A stretch of 56,465 bases of DNA from Bacteroidetes bacterium RIFCSPLOWO2_12_FULL_37_12 (lineage in GTDB: Bacteria; Bacteroidota; Bacteroidia; 2-12-FULL-37-12): positions 1-56,465 of the forward strand of contig MEPC01000032.1 in the NCBI GenBank assembly GCA_001769655.1, written 5' to 3'. The notes under the pieces are model-generated. The model worked only from the letters and a program-made list of their open reading frames with translations, was not told the origin of the DNA and made no database searches. The translations under genes were made by a program, and so were the position numbers. Numbering within the stretch: position 1 is the stretch's first letter; the number at the start of each line of letters is the position of its first letter. Shown here piece after piece: positions 1 to 56,465 of the stretch.

Positions 1-992
1 GGAATGTGTGTGTAGTCATCAGTGATAGGAAGGTGGCGGTGGCTACAACACTCAACGGAAATGTGTTTGACCACTGGAAAGCAGATGTGTTGAGCGCAAG
101 CGATTATTATCCGTTTGGAATGTTGATGCCGGGAAGGAACTTTTCAAGTAATTCTTATCGATTCGGATTTAATGGAAAAGAAATGACCAATGAGTGGAAT
201 GACGTCACCGGAGCTAATTATGACTATGGTTTTCGTATCTACTCTCCCGGATTGGGGAGATTTTTATCTATGGATCCTTTAAGTAGAGAATATCCTTGGT
301 ATACTCCTTATCAATTCGCAGGTAATAATCCTATATGGGCGATAGATAGAGATGGTTTGGAAGAACAAGTTAAAACTGGACAATCACTCGAATTTAAACC
401 CGAGCTTAATAGCCCTTCAATGAAGAAAATATATGCATTGATAGAAGAAAAAAAATCTATAGCAAGAGAATGGGCGAAAGAAGTTCCTACTGAAAGACAG
501 TTTGCTTCTGAAAAACAAATTGAAAGTACTGTTTATACAACAATTTATAAAAATATTCAAGTATTTGCTGACTTTGATGAATCTAAAGATCCTGAATCTG
601 GAGAAGTGATATATACTCCAAAAAATATTCTTATAACTCCTACAGGATTATCAGAAAAAGAAGCACGTGAAGCCGAAACAGGGGAAGCAAAAAAAGATAT
701 TTTAAAAACAGGAAAAAAAATAGGACCAATCTTATTTAAAATTTTACGGGGAACAAAATTTACACCGATAGGAAGAGCTATTCAGACACTTACCCGGACT
801 ATTGCTCCGTATGAAGCTGGAAGAGGATCGACAATTGAAGAGCAAGTTGAATCAGAAAAAGAAAATGCGAAAAAGGATGCGGTTAATTTTCTTAATGATG
901 TGTTTAATCCGCCAGCTTTAAAGCCAACTGTAATGGAAAAATTGGAGAAGAATATTCAGGCAAAACCGGATAAAACTAAAACGGGCGGGTAA
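1..992 (+). CDS. RHS repeat-associated core protein, C-terminal part (5' end outside window)
   Basis: The reading frame is open from the first base, so this is the 3' end of a longer RHS gene. The first ~115 residues carry the RHS core: GNV and SDRKVAV, then DYYPFG, FNGKE, YDYGFRIYSPGLGRFLS and the GNNPI..DRDGLEE end typical of Bacteroidota RHS proteins. After the core the sequence changes to a Lys/Glu-rich tip of about 210 residues that I do not recognise. It has a short hydrophobic stretch (GPILFKILRG) and no catalytic motif. In RHS proteins the shell encloses a C-terminal toxin that differs between relatives, so this tip is the presumed effector. The gene after it, 8 bp downstream, is the candidate immunity or accessory gene. 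Any GTG start seen at base 6 is an artefact of the window edge. Confidence 0.85.
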   Translation, partial: NVCVVISDRKVAVATTLNGNVFDHWKADVLSASDYYPFGMLMPGRNFSSNSYRFGFNGKEMTNEWNDVTGANYDYGFRIYSPGLGRFLSMDPLSREYPWYTPYQFAGNNPIWAIDRDGLEEQVKTGQSLEFKPELNSPSMKKIYALIEEKKSIAREWAKEVPTERQFASEKQIESTVYTTIYKNIQVFADFDESKDPESGEVIYTPKNILITPTGLSEKEAREAETGEAKKDILKTGKKIGPILFKILRGTKFTPIGRAIQTLTRTIAPYEAGRGSTIEEQVESEKENAKKDAVNFLNDVFNPPALKPTVMEKLEKNIQAKPDKTKTGG

Positions 993-1000
993 GCTAAAAG

Positions 1001-1786
1001 ATGAAAATATTTTATATAATACTATTAGTGAATTTTAATTTACAAAGAATACAAGCTCAGTCGGATACTGAATTAGAGGATGTTATTTTATTTTGTAATG
1101 AGGTTCTTGAAACAGACTCTATGAACAGGGCTTGTTTGGAAGCAAGAGGTGAAGCGTTTTTTAAACTAAATAAACAAGATAAAGCTCTTAATGATTTCAT
1201 GTTATTAATTCAATGTGACTCATTAAATAGTGGTTATTTATACAATATTGGATTAGTTCAAATTGAATTATCAGCATTTGCAAGTGCAATTGAAGTTTTT
1301 AATAATGCTCTAATAGTTGATACAAAAGATTCACGCTTATATTTTGCTCGTGGATATTCAAAATATAAGATTAATTATTTTAAAGAAGCCATCCAAGACT
1401 ATTCTTTATGCATACAGTATTGTGGTTACGATGACAAGCAGTTGCTGGTAAAGTGCTACAACAATAGAGGTTTAGCATATACTAACGTTGACCTTTATGA
1501 GGAAGCCATTGGAGATTTTTCAAAGGCTTTAATTTTGATAAAAGAGCCATATTCTAATATATATTTCAATAGGGGGTATGCTTTTTACAAATTAAATAAA
1601 ATTCATGAGGCTTTAATTGATTTGAAGAAAGCTCATGATATTGATCCAAATAATAAATTTGCTTTAAAATATCTATCGATTGTTTATTATGATATAGGTG
1701 AGATAGAATTAGCTTGCCAATATTTTAAAATAGCTCAAGAAAAAGGTGTAAAAATTGATATTCAATTGAATGGGAAATGCCAATAA
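1001..1786 (+). CDS. Secreted TPR-repeat protein, possible partner of the upstream RHS tip
   Basis: The 261-residue protein starts with a signal peptide-like segment (hydrophobic residues 3-17, ending ..IQAQS). Tetratricopeptide-type helical repeats follow, with A/G/Y/F spacing recurring from about residue 40 to the end (for example LYFARGYSKYK, YFNRGYAFYKLNK). TPR proteins act as protein-binding scaffolds, and nothing here suggests an enzyme. It begins 8 bp after the RHS stop, so the two are probably co-transcribed. That is where immunity genes usually lie in RHS loci. The immunity role is inferred from position only; a general periplasmic TPR protein is equally possible. Confidence 0.7.
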   Translation: MKIFYIILLVNFNLQRIQAQSDTELEDVILFCNEVLETDSMNRACLEARGEAFFKLNKQDKALNDFMLLIQCDSLNSGYLYNIGLVQIELSAFASAIEVFNNALIVDTKDSRLYFARGYSKYKINYFKEAIQDYSLCIQYCGYDDKQLLVKCYNNRGLAYTNVDLYEEAIGDFSKALILIKEPYSNIYFNRGYAFYKLNKIHEALIDLKKAHDIDPNNKFALKYLSIVYYDIGEIELACQYFKIAQEKGVKIDIQLNGKCQ

Positions 1787-1914
1787 AACAAGAGAACAAA
1801 AAGTATAAACAAGGAGAACAAAAAGTTAATCCGGATAAAGTCAAAGGGAAAAAAAAACGACCTTCTGATATATTAGCCGCAGTAGTAGATTTTTTTATTA
1901 ATATTTTTTCTTAA
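1777..1914 (+). other. Short open frame (45 codons) overlapping the TPR gene, possible orphan toxin-tip tail
   Basis: An ATG at 1777 opens a 45-codon frame that overlaps the last 10 bases of the TPR gene and ends at TAA 1912-1914. The product is Lys-rich and ends in a hydrophobic tail (ILAAVVDFFINIFS). It could be the leftover 3' end of a displaced RHS tip, as seen where tips are exchanged by recombination, or a small gene. I find no internal evidence of translation. Confidence 0.3.
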
Positions 1915-1933
1915 AATTCACCGTAGCCTTGCA

Positions 1934-2001
1934 CCTCACATTCTATATCCATTTTCCCAAAATCGGTTGCTAATAAGCAACCATAAGTTTTCACAGAGAA
2001 G
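1934..2001. repeat. Linker repeat, uninterrupted copy (47 nt + 19 nt)
   Basis: Bases 1934-1980 match 11963-12009 at 44 of 47 positions. After two bases (cc), 1983-2001 (ataagttttcacagagaag) is identical to 13124-13142. At the second locus the two parts are separated by about 1.1 kb that holds a HicAB/XRE operon and a primase fragment. This copy therefore looks like the unoccupied version. Both copies lie just after an RHS tip and its downstream gene. Confidence 0.7.
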
Positions 2002-2094
2002 ATGCGGCGGAGACGGAGCGGATAAGGAAGGAGATAGAGGAGATGGAATTTAGAGATGAGGAGAAGAAAAAATAAAAAAAATGAACCCATTTTC

Positions 2095-2121
2095 AAAAGC
2101 TCCGGAAAACGGGGCTTTTTT
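2095..2121. terminator. Bidirectional intrinsic terminator between converging units
   Basis: AAAAGCTCCG and CGGGGCTTTT form an imperfect stem with a five-base loop. It is followed by T-rich sequence on both strands. It lies between the rightward RHS unit and the 3' end of the leftward MazF operon and could serve both. Confidence 0.6.
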
Positions 2122-2124
2122 ATT

Positions 2125-2463
2125 TTATATCGCTAATACTTTTCTGATAGCGTCTTTAATCTCATCAAGGGTTTGCGTATCAATAGTGCCGAGTTTTTTA
2201 ATAAGCCGTTCCTGCGATAATGAACGAATTTGAAAACAATCGACAGCAGAAGTTTTGCTTAGCCCATTGATTGTATCAGGTTCAATTTTCACCATCCAAG
2301 TGGCAATACTATATCGGTCTTTCCAGTCGGTAAGAGGCACAATTACTTTTAAAGGTAGTTTGCCAAGCCTATCATCATTGACAATGATAGCCGGTCTTTT
2401 CTTTTGTATTTCAGCCCCTTTGGTAGGGTCAAGGTCTATCAACCAAATTTCACTTTGCTTCAT
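2125..2463 (-). CDS. MazF/PemK-family toxin (type II TA)
   Basis: The protein begins with the MazF signature MKQSEIWLIDLDPTKGAEIQ, followed by KKRPAIIVNDD, VIVPLTD and the usual C-terminal helix, so an SH3-like RNase fold is expected. MazF toxins cleave single-stranded mRNA at short motifs and are held in check by a cognate antitoxin. I chose the Met at 2463, because it opens the family motif, rather than an in-frame Met four codons earlier. The length (112 aa) is normal. The start overlaps the preceding antitoxin gene by 14 bases, indicating coupled translation. It is the last gene of a three-gene leftward operon (XRE, antitoxin, toxin). Confidence 0.9.
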   Translation of the reverse strand: MKQSEIWLIDLDPTKGAEIQKKRPAIIVNDDRLGKLPLKVIVPLTDWKDRYSIATWMVKIEPDTINGLSKTSAVDCFQIRSLSQERLIKKLGTIDTQTLDEIKDAIRKVLAI

Positions 2464-2662
2464 AAAATTTTTCAAAATCTAAAGTAGTGAAAGCGGTTAG
2501 CTCTTTGTCGTTTACGTAATCATTGTAAAGTTCATCAACAGCTAATTCCGTTTGGTGATTTAATTCATCTGTTTTAATGGACTTAATGGTTTCTTCCACC
2601 ACATAGAATTTTTTATTGAGTGGTAACCGTTGAATTTCTTGCATTATATCTACCGTTTGCAT
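2450..2662 (-). CDS. Antitoxin of the MazF locus
   Basis: A 70-residue acidic protein rich in Glu/Asp and predicted helical. Its C-terminal tail (DLYNDY..ELTAFTTLDFEKFYEAK type) resembles the toxin-wrapping end of small type II antitoxins. It lacks a recognisable DNA-binding domain, which may be supplied by the XRE protein encoded just upstream (6 bp away). It overlaps the MazF start. Identification rests mainly on size, charge and position. Confidence 0.75.
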   Translation of the reverse strand: MQTVDIMQEIQRLPLNKKFYVVEETIKSIKTDELNHQTELAVDELYNDYVNDKELTAFTTLDFEKFYEAK

Positions 2663-2668
2663 AGTATT

Positions 2669-3034
2669 TTATTTTACTTCAGTTAAAACGCTACTCAAAG
2701 CATCTTTTAGTTTTTTCTTACCTACCAGAGCATCTACAAAAGCAAATACCATTTTTTTTTCTTCGGGGTTTAGTTCCTCAATGGTTTTAACCTTTTCCAT
2801 CAAAGAGGCATCATAAGAGTTAATCTCCTCTAAATTATCGTCCGTTTCAAAGAAATCAGCCAGTTTAACGCCCAGTGCTTTAGCAATTTTTTCAAGAGTG
2901 GTTAATGATGGTTCAGCTTTGCCAGTTTCAATACGGCTATACATAGGAGCACCCAAGCCCACATCTGTAATGAGTTCCTTTTGGGACATTCCCTTTATTT
3001 CCCGGATAGTTCTAATTCGCTTTGCAATGTTCAT
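2669..3034 (-). CDS. XRE-family transcriptional regulator
   Basis: A helix-turn-helix of the Cro/C1 type covers roughly residues 1-62 (MNIAKRIRTIREIKGMSQ..YSRIETGKAEPSL..LEKIAKALGV), followed by an acidic C-terminal helical extension. The Met at 3034 is chosen because it opens the HTH fold. A longer frame starting at 3079 would run through the -7 promoter box. It heads the leftward operon and is divergent from the primase gene, so it probably represses both directions from the 140-bp intergenic region. A paralogous arrangement exists at 12506-12871. Confidence 0.85.
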   Translation of the reverse strand: MNIAKRIRTIREIKGMSQKELITDVGLGAPMYSRIETGKAEPSLTTLEKIAKALGVKLADFFETDDNLEEINSYDASLMEKVKTIEELNPEEKKMVFAFVDALVGKKKLKDALSSVLTEVK

Positions 3035-3054
3035 TTTGATACTTTTTAGAGCAA

Positions 3055-3085
3055 CAAAGGTACAAAATATACCCTTCAAGATAAA
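3055..3085 (-). promoter_or_regulatory. Bacteroidota-type promoter for XRE-antitoxin-MazF operon
   Basis: Read on the minus strand, TACCTTTG (bases 3062-3055) matches the TAnnTTTG -7 box. TTTA lies 19 nt upstream, one mismatch from the TTTG -33 element. The start site would fall about 15-20 nt before the XRE ATG. Confidence 0.65.
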
Positions 3086-3113
3086 ATAATTTAATTTTTA
3101 TAAAAATAAATTA

Positions 3114-3141
3114 TTGTATAAGGTAATTTTTATTATCTTTG
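3114..3141 (+). promoter_or_regulatory. Bacteroidota-type promoter for the primase gene
   Basis: TATCTTTG at 3134-3141 fits the -7 consensus and TTG at 3114-3116 is at a suitable -33 distance. It is back to back with the XRE promoter, so one operator could control both. Confidence 0.6.
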
Positions 3142-3174
3142 TAGCATTATTCTTTAAGGTAAAAAATAATTTAT

Positions 3175-6027
3175 ATGGAAATCCCCGAAATCAAACAACA
3201 GCTAAACATCCTTGCAGTAGTACAGCATTACGGCTACACCCCCAACCGCAACAACCTACTCAAATGTCCCTTCCACGAAGATAAAACCGCCAGCTTACAG
3301 CTTTATCCCAAAACCAACACCTGGCACTGCTTCGGTTGCAGTAAGGGAACAGACGGGATAGATTTTATCCAACTCAAAGAAAACTGCACCACGCATGAGG
3401 CAATCAATAAAGCAAAAGAATTATTAAACCACATTCCAACACAAACCACAAAACCCATGAACACAACACCCACAAAAGAAATCACGGCGGCAATAAAAGA
3501 AATCACCGCAGTACAAAGAACAGAAGTGCTCACCACTGCCTTCAGCTACTTTGCAAGAAGTATCAGTGGCACTGAAAAAGCAAAACAGTACTTACAAAGC
3601 CGGGCATTGGATTGGCAAAAAATAACCGTTGGTTATGACGGACATAATTTTCATAAAGCAAAAGAAGTAACGGAAGAATTAAAGCAGTTGTATTTAGCCA
3701 CCGGCTTAATTTTTCCGGATAAATTTGGGAGAGAAAATAATTATCACAGTTTTTTTGATGGGTGTGTAGTTTTTCCAACTTACAATGAAAAAGGAGAAAT
3801 TGTCAATCTTTATGGAAGAAATATAGATGACACCAAAAAAAGCAGGCACCGGTATTTACCCGGAAAACATCAGGGGATTTATCCGAAATATCCAAAAGCA
3901 GAAACAGAAAGATTAATCCTAACCGAATGTATCATAGATACAGAAACACTTTTTCAAATCCCTGAAATCACAAGCAAGTGGGAGCTAATGAGTTGTTATG
4001 GAACTAATAATTTTACAGCAGAACATCAAACAGCAATCAGGAATTTACAGACATTAAAAGAAGTGACACTGTTTTATGACGGAGACAAAGCAGGGAGAGA
4101 AGCAATACAAACACATTCAGAAATGATTAGAAAAATAAAACCCAATATCAAAATAAGTTATGTAGAGACACCGGATAAAGAGGATATAAACAGCATAGCA
4201 CAGGGACATGAATCCGCAATATTTACAGAGTTTTTAAACAATCGGAAACCTTTCGTTTTTGAACAGGACAAGATTTTTCTTTCACAGGAGCAAGTACGAC
4301 AAAACGGTTCGGCATCGCTCACCGTGAACGGAAATCCTACAATGGAGAAACAGAAAAATGGAACTCCGTTAAAAAATCCCAATGAAAGAAAAAATCCTGA
4401 AACACCTATAAACAATGGAGCTAAATCCATTGAAAATATTTCCACAGTGAGCGGAGCCGAACTGAACACCGACAACCCCGAACAATTAATTTACGAGAAT
4501 GAATATCTACGAGCTACGGTTTGGGGCGGAATAGAATTTTACAACATCAAAAAATTAAGAGTGACCCTGCACCTGCAAAGCAGAAGCAATGAATATTTAG
4601 AATACCGGGACACGATTGACTTATACAGTCACAGCCAAACGGAACGATTAATAAGAGAGGCATCAGAGAAATTAGAAACCGGAAGTATAGCCATGAATAA
4701 AACCATTGCCGCGCTTACCAAAGAATTAGAACAGTACCGGCAGAAGGAAAGAGACAAACAAAAAAGAATGGAAGAGGAAGAAAGAAAAAAGAATCAGGAA
4801 ACATTTACACAACAAGAGTTACAGCAAGGAGAACGATTTTTAAAAGACAAAAATCTGATGGAAAAAACCGAAGCGCATATACATAACATTGGATTGGTAG
4901 GAGAAGAAGAAAAAGGGCTTTTACTTTTTTTCATACTCTTAACGAGAATGTTCAAAGAGCCATTACACGCCTTGGTGCAGGGAAAAAGCGGCAGCGGAAA
5001 AACATATTTGTTAAAAAAGATTGCAGGACTCTTACCTAAAATCCATCTACGCACCGCCACCGCTATGACAGAAAACACCCTGTATCACAGCATAAAAGGA
5101 TTTTGGAGCCATGTTGTTTTATTGATAGAGGATTTGGACGGGGTAATCAGCGCATTGCTGGCATTAAGAGAAATGATGAGCAACCAATTCATCAGCAAAT
5201 TCAGCACGGAGAAAAATTTAAAGACCGGAGAATTTGAGCAGAAGTTTTTATATACCGAAGGGCCTGTTTGTGTAGCCGGCGCCACCACCAAAGACAGATT
5301 TTTTGAGGACAACGCCAATAGAAGTTTTTTAATCCAAGTCAATGAAACAAACGAACACCAGGAAAGAGTATTGGAATATCAGCGAAAAGAAATATCAGGA
5401 TTGTTAGATAAAAGCAAAGAATTGCAAACCCAACTAATTTTAAAAACGGCACAGTTGCATTTAGAAAACTTAGAAGTGGTAATCCCCTTTGCAGAGGAAT
5501 TACGAATACCGGATTATGTATTTAAAAAACTAAGAACCAATGCACATTATTTAACGCTCATAAAAGCAATCGCTTTCTGGAATCAAAAGCAAAGAGAAAT
5601 CAAACAAAGAGCAGACGGTACAACTTGTCCCGATTCATCGGGAAGATTTATAGAGGCAACCTTACAGGATGTGGCATGGGCAAATAAATTGAGTAAAGAA
5701 GTGTTATTGAGAAAGAGCGATGAATTAAACGGAGCGTTGAGAGGATTTTTTGAGAGTTTGAAAAGTCAGGCAAAGCAAGAAAAAACGAATACATTTTTTG
5801 CAGGAAAAATACGGAGTCAATTCCGGATGCACCCGCAACAGTTACACAGATGGCTTTATGAATTAAAGCAAAGGGGCTACATTAAACAAACGGGCAACAG
5901 CCGGAAGGCAGGGCATGAATATGAAATACTAATTTGGGATGATTATGAAATATTAAAAGGTGGCATCTCCATATTAGACAAGGTTTTAGAGGAATTAAAA
6001 GAAAAATACAAAAATGCAAAGGGTTGA
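3175..6027 (+). CDS. CHC2 zinc-finger/Toprim primase fused to a P-loop ATPase
   Basis: At 950 aa, this protein has three visible parts. The N-terminal CHC2 zinc finger has C31, H34, C52 and C55 and serves DNA binding in DnaG-type primases. A Toprim domain follows, with its acidic residue near 251 (LILTE) and the D302-G-D304 motif (FYDGDKAG), which coordinates metal for RNA-primer synthesis. A charged linker with a coiled coil (about 500-560) leads to a P-loop NTPase with Walker A GKSGSGKT at 603-610 and an acidic Walker B (LLIEDLD) near 650. A C-terminal winged-helix-like end is possible. This is the layout of mobile-element primase-helicases. It is followed by two recombinase genes. A second locus (12999) keeps only the first 42 codons of a close relative. 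Confidence 0.88.
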   Translation: MEIPEIKQQLNILAVVQHYGYTPNRNNLLKCPFHEDKTASLQLYPKTNTWHCFGCSKGTDGIDFIQLKENCTTHEAINKAKELLNHIPTQTTKPMNTTPTKEITAAIKEITAVQRTEVLTTAFSYFARSISGTEKAKQYLQSRALDWQKITVGYDGHNFHKAKEVTEELKQLYLATGLIFPDKFGRENNYHSFFDGCVVFPTYNEKGEIVNLYGRNIDDTKKSRHRYLPGKHQGIYPKYPKAETERLILTECIIDTETLFQIPEITSKWELMSCYGTNNFTAEHQTAIRNLQTLKEVTLFYDGDKAGREAIQTHSEMIRKIKPNIKISYVETPDKEDINSIAQGHESAIFTEFLNNRKPFVFEQDKIFLSQEQVRQNGSASLTVNGNPTMEKQKNGTPLKNPNERKNPETPINNGAKSIENISTVSGAELNTDNPEQLIYENEYLRATVWGGIEFYNIKKLRVTLHLQSRSNEYLEYRDTIDLYSHSQTERLIREASEKLETGSIAMNKTIAALTKELEQYRQKERDKQKRMEEEERKKNQETFTQQELQQGERFLKDKNLMEKTEAHIHNIGLVGEEEKGLLLFFILLTRMFKEPLHALVQGKSGSGKTYLLKKIAGLLPKIHLRTATAMTENTLYHSIKGFWSHVVLLIEDLDGVISALLALREMMSNQFISKFSTEKNLKTGEFEQKFLYTEGPVCVAGATTKDRFFEDNANRSFLIQVNETNEHQERVLEYQRKEISGLLDKSKELQTQLILKTAQLHLENLEVVIPFAEELRIPDYVFKKLRTNAHYLTLIKAIAFWNQKQREIKQRADGTTCPDSSGRFIEATLQDVAWANKLSKEVLLRKSDELNGALRGFFESLKSQAKQEKTNTFFAGKIRSQFRMHPQQLHRWLYELKQRGYIKQTGNSRKAGHEYEILIWDDYEILKGGISILDKVLEELKEKYKNAKG

Positions 6028-6046
6028 AAATGAGGAGTGTCACATA

Positions 6047-6141
6047 GTATCACACGGTTTCACAAATGGAGATGTGATACACAACTCCCTGTAAGACAAA
6101 AAGATAATGAATGATTTTTAGAGGTATCACACGTTTCACAC
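6047..6141. repeat. Iteron-like GTATCACAC repeats
   Basis: GTATCACACGGTTTCACA (6047-6064) recurs as GTATCACACGTTTCACAC (6124-6141). An inverted TGTGATAC lies between them at 6073-6080. The cluster occupies the 169-bp gap between the primase and the first recombinase, a plausible place for initiator or recombinase accessory binding. Function is not shown. Confidence 0.4.
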
Positions 6142-6196
6142 GAAAATGGATAACCGGAGCATGTTTTAAGTCAGTGATCACTGTCTCCATTAAAGG

Positions 6197-7093
6197 ATGA
6201 AAGAACTTAACAATGAATATAAAACCTGGCTTGAAACACTCGGATTTGCAGAGAGTTCGGTAAAGAGTTTACCTATGTACATCGCTGAAATGCTCCGCTA
6301 CTTTGAACAAAATAATATTACAGCAGTAAATCAAATCACAGCCGAAGCGATACAGAAATTTTTCTTTCACTGGAAGAACCGGAAAAACAAACACACCGGA
6401 GCGGGGTTAAGCCAGAATCATATCTATAAATGTATTACAGCGATAAATAATTTTATCAAATTCCTGAAAGCAACCGGAAAGAATCCTATTGATTTAAAGC
6501 TGATGAGAGAAAAAACACAATCCAAAATCCCGCAAGTACTTACCCAAGCAGAAATAAGAGCCCTTTACGAGGCAACGTATAACAATGCAAGGAGAGTGAA
6601 TACAACAGCATACGGACAAAGAGACAGAGCGATGTTAGCGGTGTATTACGGATGTGGATTAAGAAGAAGCGAAGGAAATAATTTACAACTCAGTGACATA
6701 CTCTACGAGAAGAAATTGATTTATGTAAGAAAGGGAAAAGGAAACAAAGAGCGGCTTGTACCCATTGCAGAAAAAGGGATGCAGGATATAGAAGAATATT
6801 TAGCGTATGGAAGGAAATATTTTTTAGTGCAAAGACAGAAACTGAAGAAACCGGAGAGTAATTATTTTTTTCTCAATGTATGGGGAGAACCGATGAAAAG
6901 TTTTACAGCGAGGATAAGACAATTACAAGAGGAAGCAGGAATCAATAAACCCATTAGCTTACACACGTTCAGGCATAGCATAGCAACCCATCTTTTACAA
7001 AGTGGTATGGAGATAGAACAAATCAAAAAGTTTTTAGGACATGCGACATTGGAAAGCACACAGATTTATACACACATTGTAAATGAATTATAA
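6197..7093 (+). CDS. Tyrosine recombinase (Xer/integrase family)
   Basis: The 298-residue protein has an N-terminal SAM-like core-binding domain (about 1-105) and a catalytic domain with the full set of active residues: R156 in GLRRSE, a Lys in the beta-hairpin KGKGNKERLVP, H256-x-x-R259 in HTFRH, H282 in LGHA and the nucleophile Y291 in IYTH. It should therefore cut and rejoin DNA at a short att or dif-like site. Codon use and orientation match the primase upstream, and it is followed after three bases by a second recombinase gene. The pair may act as a heteromeric recombinase in the manner of XerC/XerD. The target site is not known. Confidence 0.92.
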   Translation: MKELNNEYKTWLETLGFAESSVKSLPMYIAEMLRYFEQNNITAVNQITAEAIQKFFFHWKNRKNKHTGAGLSQNHIYKCITAINNFIKFLKATGKNPIDLKLMREKTQSKIPQVLTQAEIRALYEATYNNARRVNTTAYGQRDRAMLAVYYGCGLRRSEGNNLQLSDILYEKKLIYVRKGKGNKERLVPIAEKGMQDIEEYLAYGRKYFLVQRQKLKKPESNYFFLNVWGEPMKSFTARIRQLQEEAGINKPISLHTFRHSIATHLLQSGMEIEQIKKFLGHATLESTQIYTHIVNEL

Positions 7094-7096
7094 GAG

Positions 7097-7972
7097 ATGA
7101 TTTATGAATGTTTTGAAGATTATTTAAGACAAAGCAAGCTGAGGGAAAGCACTATCAGAGGACATTTACAGGACATAGAAAGATTTAAGAAATGGAGTGA
7201 GAAAGAAAATATTGATTACAGAAATGCAAACTACCATCACTTATTAACGTTCATACAAGAGGCACAGAAAAGAGGAGTAAGTAAAAGCAGTATTAACATT
7301 CATTTAAACAGCATCGGAAAATATTACGATTATCTTATAAGAACAGGAGAGAAAAACAATAATCCGGCAAAAGAACTACGCTTAAAGAACAGCGGAAAAA
7401 AAGTATTACAACATCTATTAACATTACAGGAATTAGAAGAACTTTATACAAACTATCAAAACAAACCGCAGTGGAAATTTAAAGGAGAGAAATCAAAACA
7501 AAGCCATCAAAGAAATGTAGTGACATTGGGATTAATGATTTATCAAGGGGTACAGACATCGGAATTAAAAAGAATAGAAAAAACACATCTGAATTTATTG
7601 CAGGGAACTATTTACATCCCCACAGCCGGAAGAAGCAACAGCCGGCTCTTAAAATTAAATGCAAGACAAATAATCCCTATACAGAATTATTTAAACGGAT
7701 TAGAAAAAGAGCAGGAGAAATTATTCAACTGCAACATGAAGGGAGTAATGCTCTGGCTGATGACCACACTTAGAAGGAGCGAAAAAAAAATAAAAGATGC
7801 ACAACAGATCCGCTCCAGTGTCATTGTGAATTGGCTGAAACAATACAATCTAAGACAAGTTCAATACATGGCGGGGCATAAGTACATCAGCAGTACGGAG
7901 AAATACAAACAGGAGGATTTAGAGGACTTGCAGAGGCAGTTGGAGTTGTTTCATCCTTTGCAGAAACAATAA
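7097..7972 (+). CDS. Tyrosine recombinase-like protein lacking catalytic residues
   Basis: The overall two-domain shape of an integrase is retained over 291 aa: a core-binding domain to about residue 95, then a catalytic-like domain ending in MAGHKYISSTEKY. Key residues are changed. The first catalytic Arg is replaced in GVQTSEL (Q153), and the box II HxxR is replaced around residues 237-243. H261 and Y270 remain. It starts three bases after the active recombinase and is probably translated with it. A structural or directionality partner is more likely than an independent enzyme. Its last ~80 bases are duplicated at 8568-8650, and a further remnant lies at 53997-54062. Confidence 0.8.
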   Translation: MIYECFEDYLRQSKLRESTIRGHLQDIERFKKWSEKENIDYRNANYHHLLTFIQEAQKRGVSKSSINIHLNSIGKYYDYLIRTGEKNNNPAKELRLKNSGKKVLQHLLTLQELEELYTNYQNKPQWKFKGEKSKQSHQRNVVTLGLMIYQGVQTSELKRIEKTHLNLLQGTIYIPTAGRSNSRLLKLNARQIIPIQNYLNGLEKEQEKLFNCNMKGVMLWLMTTLRRSEKKIKDAQQIRSSVIVNWLKQYNLRQVQYMAGHKYISSTEKYKQEDLEDLQRQLELFHPLQKQ

Positions 7973-7973
7973 T
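7891..7973 (+). repeat. Direct repeat A1: 3' end of the second recombinase gene
   Basis: The first ~51 bases are identical to 8568-8618 and the rest is diverged but alignable, ending in the same tcatccttt and gaaacaat blocks. Copies A1 and A2 bracket the RelE-like toxin-antitoxin genes. Confidence 0.8.
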
Positions 7974-7994
7974 ATAATATCCAGGAAAAATCGC

Positions 7995-8002
7995 TAAATT
8001 TG
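7995..8002 (+). promoter_or_regulatory. -7 promoter box for the RelE-like TA operon
   Basis: TAAATTTG matches TAnnTTTG exactly and lies 23 bp before the antitoxin ATG. No convincing -33 element is seen. Confidence 0.5.
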
Positions 8003-8025
8003 CATTATAACTAAAACCCAAAATC

Positions 8026-8253
8026 ATGAGTACAGCACAGTTAAAAGAAAAATTGCACACCTTTATAGATCGGGGCAATGAAAGTTTTTTAAAAGTAGTG
8101 TATGGAGTAGCAAAGGCATACAGCGAAGAAGAAAAGAAGGGACGTATAACCATAGACCAATACAACAAGGAGCTAGAAGAAGCTGAGGCGGAAATTAATT
8201 CCGGAAAATACATTTCCCATAAGGAAGTAAAAAACAGGATGAAGAAATGGTAA
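8026..8253 (+). CDS. Antitoxin of a RelE/ParE-type TA pair
   Basis: A 75-residue, highly charged helical protein (AYSEEEKKGRITIDQYNKEL..) ending in the SGKYISHKEVKNRMKKW pattern. That ending is common among Bacteroidota antitoxins paired with RelE/ParE toxins. Its stop overlaps the toxin start by seven bases, the usual coupling for such pairs. No DNA-binding motif is obvious in the short N-terminus. Confidence 0.8.
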   Translation: MSTAQLKEKLHTFIDRGNESFLKVVYGVAKAYSEEEKKGRITIDQYNKELEEAEAEINSGKYISHKEVKNRMKKW

Positions 8254-8555
8254 AAAAGAAACTTCCCGAAATAAGATGGGCGCAAAGCGCCGAAACAAGT
8301 CTGAGAAAAGCGTATCAACACATAAAAGAAACTTCTGTTGTTAATGCTGAAAATGTAAAAAAGACGATCATTGGAATGATTGATAAGCTTCCGGAAAACC
8401 CACAACGATACGCCGTTGATAAATTTAAAAGAAACAATCCTGGTAATTATAGGGCTTTTGAAAAATATAATTACCGGATTGCCTATAAACATACGGATAA
8501 GGAGATACACATTTTAAGAATCCGGCATGTAAGACAAGAACCCCTCGAATATTAG
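8247..8555 (+). CDS. RelE/ParE-family toxin
   Basis: The 102-residue protein has the expected features: IRWAQSAETSLRKAYQHI near the start, LPENPQRY in the middle, then NYRAFEKYNYRIAYKHTDKEIHILRIRHVRQEP, the beta-sheet core of the RelE/ParE fold. Such proteins act on ribosome-bound mRNA (RelE) or gyrase (ParE), and sequence alone does not separate the two here. It is co-translated with the antitoxin. The pair is bracketed by copies of a recombinase gene 3' end, suggesting that it entered or moved as a cassette. Confidence 0.87.
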   Translation: MVKKKLPEIRWAQSAETSLRKAYQHIKETSVVNAENVKKTIIGMIDKLPENPQRYAVDKFKRNNPGNYRAFEKYNYRIAYKHTDKEIHILRIRHVRQEPLEY

Positions 8556-8567
8556 GCGCCAGCCGCA

Positions 8568-8650
8568 CAGTACGGAGAAATACAAACAGGAGGATTTAGA
8601 GGACTTGCAGAGGCAGTTAAATTTATTTCATCCTTTAAAATGAAACAATA
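8568..8650 (+). repeat. Direct repeat A2: duplicated recombinase 3' end after the TA cassette
   Basis: Copy of 7891-7973. It still translates as STEKYKQEDLEDLQRQL followed by a diverged end, but has no gene body in front of it. It marks the right edge of the TA cassette. Confidence 0.8.
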
Positions 8651-8653
8651 GCA

Positions 8654-8661
8654 TAAATTTG
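8654..8661 (+). promoter_or_regulatory. -7 promoter box for the ORF6N gene
   Basis: TAAATTTG, an exact TAnnTTTG match, lies 22 bp before the ATG at 8684. Confidence 0.5.
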
Positions 8662-8683
8662 CAACCGAAATAAAAGCAAAAAT

Positions 8684-9220
8684 ATGAGCAACGAAATAAT
8701 CATACCACAGGAAGTAATTTTAAGCAAGATTTATGAAATAAGAAGCGTAAAAGTGATGCTGGACAGAGATTTAGCGGAGCTATACGGAGTGGAAACAAAA
8801 TATTTAAAAAGACAAGTCAAGAGAAATATAGAACGCTTTCCGGAAGACTTTATGTTTGCATTGAATGAACAGGAGTTCAAAGAATGGAGGAGCCAATTTG
8901 TCACCTCCAATAAAGATAAAATGGGACTTCGTTATGCACCTTATGCTTTTACAGAGGACGGAGTGGCACAGTTATCAACTGTATTAAACAGTCAAAGGGC
9001 AATAAATGTAAACTTACAAATCATACGCCTTTTCAGCAGAATGCGGAAAATGCTCCTTACTCATAAAGATTTATTGATAGAGATGGAAAAAATCCGCAAA
9101 AAAATATCGGGACAAGATGAAAAAATTGACCTCATTTTTAATTACTTAAAACAGTTTATTAAAGAGCAAGAAACCCCCAGAAGGAAAATCGGTTACAGAT
9201 TCAGTAAAGATAAAGAATAA
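8684..9220 (+). CDS. ORF6N-domain DNA-binding protein
   Basis: The first ~90 residues match the ORF6N domain of phage and mobile-element regulators: ILSKIYEIRSVKVMLDRDLAELYGVETKYLKRQVKRN, then RFPEDFMF, and further on YAFTEDGVAQLSTVLNS. The last third is a charged coiled coil. Length (178 aa) is normal for the family. ORF6N proteins are thought to bind DNA and are common in Bacteroidota accessory regions, but their function is poorly defined. The gene has its own promoter box and follows the TA cassette. A broken relative is at 31519-31806. Confidence 0.88.
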   Translation: MSNEIIIPQEVILSKIYEIRSVKVMLDRDLAELYGVETKYLKRQVKRNIERFPEDFMFALNEQEFKEWRSQFVTSNKDKMGLRYAPYAFTEDGVAQLSTVLNSQRAINVNLQIIRLFSRMRKMLLTHKDLLIEMEKIRKKISGQDEKIDLIFNYLKQFIKEQETPRRKIGYRFSKDKE

Positions 9221-9488
9221 CTTGTCCTAAAGGGAAGTAGAATAAAACCACCCACATCTCCGTCCCGATAGCAAAATCACCCTTGTTTCACTGCGGGCTT
9301 TTTTTTTGCTATCGGGACTCCGCACGCATTCCCTTCTGCTGTTTTTTTCCGTCACACTTTTTGTATCCACCATTCTGCAAGCACATTGTTTTTTCTTTTC
9401 TATGTTTATTTTTTTAAGGTAAAAGAAAAAACAAAGAGCTTGCCCTCTTGCACAGACAAAAAGATGCGCCGGAAAAAAACAGCCCAAA

Positions 9489-9583
9489 GCTATTTTACAT
9501 AATACGAGTTATAAAACAGCCGCACAAAAAACCTACTGCACGAAAACCGAAGCTGTCTTATAACTTGTATTATGCAAAATAGC
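9489..9583. repeat. 32-bp inverted repeat (long hairpin)
   Basis: The arms 9489-9520 and 9552-9583 are reverse complements with about three mismatches and a 31-base loop. It is the longest member of the hairpin array. Confidence 0.8.
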
Positions 9584-9774
9584 CGCACGCTGACGCACCC
9601 CACCACACGAGGTGTGCCTCTCCGTCTCACCATCCACTACACAGGCACTTGTTATGCACACCTCCCGAAAAGGTCGGTCGGGTGCGCCTGCCGGCGGCAA
9701 GGCACTTTTTTAGTTTATTGGAATAGCGCAAAAAACCTGGAATTATGCACAAAACTAAGAGACGTTGGTAGTTC

Positions 9775-9849
9775 ACAATAGCGCCTAAGCTAAAGCTAAA
9801 TGCAGTGTGAGGAACGAACATTGCATTTAGCAACGCTTAGGCGCTGTTG
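9775..9849. repeat. Long inverted repeat with bulge (attC-like shape)
   Basis: The outer stem acaatagcgcctaagc pairs with gcttaggcgctgttgt, and the inner stem ctaaatgca pairs with tgcatttag. One side carries an extra base and mismatches between the two stem blocks. A two-block stem with unpaired bases resembles a folded integron attC site, but the canonical core heptamers are not clear. Confidence 0.6.
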
Positions 9850-9955
9850 TTTTTCTTTCACCGGAAAACAGCCCAAAACCCCCTAAAAAAAAATCAAAAA
9901 AGTTTCCTATGAAAGAAAAAAATACGTACCTTTATGCACTCTAATATCTTGAAAA

Positions 9956-11008
9956 ATGGGTTGCCTTAGATTAAGCTACTACGAAACAGAAAACGAATCC
10001 GAAAAAACGGAAGTATCTCCCTTGCGAATGGTGTGGAAAAATCCGAAGCCAGGCAAAATAAAAAAAGGAAAAATTTTTTCTTTCATAGGAAAAAAAATAC
10101 AATCATCGCCGGAGACCCGTAGCGAAAAAAAAGAAACATCCATTTTTTCTTTCATAGGAAAAAAGGAAGTGACACTAAAAAAGTATGAAAAGGTGAATCA
10201 TTTAGGGAATGTACAGGTTGTGATTAGTGATAGGAAGGTAGCAGTAGTGAAACCTGACAAAAGTTTTGAATATTGGAAAGCGGATGTGTTGAGTGCAAGC
10301 GATTATTATCCCTTTGGGATGCTGATGCCGGGGAGGAATTTTAAAAGTGATGGGTATAGGTTCGGGTTTAATGGCAAGGAAATGATCAACGAGATCAGAG
10401 GTTCGCCCGGAACGATGTATGATTATGGTTTTCGCATCTACTCTCCCGGATTGGGGAGGTTTTTGAGTGTTGACCCATTGTTTTTGTCCTATCCTTGGTT
10501 TACGCCGTATCAGTTTTCAGGAAATAATCCTATATTGTATATTGATTTGGACGGTTTGGAAGAAGCAAATCCTCAAGAAATTTCTTTAACTCAAACTGGA
10601 AAAACTCAAATTCAAAAAGTAGATGCACAAACTACTCAGACAACTGCAAGCAATAACACCCCAATAAAAAATGATGTAATTACCTCAAAAGCAAAGTGGA
10701 AGACACAATCACCAAATTGGGGACAATGTTATAAGACCACTGTTGATATACTGAAAGAAAGTGGCATTTCCAGTCCTGGATTGAAAAAAAATACTGTTCA
10801 AATGGCTTCAGAAAGCCAAGACCATACTTCTATTTCTGCAACAAAAGATTTCAGTAAAGGTATTGCAGAAATTGATAAAGCGCTTGATAAAGGGGACGGT
10901 GTAATTGTTGGGGTGAGCCATACTTATGATTATGCAAAAACAAAAAATAGTGGAAACGATGTTGATGGTACTACTAACACCACTGACCATTTTGTGGTTG
11001 TATATTGA
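9956..11008 (+). CDS. Short RHS-core protein with papain-like toxin tip, interrupted by TGA
   Basis: The 350-residue product is a stand-alone RHS tip gene. It starts with MGCLRLSYYE, a typical opening for orphan RHS tips. An internal repeat of IFSFIGKK follows, then the RHS core (HLGNV, SDRKVAV, DYYPFG, FNGKE, YSPGLGRFLSVDP, GNNPI). The tip from about 205 looks like a papain-fold cysteine peptidase: NWGQC with C258, and a late histidine H345 in DHFVVVY. The frame then hits TGA at 11006-11008. Coding potential continues in the same frame for 81 codons, so the full tip was probably about 431 aa. A lipoprotein gene, candidate immunity, follows. Confidence 0.8.
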   Translation: MGCLRLSYYETENESEKTEVSPLRMVWKNPKPGKIKKGKIFSFIGKKIQSSPETRSEKKETSIFSFIGKKEVTLKKYEKVNHLGNVQVVISDRKVAVVKPDKSFEYWKADVLSASDYYPFGMLMPGRNFKSDGYRFGFNGKEMINEIRGSPGTMYDYGFRIYSPGLGRFLSVDPLFLSYPWFTPYQFSGNNPILYIDLDGLEEANPQEISLTQTGKTQIQKVDAQTTQTTASNNTPIKNDVITSKAKWKTQSPNWGQCYKTTVDILKESGISSPGLKKNTVQMASESQDHTSISATKDFSKGIAEIDKALDKGDGVIVGVSHTYDYAKTKNSGNDVDGTTNTTDHFVVVY

Positions 11009-11254
11009 AGAAAATATGATACAGAGAAAAGACAATATTACTATCTGTTCTATGAAGTAGGTTCTACACATCCAGAGCAAGGAGCCAGCAATCAAAATAG
11101 ATTATATCTTGATGAAAAAAATAAGATACTTTCAGGTAGAACCGCCTACAGCCCAGGTAGGAAATATACGGTCAGCCAAGTAAGGGCAAATGAAAATATT
11201 GCTGACACGGAATCATCAAAAGTGTCAAAGAAAGTAACTTCCAATACTCCATGA
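11009..11254 (+). pseudogene. In-frame continuation of the RHS papain-like tip after a nonsense codon
   Basis: Directly after TGA 11006-11008, 81 sense codons continue in the same frame to a second TGA at 11252-11254. They read RKYDTEKRQYYYLFYEVG, then ..SNQNRLYLDE and GRTAYSPGRKYTVSQVR. This is what is expected downstream of the catalytic His in such tips. A single TGG-to-TGA change would explain the break. No other gene in the window requires TGA readthrough. Confidence 0.75.
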
Positions 11255-11277
11255 GATAAATGAAAAATGAGTTTTAT

Positions 11278-11955
11278 ATGAAAACAATTATTTTTATAAT
11301 TTTTATTTGTACCATATCCTGCGCTAACAATGGTCAGACTAATACAGGAAGCTGGAAAAATGAAAACGGAGACACTTTATTTTGCACTGATTCGGCTAAA
11401 AGTAGTTTTGAAAATTTTCTTACAAAATTTGTCCCAACCTCAATCCCTGTAGCTATATCTCCATTATTGGATAAATTTCCTTTTGAAAGGGAACTAAATC
11501 GAAACGAAGCGTTGAAATATCTTTGTAATGATAAAAATGAATGTCTAAAAGAACCTGGTGGAGGGTACTATCAACACTACTATATGAATATTTTTTCTAC
11601 TAATAGATTTACTATTGTATCGTACTACAGAACATCTTCAATTGGTTTGGACTGTATTCTTACATCATTTACGAAACAGGGAAAAAAAATGGATGAAGTA
11701 ATTATTGCAGGTCAAATTGATAATATTTCTCAAATGGAAGCAAATATAGATAGCTCTTTCAGCATTGTCTCTCAAAACATAGTGTATGGAGAAGGGAAAA
11801 CCCTAATAACCAGCGATACTTTAAAAGCACAAAAATTTATATCTATATTTTCCCTCAGTGATAGCGGAAAATTTATCTTAAAGGATAAAAGGAAGGAAGA
11901 AGGATTGTATGTGTTTGATAAAAAACAAAACTTTAGACTTGTAAAGTTGAAATAA
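11278..11955 (+). CDS. Predicted lipoprotein, candidate immunity protein for the papain-like RHS tip
   Basis: From the Met at 11278 the protein opens with a lipoprotein signal (MKTIIFIIFICTISC, lipobox ending in Cys), giving about 225 aa. It carries four further Cys residues and no recognised domain. An upstream in-frame ATG at 11260 is possible but would weaken the signal peptide. It begins 23 bp after the end of the ancestral RHS frame, the usual position of an immunity gene. A membrane-anchored periplasmic protein is a sensible inhibitor for a secreted peptidase. Function is inferred from position only. Confidence 0.65.
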   Translation: MKTIIFIIFICTISCANNGQTNTGSWKNENGDTLFCTDSAKSSFENFLTKFVPTSIPVAISPLLDKFPFERELNRNEALKYLCNDKNECLKEPGGGYYQHYYMNIFSTNRFTIVSYYRTSSIGLDCILTSFTKQGKKMDEVIIAGQIDNISQMEANIDSSFSIVSQNIVYGEGKTLITSDTLKAQKFISIFSLSDSGKFILKDKRKEEGLYVFDKKQNFRLVKLK

Positions 11956-11962
11956 TGGTCAC

Positions 11963-12009
11963 CCTCACATTCTATATCCATTCTCCCAAAAGCGGTAGCT
12001 AATAAGCAA
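11963..12009. repeat. Linker repeat, 47-nt part (second locus)
   Basis: This matches 1934-1980 at 44 of 47 bases. Here it is followed directly by the HicA 3' end instead of the 19-nt part, which reappears at 13124. Confidence 0.75.
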
Positions 12010-12042
12010 TAAAAGAGGGATGTAAAAAATAAACTTATCAAA

Positions 12043-12276
12043 TTAAATCTCCGGATGTTTTTTACCTGAATTGATTTTTGTCAATGCCTGCCTGTTTAAG
12101 GATAGAATGTAAAGTACCTTTTTTAAATCTTTATTGTGCATTGGAACCACGGTAATTTTTTTTGAAAGCGGATGAAAGAAATAATGATGGCTCCCATGAA
12201 TTCGTTTAAGAACAAAACCATTTCGTTCCAGTACTTTGATGAGTTCTTTTGGTGTGAAAGACGGAATATTTCCCAT
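12043..12276 (-). CDS. hicA: HicA-family mRNA interferase toxin
   Basis: The 77-residue protein shows the HicA double-stranded RNA-binding-like fold: TPKELIKVLERNGFVLKRIHGSHHYFFHP with the catalytic histidine at about 30, followed by ITVVPMHNKDLKKVLYILSL. HicA toxins cleave mRNA and tmRNA. The gene lies 5 bp downstream of hicB. In this operon the antitoxin comes first, the reverse of the classical hicA-hicB order but common in such loci. Length is normal. Confidence 0.92.
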   Translation of the reverse strand: MGNIPSFTPKELIKVLERNGFVLKRIHGSHHYFFHPLSKKITVVPMHNKDLKKVLYILSLNRQALTKINSGKKHPEI

Positions 12277-12281
12277 ACGGA

Positions 12282-12509
12282 TTAATCTGCCAGAGTTAAA
12301 GAATACTCAAATGTTTTACTGTCATCCGGAATGGGTTCTCCTTGTTCTTTAAGCACTTCTATATAACCTTCAATTGCTTCTTTCGCCATATCCATTGCAT
12401 TCTGAAGGTCTTCTCCGTATGTGATACAACCGGGCAAGGAAGGGACTATGACCGTAAATCCACCTTCAGGTTCCTCGTTGAGTAATATGCGATAAGTTAG
12501 CGTATTCAT
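12282..12509 (-). CDS. hicB: HicB-family antitoxin
   Basis: The 75-residue protein begins with the partial RNase H-like HicB fold (YRILLNEEPEGGFTVIVPSLPGCITYGED), followed by an amphipathic helix and an acidic end. It has no C-terminal DNA-binding domain, so transcriptional control is probably left to the XRE protein encoded upstream, whose stop overlaps the hicB start by 4 bases. Confidence 0.92.
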   Translation of the reverse strand: MNTLTYRILLNEEPEGGFTVIVPSLPGCITYGEDLQNAMDMAKEAIEGYIEVLKEQGEPIPDDSKTFEYSLTLAD

Positions 12510-12871
12510 AATGCGGCTATATTTTTTTGAAAGAAATCTTTGAACTTCTTATTAGTTAGCATTTTATCTATCAGCCGGAAAATTGTTTGTCTATCTTCTT
12601 CGCCTAACTGTTGAATGAGTCTTATTTGCTCTACGGCTGTTTTATCCTCAATGATTACCTCTTTTGGTACTTTACCGTCATAGTTAATGATTTGGTCGGT
12701 AGTCAAATTAAAGAACTGTGCTATTTTCTGAAGCTCCTCCGCCATAATAGCTCTTAACCCTTTTTCAATTTTGCTATAAGCGGACTTGTCCACGCCGATA
12801 TGGGAAGCTACTTCAACCTGCTTAAAGTTCTTTTCTTCCCTGATGGATTTAATTTTATCTGCTAGGTTCAT
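12506..12871 (-). CDS. XRE-family regulator heading the hicBA operon
   Basis: The HTH occupies about residues 1-62 (MNLADKIKSIREEKNFKQVEVASHIGVDKSAYSKIEKG), with an acidic-helical C-terminus. It matches the XRE at 2669 in position and size but not closely in sequence. It overlaps hicB by 4 bases. The ATG at 12871 is only four bases from a perfect -7 box on this strand, so the mRNA may be leaderless or nearly so. Confidence 0.85.
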   Translation of the reverse strand: MNLADKIKSIREEKNFKQVEVASHIGVDKSAYSKIEKGLRAIMAEELQKIAQFFNLTTDQIINYDGKVPKEVIIEDKTAVEQIRLIQQLGEEDRQTIFRLIDKMLTNKKFKDFFQKNIAAL

Positions 12872-12875
12872 ACTG

Positions 12876-12883
12876 CAAAAGTA
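12876..12883 (-). promoter_or_regulatory. -7 box for XRE-hicB-hicA
   Basis: On the minus strand the box reads TACTTTTG, a perfect TAnnTTTG. It ends four bases before the XRE ATG, which implies a very short or absent leader. Confidence 0.6.
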
Positions 12884-12933
12884 TCTAAAAGAACCATTAT
12901 TAACAATATGTGGATATTTTCAAAACAAAAAAG

Positions 12934-12964
12934 TTGCTAAAATAAAAACTTTTAAATACCTTTG
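12934..12964 (+). promoter_or_regulatory. Promoter of the truncated primase
   Basis: TTG at 12934-12936 and TACCTTTG at 12957-12964 are spaced 20 nt apart, a strong Bacteroidota promoter. It is still intact in front of a gene that now ends after 42 codons. Confidence 0.65.
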
Positions 12965-12998
12965 CAGTTGTTAAATTAACCACTAAAATTTTTAAGTG

Positions 12999-13127
12999 AT
13001 GGAAATCCCCGAAATCAAACAGCAACTCAACATCCTTGCATTGGTAGAACACTACGGCTACATTCCCAACCGGAACAACTTATTAAAATGCCCTTTCCAC
13101 GAAGATAAAACCGCCAGCTTGCGATAA
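12999..13127 (+). pseudogene. 5' fragment of a second CHC2 primase gene
   Basis: The first 41 codons closely match the start of the primase at 3175 (same MEIPEIKQQLNILA opening, same CPFHEDKTASL zinc-finger half). Homology stops at about 13121, and a stop codon appears two codons later inside the repeat ataagttttcacagagaag. The zinc finger is cut in half, so the product cannot function as a primase. A transposase gene lies just beyond. Confidence 0.9.
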
Positions 13128-13142
13128 GTTTTCACAGAGAAG
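13124..13142. repeat. Linker repeat, 19-nt part (second locus)
   Basis: Identical to 1983-2001. It forms the junction where the primase fragment ends. Confidence 0.65.
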
Positions 13143-13276
13143 TGAAATAAAAAGGTACGAATATTCGTATTGGTAAGCGAAAGGAATAATAGCTTGCAAA
13201 AATTAAAGAATAAGAAGCCAAACATCAGGTCTATAAGCAATCCCGTTCAGGCATCGTCTTTCAAATTTCTATTAAA

Positions 13277-14284
13277 TCATCGTTGTGAACAGACATCACA
13301 GAATTTTCCGGATTTATTGTTCAAGTATCTGAATTTGGCTGCTTGTTGAATATCATGGGTAAAGCGATATTTATCAGGAGATTCACCCTCAAATACTTCT
13401 TGCGGAGTTAATACATAAAGAGCTATCGGATAACGTTCATTATCATTGTAAAGTTGAAATTTATCAAGCAGTTTTTTTGCTTCCTCTTTATTCATGATTT
13501 CCTTATCACCCAGGAACTCATTTTTGAAAATATTAAAAGTGCTTTCTATTTCATTATTGGTAAAAGCAAACTCTTTAGTTTTGGCTATTTTTTTAACAAC
13601 GGCGACATTTTCAAATGTATCTATCCATCTAAGCACCTCGCCTTTATTTTCAGGACCGCCATCGGATACCAGCGTAATAGGCAAAGGGTGATAGCGCAAA
13701 CCACAGATGGAAAACATTTCCTGCAATAATAAAGAAATCCATTTGGAGTTACCGTTTTCTACTATTCCTGTGTGCAAAATCTTTTTACAAAAATTATCTT
13801 TGAAAATCACCGCCCGGACAAAGCCATCTTTAACAGTGGGTAAAAAAGTAGTATCCATGTGAATAAACTCAAAAACACGAGAGGCATTCAAAACGATTTT
13901 TAGTTTAATAGATTTTCTTTTCTTGATATTATTAAAAAGTAGCCGTGCATATTTGTAGAAAGTATGGAGCGAACAATACAATTTACTATTCCGCATCGAC
14001 TTATACCAGATAGTTGCCTTTTTTTTTCTTTCGTTAAGAGGGTCATGGAGTACTTCCTCTATTGAGGAACGTTCGGCAATTGTTAACTGATGCGGATGCG
14101 TTCTATAACAAAGATTTAAAGCCGAAGCGGTGCAGTTGATTTTGTTTTTCCAGCGGTAATATTGTTGAGTATTAATTCTAAAAAAATGACACACTTTATC
14201 CACTCTGATTTCTCTGGAAAGATAATCAATAGCATGGACAACAGCACTTGCATTATTTTTAAGTACAGTTTTATAATTTTTCAT
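13277..14284 (-). CDS. DDE transposase with rve integrase core
   Basis: From the Met at 14284 this is a ~335-residue protein. The N-terminal third is basic with an HTH-like segment (IRVDKVCHFFRINTQQYYRWKNK). The integrase core has the three acidic residues in order: FIHMDTTFLP, LVSDGGPENKG and NNEIESTFNIFKNEF. This fits IS3/IS481-like or other rve-type insertion sequences. A GTG at 14341 would add 19 residues that read into the flanking gene remnant and is rejected. No clear terminal inverted repeats were found, so the element may be degraded at one end. It abuts the truncated primase on the left and a truncated winged-helix gene on the right. Confidence 0.85.
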   Translation of the reverse strand: MKNYKTVLKNNASAVVHAIDYLSREIRVDKVCHFFRINTQQYYRWKNKINCTASALNLCYRTHPHQLTIAERSSIEEVLHDPLNERKKKATIWYKSMRNSKLYCSLHTFYKYARLLFNNIKKRKSIKLKIVLNASRVFEFIHMDTTFLPTVKDGFVRAVIFKDNFCKKILHTGIVENGNSKWISLLLQEMFSICGLRYHPLPITLVSDGGPENKGEVLRWIDTFENVAVVKKIAKTKEFAFTNNEIESTFNIFKNEFLGDKEIMNKEEAKKLLDKFQLYNDNERYPIALYVLTPQEVFEGESPDKYRFTHDIQQAAKFRYLNNKSGKFCDVCSQR

Positions 14285-14340
14285 ACCGGAAATCCAATGC
14301 TGATTTTTATGAAATAGAAAACCATCTTTCCGATTCCTCA

Positions 14341-14445
14341 CGAAATACGATAAAGAAAGATCTTGCTTACTTTGTAAATGAAGGAATATTATTAAAAGCA
14401 GGAGCAGGAAGGGGCGTACGCTATCATATAATAAAAGGAAAATAA
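14341..14445 (+). pseudogene. 3' remnant of a winged-helix (Fic-like C-terminal) gene
   Basis: Thirty-four codons to TAA translate as RNTIKKDLAYFVNEGILLKAG followed by GRGVRYHI, a typical recognition helix and wing. It resembles the C-terminal winged helix of Fic-family and related regulators. The upstream part is missing and replaced by the transposase gene, suggesting disruption by insertion. Confidence 0.55.
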
Positions 14446-14463
14446 ATTCCCCAATGTTTTTTT

Positions 14464-14496
14464 CTCTGCGAGCTTAATTCTTTGCGTACTTAGGGT
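14464..14496. repeat. Dispersed intergenic repeat (also at 16465-16490)
   Basis: The string ctctgcg(a/g)gcttaattc followed by tttgcgtac appears here and again in the 16.2-16.7 kb gap. Such cacgcaaag-type words recur between genes in this window. Confidence 0.55.
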
Positions 14497-14549
14497 TGAT
14501 TAGTTAATTGATGAAGGTGATGGGGGCGCGGAAATATAATATAAATACT

Positions 14550-14557
14550 TACATTTG
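14550..14557 (+). promoter_or_regulatory. -7 promoter box for the PHM-like gene
   Basis: TACATTTG lies 41 bp before the ATG at 14599 and matches TAnnTTTG. Confidence 0.45.
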
Positions 14558-14598
14558 AACTATAAAATAGTAAAACCAACAATAATCTCTAACAACGG

Positions 14599-16194
14599 AT
14601 GAAATCAATTTACACTGTTTTATTTAGCACATGCATTTCTTTTACATCTTTTGCACAATTAGTTTACAAAGATGTAGCCGGTATTTTTTATACCCGATGT
14701 ACTATGTGTCATCATCCAGATGGCGGTGCACCGTTTTCTATGATGAACTATAGTGAAACATTTCCAAAGACATCACTTATTCAAACGAATTTAAACAATG
14801 GCAAAATGCCACCCTGGCCCCCGGATACAACGTACACACGTTTACTGCACGAACGCATCATAACCACTACCGAAAAAGAAAACATACTAAACTGGATAGC
14901 TGACGGCGCACAAAAAGGGGATACTACTATTGCAAGTGGATGTCCTCCCGCCCCTGTTTATACACAATATCATTTATCCGGCACACCCGATTTAATTTTA
15001 AAAGTACCCGCATTTCCGAGTAATGCAACAAGCAGTGATGTTTATAATTGTTTTTCGTTGCCGACTGGGTTAACGCAAGACCGGATTCTCCGGGCTTTTG
15101 AGATTGTTCCAAACAACCCTTCCATTGTACATCATGTTGTGGTGAAAGTTGACACAACCGGAACTGTATTCAGTGATTTATCGGGAGGGTGTTTTAATGA
15201 ACCCGGGCAAATGGATATTGGGGGATATGCTCCTGGTTCTCCTCCTTCTGTTTTTCCATCAGGTTCTCAATTGAAATTAGGAATGCGAATAAAGCAAGGT
15301 TCAAACATTATTTTACAAATGCATTATCCTGCCGGTTCAAGCGGACAAATTGACAGTACGCAGATGCGATTGTATTTTTATCCTACCACCATAACCGATA
15401 TCCGCCCTATTTATTCAAGTGCGTTTCTTCAGAATTGGAATATGTTTTTTCCTGCAAATACTGCTAAAACATATTCCGCAAAATACCCCACAGACAACAC
15501 AAACCTTCCGGTTTCAATTTCCATTTTTGCAACCTCTCCCCATGGGCATCATTTAAACAGAAGCATGTATGTCTATGGATACAGCGCTTCGCCCGTTGAT
15601 ACGATACCTCTCATACACATTCCCATCTGGGATTTTGAATGGCAGGGGATGTATGTTCATCCGAATATGGTGAAAATACCTGCGGGGTATAAATTAGGTT
15701 CAAAACATTTTTACGATAACACCGTCAATAATCCTGACAATCCAAATAACCCACCCCTCTATATGCAGGCGGGACCCAATACTACCGACGAGATGCTCTT
15801 TGATTCATTTGAATGGACCTATTATCAGGACGGAGACGAACTTTTTGACATAGGAAGCATGTTACAAAATGATTCTTTACTTAATCCTGTCATTACTTCT
15901 GAGAAAAATATTACCGAGGTAACCATTTCTACCTATGCGTATCCAAATCCTTTTAGCCATTACGTTAACATCCGGTATGAATTAGTCCGACCTGCAACCG
16001 TAATGGTTTCTGTGTATGATATTATTGGAAAAAAAATAAAAGATCTTTCAAATCAGTTTAATTCTTCTGGAATAGTTACAGTGATTTGGGATGGAATAAA
16101 TTCTTCGGGAGAAAAAGTTTCTCCGGGATTTTATTTTTATTCTGTCACAGATGGAAAATCAGCAATGAAGGGTAAGATTGTTTTGCCCAGATAA
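14599..16194 (+). CDS. T9SS-exported PHM-like (copper monooxygenase fold) protein with CXXCH
   Basis: A signal peptide (1-19, ending SFAQ) is followed by a haem c motif C34-T-M-C37-H38 in the style of cytochrome c-like monohaem domains. The central part carries histidine pairs typical of copper type II ascorbate-dependent monooxygenases (PHM/DBM fold): IVHHVVVKVD, QMHYPAG and PHGHHLNRSM. The end (about 445-531) is a T9SS sorting domain with YAYPNPF, VSVYDIIGKKI and a GKIVLPR terminus. The protein is therefore expected on the cell surface or secreted. The substrate is not evident. It appears to be transcribed alone. Confidence 0.82.
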   Translation: MKSIYTVLFSTCISFTSFAQLVYKDVAGIFYTRCTMCHHPDGGAPFSMMNYSETFPKTSLIQTNLNNGKMPPWPPDTTYTRLLHERIITTTEKENILNWIADGAQKGDTTIASGCPPAPVYTQYHLSGTPDLILKVPAFPSNATSSDVYNCFSLPTGLTQDRILRAFEIVPNNPSIVHHVVVKVDTTGTVFSDLSGGCFNEPGQMDIGGYAPGSPPSVFPSGSQLKLGMRIKQGSNIILQMHYPAGSSGQIDSTQMRLYFYPTTITDIRPIYSSAFLQNWNMFFPANTAKTYSAKYPTDNTNLPVSISIFATSPHGHHLNRSMYVYGYSASPVDTIPLIHIPIWDFEWQGMYVHPNMVKIPAGYKLGSKHFYDNTVNNPDNPNNPPLYMQAGPNTTDEMLFDSFEWTYYQDGDELFDIGSMLQNDSLLNPVITSEKNITEVTISTYAYPNPFSHYVNIRYELVRPATVMVSVYDIIGKKIKDLSNQFNSSGIVTVIWDGINSSGEKVSPGFYFYSVTDGKSAMKGKIVLPR

Positions 16195-16730
16195 TTTTTT
16201 TCGGGGAGGCGCATGTTTTTATCCATGCAGATAAATATCTTTCGGGTAAAAATTATTTATTAACTTTAACAGACGGTGAGTTGACAATGCCAAAGGGTGT
16301 TATTGAAACAAATCTTATTGAATGGCTGGTGAATCTTTCCTGTGCATGGGCTTTTTGAGAGGTTTATAAAGGAGCGGTTATTTTAAAAAAGATTATTGAG
16401 CACTAATTGAAATGTCACGCAAAGGAGCTAAGTTCGAAAAAAAAAATCATTATGATTTTTTATCTCTGCGGGCTTAATTCTTTGCGTACATTGCGCCTTT
16501 GCGTGACATACTTATAATGAAACTAAGATTGATGAAGAAACGGAAAAAGGAGAAAAGTCAACCGCGAATTTACGCGAATAAATAAATCACAAAAATCACA
16601 AACAAATCAATAAAATATTTTTTTTTGTTATTTTTTGTTATTAGTGTTTTGGTGGCAGAAAATAGCAGGTGGGTGAGTGGTTACAATAATTAGAACTAAT
16701 TTTACATACCGTTATTTATAACAACAACAA
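16195..16730. other. Intergenic region with remnant frame and dispersed repeat
   Basis: No intact gene is seen. A short frame around 16230-16360 (ADKYLSGKNYLLTLTDGEL...) looks like decayed coding sequence. A 13-bp perfect inverted repeat (tgtcacgcaaagg at 16413-16425 and its complement at 16496-16508) encloses a copy of the dispersed repeat also seen at 14464. Confidence 0.5.
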
Positions 16731-17885
16731 ATGAACCTGAAATTTTCCGAAATCCCCTCCCCCTGCTTTGTTCTTGAAGAAAGAGCATTGCTGAAAAATC
16801 TGCGCCTCATTGACCATGTACAAAAAACGGCGGGCGCTAAAATCATATTAGCGCTGAAAGCATTTTCCATGTTCAGCACATTCAGTATCATCCGGAAATT
16901 TCTTAGTGGCACTACCGCAAGTTCATTAAATGAAGCACGTTTGGGATTTGAAGAATTCGGCGGCGAAGTACATGCCTATAGCCCCGCTTACCCAGAAAAT
17001 GAGTTCAATGAACTTGTTCATATATGCAATCATATTACGTTCAACTCAATGAATGATTACACGAAATATAAATCAATGATTAAAAAAGCGGGAAAAAAAA
17101 TTTCCTGCGGATTACGGATTAACCCGGAATATTCTGAAGTGAAAAATCCTATGTATAATCCTTGTGTCACCGGCTCGCGTCTTGGGTTGAGAGCTGAATC
17201 AATAACAGAGTTGCCTGAAGGAATCGAGGGTCTTCATTTTCATACGTTATGCGAGTGCGATTCATTCGCTTTGGAAAGGACATTGAAAGCGGTGGAAGAA
17301 AAATTCGGTAAATTTTTTTCTTCTATTAAATGGTTGAATTTTGGAGGAGGTCATTTGATGACACGAAGCGATTATGATGTAAACCATCTTATCGGATTAT
17401 TGAAAGAATTTAAAAACCGTTATCCGCATCTTGAAATAATTCTGGAACCTGGCTCCGCCGTGGGATGGCAAACCGGATTTCTGATTTCAACTATTCTCGA
17501 TATTATTGATTATGGTGAATTGAAAACGTTGGTCGTTGATACTTCTTTCTCTGCCCACTTACCCGATTGCCTTGAGGTCCCTTACAAGCCGGTAATACGT
17601 GGCGCCACTATCCTAGAAAATCAGGAAGAGCAAAAAAGTTTACAGACATACAGGATTGGCGGCTTAACCTGCCTTGCTGGTGATTGGTGCGGTGATTATA
17701 TTTTTGAAAAAACGCCACAATCCGGTGATAGAATTATTTTTGAAGATATGATTCATTACACGATGGTAAAAACAACCACCTTCAATGGTGTCAATCTGCC
17801 ATCTATTGGAATTATCAGGGAAAATGGAAATTTTGAATTGGTAAAAAAATTCGGCTATGCTGATTTCAGGAATCGGTTGTCGTAG
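16731..17885 (+). CDS. nspC: Carboxynorspermidine decarboxylase
   Basis: A fold type III PLP decarboxylase of 384 aa, the normal length. The PLP lysine is K43 in ALKAFS. Other signatures are HFHTLCE, the glycine-rich phosphate loop LNFGGGH, EPGSAVG and the conserved CLAGDWCGDY segment with the catalytic Cys. NspC converts carboxynorspermidine (or carboxyspermidine) to the free polyamine, the last step of the alternative spermidine pathway used by most Bacteroidota. The partner dehydrogenase gene is not adjacent. It is a resident housekeeping gene amid accessory DNA. Confidence 0.95.
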   Translation: MNLKFSEIPSPCFVLEERALLKNLRLIDHVQKTAGAKIILALKAFSMFSTFSIIRKFLSGTTASSLNEARLGFEEFGGEVHAYSPAYPENEFNELVHICNHITFNSMNDYTKYKSMIKKAGKKISCGLRINPEYSEVKNPMYNPCVTGSRLGLRAESITELPEGIEGLHFHTLCECDSFALERTLKAVEEKFGKFFSSIKWLNFGGGHLMTRSDYDVNHLIGLLKEFKNRYPHLEIILEPGSAVGWQTGFLISTILDIIDYGELKTLVVDTSFSAHLPDCLEVPYKPVIRGATILENQEEQKSLQTYRIGGLTCLAGDWCGDYIFEKTPQSGDRIIFEDMIHYTMVKTTTFNGVNLPSIGIIRENGNFELVKKFGYADFRNRLS

Positions 17886-17907
17886 GGGCGAAATATTTTT
17901 CAAAAAA

Positions 17908-17939
17908 TTTGTTTTGTAATTTTTATTGTTTTACCTTTG
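17908..17939 (+). promoter_or_regulatory. Strong Bacteroidota promoter for the outer-membrane protein gene
   Basis: TTTG at 17908-17911 and TACCTTTG at 17932-17939 are separated by 20 nt, an almost ideal -33/-7 pair. It places the start site near 17945. Confidence 0.7.
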
Positions 17940-17975
17940 CCCCCGTCTAACTATTATTCTATCTATTAACATTCA

Positions 17976-20129
17976 TTGCAATCATTTCTATTATATATAG
18001 TGTCGGCAGATGCTCTGTTGTTGCTATTACTGCCCATTGATAATTATGCGCAGTTAAAAGACACCTTAGCTACCTCCCGTTTTTCTGCGGGTATGAAAAA
18101 ATTCAATGCTCATTCATTTTCTACCAACGGTAGGATCAGCGCTGGATATGTATATGGGGTTATTCCATTTTCCGATGATTCCATTTATCCATCCGGTTAT
18201 TTTAAATCGGAAGGAAACGTGGATTTTCAACTATTTCAACTACCGCTTGTTTTTCAATATTATTATACCTCTCTCAAAGCCATCACCGGACTAAATAATT
18301 ATTTCCGCATTTCGTTTGATGATGGTAAATACCGCGAGGCATTAACTAAAAAAAATTCTGTAACAGAATATGGGATAACCCGGCAAATTCACTTGCAGGA
18401 AATAAACCTGCAATCTCTTCAGCAAAAATTAGGATATCTGAAATCATTAAGCGGAGATTATGAAATTCCGGGTATGTCTGATTCATTACAAATACCGCGT
18501 TATGAACAAAACTTAGATATACCCGATTCATTAAGCCAAAAATGGAATTTTAACAAACCGGAATTTTCAAAAATCAACAAAAGTGCAGGATTTTCCCACA
18601 GAAAAATAAATAAAGACAGCATTTCACAGGAAATCTATAAAATAGAAAGCGTTATTAAAACATGCACAAATAAAATCAAAGAACTTAAGGAAAAGCTCTT
18701 AGCCGTTCAAAAAGCAAAAAAGAAAGAGAAAAAATTTATTCCTGAATATTCAGGGAATCATTCTCAAAAATTTTCGGTGAAGAAATTTGAAATTGGGCTA
18801 TGCAATCCTGCTTATTCTACATTTCTTGTTAATGGTACTGCGGTAAATGGAATTAATATGGAAATGGAATCCGATAAATATTATCTTGCGGCTACGTATG
18901 GAAAAACGATGAATAGTATGCAAGTTCCCAGAAACGTAATTCAAAATTCCCTGCAAAATGTAAGAAATCTATTTAATTATTTTGATTTTACGGATGTCAG
19001 CGAATCAAAACGGATTGCTGTGGTGAAGGCAGGAGTTGGTAAAAAGGAATGCACGCATTTCTATTTGGGTTTGCTGAAGGGAAAAGGGCTACTCAATTAT
19101 TTTTCTGTGTCAAGTCATCCCGAAACCACAGCTAACAAAGAAAATAATTATGTAATAGAGTTGGATGGAAAATTGGTTTTTAATCCTAATAACAAAATTG
19201 ATATTATCTATGGAAAATCCGTGTTGCAAAATGAAAATGAGACAATTTCTATCAGGAGTAAGGGATTTTTAGGACTCATAAACAAAACACGTTCTCATGC
19301 TGTAAAAATTGCTTACACTAAAATTATTCCGGTTACCAAAACAGAAGTGGCACTCACTACACGATGGGTTACCCCATTTTTTAAAAGTTACGGAGTGGGA
19401 TTTATCCGCTCCGATAATGTTCGTCATGAAATTAAAATAAACCAGCCTGTTGGCGCCAAAATTAAATGGACCTCTTTCTGGAAACGGGAAAACGATAATT
19501 TAATGTCGCTCTACGAATATACCAACACACTAAATTCGTTTGGAAATACTGTCCAATGGAAAATAAGCAGGAGCATTTCAATAAAAGCCGGCTATACTCC
19601 TGTTTTTCAGAAAGTAATCAATAACGTGCAACAGATTATTTACCGGAACGACAATCACATCAGCAATCTTTTTCTTACGGTGACACCACGGTTAAAAGTA
19701 AATTCCACGTTCACGGGGTTTATAAGTTATTATAATCTCTACTCTCAAAACAGTGTCAGCGTATTTAAAAATTACTCACTTTCAAACGTTACCTTGTTTA
19801 ATGATAGGATTGGCAATACGGCGATGGTGAGTTGGTATTCTGCACGTTCTTCTGATAGTATAAATGGAAAAACGGTTGTGTGGGAGGATGAGGCGAACAT
19901 AAAAGTTGGCAAAGGGGTTTCTCTTTCTACGGGTGTAAAGTTTTCAAAGAGTGATTCTGAAAGGGGGCAGTTTGGTTATTCGCTGAAAGTATATGTTCCT
20001 CTGCAGAAACATTTGGCTATGGAGGCGGGTTTTGAGAAATTGATTTTGGGTGATTTTTATAATAATGATATGATGCAGGTAAATTATTTTCCTTATTTGA
20101 TTTCGGGGAGGATGGTCTGGTTTTGGTGA
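17976..20129 (+). CDS. Large outer-membrane beta-barrel-like protein of unknown function
   Basis: The 717-residue frame is open only from 17970, so the likely start is TTG at 17976, or GTG at 18000 just before a hydrophobic leucine run ending DNYAQ. It is a signal peptide in either case. A Lys/Glu coiled coil (about 210-250) separates an N-terminal part from a C-terminal half of alternating hydrophobic and polar residues. Many Tyr/Phe strands and a terminal ..GRMVWFW fit a barrel. No known family is recognised. It is the first gene of the secreted cluster that leads to the RHS locus, though two intervening small-gene cassettes have entered downstream. Confidence 0.7.
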   Translation: MQSFLLYIVSADALLLLLLPIDNYAQLKDTLATSRFSAGMKKFNAHSFSTNGRISAGYVYGVIPFSDDSIYPSGYFKSEGNVDFQLFQLPLVFQYYYTSLKAITGLNNYFRISFDDGKYREALTKKNSVTEYGITRQIHLQEINLQSLQQKLGYLKSLSGDYEIPGMSDSLQIPRYEQNLDIPDSLSQKWNFNKPEFSKINKSAGFSHRKINKDSISQEIYKIESVIKTCTNKIKELKEKLLAVQKAKKKEKKFIPEYSGNHSQKFSVKKFEIGLCNPAYSTFLVNGTAVNGINMEMESDKYYLAATYGKTMNSMQVPRNVIQNSLQNVRNLFNYFDFTDVSESKRIAVVKAGVGKKECTHFYLGLLKGKGLLNYFSVSSHPETTANKENNYVIELDGKLVFNPNNKIDIIYGKSVLQNENETISIRSKGFLGLINKTRSHAVKIAYTKIIPVTKTEVALTTRWVTPFFKSYGVGFIRSDNVRHEIKINQPVGAKIKWTSFWKRENDNLMSLYEYTNTLNSFGNTVQWKISRSISIKAGYTPVFQKVINNVQQIIYRNDNHISNLFLTVTPRLKVNSTFTGFISYYNLYSQNSVSVFKNYSLSNVTLFNDRIGNTAMVSWYSARSSDSINGKTVVWEDEANIKVGKGVSLSTGVKFSKSDSERGQFGYSLKVYVPLQKHLAMEAGFEKLILGDFYNNDMMQVNYFPYLISGRMVWFW

Positions 20130-20166
20130 AAAAACATATTACTCTATACAGCAATAGTTAAAAATA

Positions 20167-20195
20167 TCCCGCAGATTTCACAGATAAACGCAGAT
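20167..20195. repeat. Left complementary arm flanking the GxxExxY gene
   Basis: tcccgcagatttcacag... here pairs with 20615-20643 on the other side of the gene with about three mismatches over 29 bases. The two arms enclose exactly one small gene. Confidence 0.7.
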
Positions 20196-20201
20196 AAAAA
20201 A

Positions 20202-20579
20202 ATGAGAGAAAATGAAATTTCATATATAATCCGTGGAGCAATTTTTAAGGTTTATAACAAACTTGGACCAGGATTGCTTGAATCAGTTTATGTTGCGGCA
20301 CTTGTTTATGAACTTAAAAAAGTGGGCATGAATGTAAAAACGGAAGTCCCTGTTCCGGTATTTTATGAAGATGTAAAACTAGATATTGGTTTCAGAATAG
20401 ATATTCTTGTTAATGAACTGGTTGTAATTGAAGTAAAATCCGTTGAAGCTATGGCAGAGATTCACCATAAAAAAACAATTACATATTTGAATCTCGCTAA
20501 GAAAAAATTGGCAATACTTGTAAATTTTAATACGAATAATATTACAAATAACATATTTAGAAAAGTGAATAATTTATAA
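20202..20579 (+). CDS. GxxExxY protein
   Basis: The 125-residue protein contains the family signature GPGLLESVY and the later DIGFRIDILVNE and VVIEVKSVE segments. That arrangement resembles the catalytic core of PD-(D/E)XK nucleases (D, then E-x-K). GxxExxY proteins are small, widespread and of unproven function, often found in short intergenic cassettes. Here the gene is tightly enclosed by 29-nt complementary arms. Confidence 0.9.
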   Translation: MRENEISYIIRGAIFKVYNKLGPGLLESVYVAALVYELKKVGMNVKTEVPVPVFYEDVKLDIGFRIDILVNELVVIEVKSVEAMAEIHHKKTITYLNLAKKKLAILVNFNTNNITNNIFRKVNNL

Positions 20580-20614
20580 AAATTCCTGTACATTAAACAG
20601 ATAAACGCTGAGCA

Positions 20615-20643
20615 CATCTGCGTTAATCTGCGACATCTGCGGG
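20615..20643. repeat. Right complementary arm flanking the GxxExxY gene
   Basis: Reverse complement of 20167-20195 with about three mismatches (catctgcggga end). Confidence 0.7.
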
Positions 20644-20696
20644 AAAAATAATTATATTTAAATTAAACAATAAATAATAATAACCATCACTACCCA

Positions 20697-21878
20697 ATGT
20701 TTATCTACATAAGAAAAATTTTTAACTTAGCACATTTCAAATCGAAAGGATGCCTAATCGGCGTTCATATTATTAATCAATACGGATTACGCTCCGCATT
20801 GATTTTATTGACAGCTCAAATCGCTTTCCCCCAGGCGCCAAAAATCACAAGCATCCACCTGAATTCATACAACATCACCCCGCAGACACTCTGCACAGGG
20901 ATGGTAATGAATCCTTCTCAGGAGATAATGGTATATATGGAAACATCACTACAGAACGATTACGGAATTGTTCTTAAAGCAAGAACCGGAAAGTTTATAA
21001 TTAAACAAGGCATGAACGTATTATCAGCTTTAGATTTTTCAATTATTTCTTCGGAGTGGGGGAATAGTAAAAAAGCGGAATACATTAAAAACACCCGTCA
21101 ATTGCTTTCAGGAAGATACCAGCATTGCCTGAAATTATTTCCTGTGAATTCAGACGTGTTGGAACCAGACGAAGAATGTGAAGAAGTGGAATCAGTATTT
21201 TCAAGCAACCTCTTCTTGATTCACCCTTCAGATAAAGATACCATCAACGAAAGCCGCCCCTTATTGGCGTGGGGCCTTAGCGACCCAATGGGACTAAATA
21301 CTCCGGAGGAAAATAATTACAGAATAATTCTTGCAGAGTTACATTCAGACCAAAATGCTGAATCGGGCTTATTGGTGAATAATCCTATTTTTATAAAAGA
21401 TAATTTAAAGTCATTTCAGATTCAATATCCAATGGATGGCGAAGGTTTAGAAACAGGAAAACGTTATGCATGGAGAATCCAATTGCTTGGAAGGAATGGC
21501 ACGGTGGAAAATCAGACCGAGGCATGGGAGTTTGTCATTAAGCAGGATAAAAAACTAAAATCAAATAAATATGCATTGCTTAACAAAACAGTGAGTTCCG
21601 ATTATTACACTACGGAAGACAATCACATTTATTTTTGTTTCAATAAAGAGTATTCAGCCGGAGAACTAAATTGTTTTATTTATAATTCAAAAATGGAAAT
21701 GATAATTCCAAAATTACGAAACGCATGGAATCCTAAAAAAGGGATTAGTGTCACCGGCTCAGGATACAATCAGTTTGACATTAATTTGAATGAGCTGGAA
21801 ATTTCGAGAGGTTTTCATACGCTGGAAGTGAAGAATGAGAAAGGGGAGTGGGGGTACCTTCGGGTGCTGGTTTTGTAG
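20697..21878 (+). CDS. Secreted protein of the RHS locus, Ig/FN3-like
   Basis: A 393-residue protein with an N-terminal hydrophobic segment (SALILLTAQIAFPQAP) that looks like a signal peptide preceded by an unusually long basic stretch. The real start could be the internal GTG or Leu codons nearer residue 24. The middle (about 175-280) resembles a beta-sandwich of the kind found in Bacteroidota RHS clusters (RPLLAWGLSDP, GKRYAWRIQLLG). The C-terminus has another beta-rich domain. It lies upstream of the large RHS partner and is probably secreted with it. No enzymatic motif was seen. Confidence 0.65.
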   Translation: MFIYIRKIFNLAHFKSKGCLIGVHIINQYGLRSALILLTAQIAFPQAPKITSIHLNSYNITPQTLCTGMVMNPSQEIMVYMETSLQNDYGIVLKARTGKFIIKQGMNVLSALDFSIISSEWGNSKKAEYIKNTRQLLSGRYQHCLKLFPVNSDVLEPDEECEEVESVFSSNLFLIHPSDKDTINESRPLLAWGLSDPMGLNTPEENNYRIILAELHSDQNAESGLLVNNPIFIKDNLKSFQIQYPMDGEGLETGKRYAWRIQLLGRNGTVENQTEAWEFVIKQDKKLKSNKYALLNKTVSSDYYTTEDNHIYFCFNKEYSAGELNCFIYNSKMEMIIPKLRNAWNPKKGISVTGSGYNQFDINLNELEISRGFHTLEVKNEKGEWGYLRVLVL

Positions 21879-21913
21879 GGGAATATATATACCAATCAAA
21901 TATAATTAAAAAA

Positions 21914-21997
21914 AACACATAACACTAAACACATAACACTAAACACATAACACTAAACACATAACACTAAACACATAACACTAAACACATAACACTA
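21914..21997. repeat. Six perfect 14-bp tandem repeats
   Basis: The unit aacacataacacta occurs six times without change. It lies in front of the four-helix-bundle gene and is related, in reverse complement, to gtgttttatgttaagtgtt sequences after that gene. It is too short and lacks spacers, so it is not CRISPR. Confidence 0.9.
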
Positions 21998-22069
21998 AAC
22001 AAAAAACATATAATTTTTAAGTATTCAATCCCTTAGATATTAATAATTAACATAACACACCAAAATTTA

Positions 22070-22468
22070 ATGACAAATGAAAAACCAAAATATGATCTTG
22101 AAAGTCGGTTGATACAATTTGCACTTCTCATCATTGATATTGTTGAAATGCTTCCCAATACACGTGTGGGAAATCATATCGCAGGTCAATTACTTAGGTC
22201 TGGAACCTCGCCGTCATTTAATTACGGTGAAGCACAAGTGGCTGAATCAAGGGATGATTTTATTCATAAAATGAAAATATGTTTAAAAGAACTAAAAGAA
22301 ACAAATATTGCTCTCCAGATTATTCGAAAAAAACCGCTTATTAATGAGTTTGTTAAAATAGATAAAGCGATTGCGGAGTGTAAAGAACTAATATCAATTT
22401 TTGTAAAAAGTATTGAAACAGCAAAAAAGAACAAATCGTCAGAGGGCACTAAATCATTTTATGTTTAG
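22070..22468 (+). CDS. Four-helix-bundle protein (23S rRNA intervening-sequence family)
   Basis: The 132-residue helical protein has the family's pattern: YDLESRLIQFALLIIDIVEMLPN, VGNHIAGQLLRSGTSPSFNYGEA, then a KMKICLKELKETN helix. This family was first known from open frames inside 23S rRNA intervening sequences and is also found in intergenic cassettes. Here it is not in an rRNA gene. It is enclosed by related A/T-rich repeats: six 14-mers on the left and two copies of a reversed relative on the right. Confidence 0.9.
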   Translation: MTNEKPKYDLESRLIQFALLIIDIVEMLPNTRVGNHIAGQLLRSGTSPSFNYGEAQVAESRDDFIHKMKICLKELKETNIALQIIRKKPLINEFVKIDKAIAECKELISIFVKSIETAKKNKSSEGTKSFYV

Positions 22469-22606
22469 CGTTTTATGTTTTGTGTTTTATGTTAAGTGTT
22501 ATTTTTTTAAAAAAACACGGTAAGTGTCATGTTTAACAAAAAGATAAAATCGCTTGAAGGAACTTAATCATTTTATATTTTGTGTTTTATGTTAAGTGTT
22601 ATTTTA
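22469..22606. repeat. Two right-side copies of the 4HB-flanking repeat
   Basis: Both 22440-22506 and 22559-22606 contain aatcattttat...tgtgttttatgttaagtgttatttt. They are roughly complementary to the 14-bp units left of the gene. Confidence 0.6.
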
Positions 22607-22633
22607 ATAAAAGTAAAATTATCCATCAAACCC

Positions 22634-25600
22634 ATGAATCTAAATAAAGTATCAATTTATGAACTAAAAGAGTTTCTAAAAAAAGCTCTCTCACTCTTCC
22701 TTTCATTTTCCATTCTCTCCCAGATATTTTTAGCAGGAAAATTATTTGCAAGCCCCGGCGGTCCTTCCCAGCCCGAGGTACAGTCATTCACTCCCGCCGG
22801 TGTCACCGATATGGTTGACCTCTTTACGGGAGATTTTTCCTACAACATTCCCTTGCTAGACATTGACGGCTATCCCATCAATCTCAACTATCGCGCGGGT
22901 GTCACTATGGATCAAGAAGCCAGCTGGACGGGATTAGGATGGAATATTAATGCTGGAAGTATTCAGAGAAATCTAAGAGGATTGCCGGATGATTTCAAAG
23001 GTGATGTTGTTATCAAAGAGATAAACATGAAACCGAACATCACCAAAGGAATGACCATCGGATATGGGACGGAGATTTTTGGAAAAAAATTTTTAAATGC
23101 TCATTTTGGCACCATGCTGACTTATAATAATTATAATGGATTTGGAATAGAAAATACAATCAATTTTAATGTGGCATTTAACGCAGGAAAAAGTGCGAAG
23201 GGTCCCTTTTCAGCAAATCTCGGAATTGGTGTATCATCGGGCAGTGATCGGGGATTAAATCTATCTCCAAAAGCAGGGTTAGAGTGCCGGCTTATGAAAT
23301 TAGGTAAAACGGATGAATTAGGCATAGGACTATCTTCGGGGTTTTCTTACAATTCAAGAGAGGGTTTGAAAGCATTCACGTATGGAATAAATGCCAATTA
23401 CAAGAGCCATTATAAAGACAAATCCTCTACTTATAATAGTGGTTACTCCCGCTCATTATTTGATTTGGGAGGGCATACGTATATCCCACAGATAGCAACC
23501 CCCATGATGAATTATTCCTGTACCGGAAATTTTCAGATAGGAGGCGAATATTATGGAATCCATAAAAATATTTCAACCAGCGCTTTCTACACAAAACAAA
23601 GTATTTTCTCTAACGAACTCAGTAACCCTTCTTACGGATCTTTATTTTCAGAGGATGGACAAAACAATCCCGATGCCCTGCTTGATTTTAACAGAGAGAA
23701 AGATGGGATTTTTTCCGATGACATGAAAGCACTGCCACTCACTAATTTTACGTATGATGTTTTTACAGTGAACGGTCAAGGGGTCACCGGTAGCTACCGT
23801 GCATTCAGAAACGATATTGGAAATGTTTCAGATCCAACTACTTCCAGCCAAAGCAGTTCGTTGTCAATAGGAACTGAAATGGGGGGCGGTAATCTGTTTC
23901 ACGCAGGTGTTAACAACACCACTACCGAGATCAATTCCAATTCCGGAAAATGGGTGGATGGAAATAATGCACTGAACTTGTTGTCATTCAAAACGTCAAC
24001 GGGCAATCCGTTATATGAAAAATTTTATTTCAAGGAGGCGAATGAAAAAACAGTAAGTACGGAACCGGAATTTTATGCCAAATACGGAGGATTCAATCCT
24101 TCAAGCATAAAATTAAGCAAGGCAGGAGATTTTAATGTTGTCACCGGCACTGATTTCACTGAGGGTAATCTTACTATTCCCACAAAAAATTTCAGAAACA
24201 AACGGGAACCCCGGAATCAATATTTCTCATTTCTTACAAGAGGAGAACTTGCTCAATCCGGATTAGATAATTCCAATCTGCAAAATCTTACAAGCAAAGC
24301 AAAAAATCATCATATTGGAGAAATCACAGTGACACGAAACGATGGTTCGAAATATGTTTATGGCATTGCCGCCTATAACACCCATACCGAAGAAACCACT
24401 TTTGCTGTAGGAAGTTCAAAGGAAAGCATCCAGAAAAGAGGTAGTGACCCCTTAAAAGGATTGGTAAATTATACACCGGGACTTGATAATTCATTGCACA
24501 ATCCTATGGGACTTGATAATTATTTTTCAAATACCATCGTCCCTCCGTATGCTCATTCGTATTTGCTGACGGCTGTGCTTTCCGATGATTATATTGATAA
24601 TGATTCGAAAAGAGGTCCCAGCGATGGAGATGCAGGAAATTATACACGCTTCCATTATTCTAAAATTGAAAAATACAAATGGAGGGTTCCGTTTGAAAAA
24701 GATGCGGCACATTACAACGAAGGATTACGCTCAGATCCGCATGATGATAAAGGAAATTATATATATGGTGAAAAAGAAATATGGTACCTTGATACGATTG
24801 AAACAAAGAATCAGATTGCAATTTTTAGCATGGAGAATAGAAAAGATGGCTTTCCGGTACTTGATAAAAACGGAGGAATAGATAAAAAAGCCGCTCCTAT
24901 GAAACTACTACGTAAGATTTCACTCTATTCAAAACCGGATTTATTAAAAAATAAAAAGAATGCCGTACCCATTACCGAAGTTCATTTTGTGTATGATTAT
25001 CACCTTTGCCCGGATTTTCCAGCAAATTCAGGAGTAGAAGAATTAAATAAAGAAGGGGAAAACATTAACAAGTCAAAAGGGAAATTAACGCTTAAAAAAT
25101 TATATTTTACGCATCAACAATCGCAGAAAGGAACAAGAAATCAGTATGAATTTCAATACAGTGACACCAACCCGCACTACAACATTAAGTCGGTTGACCG
25201 ATGGGGAAATTATAAACCCAATGTTCCGCTGAAACTAAATTCATGGACTATACTGACAAATTCCGATTTTCCTTACTGCATACAACAAAAGGATTCGGCG
25301 GATTTATATGCACAGGCGTGGAATCTTACTGAAATCAAACAACCAACCGGTGGCACATTGAAAATTATTTACGAATCAGATGATTACAAATATGTTCAGA
25401 ATAAAAGAGCCGGACAAATGTTTCCGATAGAGGATTTAACGTCAGAAAACGAGTACCCTCCAGTTAGTCAGAACGAACCAAAATTTTTTGGTGACGATGG
25501 TGAAAGAACCAAATTATGGTTCAAATTAAAAGAGGGTGTCACTGACATTAATGAATATACAAGAGAAATTTCGCAACTTTATTTTAAATTCCTGATGAGA

Positions 25601-28201
25601 ATAAAAAACGACAAATATGATTATGTTTCAGGATATGCCGCCATTGAAGATAAAGGTACAGATGGAAATTACGGATGGGTAAAATTGAAACCCGTTGCGC
25701 TGGATGATGACGAAGAGGATATTAACTGTAATCCCATTTTAAAAACTGCCCTTCAATTTGCGCGCCTGAATCTTTCAAGGTATGTATGGGGTATTTTTGA
25801 AAATGACACGGAACAATTTGACAGGGACGTTCTCGATAAATTATTAAAATCATTTTTTCTTTCAGGAATATTTGAGGCAATTGAAGGTCCGAACAATTAT
25901 TTGTTTAATAAAAGTTTTTGCAGGAGTGCGGTATTGAATAAATCCTATATCCGGTTAAATAATCCTAATCAAAAAAAATACGGAGGAGGATGCAGGGTTA
26001 AAAAAATTATGATCAATGATGAGTGGGATAAAATGACATCTTCACAGGAAGAGGGGTATGAATATGGTCAGGAATACGAATATACGTTAGAAGGCGGAGC
26101 ATCTTCGGGAGTTGCTTCTTACGAGCCCTTCCTGGGAGGAGATGAAAATCCAATTCATACGCCTGTCAGATATAAAGATGAAAACCAATGGATACCGGAT
26201 GATGAATTCTATCAGGAGGAACCATTTGGTGAATCGTTTTATCCTTCACCGATTATAGGATATAGCCGAATCACAGTAAAAAATCTTACAAGACCCGGAG
26301 TAGTTAGACATGCAACGGGAAAAACAGTTCATGAATTTTATACGGCAAAAGATTTTCCTGTAATTAGCCGCAGAACAAATTTATCTGATAATTTCTACAG
26401 GGAAAAAACGGCATTTGAATTTACGTTAAAATCATTTTATAACACGCAAAGCAAGGATTTTGTAACTGCCAGTCAGGGATTCAGCGTTGAGCTGAATGAC
26501 ATGCATGGAAAACCGAAATACGTAAGCATAATTAGTGAATACAACGATACAATATCTACCGTAGAATATAAATATAAAATGAATTCCTGGTTAAATGGCA
26601 GTTATCAGTTGAATAACAGTGCCACTGTTATACATAAGAATGGTTTTGTGGATACAATGGCGCAGTTGGGCATATTTTATGAATTTATTTCTGATATGCG
26701 GGAATCAAAATCGCATACCGTTTCAAACGATAATCAAATTAACGGGGATGTTTTTATATTATTTGGTTTTCCAGTACCCATGATTATGTTCTGGCCCTCA
26801 AAAGCAGAAGAACAAACCCGCTTTCGCTCTGCGGTCACTACAAAAGTTATTCAACGTTTTGGAATTCTCGAAGAAATAATTAAGAGGGACTTAGGTTCTT
26901 TTGTTTCGGTAAAAAACATGGGGTACGATGCCGGTACAGGAGAGGTTCTGCTAACACAAACCATTAATAATTTTGATGACCCCATATATACGTTTAAAAT
27001 TCCGGCGTATTGGTATTATGATGGGATGGGACAAGCATCTTTAACTAATGGTTCTTATTGGGATAATGTTTCAATTTCGGATGGAAAATTTACGATAGAA
27101 GATGCACAAAAATATTTTTCGGAAGGTGATGAATTAATAATCGGAAGGAATACGAAAGGATGGGTTAGCGATGTAAACCAGCGAACCGTTACTCTCATTG
27201 ATAAAACCGGAAACCCGGTTACTTCAGGAAAAACCACGTTAAAAATTATTTCGTCAGGGAGAAACAATCAGTTAGGCGAAAGAATAGCGATCATTAATTG
27301 TAAAACCAATCCGTTGATGAATATATCTACGAATATTTATGAAAATGTAATTTCAGCAAATGCTTTGGAATTTTCTCAGGGATGGCGGAGTTATTGTGAA
27401 TGTTTTTCAAACAGTGCAGATGATTCCAAACCATCCAATCCATTTCTAGCAGGAAATAAAGGAATCTGGAGAAGCAAAAAAGGGTATTCATTGTTAACAG
27501 ATCGCACGGTTAGTAATTACAACAATAATACGAATATCAGGAAGGATGGAACATTAAAGTCATTTACTCCTCCATACCAATTAAAGTCAGGTGAATGGAT
27601 TAAAAGCGAAAATGATTGGACGCCAACCGTTGAAAATACAGAAATAAATCCAACCGGAAATATATTGGAAAACAGGAATGCTCTGAATATATACAGCGCA
27701 TCTTTGTTTGGATACAATCAGTCACTGCCGGTTGCGCTTGCAGTTAATTCCAGATTTCACGAGGCGGGGTTTGATGGCTTTGAGGATTATGATTTCAGCA
27801 AATGCAAGGATAATCATTTCAGAATAGATCTATTAGGAAATAATATTACCGATACAGAATCGCATAGTGGAAAAAAATGTTTGCGTGTCACGGCAGAAAA
27901 ACCGGTTGAGATGCCAAAACAAATAGAATGGTGTGAGAATGTGGACTGTATATTACAATTAACGCAGACCGTAAATAATTCTACCGGTGAAAATTTAATC
28001 ACTATTGAAAATGGAATACCCACATATACATTTGATTGGAAAATTCTGGATGGGGACCTGTTGGTAAAAGTTTGCGAAACGGGTGATTGTGTTTCTTATA
28101 AGCCGGTAAATAATAATTCAACATCATTAAAATTCACAGTCGAGGTGACAGATAAAAATAATTGCAAGGGAAGTATAAATCTGAGTGTTCCAAATCCTTA
28201 A
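22634..28201 (+). CDS. Large secreted RHS-partner protein, C-terminally truncated
   Basis: From the Met at 22634 (chosen because it precedes a signal peptide) the protein is about 1855 aa. It opens after cleavage with SPGGPSQPEVQSFTPAG, VDLFTGDFSYNIPLLD and a TMDQEASWTGLGWNINAG block. This is the standard N-terminus of the large beta-rich partner that precedes RHS proteins in Bacteroidota. In relatives I know, this chain continues past FDGFEDYDF..HSGKKCLRV into a carbohydrate-binding-like domain and ends in YDPLTLRLMAELD..YATFYEYDEEG. Here it stops early with a short beta-domain, and that missing end is found fused to the next-but-one gene (28655-30730). Confidence 0.8.
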   Translation: MNLNKVSIYELKEFLKKALSLFLSFSILSQIFLAGKLFASPGGPSQPEVQSFTPAGVTDMVDLFTGDFSYNIPLLDIDGYPINLNYRAGVTMDQEASWTGLGWNINAGSIQRNLRGLPDDFKGDVVIKEINMKPNITKGMTIGYGTEIFGKKFLNAHFGTMLTYNNYNGFGIENTINFNVAFNAGKSAKGPFSANLGIGVSSGSDRGLNLSPKAGLECRLMKLGKTDELGIGLSSGFSYNSREGLKAFTYGINANYKSHYKDKSSTYNSGYSRSLFDLGGHTYIPQIATPMMNYSCTGNFQIGGEYYGIHKNISTSAFYTKQSIFSNELSNPSYGSLFSEDGQNNPDALLDFNREKDGIFSDDMKALPLTNFTYDVFTVNGQGVTGSYRAFRNDIGNVSDPTTSSQSSSLSIGTEMGGGNLFHAGVNNTTTEINSNSGKWVDGNNALNLLSFKTSTGNPLYEKFYFKEANEKTVSTEPEFYAKYGGFNPSSIKLSKAGDFNVVTGTDFTEGNLTIPTKNFRNKREPRNQYFSFLTRGELAQSGLDNSNLQNLTSKAKNHHIGEITVTRNDGSKYVYGIAAYNTHTEETTFAVGSSKESIQKRGSDPLKGLVNYTPGLDNSLHNPMGLDNYFSNTIVPPYAHSYLLTAVLSDDYIDNDSKRGPSDGDAGNYTRFHYSKIEKYKWRVPFEKDAAHYNEGLRSDPHDDKGNYIYGEKEIWYLDTIETKNQIAIFSMENRKDGFPVLDKNGGIDKKAAPMKLLRKISLYSKPDLLKNKKNAVPITEVHFVYDYHLCPDFPANSGVEELNKEGENINKSKGKLTLKKLYFTHQQSQKGTRNQYEFQYSDTNPHYNIKSVDRWGNYKPNVPLKLNSWTILTNSDFPYCIQQKDSADLYAQAWNLTEIKQPTGGTLKIIYESDDYKYVQNKRAGQMFPIEDLTSENEYPPVSQNEPKFFGDDGERTKLWFKLKEGVTDINEYTREISQLYFKFLMRIKNDKYDYVSGYAAIEDKGTDGNYGWVKLKPVALDDDEEDINCNPILKTALQFARLNLSRYVWGIFENDTEQFDRDVLDKLLKSFFLSGIFEAIEGPNNYLFNKSFCRSAVLNKSYIRLNNPNQKKYGGGCRVKKIMINDEWDKMTSSQEEGYEYGQEYEYTLEGGASSGVASYEPFLGGDENPIHTPVRYKDENQWIPDDEFYQEEPFGESFYPSPIIGYSRITVKNLTRPGVVRHATGKTVHEFYTAKDFPVISRRTNLSDNFYREKTAFEFTLKSFYNTQSKDFVTASQGFSVELNDMHGKPKYVSIISEYNDTISTVEYKYKMNSWLNGSYQLNNSATVIHKNGFVDTMAQLGIFYEFISDMRESKSHTVSNDNQINGDVFILFGFPVPMIMFWPSKAEEQTRFRSAVTTKVIQRFGILEEIIKRDLGSFVSVKNMGYDAGTGEVLLTQTINNFDDPIYTFKIPAYWYYDGMGQASLTNGSYWDNVSISDGKFTIEDAQKYFSEGDELIIGRNTKGWVSDVNQRTVTLIDKTGNPVTSGKTTLKIISSGRNNQLGERIAIINCKTNPLMNISTNIYENVISANALEFSQGWRSYCECFSNSADDSKPSNPFLAGNKGIWRSKKGYSLLTDRTVSNYNNNTNIRKDGTLKSFTPPYQLKSGEWIKSENDWTPTVENTEINPTGNILENRNALNIYSASLFGYNQSLPVALAVNSRFHEAGFDGFEDYDFSKCKDNHFRIDLLGNNITDTESHSGKKCLRVTAEKPVEMPKQIEWCENVDCILQLTQTVNNSTGENLITIENGIPTYTFDWKILDGDLLVKVCETGDCVSYKPVNNNSTSLKFTVEVTDKNNCKGSINLSVPNP

Positions 28202-28215
28202 ACTATCAAAAACCC

Positions 28216-28623
28216 ATGAAAAAAAACATCTTTATTCTCATCTACCTATTTCACATTTTTCAATTATTATTTTCAACAGGTTTATCTGCCAGTAATAATT
28301 TATCTGATAAATCAGAAAATGATGAAATAATTTTAAATTTCAGATTTACGATTCCCGATACATTAAATCCCGTAAAATTTCAATTTTTATTGTGGACCGC
28401 GCCTGGAATTTCAGACGTAAAAGAGCAAACGGGCGAGATTGTGAAAAATAACAATGAGTATCAGTTTATTTCCGGCGGGTATCTTTTTCCCATTACGCAC
28501 AATGGGTTGGAAATAGCTTTTATGTTAACTAAAAACGAATACGAAAACATAAGTTATATTAGGGTTATAGCGGAGGAAGCCAATGGGATAAAATCTGAAA
28601 TTGGAATCTATAATGTTAAATAA
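28216..28623 (+). CDS. Small secreted protein, function unknown
   Basis: From the Met at 28216 (15 bp after the preceding stop) the 135-residue protein has a clear signal peptide (KKNIFILIYLFHIFQLLFSTG) and a compact beta-rich remainder. An in-frame ATG 54 bases upstream would overlap the previous gene and spoil the signal peptide. It sits in the interval that splits the RHS partner. Confidence 0.6.
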   Translation: MKKNIFILIYLFHIFQLLFSTGLSASNNLSDKSENDEIILNFRFTIPDTLNPVKFQFLLWTAPGISDVKEQTGEIVKNNNEYQFISGGYLFPITHNGLEIAFMLTKNEYENISYIRVIAEEANGIKSEIGIYNVK

Positions 28624-28654
28624 ATTTAATTGAAATATAAATTTATCTATAATA

Positions 28655-30730
28655 ATGAAAAAGAAAATATCAACTAAATTTCAATGCCTGTTAATTTTTT
28701 GCATGGTATTAAATACAGGTATTTATTCCCAACAGATTACATATACTGTCACGAGCACTTACGGTGAAAAATTAGCTACCATCCTAAACAATGCGATACA
28801 AGAGGCAAACACCGGCGCAGAAGTTACTGTGTTATTTGACGCTCCTGGATTGGTGGAAATAACTTCGGAACTTCCTGAAATTAACAATGTGAATGGTAAA
28901 ATATTTTTTTGCAAAGCACCGGGTAATTTGTCTAAGCAAGGATTGATATATTCCGCATCTTTGAGTGACACTATAATAAAAAATGGGTTGGTGTTAAACG
29001 GAACGGATATACAAATAAAGAACCTATGGTTTATGGAATTTACCGGATTAGATAAAAGAAAAGCTATTTTAATTAATGGCTTTGGAAAAATAAACATAGA
29101 TAGTTGCCATTTTGAAAATAATAGGATTTCTATTTCCATGTACGACTATCTTGGAGCGGGTTTAGTTGAAAATAATTTTATCATTCATAGCGAAGCCGAT
29201 GGCAGTGCAATTATATATGATGGCACAAAAGAAAAAGTTGAATTTTTATCCATGAATATTGGTATAAACAATAATTTTATTAAAATGGATTCTGGTCTTT
29301 TTGTCCGGATGAATGCTACGCATACTCCAAGCAGTAACTATGGGATAAATATACTATTGAAAAGGGAATTGATGAATAGAGGAAATATTACGTTGAGTAA
29401 TAATAAAATTGAAAATATAACTACTGCTATAGAAGTATTTAATTTCGGAAGTTCGGTAATAGGAGGAAGTCAAACTGACCCATCAACCGGTATATCCATA
29501 TCATCAAATAATTTGAAATCAAATACAACCGGACTATATATTTATAATCCTCTGCAGTATTGGAAAATAGAGCAAAATAGTTTTGACAACATAGAAACTG
29601 ATTGCGAAATAAAATTATTCAATCCGGATAACAAAATTGAATTCATTGAAACATCGAATGTACTTGGAAGAAACGCAAATAATAATCTCAATAAGTTTAG
29701 TGACACAAAAGCAAAAAACTCATTTAAGATTTTCGGTAATGGCGTGAGCGTAATCGGATTGGAATTAAACAGCCAGGTTTGTCTGGCGGATGGGAGCAAT
29801 AGCATTATCAGAAATAATACCATAAATTCAAACATTTATTCTCATAAACCCATAAACAGAACAGATTGTGACTACAAAGATTTTTCAACGGAAGTCCCAA
29901 AGCCGGAATTATTATCCGTAAATAAAAATAATAATACTCTTGGCATTAATTACAGTATATCGGACTTAGATGCTATGACTGCTGACTTTGCAATGGATTT
30001 CTATCTGACCAACGGAAGAGGCGACTTGAAAAACTATCTTGGTTCACACACGGTAAATAATAATGGCACCTATCTGGCTGAAATAAATATTCCCTCTGGT
30101 ATTGCACTTTTGTCAGGCGACTCTATTGCGGCTACTGTCACCTCTCTTGGGAATGTTGGAACGGGCTTGCCGGCTGGTACAAGTGAAGTTGTTTATTTAA
30201 CGCTCTCCGGAATATCCGATACTCTATCTTTTAATTGCGATGATTGCATTGGTTCTTTTTCACCGGTTCCGGGGAAAAAATATGTTATCAGTGCATGGGT
30301 AAAAGAAGCCAACGCAAAACCGGCGACAACGGGTTATCAGAATCCTGTGGCATTAATTCAGTTTGAGAACCATAGAGGAAATATTCAGAAAACAGAACCC
30401 TTTAGCGCTAAAGGACAGATCATGGACGGATGGCAGAGATTAGAGGAAGAGTTTGTAATACCGGATCAAACTATGAAAATAAAATTAGAATTATCCTGTA
30501 AATCGGGAGAATGTTATTTTGATGATGTAAGGATTTTTCCTGCAGAAGGAACGATGAAATCTTTCGTGTATGATCCGCTCACGTTGCGGCTCATGGCGGA
30601 ATTAGATGAAAGAAATTACGCTACATTTTTTGAATATGACGAAGAAGGAGAGCTTGTACGTTTGAAGAAAGAAACTGAAAAAGGAATTATGACATTGCAG
30701 GAATATAGAAAAAATTTGAAATTAAAATAA
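28655..30730 (+). CDS. Secreted beta-helix protein fused to the RHS-partner C-terminus
   Basis: A signal peptide (1-24) is followed by a right-handed parallel beta-helix (about 60-400), seen as many short repeats with N-x-I and G-x-x-I spacing. An Ig-like stretch (about 420-520) comes next, then a carbohydrate-binding-like domain (GKKYVISAWVKE..., DGWQRLEEEFVIP, YFDDVRIFPAEG). The last ~60 residues are the signature end of Bacteroidota RHS partners: MKSFVYDPLTLRLMAELDE, then ATFFEYDEEGELVRLKKETE. The fusion suggests that a beta-helix gene captured the end of the neighbouring 22634 gene, or split it. Confidence 0.75.
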   Translation: MKKKISTKFQCLLIFCMVLNTGIYSQQITYTVTSTYGEKLATILNNAIQEANTGAEVTVLFDAPGLVEITSELPEINNVNGKIFFCKAPGNLSKQGLIYSASLSDTIIKNGLVLNGTDIQIKNLWFMEFTGLDKRKAILINGFGKINIDSCHFENNRISISMYDYLGAGLVENNFIIHSEADGSAIIYDGTKEKVEFLSMNIGINNNFIKMDSGLFVRMNATHTPSSNYGINILLKRELMNRGNITLSNNKIENITTAIEVFNFGSSVIGGSQTDPSTGISISSNNLKSNTTGLYIYNPLQYWKIEQNSFDNIETDCEIKLFNPDNKIEFIETSNVLGRNANNNLNKFSDTKAKNSFKIFGNGVSVIGLELNSQVCLADGSNSIIRNNTINSNIYSHKPINRTDCDYKDFSTEVPKPELLSVNKNNNTLGINYSISDLDAMTADFAMDFYLTNGRGDLKNYLGSHTVNNNGTYLAEINIPSGIALLSGDSIAATVTSLGNVGTGLPAGTSEVVYLTLSGISDTLSFNCDDCIGSFSPVPGKKYVISAWVKEANAKPATTGYQNPVALIQFENHRGNIQKTEPFSAKGQIMDGWQRLEEEFVIPDQTMKIKLELSCKSGECYFDDVRIFPAEGTMKSFVYDPLTLRLMAELDERNYATFFEYDEEGELVRLKKETEKGIMTLQEYRKNLKLK

Positions 30731-30737
30731 AACAACC

Positions 30738-31484
30738 ATGAAAAAAACTACCTTACTACTCATAATCCTGTTAGGCACAGGGTCTTTAAATTATGCACAA
30801 AATCCCGAATGGGAGGAAATTACCCGCGAAGAAATAACAAAGGAATTTATCAGAATTCATAATTGGTATTTGAATACAAAAAATTATTCCTTGCAGGTAA
30901 AACATAGTTTATTTAAAGACCCTGAGCAAAAAATTCCAGAAGATAAATCAGTGGGCTATTTTATAAAGCATGGTGTCTCCTATCATAACAATTTAATGGA
31001 CATTCATACAATTCAGAATGATAAATATAAGATTGTGCTGGATACCTCACAGAAATTAATTATGGTGAGCAATGCCGGAAAAGATAATCTATGGAACACA
31101 TTACCGGTAGAACCTGCAAAAGATCTTGCGTTAGTTTCTGTAATAAAAAAATACTGCGATGACAGTTTGAAGAAATACAGAATTGAGTTTGAACTTGAAT
31201 CGGGAATCAGCGTTTTTGAAATCCATTTAAATAAAGAAAATCTTCCTGTAAAATTAATTATTTGTTATCGGAGAAGTTTTTCTCATCATTCATACACGGA
31301 AAATAATACGGTAAAAAATCCAAAAGTGGAAATAGAATTCACTGATTATCTGATTGATGAAAATTATTACAACTCAGAAAAAGAATTTGATGAAACAGAA
31401 TATTTTATGCTCAAAGATGATAAATTAATGCCTACTGAAAAATTCAAGGGATATGAAATAAAAGATATGAGGGTGAATCAATGA
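30738..31484 (+). CDS. Secreted RHS-locus protein of unknown function
   Basis: The 248-residue protein starts 8 bp after the previous stop and has a signal peptide (KKTTLLLIILLGTGSLNYAQ). The mature part is charged and mixed alpha/beta, with no motif that I recognise. Small secreted proteins of this size are common between the partner and the RHS gene in Bacteroidota. It is probably part of the same transcript. Confidence 0.65.
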   Translation: MKKTTLLLIILLGTGSLNYAQNPEWEEITREEITKEFIRIHNWYLNTKNYSLQVKHSLFKDPEQKIPEDKSVGYFIKHGVSYHNNLMDIHTIQNDKYKIVLDTSQKLIMVSNAGKDNLWNTLPVEPAKDLALVSVIKKYCDDSLKKYRIEFELESGISVFEIHLNKENLPVKLIICYRRSFSHHSYTENNTVKNPKVEIEFTDYLIDENYYNSEKEFDETEYFMLKDDKLMPTEKFKGYEIKDMRVNQ

Positions 31485-31518
31485 ATTTTAAGTTAATGAT
31501 TTACATAACCTTAAACGT

Positions 31519-31806
31519 ATGAAAAAAAATAGAAAAATTAGCAAACAACTGATTTTATCTGATGAGACAGTAATAAGTAAAATACACTACATCAGAGGGC
31601 AAAAAGTAATGATAGATGAAGATTTAGCCGAAATGTACGGAGTAGAAACAGGACGATTAAATGAGCACGTAAAACGCAAGATAGACCGCTTTCCGGAGGA
31701 CTTTATATTCCAGTTGACCGAAAAGGAATATGAAAACTTGAAATCGCAAAATGCGACCTCAAGTTGGGGAGGTCAACGCTATATGTATTTACATAACAAT
31801 AAATAA
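31519..31806 (+). pseudogene. Truncated ORF6N-domain gene
   Basis: The first ~85 residues form a good ORF6N domain (VISKIHYIRGQKVMIDEDLAEMYGVETGRLNEHVKR, RFPEDFIFQLTEKEYENLKS, ATSSWGGQR). The frame then departs from the family exactly where YAFTEQGV is expected and stops ten codons later. It is a 5' fragment of a gene like that at 8684, inserted between the RHS-locus genes. Confidence 0.8.
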
Positions 31807-31869
31807 TGAATATAACCTAAACTTTTATCTAATCCCACATATAATTTTCTACCAAAATATAATCTACCC

Positions 31870-34800
31870 ATGCCAACAAATCAATTCCTCATTGGAACAT
31901 TACGGGCTCTCTTCCTCTCCCTATTCTTCCTGCACCCGTCCCTTACCCCCGCGCAATCTCTTCGCAACCGCTTCGATACCTGCGCCGTGAAAGGCACTAC
32001 ATTCACCTTCGACATCAACCCTAAAACCAGCTCCCATTTCCGCGATGCAGGCATCAACGGCTTTATCACCTTCGGCATTGACCACGATAGCAAAATAGTA
32101 TTTCCGGAACATTCAGAAATATCCGTGTCACTCACCGTGAAGTCAAAAGACAAAAACGAGAACCCACTACCAGTTTTCATTACAACATTAAAACTAAGGA
32201 GTGACACAACAATGAAAACGCTTAATGATAAAGATGTTTATCGCATTCAAAATGCCTATTCTATAGAGATAACCTTAGATTCAATTACAAGCGATGGGCA
32301 GTCATTGGATAAACTCCCACTGTTTGTTTATTTTGAAACCACCTTACAGCCCGAACGATATTATGATTTCGCAAGGCATGCAGATGAGGAACTAAAATTC
32401 AATACCCCCAAACTTTTAAATATGGATTGTGACACCGGAAATGTCATAGATGAAATTGAACTTTCATGGCAAATGTGTTTCGGTGATAAGGAACAAGCTG
32501 TATGCCCGGACGAATATCAATTAGAGTGGACGTTTGTCAATGATTATGACGATGCATTTGATTTATTCATTCCTGAAGAAAATTTAAAATACGATTTTAA
32601 ATACAACAGCACCCGCGTTACACTGAAAGAAAATAAATACCGGATATCAAACATTTTCAGTCACGGGTATCTGTTATACAGGGTAAGAGGAATGGGAAAG
32701 GACATGAATGACCAAAGCAAAATAATTACCGGACGATGGAATATGGCGAAAGACAATGGGCTTATCAGTGACACAGAAAACAAAGTGCATATAACAAAGG
32801 AGCACGAAGGAAACAAAAACTGGCAGTATAATACCACCTATTCGGAAGACGGTAAAAAAAAGGAGAACATCATTTATTTTGACGGAAGTCAACGGAACCG
32901 CCAATCGGTGACACGAATAAACAGTGACACCACCGCCATCGTAGGAAGCAATATTTACGATAGCCAAGGACGGGCGGTCATAACAGTATTGCCAGTGCCA
33001 GTGACGCAAAATGGGTGTCCGGAAAAAATCGTAAACGGAGCCATAAAATATCATTCGCAATTCAACCGGAATGAACGAGGAAAACCCTACAATCGAAATG
33101 ATTATGATTTTTATAATGACACAACAGAATCTATTTGCGAATTAAAAACCGCAGGAATGAGCCCGGTTTCCGGAGCATCCAATTATTATTCATCCGAAAA
33201 TCCATTGATTGATACAACAAAAGTCATCCCTGAAAATTATCTGCCCGATGCAGAACGGTATCCATTTTCACAAACGGAATTTACGCCGGATAATACCGGA
33301 AGAATCCGCCGCCAATCGGGAGTGGGAAAAGAACTACAGTTGAACAGCGGACATGAAACAAGATATCTCTATGGACAACCCGAGCAATTGGAATTAGACC
33401 GCATGTTTGGCGCGGAAGCAGGCGATGCCTCTCATTATCAGAAAAACGCAACCGTAGATCCCAACGGCATAACCAGTTCCAGTTATGTTGATATGTACGG
33501 AAGAGTCGTTGCCACCTCGTTAGCAGGAAATGTTCCCGCGGATACCAATAACCAAAATATTCTCTCCCCATTGGCATCCTCCGATTCCGCCGAAAAAAAA
33601 TTAACCGTTGATCTACTGGGAGGTAAAGACGCCCTACAGGGCGTCTCCACGAGTGAGAGACGCCCTATAGGACGTCTCTACTCGCTCAATACAGTGACAC
33701 AAACAGGCGATGCCATCGTATTCAACAAACAAAAACTGATAACCTACGAAAGCGATTATACCTTTGACTATTCATTAACGAATGAGCCCTTCACGGATCC
33801 CTGTCTCGAAAATAATATCTGCTTCCAATGTGTTTATGAGTTGGAAATAAAAGTGACCAATGAATGTGGAGAGCCGGTGACACCCGTTAACGGAAACCAA
33901 CCCGTGAAAAAACAAGTGGGATGGTTTGATAAAGATTCATCAGGAAATATTCTATTTATATCAGGATGTAGTGACACGCTACAAGGAACATTTTTCCACA
34001 CAGCCGCTACCACCTTCACCCTTCATCTGATTCCAGGCAATTACACCATTAAAAAAATTCTCCGGATTAACAAATCAGCCCGTCAATTTTATGTGGATAA
34101 ATTTCTGGAAGAAGAAAAAAATAATTGTGTCACCCCGCTTAAGACCTTCATTGACTCCGCTATGGCTCATATTGACACGAGCGATTGTTACATTGATTGC
34201 GAGAGTTGTGTAAAGTCATTGGGAAACAGGGAGGACTGGGTGAGCACGGGAAAGGGAACCGTAGCGCAATACGAATTTTTAACGGATGAATGTCGCAAGC
34301 CCTGTAAGGAAATAACGTGGTGCGAATTAGCGCATGGACAAATGATGCAAGACGTTAGTCCTGGTGGACAATATGGTTATTATCTTGTGAGAGATACGTT
34401 GATAGCGCCGCAGTATTTCGGGCTTTCGGTATTTAATGATAAAAATTCGTTGCCAAAAAATAATAGTGGAATGGGAAACTGGAAGAAACCGAGGGCAGTT
34501 TTTGAAAACGCAACACTCTATGGATATTTTGAGGAAGACGGAAAAAATTCCACGATTGTGGCAAACATCACGAATGAAGAATATCCATTGCAGGATAGCG
34601 GCAGATATGATATAAAAGCAGAGCGCTATTATTATGATATTAAGAAGAATGAATGGTATGTCGAGCCGCAGGATTTATATTTTGTGAAAGATTTTATAAA
34701 AAAATGGAAACCAACCTGGGCATTTTCGTTAGTGTCCAATCATCCTGAATATGGATATTATATAGCGTGTAAGGCGTACAGCCAAAAGCACAAAAGTGAA

Positions 34801-37800
34801 GATTTTTGTTTTAATGAGAATGAAACGGAAGTAAAAAAAACATGTCCCCCGGATGAAAAAATGACGAGCGATGAGTTCGATGCGCTGATGAATAAGACGG
34901 AGACCTTTGCGGATGCAAAATTACGCGGGTTCATAAACAGTGGAGATAAGATTGCAGATTTTTTAAACGAAACAAATAAATTATATGATCCTTTTATGAT
35001 TAAAAAATCTTATTACCAAAACGAACCGGTGACACTTGATTTTAATATCTATGAAAAATTTCATACAAAAGTGTATGGTAATTATTATACAGTGAAAGTG
35101 AAGACGACATGCAATCCCGGAGTCACAGTGCCCGAGGAGGATACGTGCATGAACCGGAAGAATCTTACGATGGAGGAATTTGCCGCCTATCTTGCCCGAT
35201 GCGGAACTATTTACAGCACGGAATTACCCGGAGATAATTGTATTTCATTTGGAGATGTCATATCAGGCAATAGTGAATTGACAGAAAAAATATTAAACAA
35301 AGAGTGGGTGAATTTTAAAAATTTTTATTTATCAGAAAAAAGGCTCTGGCAAAATAAGCGAGGCGATTTGATAACACTGAAAAAAGAACCCTCTTATAAT
35401 GATTGCATTGGAAACAAGGAATATGAGAGTTTTTGGATTTCGGAGCAATATAATCCGGGAAGCAATTGGGCAGAAACAACAATGAATGAAGAAAGTCAGG
35501 CATGTGGGATGAGAACCTGGGAGAAATATGTAAATAAGATAAAACGCTTTCCCAACGAAACGGAATTGAATACCACAAAAGAGAAATCGGATTACCAACA
35601 ATACCTCGCAACCGGACAATGTCCTTTGGCAATGCAGTTGGAATTTTTGATGAATGCACTAACAGTGAGAAACGAACTGTGTGACACGAATACGGACTTA
35701 AAAAATTATTATGAATTTACAGAAGAACTGTATCGGGCAGTAAATGGTGACACGGTGGGAAAAAAATACATATCGTATCAATGGACAGCAGACACCACAC
35801 AAGGCAATGAAATGAAAATAAACATAGTGGCTGAAAATTCAGCATTCATATCCTCTCAGATATTTTTAACTAAAAACGGAATAAGCTACTGGTCGCAGAT
35901 AAAAGAATTAAGAAGTTTGCAATTTAGCTACCGCAGAAACGGGATAGATTATTTTACGATATATGCGATGGTGAAAGATCCTGCACATCCCAAAAAATTA
36001 ATTCCCGCGCAAATCACCGGAAGCACCACTATGAACATCAGCGCTTGTAATTTTAAATACACCTGCACAGCGAATGATTTCGGAATGGACATGATGAATC
36101 TGTGGAATGAATTGTTGAGGGAAAATAAATTTAATGATTGCGATATTGAATTAAGCAATACACAAAAAACAGAACCATTCCTTACCGAATCCATTATCAA
36201 TACGATTGGACAAAGCGCGATTGATTTATCATGGTGCAGAAACACCCAGCAGGGTGTTTTTCCAGGTGATACCACCTACCTTTTATACGATACCAATAAT
36301 CCCTCGCACAGAATAAAAATAAAATTCACCCATTTCAGTCCCGGAAATTATTTTGCATCCGATATAAATAACAAAATACGAACGTTCAGTGACATTCGTG
36401 GAAACCACGACCATCATTTTGTAGTGAAGGGGTTAGATGCCAATGGAAATGAAGTGGCGTTTATAGAGGGAGAAATCGTATTAGAAACCGGAAGTGGCAC
36501 GAAAGGAATAACCACCGGAGATTGTGAGATGCCGGAAGAATCTGGATGTGAAGGGTTGGAATACGTGGTAAATCATGACTTAGAAAAACTGTTAATGAAA
36601 ACTATTGTGAAATTTTCCTGTGACAGCGTGATTGATTTGATGACACAGGCGGAAATGACACGGCTGTTACGCTCTTATATAGTAGAGGATTCTGTTCCAT
36701 CGTATGGAATGTGTGACACCAGCGGAGGGATGGAAACGGTTCAATTTCGGTTAGGGGAAAATTGTAATTTGAAATTAGAACATAAATTAAGAAAAGATAA
36801 ACCGTACGTACTCTTTAATAATCTCGAAACGATAGGAGAATTAATGACGATTCCACCAATGACCATGGATGGAAATTTTTATCATTTTTATACGATAGGG
36901 AAATTTAAAAATCCCAATAGTGCTTATCCCACCCGAGATACTATTTACGGAGAGAGTTGTTTTCCGATACGCGATTGCAATGAATGTGAGACCGCTTGTA
37001 AGCCATGCGCACCGTCAACTGGGACAGAAAATCTAATAACACACAATAATAATTTATTATGCACGGATGTTGAGTTGGACTTTGATCCACATTTTACTGA
37101 ATCCGTTTGCGCAGGAAAATATAACAGTGGAATATGGTATTGGGGCGATAGTACAGCATCTTATCGCCGCACGCATACTTTCAAAGACACCGGGGAGCGT
37201 GTAATAACTTTTGTAAATGTGCCACTAACTAATCAATGTCCCTTAGCTACGTCTATGTCGAGAAAATATAAATTAGTTTATAATAATGATGAAACCTCAG
37301 TATGTAAGGATTCACAATACATAGCTAAACCCATTCCACCGGTGAAAATTGATGAAGAATGTTTGAATGCCTACAAAAAGTATATTACCACCACAAAAAA
37401 TTTTTATGAATTTATAAATTCGAATCCCGAATACGAAAAGTACAGACCGAATGGAATTTTTACCGATACGGCAGATTTTACCAAAGAAAACTTGTGCTAC
37501 TGCGTGGATAAATACACCTCCATGCTCGAGACGATTATGAAAAAAATCAACATGCCGGAGGATTATGATATCTGGAACAGGTATGAGATGTTTGACATAG
37601 CTGTAATGTGTCATACCGATGTGCAAAAGGGATGCATTCCTCCGTCACCCGATACGGTTCGCTTGCCGGAATTGCCGGTGGATACCGTGAATGACTGTGT
37701 GAAACAAAAATTGGAATTGGCGCTCATGTATGCCACGTATCGTTACGAACAGCAATTGGATTCACTGACTACAGAAATAGCGTCAACATACAATCGCCAT

Positions 37801-40800
37801 TGTGTTTCAGCGAATGAGAAATTTACTGTGAAATACTATGACAAGGAATATCACTACACGTTGTATTATTATGACCAGGCAGGGAATCTTGTGAAGACAG
37901 TGCCACCGGAAGGCGTAGAACTTTTGAGTGTCACTTCCAGTGATGATCCGTTGGAAAGAGCCATTTTAAGAGACAGAGCGGAAAATACGCAAGAGGTAAC
38001 CACGGAACATCGCATGGCAACGAGTTACGAATATAACAGCGAAGGGAGTGTCACCAAGCAAGGACTCCCTGATCACGATAAAATAAATTTATGGGAATAC
38101 GGAAAAGTGGACGGCATTGATAAACGAATTATTCCCACCGCTGTTCAATTTGTACAAAACGGCAACGGATATTTAAGCGGCACCTTTAAGTCACCAACGA
38201 ATATACCGGCTGGATGCATTTATAAAACCACAGATGGAGGCAGTACCTGGGAGAAAATTGAAAACCTAAGTGGCACGGATATAAACAAGGTGCAGATGAT
38301 TGACGAGCAAAATGGATTTGCGGTGGGAGATGAAGGAAAATTATTAGCCACGTATTCCGGAGGTGCATCCTGGTATGAGATAAGTTTGGAAAACTCAGAG
38401 AACCTGAATGATTTGTATTTTTTGGATTTACAAAATGGAATAATAGTGGGAAATAATGGAACTATAATAAATACAAAAGACGGTGGAAAGACATTTTCAA
38501 AAGCGAAAGGAAACTTCCAAGCCGTTAATTTCCGCTCTGTAACATACGTGGAGGGAAGATATTATGTGTGTGGAGAAAATACGAAGGGCGAAGGAGTGAT
38601 ATACACAAGCCCGGATGGAGAAAATTTTTTGGAAATGAAAAACTTCAGCGCAGATGATTTGAACGCTGTGCACTTTGTGTCACTCACTACGGGATATACA
38701 GCAGGAACGGATGGTAATTTATTAAAGACAGTGGACCGTGGGAATACCTGGAAATTGATTTCAACGAATTTTAGCAACAATTTCAGAAAAATATATTTCA
38801 AAAACGAAAAAGAAGGTATAGCAATACTGGAATGCACAGACACTCAAACGGGAGAAAATAAATTATATACAACGGGTGACAGTGGCAAAACGTGGAAAAA
38901 TCTGAACGCCGGAGACGAAGAATTTGAAAATTTTCAATTTTATGAAAATGCAAAAGGATATGCAATAGGTAAGGATGGGAACATTAAGCGAGCGATATTG
39001 GATAATTCATTTGGGCTTATGAACATCCCATTTAAAAATACAGAAGATTTAATTGGCGTATATTTTCTGAATAAGAAAGAAGGGTGGATTTCAGCAACTA
39101 ATAAATTATTTTATACAGAGAACGCGGATAGTTCGGTGGTAGAATGGAAAACATATACACATATTAACGGAGCATTTAAAAAACTGTTTTTTACAGATAA
39201 GAATACAGGCGTAGGATTAAATGTAAACGAAGAAATGTATAAAATCACGTATTCGGCAAACAAAAAAATTTATGAATATTTCAAATTGGCGGGGAATGAT
39301 AAAATGGTAGATTTTACGATAGGAAACAATAAAATAGTTGTCTTAAACAAAGATGGACGGTTGGGTTTTTTGGATAAAAACAAAATAGGGAGTGCCACAG
39401 CCATTAATTATATGAGTAAGAAAGCGGGAAACCCGCCAACGAGGGCGATAGAGATTAGTATGCCCGCAGATACGCTGTTGATAACGGTTGGTAAAGGTGG
39501 AGAAATCATAAGAGGAAAAATTAATTCCAATGAAGTGAGTTGGATAAATGTAACATGGAAAATAAAACCGTTGCCATTGAAAGACATAGAGGCAATCCAG
39601 AAAGATGAAATCGCGGTTACGGGAACTAACGGAGCGCTGTGGAGGACGATGGATGCCAGCCGGTGGAAAAAGATAAAAACGGAAACGAAAGTTACTATAA
39701 ACGCTATTGCGGAAAAAAACGGGAACGAAGGGATGCTTTGCGGCGAAACGGGCGGCTTGTGGAAATATGATTGGAACGCAAATCCTATCCTGACAAAAAT
39801 AAGTGGCACCGGAAATACTAATCTGAATGATGTATTGATTCAATCCAGCGGGAAAGTGTATGCGGTTGGAGATAAGGGGAAGGTATGGTACATAGAGGAT
39901 ATTAATGCCATTGATGTCAGTGCCACTAATATCAATGCCACTACTATTAATATGGTGTCATCCAAGCCGGAGCCCTTAGAAATAAATTTCAGGGGGATGA
40001 GTAAAATGATAAATTCACAAACGGTAATTACTGTTGGAACGAATGGCGCTGTTTACCAGTACAGTGCCGGTTCGGGAGCAAAAGTCAAGGATGTGTATCC
40101 CGGCGCTATCAACGGCATACATTTCAGTGACACTCAAACAGGGACGGCGGTAGGAAGCAAGGGGTTGATATTGCAGACCGGCGACGGAGGCAAAACATGG
40201 AAACGGCAAAAAAGGAAAATAACAGCGGGGATTACGATACCGGATTTATACGGAGTATGGACGAACAATGCAACGCAGGCATATATAATAGGAGACAATA
40301 GATTTCTGGGAAAGATAGAAGGCGGAACGGTGAAACGGGTTTTCGGAGGAGGGAATGCAATAGAACAGCTAAGAGACATTGAACTACAAAAAAACGGGAA
40401 TGGATATATAGTAGGTGAAAACGGGTTATGTTACCGGACGAAAGACGGAGGGCTGACGTGGAAATTGGAAAAAGACGGACCTGATAATTTTAAAACCCTG
40501 CATGTATTCAGGGATGGGGGAATGATAGCGGCTGGGCAAGACGGAGCAGTAAAATATTTTACCGGAAAAAAATGGCACACGCTGACTCCACCGAATTCAG
40601 CGGATATAAATTTTACGGATTGTTATTTTCATGACGATAAGAACGGGTATCTGATTGGCGCTTACGGTAAGATTTTTAAAATCACGGTGGAAGGAACACT
40701 TCCGCAAGGGTTCAAATGGTTCGCGAAAGAGAATGTGGGGGAGATGGAAGCAGAAGATTTGAACGAGTTATATATTGGGGTTATCGGATTTTCGGACCGG

Positions 40801-43800
40801 TATCATGGATTTATAAGCGGCTATGAAAATGGATCAACAGTTAAAGGGAATTACAGTCGCACGCTCAGAGATGAATCGGAGATTTATTCAGGGTATTATT
40901 GGTACGACCGGGTGGGGCGGTTGATTTTGTCGCAAAACACAAAACAATTCAATAAAAATCCGAGGGCGTACAGCTACACGTTATATGACGGGTTGGGGCG
41001 CATCATTGAAACGGGTGAAAAAACTGAAAATAATTTGCAAAACGAGTTGAAATTCAAAGATATATTTGGTACATTTGTGAGCGGAAAATACCAGCCCGCG
41101 GTGATAGACGACGAAAAGTACAAACGATGGCTCAGCGAGGGCGCGAGGCGGGAGGTAGTTCACACCTATTACGACAAGACCTATATAGGCAGTTTGCCGA
41201 TGACACAAGAAAATTTAAGAGACCGCGTATCGTCAGTGACACTGGAAGAAATCGGTGACACAAATGTGCAGACGTACAATCATGCCACGCATTATTCCTA
41301 TGATATACATGGAAATGTAAAAACGTTATTGCAGGATAATCCGTCAATGGCAATCGTAGAGACGGGTTGGAAACCCGTCTCCTCTACCGGTACGCAACGG
41401 TTCAAACGGATTGACTATAAATACGATTTGATTTCTGGTAACGTGAACGAAATAAAATATCAGGACAAACAGCCCGACGCGTTTTACCACAAGTACGAAT
41501 ACGATGCAGATAATAGAATTACACAGTTGTGGACTTCAAAGGATAACGTGTTATGGGATAGAGATGCGAAATATTTTTACTACAAGCACGGACCGTTGGC
41601 GAGAGCCGAAATCGGCGACCTGAAAGTACAGGGGATTGATTATGCGTACACCTTGAATGGATGGGTGAAAGGCGTAAACTCTGAATCCCTTCTTGCAGAG
41701 CGAGATATGGGGAAAGACGGAGCCAATACCACCGTGAATCTGAATACTAATTTTGGGGTGGATGCGTTTGGGTATTCGTTGACGTATTTTGAGAATGATT
41801 ATAAACCGATTGTGGAGACGCCCTATAGGGCGTCTTTTCTGGCAGATAAAACGGGGAGTGATTTAATGAATGCGAGGAATGATTTGTTTAATGGAAATAT
41901 AAGTGCGATGGTGACGGGGCTCACGAATTTGAATGGAGTGTCACTTCCGCAAGGTACAGCATATCGTTACGACCAGTTGAACCGGCTGAAGGAGATGAAG
42001 GCGTATAATAACATAGATGTAGTGAATAATAAATGGGTAGAGGCGTCCAACCTGGGTGTCTCCGAGTACAATGGAATGTATCACAATACGTTTGAGTATG
42101 ATGCCAACGGCAATATTCTCACGCAAAGACGCAAAGACGCAAAGGGGAATTACATAGACAATATGACGTACCGTTATGCAGAACAAAACGGCAGACGAAT
42201 GCAGAATCGTTTGTATCATGTAAATGACACGGTGTCATCAGTGACACTTGCAGATGACATTGACGACCAGGGAATATTTACATCTGACAGGGCGAAAATA
42301 AATGTAAAAAATAATTATGCTTACGATGAGATTGGAAATTTAAAAAAGGACAGCGCGGAAAAAATAAAAGAAATCAAGTGGAATGTTTCTGGAAAAGTGA
42401 AAGAGATTATCCGCTATGCGGGGAGTGACACTAAAAATTTAAAATTTGATTATGATGCGATGGGAAATAGAATAGCAAAGCATGTTTACAATAGTGCAGG
42501 AAAATGGGAAAATTCCACGTATTATGCGAGGGATGCCTCCGGTAATATCATGAGCATTTACGCTTATGAAAACGATGACAGTACTCAAAAGCAGAGTTTT
42601 GCTCAGGTAGAGAAGGTGATTTATGGGAGTTCGCGTCTTGGAGTTGATAATACGAAAGTGGAATTGATTGGGGTTTCTGCTACGGACACTACGCATTACA
42701 TCCGGATATTGGGATTAAAATATTTTGAGGGGGTTAATCACTTGGGGAACGTGATAACCACTTTCAGCGATAGGAAAGTGGCGGTGGATGAGGATGGAGA
42801 TGGAATAGCAAATTATTGGAGGGCAGAGGTGAGGAGTGGGAGTGATTATTATCCGTTTGGTGCGCCGATGGAGGGGAGAAATTTTAGTGTCACTGATTAT
42901 AGATGGGGTTTTAATGGGCAGGAGAGGGTGGATGAAATTGCTGGTGAGGGGAATCATAATACAGCGGAATTTTGGGAATATGGTCCGAGAACCGGTAGTA
43001 GATGGCAACTAGATCCATTACAACCTACAAAATTTCCAGGTTGGAGTCCATATTCTGTGTTATTTAATAATCCCACTCGTTATATTGACCCATTAGGATT
43101 ATCTCCAGACGATCATTATGTTAATAATGATGGTTCAATGCGCACCGTACAGACCGACGACAACTTTGATAGGTTTTATGTACAAGATGATAATGAGGAA
43201 TCTGGTTTTAGGTTAGCTGGACAGCTTGATAAAAACAATACTGGTTTAGTATTGTTCCCTAATAATGGAACCGGTTTTGAACGATATGGTCCACTCGATG
43301 CCGGAGGAACATCAATAAACCCACCTGAGAATGTAGGACAGGGAGATCATTTTTTGAGACCGGAAACTGCAGCAGCATTATTTGGGTTAACAAATTACCT
43401 TAACACAAACAATGATTTTACTGTAAGCTTTGGGGATATGTCTTCCTCTAATGGTAGCGATCCTTGGCAGATAAGCTTTGTCACCGTAGACGATGATGGA
43501 CATCATAGAGGACATGGGCATCTTGGGAACCGCAGTGGAATAGATATAGATTTCCGGTATTTGAATACGGAAGGAGTTAGCTTCCAAAGTAATAATGCTT
43601 TTAATAGTACTCAATTTAGTACAGAAAACAACCAAACTGTCTATGATGTAGCAAGAACATTTGGATTTACTATAAACTACCAAGGAACAAGCGGGAATCT
43701 TACTAATGTTACCCGAGCTTCAGGGCATAATGACCACGGGCATCTGGGGTTAAACTATGGAAACTTAAATTGGAGATATGTTCAAAATGCCCCTGTAAGA

Positions 43801-43842
43801 CAAGCGAACACAGGCTTTAACTTTAACTTAAATAACAGATAA
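31870..43842 (+). CDS. Giant RHS/YD-repeat protein with Ycf48-like propeller and MepA-like peptidase tip
   Basis: The 3990-residue protein has a signal peptide (1-29). It has an N-terminal half with YD-type and Cys-rich segments (IYDSQGRAVITVLPVP; many paired Cys at 1000-1950). Next is an inserted region at about 2090-2990 made of Ycf48/BNR-like blades (TTDGGSTWEKI, TKDGGKTF, TGDSGKTWKNL, TGDGGKTWKRQ, TKDGGLTWKLE). Then come YD repeats and the RHS core (HLGNV, DYYPFG, FNGQE, DPLGL). The tip (about 3750-3990) has GH-x5-G-I-D-I-D at 3883-3894 and H3953-x-D-H3956-x-H3958. This zinc-ligand pattern is that of LAS peptidases such as MepA, suggesting a peptidoglycan-cutting toxin. A lipoprotein gene follows after 3 bp. 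Several palindromic repeats are embedded in frame. Confidence 0.88.
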   Translation: MPTNQFLIGTLRALFLSLFFLHPSLTPAQSLRNRFDTCAVKGTTFTFDINPKTSSHFRDAGINGFITFGIDHDSKIVFPEHSEISVSLTVKSKDKNENPLPVFITTLKLRSDTTMKTLNDKDVYRIQNAYSIEITLDSITSDGQSLDKLPLFVYFETTLQPERYYDFARHADEELKFNTPKLLNMDCDTGNVIDEIELSWQMCFGDKEQAVCPDEYQLEWTFVNDYDDAFDLFIPEENLKYDFKYNSTRVTLKENKYRISNIFSHGYLLYRVRGMGKDMNDQSKIITGRWNMAKDNGLISDTENKVHITKEHEGNKNWQYNTTYSEDGKKKENIIYFDGSQRNRQSVTRINSDTTAIVGSNIYDSQGRAVITVLPVPVTQNGCPEKIVNGAIKYHSQFNRNERGKPYNRNDYDFYNDTTESICELKTAGMSPVSGASNYYSSENPLIDTTKVIPENYLPDAERYPFSQTEFTPDNTGRIRRQSGVGKELQLNSGHETRYLYGQPEQLELDRMFGAEAGDASHYQKNATVDPNGITSSSYVDMYGRVVATSLAGNVPADTNNQNILSPLASSDSAEKKLTVDLLGGKDALQGVSTSERRPIGRLYSLNTVTQTGDAIVFNKQKLITYESDYTFDYSLTNEPFTDPCLENNICFQCVYELEIKVTNECGEPVTPVNGNQPVKKQVGWFDKDSSGNILFISGCSDTLQGTFFHTAATTFTLHLIPGNYTIKKILRINKSARQFYVDKFLEEEKNNCVTPLKTFIDSAMAHIDTSDCYIDCESCVKSLGNREDWVSTGKGTVAQYEFLTDECRKPCKEITWCELAHGQMMQDVSPGGQYGYYLVRDTLIAPQYFGLSVFNDKNSLPKNNSGMGNWKKPRAVFENATLYGYFEEDGKNSTIVANITNEEYPLQDSGRYDIKAERYYYDIKKNEWYVEPQDLYFVKDFIKKWKPTWAFSLVSNHPEYGYYIACKAYSQKHKSEDFCFNENETEVKKTCPPDEKMTSDEFDALMNKTETFADAKLRGFINSGDKIADFLNETNKLYDPFMIKKSYYQNEPVTLDFNIYEKFHTKVYGNYYTVKVKTTCNPGVTVPEEDTCMNRKNLTMEEFAAYLARCGTIYSTELPGDNCISFGDVISGNSELTEKILNKEWVNFKNFYLSEKRLWQNKRGDLITLKKEPSYNDCIGNKEYESFWISEQYNPGSNWAETTMNEESQACGMRTWEKYVNKIKRFPNETELNTTKEKSDYQQYLATGQCPLAMQLEFLMNALTVRNELCDTNTDLKNYYEFTEELYRAVNGDTVGKKYISYQWTADTTQGNEMKINIVAENSAFISSQIFLTKNGISYWSQIKELRSLQFSYRRNGIDYFTIYAMVKDPAHPKKLIPAQITGSTTMNISACNFKYTCTANDFGMDMMNLWNELLRENKFNDCDIELSNTQKTEPFLTESIINTIGQSAIDLSWCRNTQQGVFPGDTTYLLYDTNNPSHRIKIKFTHFSPGNYFASDINNKIRTFSDIRGNHDHHFVVKGLDANGNEVAFIEGEIVLETGSGTKGITTGDCEMPEESGCEGLEYVVNHDLEKLLMKTIVKFSCDSVIDLMTQAEMTRLLRSYIVEDSVPSYGMCDTSGGMETVQFRLGENCNLKLEHKLRKDKPYVLFNNLETIGELMTIPPMTMDGNFYHFYTIGKFKNPNSAYPTRDTIYGESCFPIRDCNECETACKPCAPSTGTENLITHNNNLLCTDVELDFDPHFTESVCAGKYNSGIWYWGDSTASYRRTHTFKDTGERVITFVNVPLTNQCPLATSMSRKYKLVYNNDETSVCKDSQYIAKPIPPVKIDEECLNAYKKYITTTKNFYEFINSNPEYEKYRPNGIFTDTADFTKENLCYCVDKYTSMLETIMKKINMPEDYDIWNRYEMFDIAVMCHTDVQKGCIPPSPDTVRLPELPVDTVNDCVKQKLELALMYATYRYEQQLDSLTTEIASTYNRHCVSANEKFTVKYYDKEYHYTLYYYDQAGNLVKTVPPEGVELLSVTSSDDPLERAILRDRAENTQEVTTEHRMATSYEYNSEGSVTKQGLPDHDKINLWEYGKVDGIDKRIIPTAVQFVQNGNGYLSGTFKSPTNIPAGCIYKTTDGGSTWEKIENLSGTDINKVQMIDEQNGFAVGDEGKLLATYSGGASWYEISLENSENLNDLYFLDLQNGIIVGNNGTIINTKDGGKTFSKAKGNFQAVNFRSVTYVEGRYYVCGENTKGEGVIYTSPDGENFLEMKNFSADDLNAVHFVSLTTGYTAGTDGNLLKTVDRGNTWKLISTNFSNNFRKIYFKNEKEGIAILECTDTQTGENKLYTTGDSGKTWKNLNAGDEEFENFQFYENAKGYAIGKDGNIKRAILDNSFGLMNIPFKNTEDLIGVYFLNKKEGWISATNKLFYTENADSSVVEWKTYTHINGAFKKLFFTDKNTGVGLNVNEEMYKITYSANKKIYEYFKLAGNDKMVDFTIGNNKIVVLNKDGRLGFLDKNKIGSATAINYMSKKAGNPPTRAIEISMPADTLLITVGKGGEIIRGKINSNEVSWINVTWKIKPLPLKDIEAIQKDEIAVTGTNGALWRTMDASRWKKIKTETKVTINAIAEKNGNEGMLCGETGGLWKYDWNANPILTKISGTGNTNLNDVLIQSSGKVYAVGDKGKVWYIEDINAIDVSATNINATTINMVSSKPEPLEINFRGMSKMINSQTVITVGTNGAVYQYSAGSGAKVKDVYPGAINGIHFSDTQTGTAVGSKGLILQTGDGGKTWKRQKRKITAGITIPDLYGVWTNNATQAYIIGDNRFLGKIEGGTVKRVFGGGNAIEQLRDIELQKNGNGYIVGENGLCYRTKDGGLTWKLEKDGPDNFKTLHVFRDGGMIAAGQDGAVKYFTGKKWHTLTPPNSADINFTDCYFHDDKNGYLIGAYGKIFKITVEGTLPQGFKWFAKENVGEMEAEDLNELYIGVIGFSDRYHGFISGYENGSTVKGNYSRTLRDESEIYSGYYWYDRVGRLILSQNTKQFNKNPRAYSYTLYDGLGRIIETGEKTENNLQNELKFKDIFGTFVSGKYQPAVIDDEKYKRWLSEGARREVVHTYYDKTYIGSLPMTQENLRDRVSSVTLEEIGDTNVQTYNHATHYSYDIHGNVKTLLQDNPSMAIVETGWKPVSSTGTQRFKRIDYKYDLISGNVNEIKYQDKQPDAFYHKYEYDADNRITQLWTSKDNVLWDRDAKYFYYKHGPLARAEIGDLKVQGIDYAYTLNGWVKGVNSESLLAERDMGKDGANTTVNLNTNFGVDAFGYSLTYFENDYKPIVETPYRASFLADKTGSDLMNARNDLFNGNISAMVTGLTNLNGVSLPQGTAYRYDQLNRLKEMKAYNNIDVVNNKWVEASNLGVSEYNGMYHNTFEYDANGNILTQRRKDAKGNYIDNMTYRYAEQNGRRMQNRLYHVNDTVSSVTLADDIDDQGIFTSDRAKINVKNNYAYDEIGNLKKDSAEKIKEIKWNVSGKVKEIIRYAGSDTKNLKFDYDAMGNRIAKHVYNSAGKWENSTYYARDASGNIMSIYAYENDDSTQKQSFAQVEKVIYGSSRLGVDNTKVELIGVSATDTTHYIRILGLKYFEGVNHLGNVITTFSDRKVAVDEDGDGIANYWRAEVRSGSDYYPFGAPMEGRNFSVTDYRWGFNGQERVDEIAGEGNHNTAEFWEYGPRTGSRWQLDPLQPTKFPGWSPYSVLFNNPTRYIDPLGLSPDDHYVNNDGSMRTVQTDDNFDRFYVQDDNEESGFRLAGQLDKNNTGLVLFPNNGTGFERYGPLDAGGTSINPPENVGQGDHFLRPETAAALFGLTNYLNTNNDFTVSFGDMSSSNGSDPWQISFVTVDDDGHHRGHGHLGNRSGIDIDFRYLNTEGVSFQSNNAFNSTQFSTENNQTVYDVARTFGFTINYQGTSGNLTNVTRASGHNDHGHLGLNYGNLNWRYVQNAPVRQANTGFNFNLNNR
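33627..33678. repeat. Two palindromes embedded in the RHS coding sequence
   Basis: agacgccctacagggcgtct (33627-33646) and gagacgccctataggacgtc (within 33657-33678) are near-perfect palindromes that translate in frame. Related ones are at 41815-41836 and 41356-41387. Confidence 0.8.
36240..36259. repeat. Palindrome embedded in the RHS gene
   Basis: aaacaccc-agca-gggtgttt, eight paired bases with a four-base loop, in frame. Confidence 0.7.
41356..41387. repeat. Palindrome embedded in the RHS gene (VETGWKPVS type)
   Basis: gagacgggtt / aaacccgtctc with a short loop and outer gtag/ctac bases. It encodes an extra VETGWKPVSST segment, a peptide typical of translated intergenic palindromes. Confidence 0.75.
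41815..41836. repeat. Palindrome embedded in the RHS gene
   Basis: gagacgccctatagggcgtc, a perfect palindrome of the same family as 33627 and 33657. Confidence 0.8.
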
Positions 43843-43845
43843 GCT

Positions 43846-44532
43846 ATGAAATTATGGCTAACCTTGATAATGTGTGCTTGTATTAATTGTGCCACACAAA
43901 CTGATAAGAATGACAATGAAAAGAATACTACGCTGAAACAAGTTCAAGAAATAGAAAAAAATGAAAAAACACATAAAACAAATTACACTAAAATAGGAGA
44001 TTCTATAGGATTGATAGTTTTAAAGGATAATTATTGTGAAAAAGATACTATTAAAATTTACAATGAAGATGGTTCCTTGTGGTACAAGTTTACTTATTAT
44101 TATGATGACAGTGATGGTAAATTTGATTACCCCAATGATGAATTCCAACCTCGCGGCTTTAAACCAGATTATTTTGTTTTAGCAATGGAAGTTGTCATAG
44201 AAGATAAATACGGATACCAAGTTTTTGTCAATAAGAAAATTGATCTGAAGAAGCGAATAAAGAAAGAAACATTCTTACAGTTTTTAACATGGGAAGAATA
44301 TGTTTTAAAAGCGTTTGCGGTTCGCTTTAATAACGCAAAAAATCCTATCCATAAAACGTCTGAAGATGAATCTGAAACAATAATCTACAAACAAGATAAC
44401 TTTTATCATCCTGTTAAGGTGAAAGATGAATGGTTGCAAATTAAATGGGGTGAAGAAAATAATTGGAGTTATGGATGGATAAAATGGAGGGAAGAAAATA
44501 GATTGTTAATTGAAATATATCTTTTTGCATGA
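43846..44532 (+). CDS. Predicted lipoprotein, candidate immunity protein for the MepA-like RHS tip
   Basis: The 228-residue protein begins with a short lipoprotein signal (MKLWLTLIMCACINC; the lipobox Cys could be any of the three). A charged linker and a beta-rich domain without known motifs follow. It starts 3 bp after the RHS stop. A lipid-anchored periplasmic protein is the expected form of immunity against a cell-wall peptidase. This is positional inference. Confidence 0.65.
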   Translation: MKLWLTLIMCACINCATQTDKNDNEKNTTLKQVQEIEKNEKTHKTNYTKIGDSIGLIVLKDNYCEKDTIKIYNEDGSLWYKFTYYYDDSDGKFDYPNDEFQPRGFKPDYFVLAMEVVIEDKYGYQVFVNKKIDLKKRIKKETFLQFLTWEEYVLKAFAVRFNNAKNPIHKTSEDESETIIYKQDNFYHPVKVKDEWLQIKWGEENNWSYGWIKWREENRLLIEIYLFA

Positions 44533-44777
44533 TTGATTATCTAATGTTTTATTATTAATTTTTGTTTTTTATATCTCACCACCGCAGGGCACAGTATGAA
44601 TATTTCGGAGCAAAATACCCCCCCTTTTTTAGGACTAACTCCCCCCCTCTAAATCAGGTTAATATTTTATCATTTTTTTGACTCAAATAGTGAACACGAG
44701 CTTAACCGGTTTTGGCATGAAGTCGGTGGGCGAACCCAATCAAATATCACTTCACTCCATCACAAATCCTCCCCCCA

Positions 44778-44940
44778 AATACAAAAAAGCCCTGTCCTCC
44801 GGGCGGAGTAACAGGACTTTTATTTCCCCTGTTTTTGTTGATTGTGTTTATTGGTAAATGGGGTACTTGTTACTAATTAGGTGATGGGGTCCTTATCTGA
44901 AATACAATAATTATAAGAACCAATCAAATTCCACGCAAAA
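44778..44940 (+). repeat. Long inverted repeat, left arm
   Basis: The reverse complement of 53827-53996 aligns along its whole length: same aatacaaaaaagccc start, cctccgggc, tatttcccct, ggtgatg(g/a)ggtccttat, gaaatac(a/g)ataatta. Substitutions and small indels are scattered. The two arms enclose about 8.9 kb. Confidence 0.8.
44782..44822. terminator. Intrinsic terminator inside the inverted-repeat arm
   Basis: aaaaaagccctgt / acaggactttt stem with a secondary cctccgggcggag hairpin in the loop. The right arm (53950-53993) carries an equivalent structure ending in ggggctttttt. Confidence 0.55.
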
Positions 44941-45263
44941 ATAACAATTTATGGCTTAACAAAACAACGATTTTAATTAAATATTTATCCACATAATTTG
45001 TAATATTAATGTGGAAAAAATCAGTTGTTTTTTTAAAAATAGTATGACATTTATAGCGGTAAGGAATGAGGAATTATTTGTACATTATTTTTCTTTTAGA
45101 AACTAAATTTATGTTGATAATTTATATTGATAAACCTGTGTTGTTCTAATGAATACCGACTTTAGTGATTTTAGTAATACATACAAACAACTAAACACAA
45201 AATGTACAGTTATTATCAAACCTTCCTGTCATACAAAACCTACCTCTAGCTCAAAAAAATAGA

Positions 45264-45294
45264 TTGTAATTACGAAATACAAATTATAACTTTG
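45264..45294 (+). promoter_or_regulatory. Promoter of the antitoxin at 45376
   Basis: TTG at 45264-45266 and TAACTTTG at 45287-45294 with 20-nt spacing, matching the Bacteroidota -33/-7 pattern. Confidence 0.6.
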
Positions 45295-45375
45295 TGAGAT
45301 TGAAATGCTCACGCTTAAGCGGGGGCTTTCTGGTTTGATTTATAAATTGTATTATTGTATGAAGTATATTTTATT

Positions 45376-45576
45376 ATGCTAACTACATTAAACGGTATCG
45401 TCAAAAAAAGAAGGATTCGCTTGATTGAGAAAGCGAATATTCCTGAGGGAACAAAACTATTAATCACAATCTTATCTGATGAAGATGTTGACGATTTTTG
45501 GCTTACTGCCGGTACTGTATCTCTAAACAAAATATGGAATAATACTGAAGACGACGTATATGCCAAATTACTTTAA
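45376..45576 (+). CDS. Small antitoxin-like protein
   Basis: From the Met at 45376 the 66-residue protein reads MLTTLNGIVKKRRIRLIEKA, then a beta-strand and an acidic tail (DEDVDDFWLTAG..NTEDDVYAKLL). This is the form of short antitoxins found before PIN or MazF toxins in Bacteroidota. The following toxin is missing: only fragments lie between it and 46062. An upstream in-frame Met (45355) would lie inside the leader and is rejected. Confidence 0.65.
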   Translation: MLTTLNGIVKKRRIRLIEKANIPEGTKLLITILSDEDVDDFWLTAGTVSLNKIWNNTEDDVYAKLL

Positions 45577-45600
45577 AAAAAAAGTAATAAACAAAAACAG

Positions 45601-45678
45601 TTGAAAACATCAGCACGATTATACAATGAATTGTATAATAAAGACAGTGATTTACAGAATTTAACAGAAACGGCATAA
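45601..45678 (+). pseudogene. Fragment of a small CopG/antitoxin-like gene
   Basis: A 25-codon open frame (KTSARLYNELYNKDSDLQNL...) looks like the start of a small antitoxin-type protein, but it opens with TTG and stops after 25 codons. Probably a remnant. Confidence 0.35.
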
Positions 45679-45718
45679 ATGGCTAATTTTAAAAATTCAT
45701 TAAAATTCAAAGTTAATT

Positions 45719-45916
45719 ATGAAGACGATAATAGCAGAAATAGAAACTACACAAAAGGCAACAGAATTAATTCACTTATTACGTGATTTAAAATCTGTAA
45801 GAAGTGCTTCGGTAGTAAGTAAAAGAAAAGACCTGATAACAGCACTTATAGAACACGAATCTATAAAATCAGCAATAGTAAAGAGGAAAAATCCAGCCAT
45901 TATAAAATATCTGTAA
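45719..45916 (+). CDS. Antitoxin-like partner of the broken MazF gene
   Basis: The 65-residue basic protein (MKTIIAEIETTQKATELIHLL.., ending VKRKNPAIIKYL) overlaps the next ATG by one base (taATG), the usual antitoxin-toxin coupling. The next frame is a truncated MazF, which supports an antitoxin role. Confidence 0.55.
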   Translation: MKTIIAEIETTQKATELIHLLRDLKSVRSASVVSKRKDLITALIEHESIKSAIVKRKNPAIIKYL

Positions 45917-46062
45917 TGAGGGTAAGTAAAAGAGATATTATAGAAGTGAATTTTGAACTACCCTCCGGGGAATTTAAAGTACATCCCGCATTAGTAATTT
46001 CCAATGAAAATGTACTTGATACGAATGTCTTTATCGTTTCCTTGTATCCTAATATTAATTAA
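45916..46062 (+). pseudogene. Truncated MazF/PemK toxin gene
   Basis: The 48-codon frame begins MRVSKRDIIEVNFELPSGEF, then KVHPALVISN, the characteristic first half of a MazF-like protein. It then runs out at VSLYPNIN and a stop. Normal family members are 100-130 aa, so the active fold cannot form. Confidence 0.75.
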
Positions 46063-46068
46063 AATTTG

Positions 46069-46076
46069 TATTTTTG
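46069..46076 (+). promoter_or_regulatory. -7 box for the VapBC operon
   Basis: TATTTTTG, a TAnnTTTG match, lies 28 bp before the ATG at 46105. Confidence 0.45.
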
Positions 46077-46104
46077 TATTGACGATATTTAAAAACAACT
46101 TTTT

Positions 46105-46347
46105 ATGAAAAAGTCAATTGTATTAACTCCGGAACAAACTCAGGTATTTTCACGATTCAAAGATTTCGGCTTTGAAAGTGATAAGGCAATCCTGGACCAT
46201 GCCATCACCCTGATTAAACAAGAAATTAGTAAACATAGAAAAGCAGAAAAAAAAACACACCCGAAAGCAGGTTGCATGAAGGGAACATTTAAAATGAGTG
46301 CTGATTTTAATGCCCCGCTTGGTGATTTTAATGAATATATGCAATGA
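46105..46347 (+). CDS. VapB-type antitoxin (DUF2281-like tail)
   Basis: An 80-residue protein with a helical N-terminal part and the tail KAGCMKGTFKMSADFNAPLGDFNEYM. That tail is the toxin-binding end found in antitoxins of PIN toxins. Its stop overlaps the vapC ATG by 4 bases. Confidence 0.82.
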   Translation: MKKSIVLTPEQTQVFSRFKDFGFESDKAILDHAITLIKQEISKHRKAEKKTHPKAGCMKGTFKMSADFNAPLGDFNEYMQ

Positions 46348-46730
46348 AATTATTATTAGACACTCAGGCATTCATCTGGTTTTCTGAAAATGATAAATCC
46401 CTTTCGCAAAAAATTAAAAATGAGATTGAAGATACTGATAATTTGATTATGGTGAGTATTGCAAGTTTATGGGAAATGACTATTAAAATGGGGTTGGGCA
46501 AGCTAAAACTTAGTTGTGATATTGAAAAGATGATTGAAAAATTATATCAAAATGGATTTGAATTGCTTACGATTTTACCTGACCATTTAATTAAATTAAG
46601 CACACTCAATTTATTTCACCGGAATCCGTTTGACAGAATAATTATTTCGCAAGGACTGTATGAAAATATCAGGATTATCAGTTCTGATCCAATTTTTGAT
46701 GAGTACGGTGTTAGAAGGGTTTGGTATTAA
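46344..46730 (+). CDS. VapC-type PIN-domain toxin
   Basis: The 128-residue protein has the PIN acidic residues in order: LLLDTQAFIW (D6), SLWEMTIK (Glu), NPFDRIIIS (Asp) and SSDPIFDEYG (Asp). VapC toxins are magnesium-dependent endoribonucleases that cut tRNA or rRNA. The length is normal and the gene overlaps its antitoxin, so the locus looks intact. Confidence 0.92.
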   Translation: MKLLLDTQAFIWFSENDKSLSQKIKNEIEDTDNLIMVSIASLWEMTIKMGLGKLKLSCDIEKMIEKLYQNGFELLTILPDHLIKLSTLNLFHRNPFDRIIISQGLYENIRIISSDPIFDEYGVRRVWY

Positions 46731-47025
46731 TTCAAATCAAAATGATTTTTAGTTGTGAAAATAACAATTAAAATGAATTCAATTTTTTTATAAGAAATAT
46801 TTTCGTATCATTGATACCTTTAAACAATATAACAAATGCTCATAACATAAAATTATTCTAAAAACTAAAAAGCGTTAGCTTTTATTCTTGAATTAGGAAA
46901 TATGAAATTTTTCGTTTTATTACTTTGATAATGTAAAAAATTGTGAATTTACAGTAATCAGCTGATTGATATGAAAAAACTTTTCAATTACCCTCTTTAT
47001 AAAACTATTTTAACCATATCAAACC

Positions 47026-47847
47026 ATGAAACCACTTAAAACTTTTTCCATCACACCTACGCATTATTTAGCGCTTCTCTTATTCTTTTTAATATCCATT
47101 CCTGTAGCCCCCCCTTGCTTTTCCCAATACATTGAAATAAACCGAACCGATGGCACCCAATTAAAATTATTGACCTCTACTATTGACAGTATTAAATTGG
47201 TCTCCACCACAGCAGGTACCGTAACCGACATAGACGGAAATGTTTACAGCACAATTACCATAGGCACACAAGTATGGATGAAAGAAAACCTGAAAGTAAC
47301 CAAATACCGAAACGGTGATGCCATTGCAACGACAACATCTACAAGCATTCCCAATGACAGTACTTCAAAATACCAGTGGGCATATAATAATGACAATAAC
47401 AATGCAGCAACTTATGGTCGGTTATACACTTGGTATGCAATTACTGACAGCCGGAATGTATGCCCTGCGGGATGGCATGTACCATCCGATGCCGAATGGT
47501 GTACATTGGAAAACTTTGTAGAAGTAAATACCGATCCTACTTGTAATTTAACTGGAGGGCGAGGAACAAATACCGGAGGCAAATTAAAAGAAGCCGGAAC
47601 AAGCCATTGGTCAAGCCCAAACTCAGGAGCTGATAACAGTAGTGGTTTTACAGCGCTTCCGGGCGGTTACCGCCTCGCCGCCGATGGTTCGTTCGGCTAT
47701 CTTGGCGACTACGGTCTCTGGTGGTCAGCTACGGAGGGCGATGCTACACTCGCATGGTACCGGGACTTGGGCTACGATTACGCCGTCGCTTACCGGTACA
47801 ACGACACTAAGAGTTTAGGTTTTAGCGTGAGGTGCGTGAGGGATTAA
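47026..47847 (+). CDS. FISUMP-domain secreted protein with DGR-like variable C-terminus
   Basis: The 273-residue protein has a signal peptide (about 1-34) and a short beta-domain. The FISUMP (C-type-lectin-like) domain follows from about 64: VTDIDGNVYSTITIGTQVWMKENL, LYTWYA, CPAGWHVPSDAEW, GGKLKEAG, GFTALPGGYR and FSVRCVRD. From residue 216 to 264 nearly every variable position is encoded by a codon ending in C or T (ctc, gcc, gat, ggc, tac, gac). The fixed positions (GSF, LG, WWSATE, AW, R, L, KS) match the usual FISUMP frame, where such positions are Asn (AAC/AAT). This is the pattern left by adenine mutagenesis of a diversity-generating retroelement. The local GC content is also higher than in the gene body. 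Confidence 0.85.
   Translation: MKPLKTFSITPTHYLALLLFFLISIPVAPPCFSQYIEINRTDGTQLKLLTSTIDSIKLVSTTAGTVTDIDGNVYSTITIGTQVWMKENLKVTKYRNGDAIATTTSTSIPNDSTSKYQWAYNNDNNNAATYGRLYTWYAITDSRNVCPAGWHVPSDAEWCTLENFVEVNTDPTCNLTGGRGTNTGGKLKEAGTSHWSSPNSGADNSSGFTALPGGYRLAADGSFGYLGDYGLWWSATEGDATLAWYRDLGYDYAVAYRYNDTKSLGFSVRCVRD
47671..47823 (+). other. Candidate DGR variable region (VR)
   Basis: The last ~50 codons of the FISUMP gene. Variable codons are NNC/NNT while invariant ones keep ordinary codons, as expected if a template with AAC/AAT codons was copied with A-to-N changes. No template repeat or reverse transcriptase was found in this window, so the machinery would have to be elsewhere. Confidence 0.6.
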
Positions 47848-47889
47848 TTTATTTGACTATTTGATTATTTGACTATTTAACTCGGGGGT

Positions 47890-47912
47890 ACAGGGGGCTT
47901 TTAGCCCCCTGT
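47890..47912. terminator. GC-rich 10-bp hairpin just after the FISUMP gene
   Basis: acagggggct / agccccctgt with a 3-base loop, 43 bases after the stop. It may be an intrinsic terminator without a strong T-run, part of the RAYT-associated palindromes, or the stem-loop that lies just downstream of a VR in several known DGRs. Confidence 0.55.
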
Positions 47913-47920
47913 CGAATTAA

Positions 47921-47989
47921 AGTTTTGACAACTTTTTATGGATAGTGTAAGAATATTGCAACGATATACCCATATAAGTTGTCAAAACT
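47921..47989. repeat. REP-like inverted repeat upstream of the RAYT gene
   Basis: agttttgacaact (47921-47933) pairs with agttgtcaaaact (47977-47989), 13 perfect bases. The same core (ttgacaactt) forms a longer palindrome inside the RAYT gene. Confidence 0.75.
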
Positions 47990-48002
47990 AAAAAAATGAT
48001 AT

Positions 48003-48818
48003 ATGGCATACACCGAACATTATTATACCCAATTTGAAACGGGATGTTTTTACCATGTTTACAACCGCGCAGTTGACAGTAAGCCCATGTTTAAAAATGA
48101 GGGGAATTATTTATATTTTTTGAGGCAATATGGTAAATATTTATCTTCGGTGTTAGACACGTTTGCGTATTGTTTATTAGGAAATCATTTTCATTTATTG
48201 GTACGGGTGCGGGATCCATGGGCTGTTGGGGCTACAACTGCGGCACCGCCTGTCACCAGTGCAGGTTGGGGGGGCGGTTGCGTTGGGTGTCGTACCGCTG
48301 GAACCGCTGGTACTACCGGTACAGCAGATTTGACAACTTTTCAAAAGTTGTCAAATCTAATGCTGGCACCCATGCCGGCACCCACCCCCACATCACAACA
48401 ACAATCCACCCCCCCCAAAACCACCCACGATATCGTAAGCCATCAATTCAGGAAATTTTTTCAGTCATATTCCATGGCGTTTAACAAACAACAGGATAGG
48501 ATTGGAACATTATTTCAAACCCCGTTTAAACGTGCTCTCGTTGATGGTAAGCAATATCTGCGTTATCTGGTTTATTATATTCACGCAAATCCCCAATTGC
48601 ATGGTATAACAGAAGATTTCAGGGATTGGAAATGGAATTCCTATCATTCAATCCTATCGGATGAACAAAGCAAAATTAAAAAAGCAGAAGTACTGAATTG
48701 GTTTAATGACAAAGAGACCTTCCAAAGATTTCATGATACACAATTGATGAATTTTAATAAAGAGGAGAATTTTTCAGAGTATCATTTAGAAGACGAATAT
48801 ATAATAGAAAAAGTATGA
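48003..48818 (+). CDS. REP-associated tyrosine transposase (RAYT, Y1 family)
   Basis: The 271-residue protein has the Y1/HUH signature: an N-terminal FYHVYNRAVD, then the metal-binding histidines in LLGNHFHLLVRV. The C-terminal YLRYLVYYIHANPQLHG block holds the candidate catalytic Tyr. RAYTs cut single-stranded DNA at REP palindromes. Residues ~72-140 are an unusual low-complexity insert (Thr/Ala/Gly/Pro-rich) not expected in the family. It contains a 33-nt palindrome in its DNA. The stop overlaps the next ATG by 4 bases. Confidence 0.87.
   Translation: MAYTEHYYTQFETGCFYHVYNRAVDSKPMFKNEGNYLYFLRQYGKYLSSVLDTFAYCLLGNHFHLLVRVRDPWAVGATTAAPPVTSAGWGGGCVGCRTAGTAGTTGTADLTTFQKLSNLMLAPMPAPTPTSQQQSTPPKTTHDIVSHQFRKFFQSYSMAFNKQQDRIGTLFQTPFKRALVDGKQYLRYLVYYIHANPQLHGITEDFRDWKWNSYHSILSDEQSKIKKAEVLNWFNDKETFQRFHDTQLMNFNKEENFSEYHLEDEYIIEKV
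48326..48358. repeat. REP-like palindrome inside the RAYT coding sequence
   Basis: A perfect 16-bp stem around a single base: agatttgacaactttt, c, and its complement. It shares the ttgacaact core with the upstream 47921/47977 repeat, so the transposase gene seems to contain a copy of its own target-type element. Confidence 0.85.
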
Positions 48819-51800
48819 AAAAATCAATTTTATTTTTAGCAATGATTTTTTGTGTGTTTCTGTGTTACCACACAATCGCACAACCCGTTATGAACCTCTA
48901 TCAAACCACCGGTTCAAACGATATTTATTATTTTGATGATTTTGGGAAATGGACTTTTGATAATCCCAATTCAACCATTAATCTGTCTAAAAAAGATGGT
49001 TCCAATAAAACGTATTTATTTGATGATGTGAAGATTATCACATTTAACAATGATGGGAATGTAGTTACTATCCAATACCCTTCATTAATGGTTAGCCCCA
49101 CTAATGTCAGTGCAGGTAATAATTCAGTATCAATTACCGGTTCCAATTTTACAAAAAATCATTTTGCAAATTTACGCATAACCGGTCCGGCGGGATTTGG
49201 TGAAAAAATACCAGCCATAGCAACTAATTCAACAGGTGCTTTTGTTTATTCTTATCTCACCACTGCAACCATGCCCTCCGGCACTTATTCTATCCTTGGC
49301 AGAGATAGTTCAACATCTTATTTTACCACTGTTAAAACATTTACAATAAATGCCACCGCACAAACTGCTTTTCTTGAAATTCTCAATCCCAAAAGCGGGC
49401 AAACTTATTTTACCGATGCAAGCTTTCCTGTAGAATGGAAGGACTATATGCAAAAAACCGGCGTTTATCCAGTTACCGGTTCACAGAGAGCATACAATTA
49501 TGCCATTGAATATTCCGATAATGGCGGTCCCTGGCAAGCACTTGCTACCAAACAAGGAAATGAATATTTATACAGCAACATTTCGCTTAACAAAAATGTA
49601 ACTATTCCGGTAAGCAGTACAACTATTAAAATCCGAGTGGTTGATTTGTATTCTAACATTAATATGGAATCCGGAACATTTACAGTTCAGACGCCGGTGG
49701 TTAATAACATTCAAGTTGATTTGTTGTGGGATAAAAGTTATCCGGATCCCGGAGTTCCCATCAATGGAATAGCGGCAGATGGAACAGCGCGTTTTTATAT
49801 GAAGTTATCTAAAATAGACCCCGGACAAGGACCACAAATAAGCAGTGTCACTGTTTCTTTGAATGATGGAGTAAGTGCCACTATAGAAAAATTAGGTAAA
49901 GTAATGAAAGCAAGTCAACTTTCATCTTACAATTCCGAAGCCAATAGCGCCAATCAATTCACTGCACAGGATAACACATCCAATAAAACGGATTATGATT
50001 TCTGGTACGTAGCCCCTGATGATTTTGCAAGAGCCGGAGGCGCGGATGATACTAAAAGCGGAAGACAGGTAAAAGCAAAATTCACTGTAAATTATGCAAA
50101 CAGCACTACCGATACGCTCACTGAATTCATAACCATAGTACGACCGCCTTTAATGCTGGTACATGGTTTGGGTGGCGATCCTTCTACTTTCAGTGATTTT
50201 AGGCATAGTGAGGTATCGGGTTCAGAAGTCAGGTTTGTTGAAGATAACAGATTTAAAATAAAACATGCCGTAACACTGAGGAAAGATGCACATTTTATTG
50301 AAAATGCAAGTACATTAGTTTTGGCTCCGGTAAATGATATGAACGGTTTTGATGGGTTAATATCTGCTATGCGTGGTCAAGGGTATGTATCTAACAGAGT
50401 GGACTATGTATGCCACAGCATGGGTGGAAGCGTATTTCGTTCCCTGCTTGATAATTATTATTCATGGTACACCCGTACCGCAGGAAGCAGGCAGGTAAAA
50501 AATTATGAAAAGGGTTATGTAAATAAGTTTATTTCGCTGGATACGCCTCACGAGGGTTCCCCCCTTGCCGATTTAATAAAAAGATATTCCGGTGATTTGG
50601 GCTGTTGGGCACGCTCCACCCTGTTGGTTTGGTATGCACACAGCGATGCGGAAGTTCCATTCCCTTTTGTTTTTTTGCAACCTAAGGACTTGGAGGGTAG
50701 TTGGTGCATTTTAAGTTATTTCGTCCCCACCAAAACCTGGGAGTTTCAACCGTCAAATGCTGTATATGATTTGTGTGTTAAAGGTGGAATTAAATTTCAT
50801 GAAACAAATATAAAAGCCCATCTCATAGCAGGTGACATTCTACCTGGCGAACAAACCAATAACCAGGTACTTGTTAATCAAGAAATAATAGATATGATAC
50901 ATGCTGTTGGGCATGATTATTTTGAAAAATTTATGGAGGACTTGCTTAAGGTGGCTATTCCTAAAGAAAAAAATAATTCTATTCTGTATGCTGAACTGAA
51001 AGAAATAATGAGTTTAAAAAATATACCGCTTGTAGATAAAGTTTTAAGATTTATGAACGCAGTGGTCGTATTGGGTGAGATTGGAAATTATTCTACTTTC
51101 GTTCCTGAGAGCGATTTAATTGTTGGTGTAAAAAGTCAGCTTGCCGGTTTAGACAGAAATACAGCCACGAATGTAAGTGTTTTTGATAAGGTTGCACACA
51201 CCATCTACAAACCTGTTACAAAAAGTGTTGCAGTAGGAAACAAAGTATTATCATTACTGAACAGCGATATCAATTCTTCTTTGTTCAGCAACAAAATAGA
51301 TCCTTCTCCGCTTATGAAGCCCAAAAATGATGTTCTGTTAAAGCAGGCAGGTGGGGGCGATACGCTGATAGTAAGATCAGATTCAACCCGGTTAAAAATT
51401 ATATCACCACAGAATTTATCTGTATATCTTGCAGATTCTGCGATAAAAATAAAAGTAAGTATTTCAGATACAGCCAATCTTTTATCTGCAGAGGTTTATT
51501 TTCAGAATAAAAGCTATTCATTGGATTCTCTTTTTGAAGGCACAGCGGAAATCATCACACAGGTAAATAATAATGTAATCGGAAATCAGGAAATAACCGC
51601 AGAACTGTATTATTCATATCCTGACAGCAGTGTATTGCTCATTGACAGAGTTATGACTGTGGTAATGACAAATGACACTATTACGGGTTTTTCCTTGGAA
51701 CCGCATATTATATATCAGTCAAAAGGTGAATTAAAATCGCCAACTATAACCGCAGTATATAGCAGTTTTTCCAGTCCGGTGTCACTGAGCGATTCGTTAC

Positions 51801-52873
51801 TATCTATATGGGTAGCCGACACCTCTATCCTATTTTTTGAAAATGCAAAAAATGGCTTTATGGGAAAATCAGAAGGCGAAACCTTTGCAATACTTTCATA
51901 TTCAGGTTTTTCAGATACCCTATACTTTGTGGTCAAAGGTTGTAGTATGAGCAGTACTACTTATCTTACTGTAAACGGTAATCTCACCTTTTGCTCCGGC
52001 GATAGTGTCACTCTTGAAATGCCTCCTTCAGATAATATTCTCTGGAATACCGGTGACACAGCAGCCCGCTTGACCGTAAAGCAAAGCGGGAACTATTCTG
52101 CTATTGCGACAGATTCTCTGGGATGCAGTACTTTTTCCAATATTGTAAATGTTAAGGTGAATTTACCGGTGGATACTGCAAAGATTATATCCAATAGTCC
52201 CTCTAATTTCTGCATGGGAGATTCCATAATATTAAATTCCGGAAGTAATAAAAATAATTTATGGGCTGGTGGAGATACAAGTTCTTTCATCACTATTACT
52301 ACTGCGGGTAAGTATTTTCTGACAGTAAGCGATTCAAACGGATGTAAAACAACAGATTCTATTTTTATAGCAACTGACTCATTACCGCTTGTTTATATTG
52401 GTGCAGATACGGCGCTAAATGATGGAGATACTTTATTACTTGATGCAGGTAATTCAGGTTCAACCTATCAATGGTCAAATGGGGATTCCTCGCAAATCAT
52501 AAAAATTTCTAAAGAAGGTAATTATTCAGTTACCGTAACCGATGCAAACAGTTGCAAGGGAATAGATTCAATGAATGTAACTATAATTACCCGAATTAAT
52601 GAAAATATTTCTTACTCTGATAACATTAAAGTTTACCCCAACCCCGTCAAAAATTCTTTAACCATAGAAATTGAAAATCTTGACAACTCAGTGGTTGAAA
52701 TATCCATTACTAATATTGCAGGCAAGCAATTAAAGAAAGAAATTTTCAACCAAAAAACCAAAGGGAAGTTTTTAAAGGATGTTGATATGGGCGGTTTGGC
52801 AGATCAGGTTTATTTAGTGAATGTAAAAATCAATGACCGAACATGGGTAAGAAAAATTAGTAAGATTAAGTAA
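48815..52873 (+). CDS. T9SS-secreted lipase-like alpha/beta hydrolase with Ig-like domains
   Basis: The 1352-residue protein has a signal peptide (1-22) and beta-sandwich domains (about 95-330). The hydrolase domain has an oxyanion loop LMLVHGLGG near 448 and a nucleophile elbow CHSMGGS with S535. The segment FISLDTPHEGSPLADL follows, as in lipases and esterases acting on lipids. The C-terminal half holds further Ig-like repeats (Cys-spaced SGNYSAIATDSLGCSTFS and similar). The end is a T9SS sorting domain with VYPNPVKNSLTIEIEN and a KISKIK terminus. It is therefore probably a surface or secreted lipase. The start overlaps the RAYT stop. Confidence 0.82.
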   Translation: MKKSILFLAMIFCVFLCYHTIAQPVMNLYQTTGSNDIYYFDDFGKWTFDNPNSTINLSKKDGSNKTYLFDDVKIITFNNDGNVVTIQYPSLMVSPTNVSAGNNSVSITGSNFTKNHFANLRITGPAGFGEKIPAIATNSTGAFVYSYLTTATMPSGTYSILGRDSSTSYFTTVKTFTINATAQTAFLEILNPKSGQTYFTDASFPVEWKDYMQKTGVYPVTGSQRAYNYAIEYSDNGGPWQALATKQGNEYLYSNISLNKNVTIPVSSTTIKIRVVDLYSNINMESGTFTVQTPVVNNIQVDLLWDKSYPDPGVPINGIAADGTARFYMKLSKIDPGQGPQISSVTVSLNDGVSATIEKLGKVMKASQLSSYNSEANSANQFTAQDNTSNKTDYDFWYVAPDDFARAGGADDTKSGRQVKAKFTVNYANSTTDTLTEFITIVRPPLMLVHGLGGDPSTFSDFRHSEVSGSEVRFVEDNRFKIKHAVTLRKDAHFIENASTLVLAPVNDMNGFDGLISAMRGQGYVSNRVDYVCHSMGGSVFRSLLDNYYSWYTRTAGSRQVKNYEKGYVNKFISLDTPHEGSPLADLIKRYSGDLGCWARSTLLVWYAHSDAEVPFPFVFLQPKDLEGSWCILSYFVPTKTWEFQPSNAVYDLCVKGGIKFHETNIKAHLIAGDILPGEQTNNQVLVNQEIIDMIHAVGHDYFEKFMEDLLKVAIPKEKNNSILYAELKEIMSLKNIPLVDKVLRFMNAVVVLGEIGNYSTFVPESDLIVGVKSQLAGLDRNTATNVSVFDKVAHTIYKPVTKSVAVGNKVLSLLNSDINSSLFSNKIDPSPLMKPKNDVLLKQAGGGDTLIVRSDSTRLKIISPQNLSVYLADSAIKIKVSISDTANLLSAEVYFQNKSYSLDSLFEGTAEIITQVNNNVIGNQEITAELYYSYPDSSVLLIDRVMTVVMTNDTITGFSLEPHIIYQSKGELKSPTITAVYSSFSSPVSLSDSLLSIWVADTSILFFENAKNGFMGKSEGETFAILSYSGFSDTLYFVVKGCSMSSTTYLTVNGNLTFCSGDSVTLEMPPSDNILWNTGDTAARLTVKQSGNYSAIATDSLGCSTFSNIVNVKVNLPVDTAKIISNSPSNFCMGDSIILNSGSNKNNLWAGGDTSSFITITTAGKYFLTVSDSNGCKTTDSIFIATDSLPLVYIGADTALNDGDTLLLDAGNSGSTYQWSNGDSSQIIKISKEGNYSVTVTDANSCKGIDSMNVTIITRINENISYSDNIKVYPNPVKNSLTIEIENLDNSVVEISITNIAGKQLKKEIFNQKTKGKFLKDVDMGGLADQVYLVNVKINDRTWVRKISKIK

Positions 52874-52923
52874 TCTAAGGAAAAACCATAAGAATTAAAT
52901 TGACTATCGTCATTTCATTTCTC

Positions 52924-53667
52924 TCATTTCAATTGTTCCGGCTTTATGCCGCTTTTCCCTAACAGGATTCTTACATCGGTGTTATTTTTTACATGTTCTC
53001 CGGTGATTTTATTTTCGCCATGCAGGTTGTTTTTCTTTACATTAAAATTTGTGATTTCAGTAGCCAATTGTTTGGCAGAAATAGTAATCGTGGGCAAAAA
53101 ATCAGCCAAAGGTCTGTTTTCGGCAATTCCTAATTTACGTTTCATAGCACCGGTGTTATTGCCGCCAAACAAAGCCCAATCGCCTTTGCTCCGGATATTG
53201 GCAAATCCTTTATTGTCAACTCCTCTTTCGTAAATATTTTTTGACAATTCGGTTTCGGCAGACGCTAATTTTTCTCTTGCCCGTAAGCGCTCATTCAGTT
53301 GGATTCGTTCTTCCAACAGTTCCTGTTTACGGGTTTGGATGGCAAAATAACTTTGAGCAAAAGCAATTTGCTCCTTCTTAGGGTCGCCATTTTGAGCAAT
53401 GAGGTAACAAGCGTAACGAGTGAGCATAATATCCTCAATCGTTTTCTCTGCACCTTTTGGCATAGGTATCGTTTTGGTGATGTCAACGAAATGATCAAAA
53501 ACCGCTTCACCAGTGGTTTGGCAGCTAATTTTAGCTTTGACAACTGCGTTTAAAAAATGCGGAGAAGCACGGAGAATAATAAAAATCCAAACGTATTCCT
53601 CTGTGCCTCTCTGAGAAACCGCTACCCTCCTCTGTGATACTTCATTCGTCGTAACATAAAACCTCAT
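52924..53667 (-). pseudogene. dinD: 5'-truncated dinD (DNA damage-inducible protein D-like)
   Basis: From about residue 36 onward the sequence is a typical DinD body: FLNAVVKAKISCQTTGEAVFDHFVDITK, MLTRYACYLIAQNGD, KQELLEERIQLNERLRAREKL and NIYERGVDNKGFANIRSKGD. The N-terminal BRO-like start (about 40 residues in relatives) is missing. In its place is a sequence encoded by a dispersed intergenic repeat (ctctgtgcctctctgagaaa type), in which the apparent ATG lies. It is probably inactive or expressed only from a new start. Confidence 0.8.
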
Positions 53668-53826
53668 TTAAAACCCACTACTTTAATTCATTAAATAAAA
53701 ACAATCTACAAAATTATTTTTATTAAACAACCTCAAGCAGAGAAAAACATTCATAAATAATTATCCATAATATGTGAATAAAAAATTTTATAAAAGTCCT
53801 TGTATTATTAATGCTTGCTATATACG

Positions 53827-53996
53827 TTTGCGGAGAATTTGAAAGATTCTTTTAATTATCGTATTTCAAATAAGGACCTCATCACCTGTTTTTTTCCAAG
53901 CCCTAAGCACCCCAATTACCAATAATCACAATCATAAATTGTTAGGGGAAATACAAGCCCTGTTACTCTGCCCGGAGGATGGGGCTTTTTTGTATT
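53827..53996 (-). repeat. Long inverted repeat, right arm
   Basis: Reverse complement of 44778-44940 (see that entry), including an intrinsic-terminator-like hairpin at 53950-53993. Confidence 0.8.
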
Positions 53997-54062
53997 ATGA
54001 ACCGGCTGAAACAAAAAAACATCCTGCAAGTGCAATACATGGCAGGATATCGGAGCCCATAG
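53997..54062 (+). pseudogene. Remnant of a tyrosine recombinase gene
   Basis: Twenty-one codons read MNRLKQKNILQVQYMAGYRSP. They match the segment NWLKQYNLRQVQYMAGHKYIS of the second recombinase (around residue 245-263), also at the DNA level (caatacatggc(a/g)gg). It directly adjoins the inverted-repeat arm. Confidence 0.75.
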
Positions 54063-54084
54063 TGACTATGATAAAATAGATTCA

Positions 54085-54363
54085 GAAAACTTTTAAAAAT
54101 CATGGAAATTAAAATTATTAAAACAGAATATTCACATACTACCTGATTTTATTTCACCAAAGCTCTTTCAAAATTTATTTATTAAAAATATTTTAGAATT
54201 TTATCCATTTAAAGACACCCGTTTTGGCTCTGAAAAACACGCTCTTTTTATTTTTCCATAGAGAATTTAATAACAAAAAACAGGTTAATTAATTGTTAGT
54301 AACTTGTTGAAAATAATTTTTATTAAAATCATTGTGTAAACGAAACAAACGTTTTATGTTTAC
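54085..54363 (+). repeat. Direct repeat D1 (~280 bp)
   Basis: Aligns with 56030-56465 over its whole length with few substitutions, apart from a 157-bp insertion (MITE plus target copy) and a short diverged patch in the second copy. It contains no gene. Its end has gtaaacgaaac...gtttac symmetry. Confidence 0.9.
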
Positions 54364-54854
54364 GGCGTTTTTTAATCGGGAATTGAAATAAATGGATTTC
54401 AATCGGACCCCTCTTCCTATAATCAATCCAAGTACCCCATCTACAAATAAAAAACTTTTTTTTTATAACGGGGTATTCTTCCCTGCCTTTCTGGCGAAAG
54501 GCAGGGATTTTCTTGTATTTGAAAAAGAACCCAGTACGTTGCATAGCTCTTATCCGGCTATCTTTGCATGTGCTGAATGGGTTGATGAAATAATTCATAG
54601 ACACAGAAGTCGTAATGATCAAATGGCAGATTTAAATTTATTAACACATCGTTATTTTACACACGGCAGTAAGTAGATACAATACAAATTAATGGTTTTA
54701 TTTTTTTAATTGATTTCAGTAACCATAGTTGTTATTCAATGTTTTTCACACGTTACAAATTTTTAAAACATAATAACTTAGCTTGAACTTAAAAATATTA
54801 AAAAGTGGCGTAAATTTCAACTAGGATAAGTACGATACTATTTAATAATTTTTT
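54364..54854. other. Gene-poor stretch with a strong palindrome
   Basis: The only notable structure is ccctgcctttc / gaaaggcaggg (54481-54491 and 54496-54506), a common dispersed palindrome. A 94-codon open frame at 54392 runs through it, but I recognise no homology and do not call it. Confidence 0.5.
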
Positions 54855-54971
54855 TACCTTTGTCCATGGTGAGAATGACCACGTACTTCAAGTACCGGTC
54901 CAGAGGTTTATACCGGGGCATCAGAAGATGGGGAACGTAAGATACCCGCAAATCCCATTAACGAGAGTGCC
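54855..54971 (+). ncRNA. Candidate structured small RNA, copy 1 (with promoter box)
   Basis: TACCTTTG (54855-54862) is a perfect -7 box. Five bases later the conserved element starts (54868) and runs 104 nt to 54971. It matches copy 2 with six substitutions and no indels. Visible stems include gtact/agtac, ccggt/accgg, catc-agaa-gatg and ggg..accc. No terminator follows this copy; the promoter of a VapBC-like operon follows within 20 bp. It may thus be a truncated copy or a leader. Confidence 0.5.
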
Positions 54972-54990
54972 ATATAAAATGAAAATTTCG

Positions 54991-54998
54991 TATATTTG
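54991..54998 (+). promoter_or_regulatory. -7 box for the second VapBC operon
   Basis: TATATTTG, a TAnnTTTG match, lies 22 bp before the ATG at 55021. Confidence 0.45.
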
Positions 54999-55020
54999 TA
55001 CTGAACCAATTTAATCAGAA

Positions 55021-55266
55021 ATGAAAGCATTAACTCTTAATGTAAAAAAAGGCAGTGATTACCTCTTGCTTTTGCAACTGGCAAAGCGGTTGGAAATAGA
55101 TGTTTCCGGTAAAAATAAAACCAGCGGGCTAAAAAAAGAGGAAAACGGAAAAAATTTAGCAGGATCTTTGCAAAAAAATAAAACATTAACTCAATTAGTT
55201 GGTCTGTATGATAGTGGAATAAAAACAGGATCTATACACCATGATAAGGAACTATATGGTGAATAA
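55021..55266 (+). CDS. Antitoxin of the second PIN-type TA pair
   Basis: The 81-residue protein (MKALTLNVKKGSDYLLLLQLAKRL.., ending SIHHDKELYGE) has the small, charged form of VapB-like antitoxins with a C-terminal acidic toxin-binding tail. Its end overlaps the PIN gene. It lies between the two copies of the candidate RNA. Confidence 0.78.
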   Translation: MKALTLNVKKGSDYLLLLQLAKRLEIDVSGKNKTSGLKKEENGKNLAGSLQKNKTLTQLVGLYDSGIKTGSIHHDKELYGE

Positions 55267-55672
55267 AATTTTTATAGACACAGGCGCCTTTATTGCGATA
55301 AATGACAAAGCAGATCAATACCATACCATTGCTGTTGAATTCCTTAACGAGCTTATAAGCAAGGGAAACTACCATTTATATACTTCAAATTTTGTTGTTT
55401 CTGAAACTTATACGAGAATTCTTTACCGTTGCAATCCAGCAACCGCTATAAAATTTCTGGACATTATCAACAGAATAAACATAAAACTTATATATTCTGA
55501 TAAAAATACAGAAGAGAGTTGTGTTAAAGATTTTTTAAAGAAATATAAAAACGAAAAAATTTCTTATGTAGATGCCGTAAGTTTTCAGATTATGAAAGAC
55601 AATAATATCACAGATGCATTTACTTTTGATAAACATTTTAGGATTGCAGGTTTTAATTCTCTCCCGCTATAA
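55256..55672 (+). CDS. PIN-domain toxin (VapC family)
   Basis: From the Met at 55256 the 138-residue protein shows FIDTGAFIAIND (first Asp), SNFVVSETYTRIL (Glu), ISYVDAVSFQIM (Asp) and AFTFDKHFRIAGF (Asp), the complete PIN active site. An in-frame Met five codons earlier is less likely. The start overlaps the antitoxin by 11 bases. Expected activity is metal-dependent RNA cleavage. Confidence 0.9.
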   Translation: MVNKIFIDTGAFIAINDKADQYHTIAVEFLNELISKGNYHLYTSNFVVSETYTRILYRCNPATAIKFLDIINRINIKLIYSDKNTEESCVKDFLKKYKNEKISYVDAVSFQIMKDNNITDAFTFDKHFRIAGFNSLPL

Positions 55673-55842
55673 AAAGTGAGAAAGGAAAATAAAAATCCGA
55701 CCAAAAATTTTAACGCCTCACTTTTGCAGATAAGTTCTATAAGACGTTTTTTCAAATCCCGGGTTGGGTGGTTTGTGATAAAATTTGGCATGGTAAATCA
55801 ATATTTATTTTTCCAAATATAGAGGATTTAAACATTAATATG

Positions 55843-55989
55843 TAATTTTGTCTTCGGTGAGAATGACCACGCACTTCAAGTACCGGTCCAGAGGTTTATA
55901 CCGGGGCATCAGAAGATGGGAAACGTAAGATACCCACAAATCCCGTTATCGGGAGTGCCTTCCTCTTTGTGGCATCTCACCTTTTTTTA
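55843..55989 (+). ncRNA. Candidate structured small RNA, copy 2, with promoter box and terminator
   Basis: TAATTTTG at 55843-55850 is a -7 box. The 104-nt element begins five bases later at 55856, exactly as in copy 1, and ends at 55959. Immediately after, gggagtgcc pairs with ggcatctcacc followed by TTTTTTT (to 55988), a plausible intrinsic terminator. The transcript would be about 130 nt. The cccg-ttat-cggg stem is perfect here and weakened in copy 1. I do not recognise the family. No start codon with a long frame lies in it. Confidence 0.6.
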
Positions 55990-56029
55990 ATATGATATTG
56001 TTTACATTCACTACTTTGAAAGGAAAACG

Positions 56030-56465
56030 GAAACCTTTTAAAAATCATGGAAATTAATATTATTAAAACAGAATATTCACATACTACCTGATTTTAGTTC
56101 ACCAAAGCACTTTCAAAATTTATTGCTACTACTCAGGTAGTGGCTTGCCACTCAAGTTTCTAATTTCTATTTTCCATTTCTATTTTCAAATTTCATGAAA
56201 GTAGAAAATGGAAAATAGTAATGGATATTGGAAAATAGAAAATAAAAGGATTCGCCCTAACCTGAGTAGTTGCAATTTATTTTATCAAAATAGATTGAGA
56301 TTTTATCCATTTAAAGACACCCGCTTTGGCTCTGAAAAACACGCTCTTTTTATTTTTCCATAGAGAATTTAATAATAAAAAACAGGTTAATTAATTGTTA
56401 GTAACTTGTTGAAAATAATTTTTATTAAAATCATTGTGTAAACGAAACAAACGTTTTATGTTTAC
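56030..56465 (+). repeat. Direct repeat D2 (continues to the window edge)
   Basis: Second copy of 54085-54363. It is interrupted by a palindromic insertion at 56125-56273. The match extends to the last base of the window. Confidence 0.9.
56125..56273. mobile_element. 149-bp MITE-like palindromic element with 8-bp target duplication
   Basis: Terminal inverted repeats gctactactcaggtag (left) and taacctgagtagttgc (right) pair with about three mismatches. The interior has a second large hairpin (ctattttccatttctattttc and its near-complement). AATTTATT is found on both sides (56117-56124 and 56274-56281) and only once in the uninterrupted copy at 54085-54363. No gene is inside, so transposition would need an enzyme from elsewhere. 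Confidence 0.85.

Follow-up and report, generated by a model that had tools for sequence, protein, structure and literature searches.

A FISUMP gene and its paralogue as a proposed orphan target pair of a diversity-generating retroelement in a Bacteroidota genome

The FISUMP gene and its 3′ flank

In the current study, we characterized a FISUMP (PF09603/TIGR02145) protein gene, proposed to be an orphan target of a diversity-generating retroelement (DGR), in the assembly of Bacteroidetes bacterium RIFCSPLOWO2_12_FULL_37_12. The window, i.e., the whole stretch of 56,465 nucleotides that was analyzed, is one entire contig (C32) of an assembly of 3.94 Mb in 43 contigs that is 97.9% complete. Six FISUMP genes occur in this genome, and searches at the genus, family, and order level returned the genome itself alone. 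The window protein matches PF09603 (FISUMP/Fib_succ_major) with E=9e-47 and 160.2 bits (curated cut-off 33.9) and TIGR02145 with E=6e-38 and 131.2 bits (curated cut-off 41.65), and the FISUMP/Fib_succ_major domain accounts for residues 77-272 of its 273 residues. A signal peptide is probable, the call being based on the hydrophobic N-terminus alone. An AlphaFold2 model of the protein has a pLDDT of about 88-98 across most of the domain; when the modelled domain was searched against the PDB, C-type lectin entries were returned at E>3 only, with no significant fold match. The features of the locus are collected in Table 1.

Table 1. Features at the 3′ end of the FISUMP locus, with positions in the window.
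Feature	Position	Strand	Description
FISUMP (PF09603/TIGR02145) protein gene	47026..47847	+	273 aa; proposed orphan DGR target
Variable region (VR)	47644..47814	+	Codons common with C24 at conserved residues, differing at AAY-derived codons
Domain 3′ end (LGFSVRCVRD, stop)	47815..47847	+	Window/C24 synonymous differences resume: 4/9 vs. 2/26 in VR
Short tandem repeat, TTTGACTA-type	47852..47882	+	Just past stop; seen after other FISUMP ends too
10-bp GC hairpin, TTT loop	47890..47912	.	ACAGGGGGCT-TTT-AGCCCCCTGT, 42 nt past stop

Repeats of the TTTGACTA type follow five of 63 FISUMP stops vs. five of 796 other ORF ends. Besides the window, the carriers are L014, L024 (a true DGR target), L043, and L141, which belong to unrelated genomes. 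The hairpin has a z of -5.1 and no second copy in the genome when up to 3 mismatches are allowed. Since no T-run comes after it, it is not a canonical terminator. An earlier note on this DNA had likened the hairpin to those beside some known variable regions; the 10-bp GC stem is real, but it lends no support to a DGR. Hairpins are neither commoner nor stronger beside signature-bearing FISUMP genes (DGR-like vs. other FISUMP genes, p=0.64 for strength), and we rejected this feature as non-discriminating. The paralogue C24, described below, has a weak hairpin only. Further downstream, the gene at 48003-48818 shows a resemblance to the REP-associated tyrosine transposase family NF047646 (E=3e-8) that falls well short of the curated cut-off, and it contains a G+C-rich low-complexity insertion (~48210-48420) with the palindrome TTTGACAACTTTTCAAAAGTTGTCAAA. 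The GACAACTT/AAGTTGTC arms of that palindrome also flank 47925-47983, upstream of the same gene. Hairpins may belong to REP-associated tyrosine transposase elements.

The variable region and its codons

The VR makes up the last ~57 codons of the FISUMP gene and matches the template repeats (TRs) of FISUMP-type DGRs in other bacterial genomes. Both of its limits were taken from a comparison with C24, a FISUMP paralogue on a different contig of the same genome with an N-terminus unrelated to that of the window protein (C24:242229-242436, the counterpart of 47640-47850 in the window). The earlier note had the variable stretch start at 47671; the block is indeed present, but it begins slightly upstream, at 47644, and its first variable codon is the TAC at 47668-47670. 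The segment between the VR and the stop codon presumably occupies the position of an end resembling the initiation-of-mutagenic-homing element.

Because the genome's own template is absent from the assembly, the template had to be inferred. The reference for our codon test was the set of 23 AAC/AAT (AAY) codons in the template of L024, a complete heterologous DGR. At these 23 sites the window has 22 NNY codons, 18 of which are NNC, and a single codon is unchanged; examples of the window codons are TAC, CTC, GCC, GAT, GGC, TAT, and GAC. From the amino acids present and the codon usage of the window genes, 5.1 NNC (p=6e-9) and 16.1 NNY (p=1.5e-4) would be expected, in agreement with the DGR signature that had been read from the C-terminus beforehand. 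Additionally, the third base is C or T in every one of the nine four-fold codons at the template AAY sites (joint p=3e-5). No comparable excess was found in the same third-base test for the other VR codons (8 vs. 6.7 expected) or for the rest of the gene (53/206 vs. 41.2 expected). Among the 80-odd FISUMP ends that were scored, the lowest NNY count was 12/23 and the highest 23/23. Proven targets share the upper end of this range with the window gene and C24 (23/23), whereas the remaining four paralogues of this genome score 12-17 (C4, 17/23; C33, 16/23; second C4 copy, 13/21; C8, 12/23).

The first A of the AAY codons corresponds in the window to G in 11 cases, T in 8, C in 2, and A in 2, vs. 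A in 13, T in 4, C in 3, and G in 3 for the second A, which is also kept more often than the first in proven DGR targets. Over the VR as a whole, mismatches between the window and the L024 template fall on 41 of 64 template A and on 25 of the 114 remaining bases (OR 6.3, p=3e-8), and there is no excess when the roles of window and template are swapped (OR 0.4). The template in this A-mismatch test is that of another genome. Taken alone, the test is weak, because some excess at A arises whenever a FISUMP gene is set against an A-rich template; the codon test therefore weighs more.

Comparison of the window gene with C24 gave a second line of evidence. In the part that precedes the VR, the two genes use different codons for 38 of their 103 shared residues. 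Synonymous differences were seen at only two of the 26 shared residues within the VR, vs. 42 of 112 outside it (Fisher p=0.0018), whereas nonsynonymous differences were more frequent in the VR (26/52) than upstream (30/133; p=3e-4). By codon position (1/2/3), the differences number 25/16/58 before the VR, 19/18/6 inside it, and 2/2/7 beyond it, and the shift between the VR and the upstream part is significant at p=2e-6. No such block was found between C4 and the window, where synonymous differences amount to 15/31 in the VR and 45/106 outside it (p=0.68). A sharp-edged block in which codons were recently shared but residues are scrambled is what error-prone copying of a template would leave. 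Since codons at conserved residues are near-identical and yet half of the residues differ, through positions 1 and 2, the probable origin of the two blocks is A-to-N copying of a single template or of two near-identical ones. Restoring A at the sites where window and C24 disagree yields what would be a typical FISUMP template, encoding roughly GFTALPGGNRNADGSFNNLGNNGNWWSATENDATNAWNRNLNYDNANVNRNNNTKS.

About 20 of the 45 VR differences between the two copies involve no A in either copy, and 12 of these are C/T, with C24 carrying the T at eight of the 12. Such differences need mutation of both copies, later C-to-T drift in C24, or two slightly different templates, and their pattern suggests drift or two templates. 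The earlier note had proposed A-to-N copying and would have abandoned it if a complete genome held neither template nor reverse transcriptase (RT) and its FISUMP paralogues lacked A-restricted differences. The first absence is what we found in this nearly complete assembly; C24 nonetheless shows A-restricted differences, plus some C/T, and the proposal stands up both against this paralogue and against the independent complete FISUMP DGR of L024.

Complete FISUMP DGRs elsewhere and the search for a core

Fib_succ_major is a published DGR target domain, known from variable proteins in a human-microbiome survey (PMC4159848), and the earlier note was right to regard FISUMP proteins as known targets, as complete FISUMP DGRs in other genomes also attest. 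Relatives of the window protein were gathered from 80 contigs. Among these, FISUMP-targeting DGRs are real, and the L024 genome has targets on more than one contig. In L024, from a Cytophagaceae MAG, the order is FISUMP target (8897-10651), bAvd (PF22296, E=1e-14), template (~11201-11380), and an RT cut off by the contig end. The template is non-coding and reads PGGNRNNNGTYNNIGNNGNWWSSTENSTTNAWNRNLNYNNGNSNRNNNNKQNGFSVRC, and its target differs from it at 26 sites, all of them at template A. The same genome holds three more fitting targets, one on another contig, L035 (35/35 differences at A), and two in L022 (33/41 and 30/40 at A), and a further FISUMP copy, L128, has the same kind of ending. 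Independent template and RT pairs were found in G026 (L107 and L115; RT motifs IGNLTSQ and YVDD), and four genomes of the window's own phylum carry such pairs (L140, L142-L144).

Several other observations were made in this set. In the VR of the L035 target, around L035:10555, an in-frame TAG stands where the template has AAG, apparently a self-inflicted knockout by A-to-T copying. A FISUMP end in a genome of the same class (L141, around 1500-1690) has two stops inside a VR-like block with otherwise DGR-like codons. A single ORF at L014:9400-10600, in a MAG labelled Nitrospiria, encodes two tandem FISUMP domains, each with a VR-like end of 23/23 NNY. In G186, of the same phylum, there are two non-coding, Asn-rich, template-like FISUMP ends (L139 and L146). 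The genome G021 contains FISUMP VR-like genes and, in L106, a DGR of a separate type, with a DGR-type RT adjoining an FGE-sulfatase-like template. The RTs of L103 and L106 are DGR-like, but neither has a FISUMP template beside it, and both were rejected as FISUMP DGR RTs. FISUMP relatives in viral contigs (L147-L149) had no RT or template, and scanning viral contigs for exact patterns from the conserved parts of the VR gave no hit other than an unrelated phage sequence that matched by chance.

The earlier note proposed that the genome be searched for a near-identical repeat bearing A at the variable positions and for a DGR-type RT, and neither turned up in the 97.9%-complete assembly. A PF00078 profile, which detected RTs in known genomes, found none here, and no RT was found at E<=1 with a FISUMP-DGR RT as the query. 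DNA searches of the assembly with the VR and with the A-restored VR returned FISUMP genes only. Since these searches recovered paralogues of 67-76% identity, they would have picked up an intact template had the assembly contained one. No Avd was found in the assembly either; one sub-threshold bAvd-like match is a 23S rRNA intervening-sequence (IVP) protein and was rejected. With neither RT nor template anywhere in the assembly, the earlier caveat that a distant DGR acts in trans, or that the block is a frozen past variant, was apt.

Origin of the probably rewritten ends

Judging from the codon test and the comparison with C24, we consider it highly probable that the C-terminal ~57 codons of the window FISUMP gene were written by a DGR. 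The window gene and C24 would accordingly be classed as an orphan DGR target pair, with the signature present and the core absent from the assembly. In such a history, an error-prone RT would copy a template repeat rich in AAC/AAT codons, random bases would be placed opposite template adenines, and the cDNA would replace the end of the window gene and that of the unlinked C24 paralogue. Most likely, the variant is frozen, the core having been lost or the targets having arrived in diversified form without one. In this account we infer that the copying (mutagenic retrohoming) took place, when it did so, and that the core has been lost.

Two other explanations overlap with this claim, and the likelihoods that we attach to them divide the question of where the core is. 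The first is that a complete, possibly active DGR lies on unassembled DNA (a gap, plasmid, or prophage) and acts in trans on the window gene and C24. The assembly leaves room for it, being 97.9% complete and in 43 contigs, FISUMP DGRs reach targets on other contigs (L035, L022), and the window block looks fresh, its four-fold codons at AAY sites all ending in C or T. Set against this are the lack of any RT or template fragment in the assembly, even at E<=1 for the RT, and the partly drifted look of C24 (C-to-T); we regard the explanation as possible but rather unlikely. The second, to which we give slightly less weight, is that horizontal transfer brought in the window gene and C24 after their diversification in another organism, and that the present lineage never had a DGR. 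The MAGs with close relatives of the gene include some binned as Nitrospirota along with Bacteroidota ones, L012 being among the nearest, and the G+C content is 58% in the variable block relative to 41% in the upstream part of the gene and 36% in the window. A-to-N copying would by itself be expected to give the block a high G+C content, though, and a tree built on the non-variable part pairs the window gene with C24 as sisters (94/94) and groups them weakly (87/73) with two other paralogues of the same genome and L012. This grouping appears to favor a resident target family, while transfer remains compatible with it. That a target family without a core of its own was repeatedly rewritten in trans by an RT and template on a visiting mobile element or plasmid strikes us as improbable. 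Least probable of all, and the one rival that contradicts the main claim, is that no DGR was involved and that the block was exchanged among FISUMP paralogues by gene conversion, followed by positive selection at binding-site residues; this would account for why window and C24 have almost the same codons where residues are conserved, but it leaves unexplained the C/T at position 3 with its strong C excess over host codon usage, the match of the changed sites to adenines of independent templates, and the same pattern in proven DGR targets.

Rewriting by a DGR, the reading that we prefer, places the window pair among known systems. It shares with the Bacteroidota FISUMP DGR targets (L024; PMC4159848) the domain, the C-terminal variable block, and the AAY-template codon pattern, although those targets are accompanied by a template and RT in their genomes (adjoining the target in L024) and the window assembly is without both. 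Treponema denticola isolates are known that have target genes but no RT or TR, which the authors took for remnants or for targets acquired alone (PMC4891356). These isolates are alike in having diversified target genes in a genome without the core. In contrast, their targets are of the FGE-sulfatase type and core-bearing isolates of the same species are known, whereas the window target is FISUMP and searches of its genus, family, and order yielded no second genome. The DGR of Bordetella phage BPP-1 (Mtd, Brt, Avd) is alike in that mutagenic retrohoming, directed by adenines, alters the 3′ end of a gene, a process that would also have taken place in the window, but it forms a complete cassette in one phage, and neither a core nor a phage context was found for the window. 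FISUMP DGR targets and core-less targets are thus both already published kinds, and the window pair is a further case. The FISUMP-domain protein of the window is probably located at the surface or secreted, and its variable face, if it resembles known DGR targets in this respect, would serve in display or binding.

These results indicate that DGR-written genes are recognizable without an RT or template, from codon fossils alone, that is, from AAY sites read as NNY with an excess of C at the third base and from synonymous sites frozen between paralogues. Orphan or trans DGR targets are probably undercounted, because the metagenome survey of Roux et al., whose own approach could not detect remote targets (PMC8144416), would miss them. 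The NNY/NNC codon test could find such targets.
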